This document shows positions 1 through 20,650 of a DNA stretch of 20,650 bases, piece after piece. The notes beneath the pieces are model-generated. The model was given only the letters and a program-made list of their open reading frames with translations, searched no databases and was not told where the DNA came from. A program made the translations under genes and the position numbers. Origin of the DNA: a virus; the IMG/VR virus record IMGVR_UViG_3300048930_000755, positions 1-20,650 of that record. The stretch is one strand, 5' to 3'. Position 1 is the first letter of the stretch; the number at the start of each line of letters is the position of its first letter.

Positions 1-10
1 CCCGCCTCGG

Positions 11-200
11 TGAGCGTTTACACCTAATTCTGCAGTGACGGCGGAAGAGGGCGGGGCAGGGCGGAAGAGGGCGGAAGGCGCGGCGTATCAAGGGGTTGCG
101 GCGCGGTCTGGCGGGCGAGCACGGCAGCGGGGAATTCTGCAGTAACGGCTCGATTTGGCAGTTCCGCCGGCGAAACGCGAGGCCAGTGCAGAAATCCAGT
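11..200. other. Candidate left end of the Mu-like prophage with three transposase-site-like repeats
   Basis: No gene is convincing in the first 434 bases. Two direct copies of AATTCTGCAGTNACGG lie at 26-41 and 133-148, and an inverted, less exact copy (ATTTCTGCACT read on the minus strand) lies at 185-195. Their offsets (about 107 and then about 50 bases) resemble the spacing of the three transposase sites L1, L2 and L3 at the left end of phage Mu. A TG dinucleotide at 11-12 could be the terminal TG of the element, which would leave bases 1-10 as host flank. This is inference: the right end and the target duplication are outside the window, so the exact terminus is not established. Confidence 0.45.
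41..80. repeat. Four tandem degenerate 10-mers
   Basis: Bases 41-80 read as four consecutive 10-base units: GCGGAAGAGG, GCGGGGCAGG, GCGGAAGAGG and GCGGAAGGCG. Units 1 and 3 are identical. The period is close to one helical turn, so the same face of the DNA is presented each time. It sits between the first two transposase-site-like repeats. It may be a protein-binding or bent tract, or simple repeat expansion; the sequence alone does not decide. Confidence 0.5.
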
Positions 201-242
201 AAGACGCAAGCCTCTGGTGCGGCGTGGAAAAATGCTCGCGCG

Positions 243-377
243 GTTGCATCTTCGGGCGTCGGAACATGCAACTTTTCGCGCAAGTTCGGGAGCGCGGTTG
301 CATGTTCGGCCAAGCGACGGATTACAAAAGGAAAAAAGCGCGATGAAGGGGCGCGACTGGAGGCGCGAACATGCAAC
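243..377. repeat. Four copies of GTTGCATSTTC in alternating orientation
   Basis: The 11-mer GTTGCATCTTC is at 243-253 (plus). Its relative GTTGCATGTTC is at 262-272 (minus), 297-307 (plus) and 367-377 (minus). Three copies extend to GGTTGCATSTTCG. Centre-to-centre distances grow (about 19, 35 and 70 bases) and orientation alternates. The array lies between the putative phage terminus and the 3' end of the tail-fibre gene. It looks like an array of binding sites for a dimeric or multimeric protein such as the transposase or an accessory factor; which protein binds is unknown. Confidence 0.6.
324..355 (-). terminator. Possible intrinsic terminator of the tail-fibre operon
   Basis: On the minus strand, about 80-110 bases past the tail-fibre stop codon, a short GC-only stem (CGCG at 352-355 pairing with CGCG at 339-342) is followed by a T6-CC-T4 run (complement of 326-337). 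The T run is striking in such GC-rich DNA, but the stem is only 4 bp, so the call is weak. The same purine run could instead be read as a plus-strand ribosome-binding site before the ATG at 343. Confidence 0.3.
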
Positions 378-434
378 CGATTTTGCGCCGGAACCGCCTT
401 TTCGCAGGCCCGCCGGGGCCGCTCGCCGGGGGCG

Positions 435-1445
435 TCAGAAGTCGGTCTCGATGTAGAGGCGCGAGAAGGCGAGCTGGCAGGCGGCGGCCGTCGCGCCGTT
501 CCCCAGCCAGGCGTGGTGCGCCAAGAAAGTTGTCGTAAGCGGCATGTTCACGGCGTCGGTAAAAGTACCCTCGGCGCGATCCTCGAGGCCAGGGTTGAGC
601 ACGTCAAGGCGCCAGCCGATCTCGTTCGGATCGGACGGGCCGCAGAACGTCGTCAGCTCGTAGAGCCAGCCCTGCGTGACCGGGATGCCGGTGTCGACGC
701 GGGCGTGGCCGGAGGACAGGCGCGACGTCCACGCGCGAAAGGTGTCCTCGCCCTCGTCCCAGCCGACGCCGACAAAATTGATCAGGGCGGACGGGACCAC
801 CGAGCCGGCGATCGCGCCCGTAGAGCCGTGAAGGCCGAAAAGCCCCTTGTTCGTTTCCGGCAGAAGCTTCAGGCCAAAGCGGAGACGGTAGAACCATCCG
901 CCGAGGCCGGGCTGATCGCCGCGCCAGCACATCGTCTGCGCCACCCGCTGGTGCGCCACCGACCCGGCCGTCGCCGCGCTCTGGATCTGCGTGTGTGCCA
1001 TCGAGCCGATCAGGTCGGACGCGATGAGGGCGGGCGTCGAGGCGGTGCCAACGACACTGTGAGTCGGGCCTCCGACAAAGGAAAGCACTGCGCCGGAGCC
1101 GGTCGAAAGCAGAAAGACCCGGTTCCCGTAGAGTGCAGGCTGCAGGCTGGTGTCGAGCCCGGACGGCCCGAGCATCGACAGCAACCGCCGGCCGGCGATG
1201 TTCCGGCTGAACACGTCGAGGCCCGATCCGGGCGGGCTGGGCGTGGCGATGGACTGGAAGTTCAGCGTGCCCGTCACCTGCGACAGGGCGCCAAAGTAGG
1301 GCAGGGCGTTGTAGGGCGTCACGCCGTCGCCGATCTTCATGCGCCTTGCGTCGGTCTCCCAGCAGGGTTCTCCAGCCGCCAGAACCTCGTTGACCGAGGC
1401 GCAGAAAGCAGCGGTGCCGGCCCTGATCTCGATGCGATCACTCAT
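435..1445 (-). CDS. Tail fibre / receptor-binding protein with Mtd-like N-terminal domain
   Basis: A 336-residue protein that probably forms the distal, host-recognising part of the tail fibre. Residues 1-50 ([11 protein letters not shown], then [11 protein letters not shown], then [16 protein letters not shown]) match the small beta domain at the N-terminus of many fibres and of the Bordetella phage tropism determinant. A middle stretch of the type [20 protein letters not shown] is a recurrent linker in phage fibres. The C-terminal half, from about [12 protein letters not shown] to the final LYIETDF, looks like a jelly-roll, lectin-like domain seen at the ends of other fibres. The ATG at 1445 overlaps the end of the collagen-like gene by 8 bases, so the two are probably co-translated. 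There is no reverse transcriptase or template repeat, so I see no diversity-generating element. Confidence 0.8.
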
Positions 1446-2154
1446 CGCCCGGCGTCCCCCCATTGATCCGGAACCCGCCGGTGTAGCTGTCCCCGGGCCG
1501 CCCGCCGGCAAAGCGGCGGAATATCCGCGACCAGGCGAGGCCGCCGGCGCCGTCGCTTGCCAGGACGTCGGCCGTCGTTCCACCAGGCGGCAGCGCGCTC
1601 GCGCCCGGCTCGCCGGCCGGGCCGGGCTCGCCCGCTGGCCCTGCCGGTCCCGCCGGCCCTTGCGGACCGGGGGTGCCGGGTGCGCCCGCGGTGCCGGCCG
1701 GCCCTTGCGGACCGGCGGACCCCTGCGGCCCCGGCAGGCCATCGGGGCCCGGCTGTCCGTCCGGCCCCGGCGCACCCATCGGCCCCGGCGGGCCAGCCGG
1801 GGCCGCCGCGCCGATCGGGCCCGCCGGTCCGGGAGCACCGGGGGCACCAGTCTCGCCGGTCGGGCCGGGCGACCCCGCCGGCCCGGCCGGGCCGGGGGCG
1901 CCCGGCGGTCCCGCCAGGCCGACCGGGGAAAGGACGAGCGGCGGGGCGGGGCGGGGCTGGACGGTGACGAGCTGCGGCGCGTCGGCGGCGACGGGCAGCG
2001 CGCGCAGCGGGGCGAGGATCTGCAAGCTCGGGGAGCCGGCGTGGGCGAGCGCGAGCCGGGGCGCTGGCGCGGGCGTCAGGTCGACGGCCGCCGAGGCGGG
2101 CGACGTGATGGTGACCGCGAGCGGGCGAAGCGTGATCTCGACGCCCGCTGTCAC
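1438..2154 (-). CDS. Collagen-like tail fibre protein (Gly-X-Y repeats)
   Basis: A 238-residue protein. Residues 1-78 are a Pro/Ala-rich N-terminal part with beta-strand-like segments. Residues 79-186 are about 36 Gly-X-Y triplets, rich in GPA, GAP and GPQ, with a single interruption at triplet 14 where Ala replaces Gly. After that comes [20 protein letters not shown], a motif typical of the connection between a collagen stalk and the next fibre domain. Collagen-like stalks form trimeric triple helices in phage fibres, so this is probably the shaft on which the downstream receptor-binding protein sits. The start codon overlaps the upstream gene's stop (ATGA). The 3' end overlaps the receptor-binding gene by 8 bases. 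Confidence 0.85.
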
Positions 2155-2462
2155 GTCACGGTCACATGGATCGGGCCGACCGCGGCAATGTCGCCGCCGC
2201 CCGGCGGCAGCAGGCGGAACCAGAACCGCAGGTTCGGGCCCTGGGGCAGCGTGCCGGCGCTGTCGTCGATCACCAGCGCCAGCCGGCCGGCGGCGGCATC
2301 GGCGACCGAGATCGCCAGCGTGCCGGGCGGGAAGCCGTTCTGCGCATGGACCTCGGCGGTAAAGCCGGTCAGGTCGGCCGCGCCGCCCTCGCCGTCGCCC
2401 CAGAGCACGACATGCGTGGTCCGGCTGCCCCGCACGATCGGGATCTCGGGGCGTTCGGTCAC
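2151..2462 (-). CDS. Small tail/baseplate-associated protein, BppU N-domain-like
   Basis: A 103-residue protein starting with GTG at 2462. The pattern [15 protein letters not shown], then [12 protein letters not shown], then a glycine-rich end, resembles the small immunoglobulin-like domain found at the N-terminus of BppU-type baseplate proteins and in stand-alone proteins just upstream of fibre genes. The likely role is attachment of the fibre to the virion. The GTG overlaps the stop of a 12-codon leader ORF (GTGA), which argues for translational coupling. The gene ends in an ATGA overlap with the collagen-like gene. The family assignment is by pattern only. Confidence 0.6.
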
Positions 2463-2497
2463 CGTTGAACCGGCGTTGAAGGCGGGGTTTCAGGCAT
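2459..2497 (-). CDS. 12-codon leader ORF before the tail-fibre genes
   Basis: An ATG at 2497 with a strong ribosome-binding site (AGGAG, spacing 6-7) opens a frame [12 protein letters not shown] that ends in a TGA overlapping the GTG of the next gene. The strong site and the exact GTGA overlap suggest that ribosomes load here and re-initiate on the GTG, which has no good site of its own. The peptide itself may have no function. Confidence 0.4.
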
Positions 2498-2588
2498 GGC
2501 TGCTCCTGCGATGCGATATGATATCACATAACATAATGCGGACGGAACAGCGGTCTTTGGCGCCACGGGCGAAGCGACTGGAGCGTGC
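2498..2588 (-). promoter_or_regulatory. AT-rich gap with possible promoter for the tail-fibre operon
   Basis: The 91 bases between the lipoprotein stop and the leader ORF include an unusually AT-rich tract (2516-2537) with the perfect palindrome TGATATCA at 2519-2526. On the minus strand TATCAT (2523-2518) is a good -10 candidate and would place the transcript start about 15 bases before the leader ATG. The -35 candidate (TTCCGT, 18-base spacing) is poor, so an activator may be needed. This would let the fibre genes be switched separately from the repressor and lipoprotein. Confidence 0.35.
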
Positions 2589-3032
2589 TTACCCCGGCGC
2601 CTCGGTCCGCCCGACAGATGGGCATTCCGTGCCGGATCGCGCCCAATAGGACAGCCAGCGGGCGTGCCTGGGATCGGGTTCGCCGATGCCCCGGCCGGAC
2701 TTGATCTGCACCTTTGTGCCGCCGCCATCGCGCGCGATGCGCACCTGTGAGTATGTTTGCGGAACGATTCCGCTGATGCCGTGCCGGATCTCACCATATC
2801 CAAGATCGGGATAGAGTTGTGCATCCAGCGTCGTCGCGCCCGACCCGAGAAAGTAGCCGGTTCCGGGCCGGACACACCGCCGCATCGTCGCGAGCATACC
2901 GGCATAGACGGCCTGATAGTTCCGGTCCAGGCGAAGCTCGACCTCATATGGTCGGGCGTCAACTTCGTTCGGGGAGTCGCAGCCCGAAAGCACGGCCGCC
3001 GCTGCAGCCAAGGCAAAGAACGCTTGTCGCAT
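2589..3032 (-). CDS. Putative lipoprotein coupled to the repressor gene
   Basis: A 147-residue protein. Residues 1-18 (MRQAFFALAAAAAVLSGC) form a classical lipoprotein signal with lipobox LSGC, so Cys18 should be lipidated. Residue +2 of the mature protein is Asp, which in Escherichia coli keeps lipoproteins in the inner membrane. The rest is a small hydrophilic domain with two more cysteines (in RRCVRP and TECPS) that could form a disulfide. I do not recognise the family. I chose the ATG at 3032 because it gives a clean signal peptide, follows GGAG and shares one base with the repressor stop (TGATG). An in-frame ATG at 3044 would add four residues. Its coupling to the repressor suggests expression in the lysogen, as expected of a superinfection-exclusion or conversion gene; that role is inference. 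Confidence 0.75.
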   Translation of the reverse strand: MRQAFFALAAAAAVLSGCDSPNEVDARPYEVELRLDRNYQAVYAGMLATMRRCVRPGTGYFLGSGATTLDAQLYPDLGYGEIRHGISGIVPQTYSQVRIARDGGGTKVQIKSGRGIGEPDPRHARWLSYWARSGTECPSVGRTEAPG

Positions 3033-3697
3033 CACCGCTCCCACACATGCCCCGACCAGACCACCTGGCCGTGGATTACCACGCGCGCCGCGTCCTCGCC
3101 GAGGCGCGGGATCGCCGGCCAGTCGGGGTTGACCGAGCGCAGGATCAGGCCCTGGCCGGGCAGGGCGTCGACATGCTTGACCAGCGTCTCGCCGCCGATG
3201 TCGGTCAGGGCGTAGACGCCGCGGGGGCGCGGCAGGGTGCGGGCGGTGTCGACCAGGGCGAGGTCGCCGTCGTGCAGGTCGGGTTCCATGCTGTCGCCCC
3301 GCACCCGCACCAGGACCGCGCGGTCGGGGCGCAGGCCCATGCGGTCGAGCCAGTCGCGGCGGAACGCGAGCTTGTCGATCTCGGGCGCATCCTCGTTCAC
3401 CGCGCCCGGCCCCGCCGACAGCCGCACGTCGAGCCGCGGCACCGCCGCCCAGGCCTCGTTGTTCAGCACCACCGTCTCGACCGGGCCGGTCTGGCGCGGG
3501 GGGCCGAAGTAGAACTCGAGACCAAGAACATCAGCCAATTTCTGAAGCGCAGGAAGATTGTATCGCTTGTCGCCCTCGCGCGGCATTCGCATGTTCTTGA
3601 TCAACGACGGATGGCCGACAGCGAGCTTGGAGGCGGCCGCATCGGTCAGCCTTTTGCGCTGCAAGGCATCGTCAATGGTCGCGAGAATCGGGTCCAT
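3032..3697 (-). CDS. S24/LexA-like phage repressor
   Basis: A 221-residue repressor that should hold the prophage dormant by binding the divergent control region just upstream. Residues 1-60 are a helix-turn-helix DNA-binding domain (TDAAASKLAVGHPSLIKNMR, then LPALQKLADVLGL). Residues 90-215 are an S24 peptidase-like domain with the catalytic Ser136 in VRGDSMEP and Lys174 in ETLVKHVD. An Ala95-Gly96 pair (LSAGPG) fits the RecA-stimulated self-cleavage site. Mu's own c repressor lacks this domain, so induction here is probably tied to the SOS response. The ATG at 3697 is preceded by only a -10 element, with no ribosome-binding site, so the mRNA is probably leaderless. The stop overlaps the lipoprotein start. 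Confidence 0.9.
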   Translation of the reverse strand: MDPILATIDDALQRKRLTDAAASKLAVGHPSLIKNMRMPREGDKRYNLPALQKLADVLGLEFYFGPPRQTGPVETVVLNNEAWAAVPRLDVRLSAGPGAVNEDAPEIDKLAFRRDWLDRMGLRPDRAVLVRVRGDSMEPDLHDGDLALVDTARTLPRPRGVYALTDIGGETLVKHVDALPGQGLILRSVNPDWPAIPRLGEDAARVVIHGQVVWSGHVWER

Positions 3698-3703
3698 CGC
3701 CGG

Positions 3704-3731
3704 ATATTAGCCGGTAGCGGCTAAATCGCAA
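3704..3731 (-). promoter_or_regulatory. Repressor promoter, apparently leaderless
   Basis: On the minus strand TTGCGA (3731-3726) and TAATAT (3709-3704), 16 bases apart, form a plausible sigma-70 promoter. The expected transcript start falls at about the repressor ATG (3697), which has no Shine-Dalgarno sequence. The first operator copy (3708-3721) lies between and over these elements, so repressor or Cro binding would also control repressor synthesis. Confidence 0.5.
3707..3724. promoter_or_regulatory. Operator copy 1
   Basis: TTAGCCGGTAGCGGCTAA: six-base palindromic arms (TTAGCC and GGCTAA). Its 3708-3721 core matches 13 of 14 bases of the repeat in the larger operator next to it. It overlaps the -10 region of the repressor promoter. 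Confidence 0.7.
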
Positions 3732-3736
3732 ATAGC

Positions 3737-3776
3737 TAGCCTGTAGCGGCTTGACCATTGTGGCCGCTACAGGCTA
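3737..3776. promoter_or_regulatory. Operator copies 2 and 3, a perfect 14-bp inverted repeat
   Basis: TAGCCTGTAGCGGC at 3737-3750 is followed after 12 bases by its exact complement at 3763-3776. The early promoter -35 (TTGACC) lies in the spacer, so a bound regulator on each arm would cover it. Together with copy 1, started 29 bases away, this gives three sites for the repressor and/or the Cro-like protein. In Mu the operator region also serves as the internal transposition enhancer; the same could hold here. Confidence 0.75.
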
Positions 3777-3780
3777 TCGT
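3751..3780 (+). promoter_or_regulatory. Early operon promoter, apparently leaderless
   Basis: TTGACC (3751-3756) and TATCGT (3775-3780), 18 bases apart, are good sigma-70 elements. The transcript would start at about 3787, which is the ATG of the first early gene. That gene has no ribosome-binding site, in agreement with a leaderless message. The promoter is embedded in the inverted-repeat operator. Confidence 0.55.
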
Positions 3781-3786
3781 TCGCTC

Positions 3787-4035
3787 ATGACACAGAGATC
3801 CGCGCTCATCACCCTCGCAGAGACGCTCGCCGCCCATCAGGGCGTCACGCATTTCGCGATTTCCATGCGGGCCCTCGGTAAGGGCGATTTCTTCAAGAAG
3901 CTGATCGCCGGCGGCGACTGCCGGACTGCGACTGCCGCGCGTGTCGTGACTTGGTTTGCCGACCATTGGCCGCGCGACCTCGAATGGCCGCGCGACATTC
4001 CGCGCCCGCCGCGGTCGGACCGGGAGGCGGCGTGA
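3787..4035 (+). CDS. Small Cro/Ner-like DNA-binding regulator
   Basis: An 82-residue protein in the position of Mu ner: first gene of the early operon, divergent from the repressor. The central part (THFAISMRALGKGDFFKKLI, then TATAARVVTWFADHWP) has the helical pattern of a small regulator common in Rhodobacteraceae genomes, with a recognition helix after GKGDFFKKL and the WFADHWP ending. It probably binds the operator repeats to turn down the repressor and the early promoter. I chose the ATG at 3787; a TTG at 3751 is in frame but lies inside the -35 element. The stop shares one base with the ATG at 4035 of the next frame. Confidence 0.65.
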   Translation: MTQRSALITLAETLAAHQGVTHFAISMRALGKGDFFKKLIAGGDCRTATAARVVTWFADHWPRDLEWPRDIPRPPRSDREAA

Positions 4036-4139
4036 TGCCCTTCGCCGACCTTTCACCCCTCACCCTTGACGCGCTGCGCCTCCTGAATTGGGCGGTCGGC
4101 GCCCGGATCGCTGAACTCGAACCCTCAGAAAGGACCAAA

Positions 4140-4403
4140 ATGACCCGTTCCGACCTGATTGCCGCCGTCTCGACCGACGCCGGCCTGAGCCATGCCGCGG
4201 CTGGCCGCGCGATCGACGCGCTGCTGGATGTGATCCGGGCCGAGACCGCGGCCGGGCGCCCGGTGGCGATCCGCAACTTCGGCACGTTCCGGAAGCGGCA
4301 CCGGAGCGCGCGCGAGGTCCGCAACCCCCAGACCGGCGCGCCGGTCGCGGTTCCGGCGAGCGACGTGCTGGCGTTCCGCGCCTCGCGCCCGGCGCGCGCG
4401 TGA
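4140..4403 (+). CDS. HU/IHF-family DNA-bending protein (with possible longer form from 4035)
   Basis: An 87-residue protein of normal HU length. It begins with the helical dimer part (MTRSDLIAAVSTDAGLSHAA), then the signature AIRNFGTFRKRHRSAREVRN and the arm residues RNPQTGAPV, whose proline intercalates into DNA in this family. Mu transposition needs host HU and IHF to bend the ends and the enhancer, so a phage-encoded copy next to the control region may help transpososome assembly. The ATG at 4140 follows AAAGGA and gives the family length. An in-frame ATG at 4035 follows GGGAGG at an ideal distance and is coupled to the previous stop (TGATG), giving a 122-residue form with 35 extra residues (PFADLSPLTLDALRLLNWAV and on). 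Both may be made. Confidence 0.85.
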   Translation: MTRSDLIAAVSTDAGLSHAAAGRAIDALLDVIRAETAAGRPVAIRNFGTFRKRHRSAREVRNPQTGAPVAVPASDVLAFRASRPARA

Positions 4404-4537
4404 TGGGCCGGGTTCTGACGGCCGCACGGCGGCTGGAGGACAGCATGGCCGGCGACCTGCTGGCGGTGGTGAGCCTGTTCGGGATCGGCTGGTGCCTCAT
4501 GCTCGGCGCAGCCATGCTTGCGGGGGACCTGCCATGA
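4403..4537 (+). CDS. 44-residue single-span membrane protein
   Basis: A short frame, MGRVLTAARRLEDSMAGDLL followed by a hydrophobic stretch of about 22 residues (LAVVSLFGIGWCLMLGAAML). It shares one base with the HU stop (TGATG) and ends in an ATGA overlap with the next gene. The tight couplings at both ends are the main evidence that it is real. One transmembrane helix is predicted, with the basic N-terminus inside. The function is unknown. Confidence 0.55.
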   Translation: MGRVLTAARRLEDSMAGDLLAVVSLFGIGWCLMLGAAMLAGDLP

Positions 4538-4764
4538 GCATGAGCCTGAGGGGTGTCGGCGCCGACAGCCGTCTGGCGCGGGTGCGGCTGCTGCTGCGGT
4601 TCGCTCGGGTGGCCGACACGGGGATGCGAACCGCCAAGTCGCAGGTCGACCGGGATCTGGCGACCGACCAGTATTGCCGCGCGGTCGACGCGCTGGTGGC
4701 GGAGCTGGGCGCACTCGAGGATGCCGGGGACCTGGCGCTTGCCTTTCCGGCGGCCGCGTCATGA
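4534..4764 (+). CDS. Hypothetical early protein
   Basis: A 76-residue, largely helical, slightly basic protein (RLARVRLLLRFARVAD, then DQYCRAVDALVAELGALED). It begins in an ATGA overlap with the membrane-protein gene and ends in an ATGA overlap with the zinc-finger gene. No family is recognised. A second in-frame ATG two codons downstream is equally possible. Its place in the small-gene block between the regulators and transposase suggests an early accessory role. Confidence 0.6.
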   Translation: MSMSLRGVGADSRLARVRLLLRFARVADTGMRTAKSQVDRDLATDQYCRAVDALVAELGALEDAGDLALAFPAAAS

Positions 4765-5081
4765 GGCCGGCCTTGACGACGCCTGCGCGCGCGCCCGCCT
4801 ACGAGGTCGCGCGCCGCCCGCTGGGGTGGCTGGTGGTCACCGGGGCCGGCGTGCCGGCCAGCCCGGTGTTCGCGCGCCGGGACCAGGCCGAGTCGCTGGC
4901 GGCGCGGCTGGCGGCGCGGGCCGGGCTGCGCAAGCGGGTCTGCCTGCACTGCGGGTGGCTGTTCCTGTCGTCGTGTTTCGGCGAGCGGCTGTGCCGGCCC
5001 TGTGTGGTGCAGATGGGCCTGTCCACCAGCGTCGTGCACGGCACGCGCCGGCGGTCGGCCGCCCCGCGCGAGAGGGCCTGA
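4761..5081 (+). CDS. Small zinc-ribbon protein
   Basis: A 106-residue protein. The first 55 residues are basic and Ala-rich. Residues of the form CLHC, then 13 residues, then CRPC give a four-cysteine zinc knuckle in the second half, and the tail is Arg-rich. Such small zinc-ribbon proteins are frequent in early phage operons and may bind nucleic acid or a host protein. It starts at an ATG overlapping the previous stop, and the next gene follows after one base. The specific function is unknown. Confidence 0.6.
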   Translation: MRPALTTPARAPAYEVARRPLGWLVVTGAGVPASPVFARRDQAESLAARLAARAGLRKRVCLHCGWLFLSSCFGERLCRPCVVQMGLSTSVVHGTRRRSAAPRERA

Positions 5082-5082
5082 C

Positions 5083-5316
5083 ATGCATGCCGCCACGCTT
5101 GCCTCGCCCCGGCTGCAGCGCGTGCTGGCGCTGCTGTCGGACGGACGGCCGCACACCACGCGGCAGATCGTCCGGGGGGCGCGGGTGATGGCGGTCAGCG
5201 CCTGCATCGCGGAATTGCGCGCCTGCGGCGCCGAGATCCTGTGCCAGCGCCGGCCGGGCCCGCCCGGGTTCGGCCCGCGGTTCTACTACACGCTGATCAA
5301 GGGACCCGAGGCATGA
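5083..5316 (+). CDS. Small winged-helix DNA-binding protein
   Basis: A 77-residue protein whose pattern (LQRVLALLSDGRPHTTRQIV, then VSACIAELRACGAEILCQRR, then FYYTLI) is that of a single winged-helix domain: helix, recognition helix, and a beta wing ending in a Tyr-Tyr strand. It probably binds DNA as a regulator of the early region. It lies one base after the zinc-ribbon gene and overlaps the ParB-like gene by an ATGA. Confidence 0.65.
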   Translation: MHAATLASPRLQRVLALLSDGRPHTTRQIVRGARVMAVSACIAELRACGAEILCQRRPGPPGFGPRFYYTLIKGPEA

Positions 5317-6185
5317 AGACGCCCACGCTGATGACGATCCGCGATGTCGCCGTGGCCGAGGTCGAGGCCGCGGGCCGGCTGCGCCCGGTGACCGAGGCGG
5401 GGGTCGAAAGCCTGATCGCCTCGATCGGCGAGGTCGGCGTCCTGAAGGATGCGATCCATGTGCGGCGGCGCAAGGACGGCCGGCTGCAACTGATCGCGGG
5501 GGCGCACCGGCTGGAGGCGGCGCGGCGGCTGGGCTGGGAGCGGATCGAGGCCAAGGTCTGGACCGACGTGACCGACGACTGGGCGCGGCTGATGGAGATC
5601 GACGACAACCTGGCGGGGGCCGAGCTGAACCCGCTCGACGCCGCGGTGTTCCTGGCGGCCCGCAAGGCGGTCTACGAGCGGATCCATCCGGAGACGAAGG
5701 CGGCCACTGGCGCCGCGCTTGTTTCCAAGCGGTGGAATACGGCGGACACGATGTCCGTCGTATCGTTCGCCGCCTCGACGGCCGAGAAGTTCGGCCTGTC
5801 CGACCGGCATGTCCGCCGCATGATCGCCGCCGGCAGCCGGCTGGGGCCGGACGAGGTGGCGCGGCTGCGTGGCGCGCCGCGGGCGGTCAGCCTGCGCGAC
5901 CTGTCCGACATCGGACGGATCGGCGACGCGGCCGAGCGCTATGACGTGGTCGCCGCGCTGGCCGAGGGGCGCGCGAAGTCGGCCGGCGAGGCGCGCCGCC
6001 GCCGGGCGCTGGCCGCCGCCGGCGCGCCGCCGCCGCGCGACCCGGCCGAGCGGGCGTTCCTGCGGCTGCTGGACGCCTGGACGCGCGCGCCGCGCTCGGC
6101 CCGCCGGCAGTTCCTGGGCGAGGCCGGGCACGAGGTGATCGCGTTGCTGAACGTGCCGCGCTCCGGGCTGGAGGCGGCAGAATGA
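5313..6185 (+). CDS. ParB-like nuclease-domain protein
   Basis: A 290-residue protein. The N-terminal domain (about residues 10-105) is of the ParB/sulfiredoxin type, with the box IAGAHRLEAARRLG at 61-74. It is followed by a helical region containing a helix-turn-helix-like segment (EKFGLSDRHVRRMIAAGSRL) and a basic, Arg-rich C-terminal part. No ParA partner is nearby, so plasmid-like partition is unlikely. ParB-domain proteins next to transposase genes are known in Mu-like phages of alphaproteobacteria; their role is unclear, possibly regulatory or in arranging DNA for transposition. The gene overlaps transposase A by ATGA, which suggests they are made together. Confidence 0.8.
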   Translation: MKTPTLMTIRDVAVAEVEAAGRLRPVTEAGVESLIASIGEVGVLKDAIHVRRRKDGRLQLIAGAHRLEAARRLGWERIEAKVWTDVTDDWARLMEIDDNLAGAELNPLDAAVFLAARKAVYERIHPETKAATGAALVSKRWNTADTMSVVSFAASTAEKFGLSDRHVRRMIAAGSRLGPDEVARLRGAPRAVSLRDLSDIGRIGDAAERYDVVAALAEGRAKSAGEARRRRALAAAGAPPPRDPAERAFLRLLDAWTRAPRSARRQFLGEAGHEVIALLNVPRSGLEAAE

Positions 6186-8314
6186 CCGAGCGCGTGCCCG
6201 AGCGGGAATGGTGGAGCGTGGCCGAGATCGCCGACGCGGGCCTGCCCGACCTGCCGCCGACCCGGCAGGCGATCGAGAAGATGATCCTGCGCCAGGGCTG
6301 GCGCGCCAGCGGCCAGGCGCGGCGCCGCGCGGGCCGCGGCGGCGGCTGGGAATACCATTGGTCGCTGCTGCCGGTGCTGGCGCGCCGGCACATCCTGCCC
6401 CCCCTGGCCGAGGCCGCGCGGGGCGCTGCACGCGCCGACCGCGACGAGGCATGGGCGTGGTTCGAAGGCCTGCCGGCCGCCGTGCAGGCGAAGGCGCGCG
6501 CGCGGCTGGACGCGATCCGCCGGGTCGAGGCGCTGGTGGCGCAGGGCGAGGCCAAGGCGGCCGCCGTCGGCCTGGTGGCCGGGTCGGTCGGCGCCTCGGC
6601 CCGCGCGGTGTGGAGCTGGTTCGGGTTGGTCGAGGGCGTGCGGCCCGACGACCGGCTGGCGCATCTGGCGCCGCGGCACCGGGCGGGCGCCGTGCGCCGC
6701 GCGCAGGCGCATGTCGATCCCGATTTCGGGGACCTGGTGCGGTCGGACTGGCTGCGGCTGGCGCGGCCGAGCCTGGCCTCGGTCTGGCGGCGGGCATCGC
6801 GGATCGCGGCCGAGCGGCAGATCCCGGTGGCGCCCGAATGGGCCGTGCGCCGGTGGCTGGAGCGCACCGTCTCGCGCCCGACCGAGATGCTGCTGCGCCA
6901 GGGCGAGGAGGCGCTGCGCCGGCTTTATCCGCCGCAGACGCGGGACAAGACCGCGCTGGTGCCGCTCGAGGTGGTCAACGCAGACTTTCACAAGTTCGAC
7001 GTGTTCGTGCAGTGGCCGCAGGAGCGGGGCGATGCCGGCCCCGGCTGGATCGGCCGGCCGCATATGGTGGCGTTCCAGGACGTGTTCTCGGGTCGGATCC
7101 TGTCGTGGCGGGTCGACCAGCAGCCGAACGCCTTGGCGGTGCAGCTGGCCGCCGGCGACATGATCGAGCAGTTCGGCATCCCGCAGCACATCCTGCTGGA
7201 CAACGGCCGCGAGTTCGCCGCCAAGGCGCTGACCGGCGGCACCCCCACGCGCTATCGCTTCAAGGTGCGGCAGGACGACGTGCCGGGCCTCTTCATCGCG
7301 CTCGGGTGCGAGATCCACTGGGCGACGCCCTACAGCGGGCAGTCCAAGCCGATCGAGCGCGCGTTCCGCGACATGTGCGACGCGATCTCCAAGGATCCGC
7401 GCTTCGACGGCGCCTGGACGGGGAACAAGCCGGAAGCCAAGCCCGAGGACTACGGCAGCCGCGCGGTGCCGCTCGAGCAGTTCCTCGCGGTGGTGGCCGA
7501 GGGGATCGAGGAGCACAATTCGCGCCCCGGCCGCCGGTCCGAGGTCGCCTTCGGGCAGTCCTTCGCCGAGGCGTTCGACACGGCCTATGCCGGCGCGCCG
7601 ATCCGCAAGGCGACCGAGGCGCAGCGCCGGCTGTGGCTTCTGGGCGCCGAGAAGCTGCGCGCCAACAGCCAGACCGGGATGGTCAAGTTCATGGGGAACG
7701 AGTTCTGGGCGCCCTGGATGGGCGAGATCGCGGGCGAGTCGCTGGTGGCGCGGTTCGATCCGGCGGACTTCGCAGCGGGGCTGCACCTTTACTCGATGGA
7801 GAACGCCTATCTCGGCCATGCGCCGATCAAGGTCGCGGTCGGCTTCCTGACCATGGAAGAGGCGCGCGTCCACGCGAAGGCGCGGCGCGACTGGCTGAAC
7901 GCCGAAAAGGCCGCAGCCGCGGCGCACAAGCGCCTGACGGCGGCCGAACTTGGCGCGGCGCTGGATCTGGCCGCGCCGCCGGCCGCGCCGCTTCTGCCCG
8001 ACGCGCGGGTGATCCGGCCGGTGTTCAACGCCCCGCCAGGCGGCGCCCGCCGCCGCGTGCAGGCCGCGCCGACGGCGCAGGAGGACCGCGCGCATGTCGC
8101 GACGGTCGCCGACCTGACCGCCCGTCTGCCGGCCGAGGGTCCGGCCGATCCGCGCACGCGGTTCCGCCGCGCGCTCGATATCGAGCGGGCGATCGCGGCG
8201 GGCGAGCCGGTGACCGAGGCGCAGCAGCGCTGGGCCCTGCGCTACGCCGCTACGGCCGAATACCGGGCGGAGCGGACGGTCTGGGACGATTACGGGGACG
8301 CGATGTTCGGCTGA
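6182..8314 (+). CDS. Mu-type DDE transposase (MuA-like)
   Basis: A 710-residue transposase that should cut and join the phage ends during replicative transposition. Residues 1-75 are a winged-helix domain of the Mu enhancer-binding type (REWWSVAEIADAGLP, then IEKMILRQGW, then GGGWEYHW). A helical end-binding region follows to about residue 240. The RNase-H-like core carries the triad Asp268 (VVNADFHKFD), Asp340 (LLDNGREF) and Glu392 (KPIERAFRD), very close to Asp269, Asp336 and Glu392 of MuA. The C-terminal part (from about residue 490) has the Mu-transposase beta barrel and then a basic, Ala/Arg-rich tail that could contact the B protein. All catalytic residues and the length are intact. It starts in an ATGA overlap with the ParB-like gene. 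Confidence 0.95.
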   Translation: MTERVPEREWWSVAEIADAGLPDLPPTRQAIEKMILRQGWRASGQARRRAGRGGGWEYHWSLLPVLARRHILPPLAEAARGAARADRDEAWAWFEGLPAAVQAKARARLDAIRRVEALVAQGEAKAAAVGLVAGSVGASARAVWSWFGLVEGVRPDDRLAHLAPRHRAGAVRRAQAHVDPDFGDLVRSDWLRLARPSLASVWRRASRIAAERQIPVAPEWAVRRWLERTVSRPTEMLLRQGEEALRRLYPPQTRDKTALVPLEVVNADFHKFDVFVQWPQERGDAGPGWIGRPHMVAFQDVFSGRILSWRVDQQPNALAVQLAAGDMIEQFGIPQHILLDNGREFAAKALTGGTPTRYRFKVRQDDVPGLFIALGCEIHWATPYSGQSKPIERAFRDMCDAISKDPRFDGAWTGNKPEAKPEDYGSRAVPLEQFLAVVAEGIEEHNSRPGRRSEVAFGQSFAEAFDTAYAGAPIRKATEAQRRLWLLGAEKLRANSQTGMVKFMGNEFWAPWMGEIAGESLVARFDPADFAAGLHLYSMENAYLGHAPIKVAVGFLTMEEARVHAKARRDWLNAEKAAAAAHKRLTAAELGAALDLAAPPAAPLLPDARVIRPVFNAPPGGARRRVQAAPTAQEDRAHVATVADLTARLPAEGPADPRTRFRRALDIERAIAAGEPVTEAQQRWALRYAATAEYRAERTVWDDYGDAMFG

Positions 8315-8351
8315 GGCAGCCGGGCATCGACGGGCAGAAACGGGGGCAGAA

Positions 8352-9095
8352 ATGGCAGAAAACACCAATCTCTACAACAGCGTGGCACCGCTGCGAAACG
8401 TGTCCAACCTGGTCGCGCTGATCGAGCGGGTGCAGAACCGCTCGCATGGTCTGCCGGGGCTGGCGTGCTTCTACGGCTTCTCGGGCTACGGCAAGACGAC
8501 GGCCGCAACCTACGCCGCCAACAAGTTCCAGGCCTATTGCGTTCAGGTGAAGTCCTGCTGGACGGCGCGCAAGCTGTGCCAGGCGATCCTGATCGACCTG
8601 GGCGTGCGGCCGGCGCGGACGGTGCCCGACATGGTCGACCAGGTCGCTGAGCACCTGGCGCGGTCGGGACGGCCGCTGTTGATCGACGACGCGCAATACA
8701 CCGTCTCGCGTCGGATGGTCGAGGTGGTGCGCGATATCTACGAAAGCTCCGGCGCCGCGATCGTGCTGATCGGCGAGGAGCAGTTGCCGCAGGAGCTGCA
8801 ACGCTGGGAATCGGTGCACGGCCGGATGCTCGACTGGGTGGCCGCGGTACCGGCCGACCCGGCCGACGTCGGGCATCTGGCGCGGATCTACGCGCCGGGC
8901 ATTGAGATCGACGCCGATCTGCAGGCCGAGGTGCATCGGGTGACCGGCGGGTCGATCCGCCGCATCTGCGCCTGCCTCGACCGGATCCGCGAGATGGCGC
9001 TGACCGAGGACCTCGGCCGGGTCGGCCGCGCGGCCTGGGGCACGCGGGCCTTTCCGACCGGGCAGGCGCCGGCGCCGCGGCGGGCCGCGGCATGA
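8352..9095 (+). CDS. Transposition target-capture ATPase (MuB-like)
   Basis: A 247-residue AAA+ ATPase. Walker A is GFSGYGKTT at residues 42-50, Walker B is LLIDDA at 109-114, and the helical C-terminal part (GSIRRICACLDRIREM) fits the lid. MuB-type proteins form filaments on target DNA, deliver it to the transposase and keep the phage from inserting into itself. It lies 37 bases after transposase A, as B follows A in Mu, and the ATG at 8352 is preceded by GGGGGC. MuB itself has an extra N-terminal helix-turn-helix; here the ATPase begins almost at once, as in the TniB/IstB-related short forms common in alphaproteobacterial Mu-like phages. Confidence 0.92.
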   Translation: MAENTNLYNSVAPLRNVSNLVALIERVQNRSHGLPGLACFYGFSGYGKTTAATYAANKFQAYCVQVKSCWTARKLCQAILIDLGVRPARTVPDMVDQVAEHLARSGRPLLIDDAQYTVSRRMVEVVRDIYESSGAAIVLIGEEQLPQELQRWESVHGRMLDWVAAVPADPADVGHLARIYAPGIEIDADLQAEVHRVTGGSIRRICACLDRIREMALTEDLGRVGRAAWGTRAFPTGQAPAPRRAAA

Positions 9096-9664
9096 CGCCC
9101 GCCCCCGACTTGCCTGCGGCCCGCACCGGTCGCCCGCCGCTCGATCCGGACGCGCTGCGCGCCACCGCCTCGCGGCTGGGCACGTTCAGCTATGCCTCGC
9201 TCGCGGCCGCGGCGCATATCAGCACCGAGCGCGCGACGCGGTTCGTGCGCGGCCTGCTGGCCACCGGCGAGGCCGAGGCTGCCGGGTCGGGCGACCGGCA
9301 CCGGCGGCTGTTCCGGCTGGTCGCCGGGGCGCCGCGCCAGCCGGCTGCGCCCGGGTCGGTGCACGGCAACCTGTGGCGCGCGATGCGGATGCTGCAGGGG
9401 TTCTCGCCGGTCGATCTTGCGGCCCATGCGGCGACGCCGACCGTCGCGGTCTCGCCCGAGGATGCGGCCGCCTACTGCCAGACGCTGACGCGGGCCGGCT
9501 ACCTGCGGGTGGTGCGCAAGGCCGCGCCGCCGCTGCGCCCGGCCATCTACCGGCTGGTGCGCAACACCGGCCCGCTGCCGCCGGTGCTGCGCCGGGTGCG
9601 CGCGGTGATCGACGGCAACACCGGCCAGATCGTGCATGTCGGCGGAATCGGGGGTGCGGCATGA
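9092..9664 (+). CDS. Putative tandem winged-helix regulator
   Basis: A 190-residue protein. Two winged-helix-like units are visible: about residues 22-75 (ASRLGTFSYASLAAAAHIST to FRLV) and about 90-150 (LWRAMRMLQGFSPVDLAAHA to IYRLVRNTG). The C-terminal tail is short and ends VRAVIDGNTGQIVHVGG. It overlaps the B gene by ATGA. A regulator or replication accessory factor is likely, but I cannot name a family or target. Confidence 0.65.
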   Translation: MTPAPDLPAARTGRPPLDPDALRATASRLGTFSYASLAAAAHISTERATRFVRGLLATGEAEAAGSGDRHRRLFRLVAGAPRQPAAPGSVHGNLWRAMRMLQGFSPVDLAAHAATPTVAVSPEDAAAYCQTLTRAGYLRVVRKAAPPLRPAIYRLVRNTGPLPPVLRRVRAVIDGNTGQIVHVGGIGGAA

Positions 9665-10056
9665 GCCTCGAGAACGGGCGGGCCGATCCCGTGGCGGTGG
9701 CCCGGGCGTGCTGGAAGGCCGCCGGGCGCCCGATGCCCGAATGGGTCGCGGCGCTTGCAGCCGAAAGCGCGGCCACCAGCCAGAACCGCGTCGCCGAGCG
9801 CATGGGCCGCTCGGCCGCGCTGGTCAGCCAGGTGCTCCGCGCGAAATATCCGGGCGATCTGCAGGCCGTTGAAGAGGTGTTCAACGGGGCGTTCCGCGCC
9901 GCCGTTCTCGAATGCCCTGCGCTCGGGACGATCCCCACGAATGTCTGCCGCGACTGGCGGGTGAAATCGCGCCGGCTGGTCAACGTGAATGCCCAGCGGG
10001 TCGCGATGTTCCGCGCCTGCAGCGCCTGCCCGCGCAACCGGGGGGGCGAGCCATGA
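9661..10056 (+). CDS. Small helix-turn-helix protein with four C-terminal cysteines
   Basis: A 131-residue protein. Residues about 28-75 (VAALAAESAATSQNRVAERM, then RSAALVSQVLRAKYPG) form a helix-turn-helix. The second half contains LECPALGTIPTNVCRDW and later FRACSACPRN, that is C-x10-C ... C-x2-C, which could bind zinc. Similar proteins sit beside transposase genes in other Mu-like phages and are usually annotated as transcriptional regulators. The target is unknown. Both ends are ATGA overlaps with neighbours. Confidence 0.65.
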   Translation: MSLENGRADPVAVARACWKAAGRPMPEWVAALAAESAATSQNRVAERMGRSAALVSQVLRAKYPGDLQAVEEVFNGAFRAAVLECPALGTIPTNVCRDWRVKSRRLVNVNAQRVAMFRACSACPRNRGGEP

Positions 10057-10286
10057 TGCCGCCGCGCCGCACCGAGGAGGAACTGCTGCGCGCCGCCGCC
10101 GGCGCCCTTGGCCGGATCGACGCGGCCGGGCTGCGCGGGGTCACCTGCTGCTCGGTCGAGGAGATCGAGGCCATGGCGGTGCTGCTCGCGCGCGCCGGCC
10201 TGCCCGCGCTGCCGCCCGGCCTGGAGCCCGAACCCGGCGCTTTCGACCTGTTCCTGACCACCCTCAAAGGAGACCGACATGAGTGA
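10053..10286 (+). CDS. Hypothetical early protein
   Basis: A 77-residue acidic, helical protein (RRTEEELLRAAAGALGRIDA, then CCSVEEIEAMAVLLARAGL). It starts in an ATGA overlap and runs 8 bases into the DUF3164 gene, whose ribosome-binding site AAAGGAG lies within its 3' end. No family is recognised. Confidence 0.55.
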   Translation: MMPPRRTEEELLRAAAGALGRIDAAGLRGVTCCSVEEIEAMAVLLARAGLPALPPGLEPEPGAFDLFLTTLKGDRHE

Positions 10287-10929
10287 GTTCAAGCCCGCGG
10301 CCGTCGCCCCGGCGACGATCGCGATCGACGGGAAGGATTACATGCGCGACGCCCGCGGCGCGCTGGTGCCGCTCGAGCTGGTCAAGCCGGCCGACAAGCT
10401 GGAGGACGAGCTGGTGCGCCGCGAGATGGGCTTTGCCATCGCGCTGTCCGAGCAGATCGGCCGATTCAAGGCGCATCTGTTCACCAACCTCGGCGAGTTC
10501 GATGCGCTGCTGGCGCAGGAATACAAGCTCGGCAAGGGCGGCGCGAAGGGCAACCGCAGCTACACCAGCTACGACGGGCTGATGCGCGTGTCGGTGCGGG
10601 TCGCGGACCTGCTGGACTTCGGACCGGGGTTGCAGGCGGCGAAGGCGCTGGTCGACGAATGCCTGACCGAATGGTCGGCCGACAGCCGTCCCGAGATCCG
10701 CGCGATCGTCACCCGCGCCTTCAACACCGACCGCGAGGGGCAGATCAACCGCTCCGAGATCTTCATGCTGCTGCGGCTCGACATCGCCGAGCCGCGCTGG
10801 GTCGAGGCGATGCGCGCCCTGCGCGAGGCGATGCGGGTGGTGGGCTCGAAGCTCTACGTCCGGATCGAGCGCCGGGCCCGGGCCGACGCGCGCTGGGAGG
10901 CGGTCACGATCGACCTGGCCGCGGCATGA
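10279..10929 (+). CDS. DUF3164 family protein
   Basis: A 216-residue protein matching DUF3164, a family almost confined to Mu-like phages and found just downstream of transposase B. Recognisable parts are GKDYMRDARGALVPLELVKP at the N-terminus, the segment YKLGKGGAKGNRSYTSYDGL, and a C-terminal half with FNTDREGQINRSEIFMLLRL. The biochemical role is not known; its conservation with transposition genes implies a task in phage replication. The start has a strong AAAGGAG site 8 bases upstream. Confidence 0.85.
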   Translation: MSEFKPAAVAPATIAIDGKDYMRDARGALVPLELVKPADKLEDELVRREMGFAIALSEQIGRFKAHLFTNLGEFDALLAQEYKLGKGGAKGNRSYTSYDGLMRVSVRVADLLDFGPGLQAAKALVDECLTEWSADSRPEIRAIVTRAFNTDREGQINRSEIFMLLRLDIAEPRWVEAMRALREAMRVVGSKLYVRIERRARADARWEAVTIDLAAA

Positions 10930-11198
10930 GCGGGCTGATCGACAAGGAGTGGCAAGACCTCCTGCGTGAGGAAGAAGCGCGGGTCGAGGCGCTCGCAGGC
11001 AGCCTGCTGGACCGCGTCGCTGCGGAGCCCTGGGTCGGCGTTGCAATCCACATGGCCTCGGCCGCGCTGGCGGGATCGACGGCGGCCGGACGTATCATGA
11101 AAAGCACCGAGCTCAGCCAACACGTCAGGCAATACGGCACATTGTGCCGGTCCTTCAGCGAGGAAACCCGTCGTGGTGGAGGTCGGTCCGATGCGTGA
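10926..11198 (+). CDS. Hypothetical early protein
   Basis: A 90-residue protein with an acidic, helical N-terminus (KEWQDLLREEEARVEALAGS) and an Arg/Gly-rich end. ATGA overlap with DUF3164; 8-base overlap with the next gene. No known family is recognised. The codon use is somewhat less GC-biased in its second half (AAAAGCACCGAG and on) than in its neighbours. Confidence 0.55.
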   Translation: MSGLIDKEWQDLLREEEARVEALAGSLLDRVAAEPWVGVAIHMASAALAGSTAAGRIMKSTELSQHVRQYGTLCRSFSEETRRGGGRSDA

Positions 11199-11511
11199 GC
11201 ATGCCGGCGGAGCCACCCCCCGCCGCCCCGCCGTGATCGTCCACACGCCGGTGGTCGAGGTCGATCCCGACGCGATCTGGGACGCCGAGCGCCTGGCCCC
11301 CTCGGGCCGCCGCCGCCTCGAGGTGCGGGCCGGCGGGCGGGTGTTCGAGATCGACCTGGCCGAACTGGTCCGCGCGTCCGAACAGGCGCTCGAGACGCTG
11401 ATCGGCGTCGAGGTGCATCTTGCCCGCGCGGCCGACGGTGCGCCCTTCGAGGATGACGGGTTCCTGACGGTTCATCCGCAGTTCCCCCGCGCGCAGGAGT
11501 CGGTGCGATGA
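11191..11511 (+). CDS. Hypothetical early protein
   Basis: A 106-residue protein with a predicted beta-rich middle (RRRLEVRAGGRVFEIDLAEL) and an acidic C-terminus. I prefer the ATG at 11191 because GGAGG ends 8 bases before it; an in-frame GTG at 11173 would add six residues. It overlaps the gene before it by 8 bases and the GemA gene by ATGA. No family is recognised. Confidence 0.55.
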   Translation: MREHAGGATPRRPAVIVHTPVVEVDPDAIWDAERLAPSGRRRLEVRAGGRVFEIDLAELVRASEQALETLIGVEVHLARAADGAPFEDDGFLTVHPQFPRAQESVR

Positions 11512-11936
11512 ACACATTGCGCGCGATCCATGCGGCAGCCCGCGAGATCGGCCTCGAGGCCGATGACCGCCGCGCCCTGCAACTGTCGGTGACCGGCAAG
11601 GCGAGCCTTGCCGAGATGACCGAGCCCGAACGCGCGCGCGTGCTCGAGGCGCTCAAGGCGCGCGGCTGGACGCCGCGGGCGCCGAAGCGCCGGGCGGCCG
11701 CGCCGCGGGCCGACCTGCGGTATGTGCATGTCCTGTGGCGCCTGCTGTCGCAGGCGGGCGCCGTGACGCGCGGTGGCCGGGCCGGGCTGAACGCCTTCGT
11801 GCGGTCGCGCTTCGGCGCCTCGTGGCAGTCGGTTCCGGTCGACATCGACGCGCTGCGCGATGCGCGCCAGATCGACGACGTGGTGCAGGCGCTCCGGGCG
11901 ATGTGCGCGCGCGCCGGCATCGAGGACCGGCAATGA
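11508..11936 (+). CDS. gemA: GemA-like regulatory protein (Mu gp16 family)
   Basis: A 142-residue protein of the GemA (DUF1018) family. The pattern IHAAAREIGLEADDRRALQL, then VTGKASLAEMTEPERARVLE and LKARGWTP, is the family signature. In Mu, GemA alters host gene expression and DNA supercoiling through gyrase genes. The second half (YVHVLWRLLSQAGAV, then FVRSRFG) is the usual C-terminal domain. The ATGA overlaps on both sides place it firmly in the middle operon, in the same relative position as in Mu. Confidence 0.85.
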   Translation: MNTLRAIHAAAREIGLEADDRRALQLSVTGKASLAEMTEPERARVLEALKARGWTPRAPKRRAAAPRADLRYVHVLWRLLSQAGAVTRGGRAGLNAFVRSRFGASWQSVPVDIDALRDARQIDDVVQALRAMCARAGIEDRQ

Positions 11937-12556
11937 CGGCCGCGCTGCGCGCCCCGCTGGGCCCCGACGACTGGCCGTTCCCGGGCCTGATGCCCCTGAA
12001 ATACGGCGCGATCCTGGCCGATCCGCCCTGGGCCTACCAGATGCGCTCGCCGCGCGGCCACGCCCGCGCGCCCGAGGCGCATTACGCCACGATGACCACC
12101 GCGGATATCGCGGCGCTGCCGGTCGGCATGCTGGCGTCGCGCGACTGCCTGCTGTTCCTGTGGTCGACCTGGCCGCATCTGCCGCAAGCGATGGCGGTGA
12201 TGGCCGCCTGGGGCTTTACCTACAAGACCGGCGGCGCCTGGGTGAAGCGCACGCGCCGGCACTGGGGGCCGGCCTTCGGCACCGGCTACATCCTGCGATC
12301 GGCGACAGAGCCGTTCCTGATCGGCACGATGGGCGCGCCCGAAATCGCCGACCGCGCCGTGCGCAACCTGCTTCTCGATGCCGAACGGCGCGAGCACTCC
12401 CGCAAACCGCCCGAGGCGCGCGCGCTGATCGAGCGTCTGCTGCCGCGGGCGATGGCCTGCGAGCTGTTCGCCCGCGAACGCTGGCCCGGGCGCGACGTCT
12501 GGGGCCTCGAGGCCGACCGGTTCGATCACGACAGGGGGGAAGCCTGCCATGCCTGA
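11933..12556 (+). CDS. MT-A70-type DNA N6-adenine methyltransferase
   Basis: A 207-residue methyltransferase. DPPW at residues 30-33 (AILADPPWAYQMRSPRGHAR) is the catalytic motif of the MT-A70 class. It is followed by HYATMTTADIAALPV, LFLWSTWPHLPQA and the cofactor-side stretch ILRSATEPFLIGTMG, all typical of phage members that methylate adenine in DNA. The likely role is protecting phage DNA from host restriction, a job done in Mu by the unrelated Mom modification; it could also act on regulation. No endonuclease partner is adjacent, so it is an orphan enzyme. The target sequence cannot be read from this DNA. Confidence 0.9.
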   Translation: MTAALRAPLGPDDWPFPGLMPLKYGAILADPPWAYQMRSPRGHARAPEAHYATMTTADIAALPVGMLASRDCLLFLWSTWPHLPQAMAVMAAWGFTYKTGGAWVKRTRRHWGPAFGTGYILRSATEPFLIGTMGAPEIADRAVRNLLLDAERREHSRKPPEARALIERLLPRAMACELFARERWPGRDVWGLEADRFDHDRGEACHA

Positions 12557-12731
12557 GTTCACGGTGAAGGATCTGATCGAGGAGGCCCGGCGCGAGGTCG
12601 CGCTCCGCCGGAAGGTATTCCCGCGCTGGGTCGAGGAGCGGCGCATCACCGCCTCCGAGGCCGACCGCCGCGTCGCGCTGATGGAGGCGATCGAGAAGCG
12701 CCTCACGCGCTCCGCGGCGCTGGACCTGTGA
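12549..12731 (+). CDS. Small hypothetical protein
   Basis: A 60-residue charged, helical protein (TVKDLIEEARREVALRRKVF, then RITASEADRRVALMEAIEKR). It has a GGGGGGA ribosome-binding site and overlaps the methyltransferase by 8 bases. Small proteins of this pattern are common in alphaproteobacterial Mu-like phages, with no known function. Confidence 0.6.
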   Translation: MPEFTVKDLIEEARREVALRRKVFPRWVEERRITASEADRRVALMEAIEKRLTRSAALDL

Positions 12732-12739
12732 GGCCGATC

Positions 12740-13303
12740 ATGGGGTTTCATCTGAGAGACCGCGACGATGGCATGGTCGAGATCGTGTTCGGCGAGCCGA
12801 TCCTGATCGGCATCTTCCCGGACCGCGACATCGCGGGCCGGTTTCGCGCCTTCCTCGAGGCGGGCGATCCGCCGCTGGCCGAAGATCGCGAGACGGACAA
12901 CGGCCCGGAGGAAGCCGCGCTCGATGCCATGCTCGACAAGGCCGAGACGGAGGCCGAGGCGGCGGCGGCGCGCGCCGTGGCCGTGCCGAAGCTGCCGGCG
13001 CCGAAGCTGCCGGCGGTCGTCCGCGTGCCGACAACGGTCCTGAAAAAGCCACGACCGGCGCCGCCCTCTGACGAGGTGAAGGCCGCGGCCTTTGCCCGGT
13101 TCGCTGCCGGCGAGAAGCTGAGCAAGGTCGCGCATGACCTTGGCCTCGGGTTTTTCGAGCTGCGGGCGCAATGGGCCAACCACCGCCTGCAACTTCAGCG
13201 GCACCTGACCGCCGGCGGCCCGCAGCCCTGCGCGCTTTGCCATCGGCCTTTCACGCCTTCGCTGAGCCATCCTGACACCTGCGCGCGGTGCAGCCGTGGC
13301 TGA
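12740..13303 (+). CDS. Hypothetical protein with C-terminal zinc knuckle
   Basis: A 187-residue protein in three parts: a short N-terminal domain (HLRDRDDGMVEIVFGEPILI to FRAFLEAGD), an Ala/Pro/Lys-rich linker (residues about 60-115), and a helix-turn-helix-like segment (FARFAAGEKLSKVAHDLGLG) followed by CALC, 14 residues and CARC, a zinc-binding pattern. It could be a DNA-binding regulator. I chose the ATG at 12740 because GTGAGG precedes it; a GTG at 12728 overlapping the previous stop would add four residues. Confidence 0.6.
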   Translation: MGFHLRDRDDGMVEIVFGEPILIGIFPDRDIAGRFRAFLEAGDPPLAEDRETDNGPEEAALDAMLDKAETEAEAAAARAVAVPKLPAPKLPAVVRVPTTVLKKPRPAPPSDEVKAAAFARFAAGEKLSKVAHDLGLGFFELRAQWANHRLQLQRHLTAGGPQPCALCHRPFTPSLSHPDTCARCSRG

Positions 13304-13496
13304 GCGGGACTCCGCGCCCGAGGCGACCGCGCTGGCGCAGGCGCTGCGCGAGATCGCGGCGATCGCGCCGCCCTGCTCGGACGAGGCGGCGGCGCTCCCG
13401 ATCCGGGCCGGCGAGGGCGGCGGCTGGTGGAGCAAACTGCGCGACGCGCAGCGAATTGCGATCGCCGCGCTCCGGGCGAGCGGGCGGGACGTCTGA
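13296..13496 (+). CDS. Small hypothetical protein
   Basis: A 66-residue protein starting with GTG at 13296, overlapping the previous gene by 8 bases, and sharing one base with the Mor-like start (TGATG). It has an Ala/Glu-rich N-terminal half and a Trp-Trp-containing end (GGGWWSKLRDAQRIAIAALR). No family is recognised. Confidence 0.5.
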   Translation: MAERDSAPEATALAQALREIAAIAPPCSDEAAALPIRAGEGGGWWSKLRDAQRIAIAALRASGRDV

Positions 13497-13876
13497 TGAG
13501 CCCGCCACTGCCCCCGGCGCCTGCGCATCTCGAGCCCTGGGTGCGCATCCTCGGCCCCGAGGCGGTGGTCGAGTTCCTGCTGGCCTATGGCGGGGGCGAG
13601 CTTTACCTGCCGCGCGGCCGCCCCCATGACGGGGTGGCCGCCGTCGTCGGCGCCGAGGTCGCGATGACCCTGGCACAGGCGGCCGACCGCCTGCCGCGCC
13701 GGGTGCCCACGGCCAAGCCCTGGCTTGCCCATGTCCTGCGCGGACGGGGCTTGTCGGTGACCGAGATCGCGCGCAGACTGCATGTCTCGGACGTCGCGGT
13801 GCGCGCCATGCTGCGCCGCGACCCGCGGTCGGGCCAGCCGGTCCCCGACGGCCCCGCGCAACCGCGGCTCCTCTGA
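13496..13876 (+). CDS. Mor-like middle/late transcription activator
   Basis: A 126-residue protein with the Mor/C family layout: a short N-terminal dimerisation part, the diagnostic LAYGGGELYLPRG (residues about 29-41), and a C-terminal helix-turn-helix (GLSVTEIARRLHVSDVAVRA, residues about 85-104). In Mu, Mor activates the middle promoter and C the late ones. Here it is the last gene before the lysis and head genes, so it probably turns on transcription from the 132-base gap that follows. Only one such gene is seen in the window. Confidence 0.8.
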   Translation: MSPPLPPAPAHLEPWVRILGPEAVVEFLLAYGGGELYLPRGRPHDGVAAVVGAEVAMTLAQAADRLPRRVPTAKPWLAHVLRGRGLSVTEIARRLHVSDVAVRAMLRRDPRSGQPVPDGPAQPRLL

Positions 13877-14008
13877 CCCCAGCCCGCGCCCCCCGCACCC
13901 CAACCCGCAACCCGTTGTGCCTAGTCGCCCGGTCGCCCTCCGGGCGATGGTCGGGTCGGGCGGCGCGCGGCGCGGCCCTGGGCAGGGTGGTATCCGGGAG
14001 CCGTCGCA
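13877..14008 (+). promoter_or_regulatory. Intergenic control region before the late genes
   Basis: This is the largest plus-strand gap after the early promoter (132 bases). It holds a GC-rich hairpin with 8-base arms (TCGCCCGG at 13925-13932 and CCGGGCGA at 13940-13947, 7-base loop) without a T run. A weak -10-like TATCCG at 13991-13996 has no good -35, which fits an activator-dependent promoter. GGGAG at 13996-14000 is the ribosome-binding site of the endolysin. The hairpin could be an activator dyad, an attenuator or a weak terminator. Confidence 0.45.
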
Positions 14009-14950
14009 GTGCGGGTAAGCGATCAGGGGCTGGCGTTCCTCGAGCGTCATGAGGGCGTCGTCCTTCGGGCCTATCGTTGCCCGGCCGGCGTCTGGACGAT
14101 CGGCGCGGGGCTGACCGCGGCCTCGGGCGTCGTCGAGCCCCGTGCCGGCATGCGGATCGACGCGGCAGAGGCGAGGCGGCTTCTGGCGCTGGCCTTGCGC
14201 GAGAATTACGAGCCGGCGGTGCTGCGCGCGATGACGGTCGAGGGCGCGCCGCCCCTTCAACACGCCTTTGATGCCGGCGTGAGCTTCCATTTCAACACCG
14301 GGGCGATTGGCCGGGCGAGCTGGGTGCGGGCCTGGAAGGTCCGCGATTGGCCCGCGGTGCGCACCTCCATCGGCAATTGGCGCCGGGCGGCGGGCCGCGT
14401 GGTGTCTGGCCTGGTGCGGCGGCGCGAGGAGGAATTCGCGCTGCTCCAGCGCGGCGACTACGGCGTCGGCGCTCCGGTGCGGGTCGCCATGCCCGATACG
14501 GTCGCGCCGGCGCGCATCGTGGCGCCCGTCACCGCGGCAGAGATCCCCGCGATCCGTGCGGCGCTTGCCCGAATGGGCTACGCGGTCGGCCCCGACGCGA
14601 CGGTGATCGTCGCCTCGGCGGTTCGCGCCTTCCAGCGGGACCACGCCCTGACCGAGGACGGGGTGATCGGCCGGGCAACCGCCGCGATGCTCGAGCGCGT
14701 GCTCGCTGCGCGCCGCAAGGCCGCCGCGCCGGCTGTGCTCGGGGCGGCTGCGGCCGCCGAGGCGGTGCCTGCGGGCGCGGGCGGCCTGGGAAGCATCGAG
14801 GCAATGACCGGCCTCCCCTGGGCGGCCGAGATCGCCGCCGCGCTGGCGATCGGCCGCGCGATCTGGCTCGGATGGGCCTATCGCGACGCGCTTGCCCCCC
14901 TGTTCGACCGTAGCTTGCCGCGCCTCGCGGCCTTCCTGAGGAGCTTCTGA
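14009..14950 (+). CDS. Endolysin: GH24 lysozyme with peptidoglycan-binding domain
   Basis: A 313-residue lysozyme that would hydrolyse peptidoglycan at the end of the lytic cycle. Residues 1-150 are the glycoside hydrolase 24 domain. Glu15 (ERHEG), Cys24 and Thr30 (YRCPAGVWTIGAG) fit the E-8aa-(D/C)-5aa-T catalytic spacing, with Cys in the Asp position. Residues about 175-235 are a PG_binding_1 domain (IPAIRAALARMGYAVGPDA, then VRAFQRDHALTEDGVIGRAT). The last 50 residues include a hydrophobic segment (AAEIAAALAIGRAIWLGW) whose role is unclear. There is no N-terminal signal anchor, so release should need the holin. The start is GTG at 14009 after GGGAG. Confidence 0.9.
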   Translation: MRVSDQGLAFLERHEGVVLRAYRCPAGVWTIGAGLTAASGVVEPRAGMRIDAAEARRLLALALRENYEPAVLRAMTVEGAPPLQHAFDAGVSFHFNTGAIGRASWVRAWKVRDWPAVRTSIGNWRRAAGRVVSGLVRRREEEFALLQRGDYGVGAPVRVAMPDTVAPARIVAPVTAAEIPAIRAALARMGYAVGPDATVIVASAVRAFQRDHALTEDGVIGRATAAMLERVLAARRKAAAPAVLGAAAAAEAVPAGAGGLGSIEAMTGLPWAAEIAAALAIGRAIWLGWAYRDALAPLFDRSLPRLAAFLRSF

Positions 14951-15282
14951 TGCGCTCAACCTTCACCGCCGCGGCGCTGGCTGCGGTGCTTGCCCTGTCG
15001 GCGCCCGTCGGTGCGCTTGCCCAGGCGGCAGTCCAGGCGGGGCCGCAGGCAACGCCCGCCTGCGCCAACGGGCAGGACCTGCTCGAGGTACTGTCGGAGC
15101 AGTACCGCGAGGAGATGCTCTGGGTCGGCCAGAGATCCGACGGGAGCCGCATGGTCCTGATGGCAGCCGTCTCGGGCGGCAGCTGGACCATCGTTGTCCT
15201 TGGCACCACCGGCACCGGATGTATCGCGGCCGCAGGCGAGCCCTGGTTCGCGCCGATCCCCGCCGCGCTGGAGCTGCGCTGA
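14950..15282 (+). CDS. Secreted small protein of the lysis block
   Basis: A 110-residue protein with a clear Sec signal peptide (about residues 1-24, ending ALAQA). The mature part has two cysteines (TPACANG and GTGCIAAAG), probably a disulfide, and the pattern LSEQYREEMLWVGQ, then GGSWTIVVLG, then CIAAAGEPW. Proteins of this type are widespread in Rhodobacteraceae without a known function. It lies between endolysin and holin and shares one base with each, so a periplasmic role during lysis is a reasonable guess. It does not look like a typical spanin. Confidence 0.7.
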   Translation: MRSTFTAAALAAVLALSAPVGALAQAAVQAGPQATPACANGQDLLEVLSEQYREEMLWVGQRSDGSRMVLMAAVSGGSWTIVVLGTTGTGCIAAAGEPWFAPIPAALELR

Positions 15283-15794
15283 TGGCGCCCGCGCTTATTG
15301 CCCTGGCCGCCCAGATCGGCGCGCCGCTGGTCGAGCGGATCCTGACGGGGCGCATCGGCGGCGGCGACGCCGCGCTTGCCGGGGACGTCATGCGTGCCAT
15401 TGCCCGGCGCCTCCATGTCGCGCCCGAGGCCATCGAGGGGCTGGTCGAAACTGAGCCGGCACGGGTGATCGACGCGGTGCGCGAGGTCGAGCGGACGGCG
15501 CCCGAACTGATCACGATCTATGCCGCCGAAGTCGCGAATGCCGCGTCGCTCGCGCGCGACGAGGCGGACGGACCGCTCTGGATGCGGGCCTGGCGGCCGG
15601 GAGGCATGTATCTGATCGGCCTGCTGTGGCTGTGGAACGTCGTCCTCCTGCATGTCGCCAACGCGATCTGGCGGACCGCGCTGCCGCCTGTGCCTTTCGA
15701 GCAGTTGATGCAGCTTTCGGGCCTTTATTTCGCGCTCTACATGGGCGGGCACACGATCAAGGACCTTGCCGCGCGCTGGGTGGAAAAATCATGA
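15282..15794 (+). CDS. Putative holin of the gene-transfer-agent (3TM) type
   Basis: A 170-residue membrane protein. It has a hydrophobic N-terminal helix (PALIALAAQIGAPLVERIL), a soluble helical middle, and two transmembrane segments near the C-terminus (about 109-129, GMYLIGLLWLWNVVLLHV, and about 141-157). The layout and the RPGGMYLIGLLWLWN region match the 3TM holins first described in alphaproteobacterial gene transfer agents. It should open the inner membrane so that the endolysin can escape. It sits one gene after the endolysin and overlaps the following DUF2730 gene by 4 bases (ATGA). Confidence 0.75.
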   Translation: MAPALIALAAQIGAPLVERILTGRIGGGDAALAGDVMRAIARRLHVAPEAIEGLVETEPARVIDAVREVERTAPELITIYAAEVANAASLARDEADGPLWMRAWRPGGMYLIGLLWLWNVVLLHVANAIWRTALPPVPFEQLMQLSGLYFALYMGGHTIKDLAARWVEKS

Positions 15795-16150
15795 CCGAGG
15801 TTCTCGACATCGCCCCGGCGCTGGTGTGGATGGCGGCGCTGACCTCGATCATTGCCTTCGGGTCGACCGTCTGGAGCCTGATGACGTCGCCCGCGAAGCG
15901 CAATGGCGAACATATAGGGGTGCTGTTCAAGCAGACCGAGGCACTGGAGCTGCGCGTGGCCGCGATCGAGCAGGCGCAGGCGCAGCTGCCGACCAAGGAC
16001 GACATGCATGTCCTGCACCTCGGCATGGCCGAGATGCGCGGGGATGTCCGGGTGATGAGCGCCGCGATGGAGGGCAACATGAAGGTGATGCAGCGGCTCG
16101 AGAACATCGTCAGCCGGCACGAGGAACATCTTCTGGGGGCGAAGCGGTGA
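15791..16150 (+). CDS. DUF2730 protein (Mu gp25-like)
   Basis: A 119-residue protein with one N-terminal transmembrane segment (about residues 8-31, APALVWMAALTSIIAFGSTV) and a long coiled coil (EALELRVAAIEQAQAQLPTK to RHEEHLLG). This is the DUF2730 pattern of Mu gp25, found between the lysis and packaging genes. A spanin-like or lysis-accessory role has been suggested for such membrane-anchored coiled coils, but it is not proven. It ends in a GTGA overlap with the next gene. Confidence 0.8.
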   Translation: MTEVLDIAPALVWMAALTSIIAFGSTVWSLMTSPAKRNGEHIGVLFKQTEALELRVAAIEQAQAQLPTKDDMHVLHLGMAEMRGDVRVMSAAMEGNMKVMQRLENIVSRHEEHLLGAKR

Positions 16151-16446
16151 GCGATTACGCGGACTTGCAGCGCCGCGACCGGCGGCGCGACATCCTGGGC
16201 TTCCTGGCCGAGGCTGCCGGCTATACCTCGAACGGCGACGTGCTTCTGGCGATGCTGCGCGGAGTCGGGCACTGGATCACCACCGACCAGATCGTTACCG
16301 ACCTGCACTGGCTACGCGAGCAGGGTTTCGTCGATCAAGACGACCACGAGGGCTTCGTGGTCGTGACGGCGACGGTGCGGGGGATCGAGCTGGCCGCCGG
16401 GATCGCGCGCCATCCCGAAGTCTCGCGCCCGCGGCCGGGGCACTGA
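16147..16446 (+). CDS. Small winged-helix phage protein (Mu gp26 position)
   Basis: A 99-residue protein starting with GTG in a GTGA overlap. The pattern DYADLQRRDRRRDILGFLAE, then LLAMLRGVGHWITTDQIVTD and LHWLREQGFV, is a winged-helix fold of the VpaChn25_0724-type family common in Mu-like phages. It occupies the place of Mu gp26, before the small terminase. The function is unproven; it may assist packaging or regulate late genes. Confidence 0.75.
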   Translation: MSDYADLQRRDRRRDILGFLAEAAGYTSNGDVLLAMLRGVGHWITTDQIVTDLHWLREQGFVDQDDHEGFVVVTATVRGIELAAGIARHPEVSRPRPGH

Positions 16447-16449
16447 GAC

Positions 16450-16989
16450 GTGCCCGCCGCGCGCAAGGTCGACCTTCTGCCCGCCGAACTGCGGCTCTGG
16501 CTGCAGTCGGAGCTGCGTGCGCGCGGCTTCGCCGGCTATGAGGAGATCGCGGACGCGCTGAACGACCGCCTGGCCGAGGCCGGAACGGAGCTGCGCATCC
16601 GCAAGTCGGCGCTGCACGAATTCGGCAGCGAGTACCGCGAGTTCGTGCGACTGCAGGAGCAATCGAGCGACTGGGCCCGCGAGTGGCTGGGCGACATGGG
16701 CATGGACGACCAGGCGCAGCGGCACTCGGTCCTGTTCCAGATGCTGACAACGCTCGCGTTCAAGGTGATGCAGGCCGAGGTCGGCCGCGAGGGGGCCGAG
16801 ATCAGCCCGCAGAACCTGCATTTTCTTGCCCGGATGATGAAGGACGTGATGACGTCCTCGGGGCTGGTGCAGGCGATGCGCGACAAGGAGCGGCGCGGAC
16901 AGGCCGACAAGCTGGAGGCCGCGGTGGCGGCCGGCGACATCGACGCGCTCGCGGCCGAGAAGGCACGCCGCATTCTCGGGTTCGGATGA
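16450..16989 (+). CDS. DUF3486 protein, probable small terminase (Mu gp27-like)
   Basis: A 179-residue helical protein of the DUF3486 family. The N-terminal part (VDLLPAELRLWLQSELRARG, then YEEIADALNDRLAEAG and IRKSALHEFG) contains a helix-turn-helix, and the rest is coiled-coil-like up to AAEKARRILGFG. In Mu, gp27 is the small subunit that would recognise the packaging site and hand DNA to gp28. The start is GTG at 16450, three bases after the previous stop. Confidence 0.85.
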   Translation: MPAARKVDLLPAELRLWLQSELRARGFAGYEEIADALNDRLAEAGTELRIRKSALHEFGSEYREFVRLQEQSSDWAREWLGDMGMDDQAQRHSVLFQMLTTLAFKVMQAEVGREGAEISPQNLHFLARMMKDVMTSSGLVQAMRDKERRGQADKLEAAVAAGDIDALAAEKARRILGFG

Positions 16990-17225
16990 TGGGGGCCGCG
17001 CGGCGCCCTGCGCGCCCGGAGTATCGGTATTTCTGGCTCGACCCGGACGGCCGCCGCGGGCCGTTTTGCCGCAGCCTCTGCGCGGCCGTCGTCTCGGCGG
17101 TGTCGCGGTATCATTCGAGCAGCGACGGCACGGTGAAGGTCCAGGTCTGCGTCACGATCGCACTGCACCTCTGGCCCGAGCTCGAGGCGGAGGGCTGGAC
17201 GCTGCTCAGGGGCACCCGCCGATGA
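16986..17225 (+). CDS. Small hypothetical protein between the terminase genes
   Basis: A 79-residue protein (PEYRYFWLDPDGRRGPFCRS, then VSAVSRYHSSSDGTVKVQVC). The overlaps at both ends are exact ATGA junctions, which supports a real gene. It is not part of the Mu order. No family is recognised; the basic N-terminus and beta-rich remainder do not point to a function. Confidence 0.5.
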   Translation: MMGAARRPARPEYRYFWLDPDGRRGPFCRSLCAAVVSAVSRYHSSSDGTVKVQVCVTIALHLWPELEAEGWTLLRGTRR

Positions 17226-18646
17226 CCCCCCCGCCGATGAAACCTGTCGTCACGTTCCTGCCCTACCAGCGCGCCTGGATCGCCGATGCGAGCCGGTTCA
17301 AGATCGGCATGTTCGCCCGCCAGACCGGCAAGACCTTCTCGACCGGCGGCGAATGCGTCGACGACTGTTTCCGGGCGTGGTCCGAGGACCGGCGGGCGCG
17401 CTGGGTGATCCTGTCGCGCGGCGAGCGCCAGGCGGCCGAGGCGATGACCGAGGTGATCAAGCCGTTCACGCGGGCGTTTTACGAGGTCTACAACACCCTC
17501 TTGAAGGGGGGCGAGCCGCGCTTCGAGGAGGGCGAGTTCCGCGCGCCGCAGGAGAAGGGACCCGATGCGGTCTACAAGGCGCTCGAGGTCGCATTCCCGA
17601 ACGGCAGCCGCATCACCGCGCTGCCCGCCAACCCCGACACGGCGCGCGGATTCTCGGCCAATGTGATCCTCGACGAGTTCGCCTTTCACGCGAAAAGCCG
17701 CGAGATCTGGGCGGCCCTGTTCCCGGTGATCTCGAAGGGCGGGCAGAAGTTGCGGGTGATCTCGACCCCGAACGGCAAGGGCAACAAGTTCTACGAGCTG
17801 ATGACGGCCGAGGACAGCGTCTGGTCGCGCCACGTGGTCGACATCCACGAGGCGGTGCGCCAGGGGCTGGCGCGCGACATCGACATGCTGCGCCGGGGCA
17901 TGGCCGACGAGGACGCCTGGGCGCAGGAATACGAGCTGCGCTGGCTCGACGAGGCTTCGGCCTGGCTCGACTACGACCTGATCTCGGCGGCCGAGCACGC
18001 GGGCGCCGGCCGGCCCGAAGGCTATGCCGGGGGCTCGTGCTTCGTCGGCGTCGACATCGCGGCGCGGAACGACCTGTTCGTGATCTGGGTGGCCGAGCTG
18101 GTCGGCGACGTGCTTTGGACCCGCGAGGTGATCGCCCGTCGCCGTATCAGCTTTGCCGAGCAGGACGCGCTGCTGGCGGGGGTGTTCGCGCGCTATCGGG
18201 TGGTGCGCTGCGCGATCGACCAGACCGGCATGGGCGAGAAGCCGGTCGAGGACGCGCAGCGGCGCTACGGGTCGGTGCGGGTCGAGGGGGTGCTCTTCAG
18301 CCTCGCCGCGAAACTCGACATGGCGACCGCACTGAAGGAGCGGATGCAGGACCGCCGCCTCCGGATCCCGGCGGGCGATGCGGTGCTGCGCGCCGACCTG
18401 CACGCGATCCGCAGCCAGGTCGGCGTCACCGGCCAGCGCCGCCTGATCGCCGACGGCGACACCGACGGGCACGCCGACCGGTTCTGGGCGGCGGCGCTGG
18501 CCTGCTCGGCCGCGCGGACCGGCCCGGTGGATTATGCCTACCGGCCGGTCGCGGCGGCCGCGGCCTTCGCCGGCGACACCGCCGATGCGGCCGACGCGCG
18601 CGAGCGCGGCACGGCCTGGCTGCCGCGGCTGCGCGGCGCGATCTGA
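17222..18646 (+). CDS. Large terminase subunit (Mu gp28-like)
   Basis: A 474-residue packaging motor. Walker A-like motif GMFARQTGKT is at residues 29-38 and Walker B VILDEF at 148-153. The RNase-H-like nuclease shows its acidic residues at Asp278 (FVGVDIAARND), Asp333 (CAIDQTGMG) and Asp419 (HADRFWAAAL). It would pump DNA into the prohead and cut it in host sequence beyond the phage end, as Mu packages headful DNA starting from one end. Length and motifs are complete. It overlaps the preceding small gene by ATGA; the portal gene follows after 16 bases. Confidence 0.93.
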   Translation: MTPPPMKPVVTFLPYQRAWIADASRFKIGMFARQTGKTFSTGGECVDDCFRAWSEDRRARWVILSRGERQAAEAMTEVIKPFTRAFYEVYNTLLKGGEPRFEEGEFRAPQEKGPDAVYKALEVAFPNGSRITALPANPDTARGFSANVILDEFAFHAKSREIWAALFPVISKGGQKLRVISTPNGKGNKFYELMTAEDSVWSRHVVDIHEAVRQGLARDIDMLRRGMADEDAWAQEYELRWLDEASAWLDYDLISAAEHAGAGRPEGYAGGSCFVGVDIAARNDLFVIWVAELVGDVLWTREVIARRRISFAEQDALLAGVFARYRVVRCAIDQTGMGEKPVEDAQRRYGSVRVEGVLFSLAAKLDMATALKERMQDRRLRIPAGDAVLRADLHAIRSQVGVTGQRRLIADGDTDGHADRFWAAALACSAARTGPVDYAYRPVAAAAAFAGDTADAADARERGTAWLPRLRGAI

Positions 18647-18662
18647 TGGGAGGGACCACCCG

Positions 18663-20354
18663 ATGAAACCCCCGCAGCTGCTCGACCGCTGGGGCCGCCC
18701 GGTGCAGCGATCGGTCCTCGCGCGCGATGTCGCGGCGCCGACGCTCACCGGGGTGCGCAGCCCGATCGCGGGCTATCCCGCCGACGGGCTGACGCCCCTG
18801 CGCCTGGCGCGGCTGCTGCGCGATGCCGATGCCGGCGACCCGCTGCCCTATCTGGAACTGGCCGAGACGATCGAGGAGCGCGACCTGCATTATCTGGGCG
18901 TGCTCGCGACGCGCAAGCGGTCGGTCGCGCAGATCGAGGTGACGGTCGAGGCCGCCTCGGACGCGGCCGAGGACGTGGCGATCGCCGACATGGTCCGCGA
19001 CTGGCTGCGCCGCGACGAGCTGGCCGACGAGATGTTCGACATCCTCGATGCGATCGGCAAGGGCTATTCCTTCACCGAAATCGTCTGGGAAGTGTCCTCG
19101 GGCCAGTGGCGCCCGGCCCGCCTCGAATGGCGCGACCCGCGCTGGTTCCGCTTCGAGCGCGACCTCGCGACCCCTCTGCTGATCGGCGACGACGGCGCTG
19201 AGACGCCGCTGCCGCCATTCAAGTTCATTCATGCCGTCGCCCGCGCCAAGTCGGGCCTCGCGCTGCGCTCGGGGCTGGCGCGCGTCGCCTCCTGGGCGTG
19301 GATGTTCAAGAGCTACACGCAGCGGGACTGGGCGATCTTCACCCAGACCTACGGCCAGCCCCTGCGGCTGGGCACCTATTCCAGCGGCGCCAGCGAAGAG
19401 GACCGCGAGACGCTCTACCGCGCGGTTGCCAATATCGCCGGCGACTGCGCCGCGATCATTCCCGAGGGGATGAACATCGAGTTCGTCTCGACCGGCTCGG
19501 TCAGCGCGACCTCGGATCTCTACGAGCGCCGGGCCGACTGGCTCGACCGGCAGGTCTCCAAGGCGGTGCTGGGCCAGACCACCTCGACCGACGCCATCGC
19601 CGGCGGCCACGCGGTCAGCCGCGAGCACCGCCAGGTGCAGCAGGACATCGAGCAGGCCGACGCCCGGATGCTGTCGGCGATCCTGAACCGCGACCTGGTG
19701 CGCCCCTGGGTCGATCTGGAGTTCGGGCCGCGCGCCGGCTATCCGCGCATCGTGATCGCCCGGGCCGAGGCCGAGGACCTCGGGCTGATGGCCACCGCGC
19801 TGGCGGCGATGGTGGACCGCGGGCTCGAGGTCGAGCAGAGCGCGATCCGCGACCGGTTCGGACTGTCCGAGCCGGGGCCGGGCGCGGCGATCCTGCGCCC
19901 CGCCACGGCCGTCTCTGGCCCCGCTTCGGGCCGTGACATGCCCTTCGGCGGGCCGGGATTTGACCGGCCGCCCCCGTCGCGGCCGGCAGCGCCGTCGTTA
20001 AACGCCAATTCCGCCGTTATTAAAGGGGGTGCGGGGGCGCCGGGCATGGTAACCGCCCTCGAGGCAGAAGGCCGCCCAGCGGCCACCCCAGCACGTCTGG
20101 CGCCGGACGCAATTCTGGCCGACCGGCTGGAGGCCGAGGCGCGTCCTCAGATGGCGGCCGTGATGGCATCGGTCGAGGCGATGCTGGCCGCGGCCGGCAG
20201 CCTCGAGGAGTTCCGCGAGATGCTGCTGGCGGGGCTGCCGGGGCTCGACCTGCGCGGCCTTGCCGGGGTGATCGAGGAGGCGGGCCTGGCCGCGCAGCTC
20301 GCCGGCCGGGTCGCGGCCGAGGAGGAGGCCGGCGGCGGCGGCGGCGATGCCTGA
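18663..20354 (+). CDS. Portal protein, DUF935 (Mu gp29-like)
   Basis: A 563-residue portal that should form the dodecameric ring through which DNA enters the head. Recognisable are LAETIEERDLHYLGVLATRK, KGYSFTEIVWE, SGLARVASWAWMFKSYTQRD, WAIFTQTYGQPLRLG and VLGQTTSTDA. After about residue 430 comes a Pro/Ala-rich linker and then a helical tail. In the linker, around residues 446-454, the codons become AT-rich (TTA, AAT, ATT, AAA), unlike the rest of the gene. The start at 18663 has a strong GGGAGGG site 8 bases upstream. It overlaps the next gene by 8 bases. Confidence 0.92.
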   Translation: MKPPQLLDRWGRPVQRSVLARDVAAPTLTGVRSPIAGYPADGLTPLRLARLLRDADAGDPLPYLELAETIEERDLHYLGVLATRKRSVAQIEVTVEAASDAAEDVAIADMVRDWLRRDELADEMFDILDAIGKGYSFTEIVWEVSSGQWRPARLEWRDPRWFRFERDLATPLLIGDDGAETPLPPFKFIHAVARAKSGLALRSGLARVASWAWMFKSYTQRDWAIFTQTYGQPLRLGTYSSGASEEDRETLYRAVANIAGDCAAIIPEGMNIEFVSTGSVSATSDLYERRADWLDRQVSKAVLGQTTSTDAIAGGHAVSREHRQVQQDIEQADARMLSAILNRDLVRPWVDLEFGPRAGYPRIVIARAEAEDLGLMATALAAMVDRGLEVEQSAIRDRFGLSEPGPGAAILRPATAVSGPASGRDMPFGGPGFDRPPPSRPAAPSLNANSAVIKGGAGAPGMVTALEAEGRPAATPARLAPDAILADRLEAEARPQMAAVMASVEAMLAAAGSLEEFREMLLAGLPGLDLRGLAGVIEEAGLAAQLAGRVAAEEEAGGGGGDA

Positions 20355-20650
20355 CCTCTCCGCGACGCTCCGCCAGCCCTTCGCCGAGCAGGTCGCGGCG
20401 TTCCGGCTGCGGCTCGGCACCTTTCGGGACACCAGCCGCTGGGACGACCTGCGCGGCGCCGAGCATGACCGGGCGTTCATGGTGGCCGGGGCGGTCGGCG
20501 CGGACCTGCTGGGCGATCTGGCAGCGGCGGTCGGCCGCGGCATCGCCGAGGGCGCGACGCTCGAGGACTTCCGCCGCGACTTCCGCGCCATCGTCGAGCG
20601 GCGCGGCTGGCACGGCTGGACCGGCGAGGGCAGCGCGAAGGGCGAGGCCT
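20347..20650 (+). CDS. Mu F-like minor head protein (gp30), 3' end beyond window
   Basis: The first 101 residues of a head morphogenesis protein of the Mu gpF/gp30 type. The visible part includes EHDRAFMVAGAVGADLLGDL, EGATLEDFRRDFRA and RRGWHGWTG, the usual N-terminal signature of this family, followed normally by a longer C-terminal domain. It would act inside the procapsid next to the portal. The gene is open at the window end, so completeness cannot be judged. Confidence 0.85.
   Translation, partial: MPDLSATLRQPFAEQVAAFRLRLGTFRDTSRWDDLRGAEHDRAFMVAGAVGADLLGDLAAAVGRGIAEGATLEDFRRDFRAIVERRGWHGWTGEGSAKGEA

Follow-up and report, generated by a model that had tools for sequence, protein, structure and literature searches.

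A putative accessory tail-fibre cassette beside the repressor of a Mu-like transposable siphophage

Results

Three coupled fibre-type genes lie left of the repressor

The window analysed here, a linear virus contig of 20,650 bp from IMG/VR, carries three minus-strand open reading frames that fill positions 435-2462 and overlap by 8 and 4 nt. An earlier note on this DNA had placed minus-strand fibre genes left of the repressor, and all three were found there, at 435-1445, 1438-2154 and 2151-2462. The features of the window that bear on their interpretation are as follows.

11-41, plus strand: phage left terminus, with TG at nt 11 and the first end-type site TTCTGCAGTGACGG (26-41); matches base 1 of ThpS-P1 and the termini of ~40 relatives in alignment
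133-148, plus strand: second end-type repeat AATTCTGCAGTAACGG, a candidate transposase-binding site; repeat of 26-41, with 0.15 expected by chance in the site scan
263-376, plus strand: left-end element AACATGCAA-N26-TTGCATGTT-N61-AACATGCAA; same spacing in relatives
435-1445, minus strand: P0001, receptor-binding-type fibre protein of 336 aa, with an Mtd_N anchor (residues 7-43) and a C-terminal fibre-tip domain (66-336), from Pfam and PHROG
1438-2154, minus strand: P0002, collagen-like shaft of 238 aa with ~35 Gly-X-Y repeats (13+22); PF01391, 2e-15
2151-2462, minus strand: P0003, predicted small beta-sandwich protein of 103 aa, from a single-sequence model
2459-2497, minus strand: possible leader ORF of 15 residues with a GGAG Shine-Dalgarno and ATG, its stop overlapping the GTG start of P0003, from the sequence
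2511-2540, minus strand: AT-rich dyad region, candidate cassette promoter, from composition and a dyad scan
2589-3032, minus strand: P0004, small lipoprotein-like gene adjoining the repressor; homologues beside the repressor in L016, L067, L069, L081 and L094
3032-3697, minus strand: CI-like repressor with S24 peptidase domain; PF00717, 1.3e-15; phrog_4, 6e-35
6182-8314, plus strand: MuA-type transposase; DDE_2, 5e-44; phrog_310, 1e-143
13907-13930, plus strand: candidate late-promoter motif GCAACCCGTTGTGCCTAGTCGCCC, 5' of the lysozyme gene

Inspection of the cassette proteins reveals anchor, shaft and tip parts that are all related to known fibres (Mtd_N, collagen and phrog_13925). The Mtd_N match of P0001 (PF18454, 2.9e-7) exceeds the curated cut-off, and over its first 60 residues the protein also resembles, at 48-51%, tail-fibre proteins from crAss001 and from cyanophage S-H38. 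Its C-terminal domain corresponds to phrog_13925 (3e-42) and includes no Mtd lectin domain, so that P0001 was rejected as an Mtd or DGR-diversified receptor protein; no reverse transcriptase was found among the window proteins examined. A single-sequence model of P0001 was unusable (pLDDT 35), and a peptide scan of viral contigs returned no relatives. For P0002, the best PHROG matches are tail fibre families.

P0003 has zero Pfam or PHROG matches even at E<1, a tblastn search against 50,697 phages gave no relative, and a search of 394 genomes, run without a positive control, gave no match. A single-sequence model predicts a beta sandwich (pLDDT 66), for which Foldseek returned no significant match. 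Because P0003 fits no family, the 'BppU-like' label given to it earlier is a guess, one that Pfam, PHROG, tblastn and Foldseek all fail to support. Membership of the BppU (lactococcal baseplate) family was rejected on the lack of a BppU_N match in sequence or fold, although a model of moderate confidence cannot exclude it. As for the origin of the cassette, its genes have GC3 values of 0.86-0.92 versus ~0.9 in most phage genes; composition like that of the neighbouring genes lends no support to recent foreign origin.

The phage and its left terminus

Gene content assigns the window phage to the Mu-like transposable siphophages of the RC1/RhkS-P1 group, with hosts of Rhodobacterales type. A MuA-type DDE transposase and a MuB-type ATPase (DDE_2, 5e-44; phrog_310, 1e-143; phrog_296) are accompanied by GemA and by Mu-like head genes for gp27 (Phage_Mu_Gp27, 7e-22), terminase and the gp29 portal (Portal_Mu, 3e-101). 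By transposase, the nearest named relatives are the Rhodobacteraceae siphophages vB_ThpS-P1, vB_RhkS_P1 and vB_PeaS-P1, at 42-49% identity; RC1 was placed with them through the literature, as part of a 'Mu-like head phage group' (PMC5488378). Scans for RNA families and tRNAs gave no matches. Three other IMG/VR contigs from other samples (L133, L165 and L167) overlap the end of the window at 99.9-100% identity and add ~8.9 kb, which encode a protease, the major capsid protein and the major tail protein and run into the tape-measure gene. The layout of this extended contig is that of the siphophage relatives. A rightward walk through IMG/VR found no contig past the tape-measure gene, so that the right end of the phage was not reached.

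At the other end, nt 1-430 are non-coding and include the phage end, in agreement with the earlier note. The left terminus lies at about nt 11 and reads TGAGCGTTTACACC...TTCTGCAGTGACGG, which is the left-terminus type of the group (TG...ACAC...CTGCAGT). The start of ThpS-P1 is TGTTGGGTGACACTCATTCTTACAGTGGATACCGGAAGAGG, and the window from nt 11 is TGAGCGTTTACACCTAATTCTGCAGTGACGGCGGAAGAGG. About 40 left ends, from prophages and viral contigs, share a common layout with the consensus TGTGCGTTGACACCnatatCTGCAGtaaa.CGGAA, and many of them have clear host or other DNA directly left of the terminus. By this alignment, nt 1-10 of the window read as non-phage (host) DNA. The virion ends of ThpS-P1 and PeaS-P1 are described as lacking random host DNA over 1 kb (PMC5488378).

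A separate observation concerns the relatives themselves. In L016, L068, L079, L085, L118, L122 and others, a phage right end (...GTCACGCTACA) is separated from the left terminus by no more than a short gap, mostly 5 bp, an abutment such as tandem prophages or the assembly of circular forms would give.

Inside each left end, three copies of AACATGCAA (+, -, +) occur at fixed spacing, with homologous sites in >50 loci. The distance from terminus to element is ~256-290 bp in relatives and 252 bp in the window. The exact pattern matches 23 viral and 41 bacterial contigs, nearly all from Rhodobacterales, and occurs in 13/394 family genomes, as against 0/394 for a reversed-pattern control. Since phages of this group encode a ParB-like protein, the element could be a ParB site or a transposition-enhancer site.

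In the window, the element stands in its normal orientation to the left of the fibre genes. Together with the terminus at about nt 11, this places the fibre cassette inside the phage and bears out the claim that the fibre module sits at the genome end opposite the tail genes. That the fibre genes instead belong to a neighbouring prophage, with the true left end of this phage at 2463-3032 (about 2500-3050 in the earlier proposal), is hardly credible: their strand, opposite to that of the other structural genes, would fit such an origin, but the end signals lie to their left in the right orientation, none was found at 2463-3032, and a site scan of the 127 bp at 2462-2589 detected no end-type site.

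The cassette occupies a variable slot

Comparison with relatives, which the earlier note had recommended for locating the ends, also supplies empty sites. P0004 homologues that are 33-47% identical occur in L067, L081 and L016, where the P0004-repressor pair stands beside the left-end element; these loci therefore serve as an empty-site comparison for the cassette. The gap between element and P0004 is 38-158 bp in these three loci versus 2,212 bp in the window, all of it cassette. That is to say, the cassette is inserted between sites that adjoin in relatives.

To describe this slot more broadly, 66 distinct left ends were compared, in 44 of which a minus-strand repressor is recognisable to the right. 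Element and repressor match lie between 31 bp and 6.4 kb apart. D12-class adenine methylases account for 8/55 slot proteins, and other contents include AAA_15/21 plus DUF4435 pairs, a type III R-M pair, a cytosine methylase (Dcm), a Y-family polymerase, DUF5131, GmrSD and Fic. The AAA_15/21 plus DUF4435 pair in L027 corresponds to PARIS AriA/AriB by PADLOC, and AriA is present in phage Aussie. The 25 most frequent slot-protein families listed include none of tail or fibre type. The other 65 left ends contain no match to P0001 and no collagen repeats, although some loci are short and unrelated fibre types could be missed. Among the 66, the window alone has fibre and collagen; since no other left end carries a fibre, the slot-cargo reading for the fibres rests on one contig. 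The earlier proposal of easy exchange at the terminus is to be refined accordingly: the unit that varies is the slot between element and repressor operon, and the cargo of relatives consists of methylases and defence genes, not fibres.

Several slots deserve mention in their own right. PARIS-like AriA/AriB pairs occupy the left slot of alphaproteobacterial Mu-like phages at L027:1559-3990 and L066:566-2775. The ThpS-P1 slot (L064:36581-38840) holds two genes, neither with a PADLOC match and the larger one without a Pfam match, and is a candidate new system. In POA1180, a transposable Ochrobactrum phage, annotated chromate transport/resistance genes lie just before the repressor in a comparable slot (L168:27279-27945).

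Expression signals around the cassette

The motif GCAAACCGTTGTGCCTA occurs ~100 bp ahead of the lysozyme gene in the window and ~70 bp ahead of it in three related loci (L007:11111, L014:11014 and L055:11111), and ~50 bp ahead of the protease gene in two of the overlapping contigs (L133:3776 and L165:1772). At <=1 mismatch, these lysozyme and protease places are its only occurrences in the 1.6 Mb of phage loci searched. Because the positions match those of the Mu lys and I late promoters, GCAAACCGTTGTGCCTA is a good candidate late-promoter motif. A scan for this motif found none near the cassette or in the left arm.

The cassette had also been proposed to have its own promoter, and the sequence is consistent with this. 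AT content in the left arm peaks at 2511-2540, one of only two places in the window with >=14 A/T in 20 nt, and the Shine-Dalgarno, the ATG and the absence of the late motif point the same way. A scan for sigma-70 sites detected nothing promoter-like at the cassette, and support for a promoter in the start region is at consensus level only. No terminator-like hairpin with a T-run was found at the cassette. Read-through from the repressor operon could be an alternative.

The tip domain is found in other prophages

Matches to P0001 were found in 37/394 genomes of Rhodobacterales families; almost all involve the C-terminal domain, and most form the last part of ORFs of 400-1400 aa. When 20 Rhodobacterales loci were read at larger scale, the tip-domain gene lay ~1.1 kb past a GTA-type TIM-barrel tail-hub gene in 17, and none of the 20 matched the Mu-like query genes. 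This hub-adjacent position in unrelated prophages argues that siphophage-type prophages elsewhere have the tip domain as an ordinary component of their fibres. The window phage has the same domain joined to an Mtd_N anchor and placed in the Mu-like cargo slot.

Discussion

At the level of sequence, the position of the cassette inside the phage, the coupling of its three genes, their architecture of anchor, collagen shaft and tip, and the variability of the slot are established. We consider it probable, at roughly 0.6, that nt 435-2462 are an accessory receptor-binding fibre cassette, carried as cargo in the variable slot bounded by the left-end element and the repressor operon. P0001 would form a trimeric fibre that docks to the tail through its Mtd_N end, or through P0003, and binds the host surface with its C-terminal domain. 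The cassette would add to, rather than replace, central and right-end fibre genes such as those of relatives; since the right end was not reached, we infer 'accessory' rather than 'only' from these relatives. Expression would be driven by a promoter of its own or by read-through from the repressor operon, and not by the late promoter.

One alternative is that the module originally stood at the right end, was relocated to the left slot and now provides the only side fibre of the phage, so that the right end would lack one. A complete module with shaft, tip and small partner, in good coding condition, is what such a move would leave. Yet all complete relatives inspected (RhkS-P1, ThpS-P1, PeaS-P1, RC1, RcapMu and Aussie) have tail and fibre genes at the right end, and a site lacking the late-promoter motif is a poor placement for an essential virion gene. 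We regard relocation as unlikely.

It is likewise doubtful that the fibre is a product of the prophage state, free of late control, that serves the lysogen, for example by receptor masking or exclusion of rival phages. Such a role would account for its place in a slot otherwise filled by defence systems: the slot elsewhere holds defence and methylase genes, and the cassette lies downstream of the repressor operon on the same strand, with the late-promoter motif absent. Mtd_N and collagen are typical virion parts, however, and P0001-P0003 have no apparent secretion signal or membrane anchor.

A chimera, in which the cassette was misassembled onto the left end of the phage, is more improbable still. 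The cassette occurs in one contig only, with no second viral contig that carries the fibre, or the repressor at close identity. Both flanks, the left-end element on one side and P0004 with the repressor on the other, nevertheless stand in correct phage order, GC3 matches, and contigs from other samples overlap the other end of the contig at 99.9-100% and confirm it.

If the fibre genes are indeed accessory cargo, the host-range genes of a transposable phage can occupy a left-terminal slot, separate from the tail operon with its late promoter, and could be exchanged as defence genes are, with tail assembly left undisturbed. The terminus and the AACATGCAA element provide sequence rules for recognising left ends of Rhodobacterales Mu-like prophages and for reading the slot beside the repressor. 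Searches for new anti-phage systems could usefully be directed at this slot, given that PARIS, R-M systems and methylases are found in it.

Accessory-gene sites of Mu-like phages and fibre exchange are both known, and what appears new, judging from the left ends compared, is a fibre cassette in this slot, where no other was found. In phage Mu, tail and fibre genes lie at the right end. Mu and the Rhodobacter phage RcapMu resemble the window phage in being transposase-based with a minus-strand repressor at the left, and RcapMu has genes between left end and repressor; in contrast to the window, RcapMu has tail J and the fibre genes at its right end. Pseudomonas Mu-like phages carry accessory genes at fixed genome sites (regions of genomic plasticity, or morons), some of them adaptive, but in the passages of that account consulted here these are mostly single small genes, including anti-CRISPRs, and no fibre cassette is described (PMC4378225). 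Hankyphage, a transposable phage of Bacteroides, diversifies its tail fibre for host-range change (PMC12135933); it does so with a diversity-generating retroelement, whereas no reverse transcriptase was noted in the window. The Rhodobacter phage proteins RcKemmy gp22 and RcCWillis gp17 have the C-terminal domain in common with P0001 at ~30-34% identity, but there it terminates a 700-aa fibre, which in RcKemmy directly follows the tail-hub gene.

The closest systems are RhkS-P1 of Rhodovulum, ThpS-P1 of Thiobacimonas, PeaS-P1 of Pelagibaca and RC1 of Rhodobacter, which share the gene order of the window: minus-strand repressor, ner, ParB (not annotated in RC1), tnpA, tnpB, lysis, Mu-like head and siphophage tail. 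Where the end is in the record, their left terminus is of the same type, and among these four the AACATGCAA element was detected in RhkS-P1. They differ from the window phage in that the right end alone carries tail and fibre genes. The slot at the left, in which the window phage carries its fibre cassette, is nearly empty in RhkS-P1 and RC1 and is filled by two unidentified genes in ThpS-P1.
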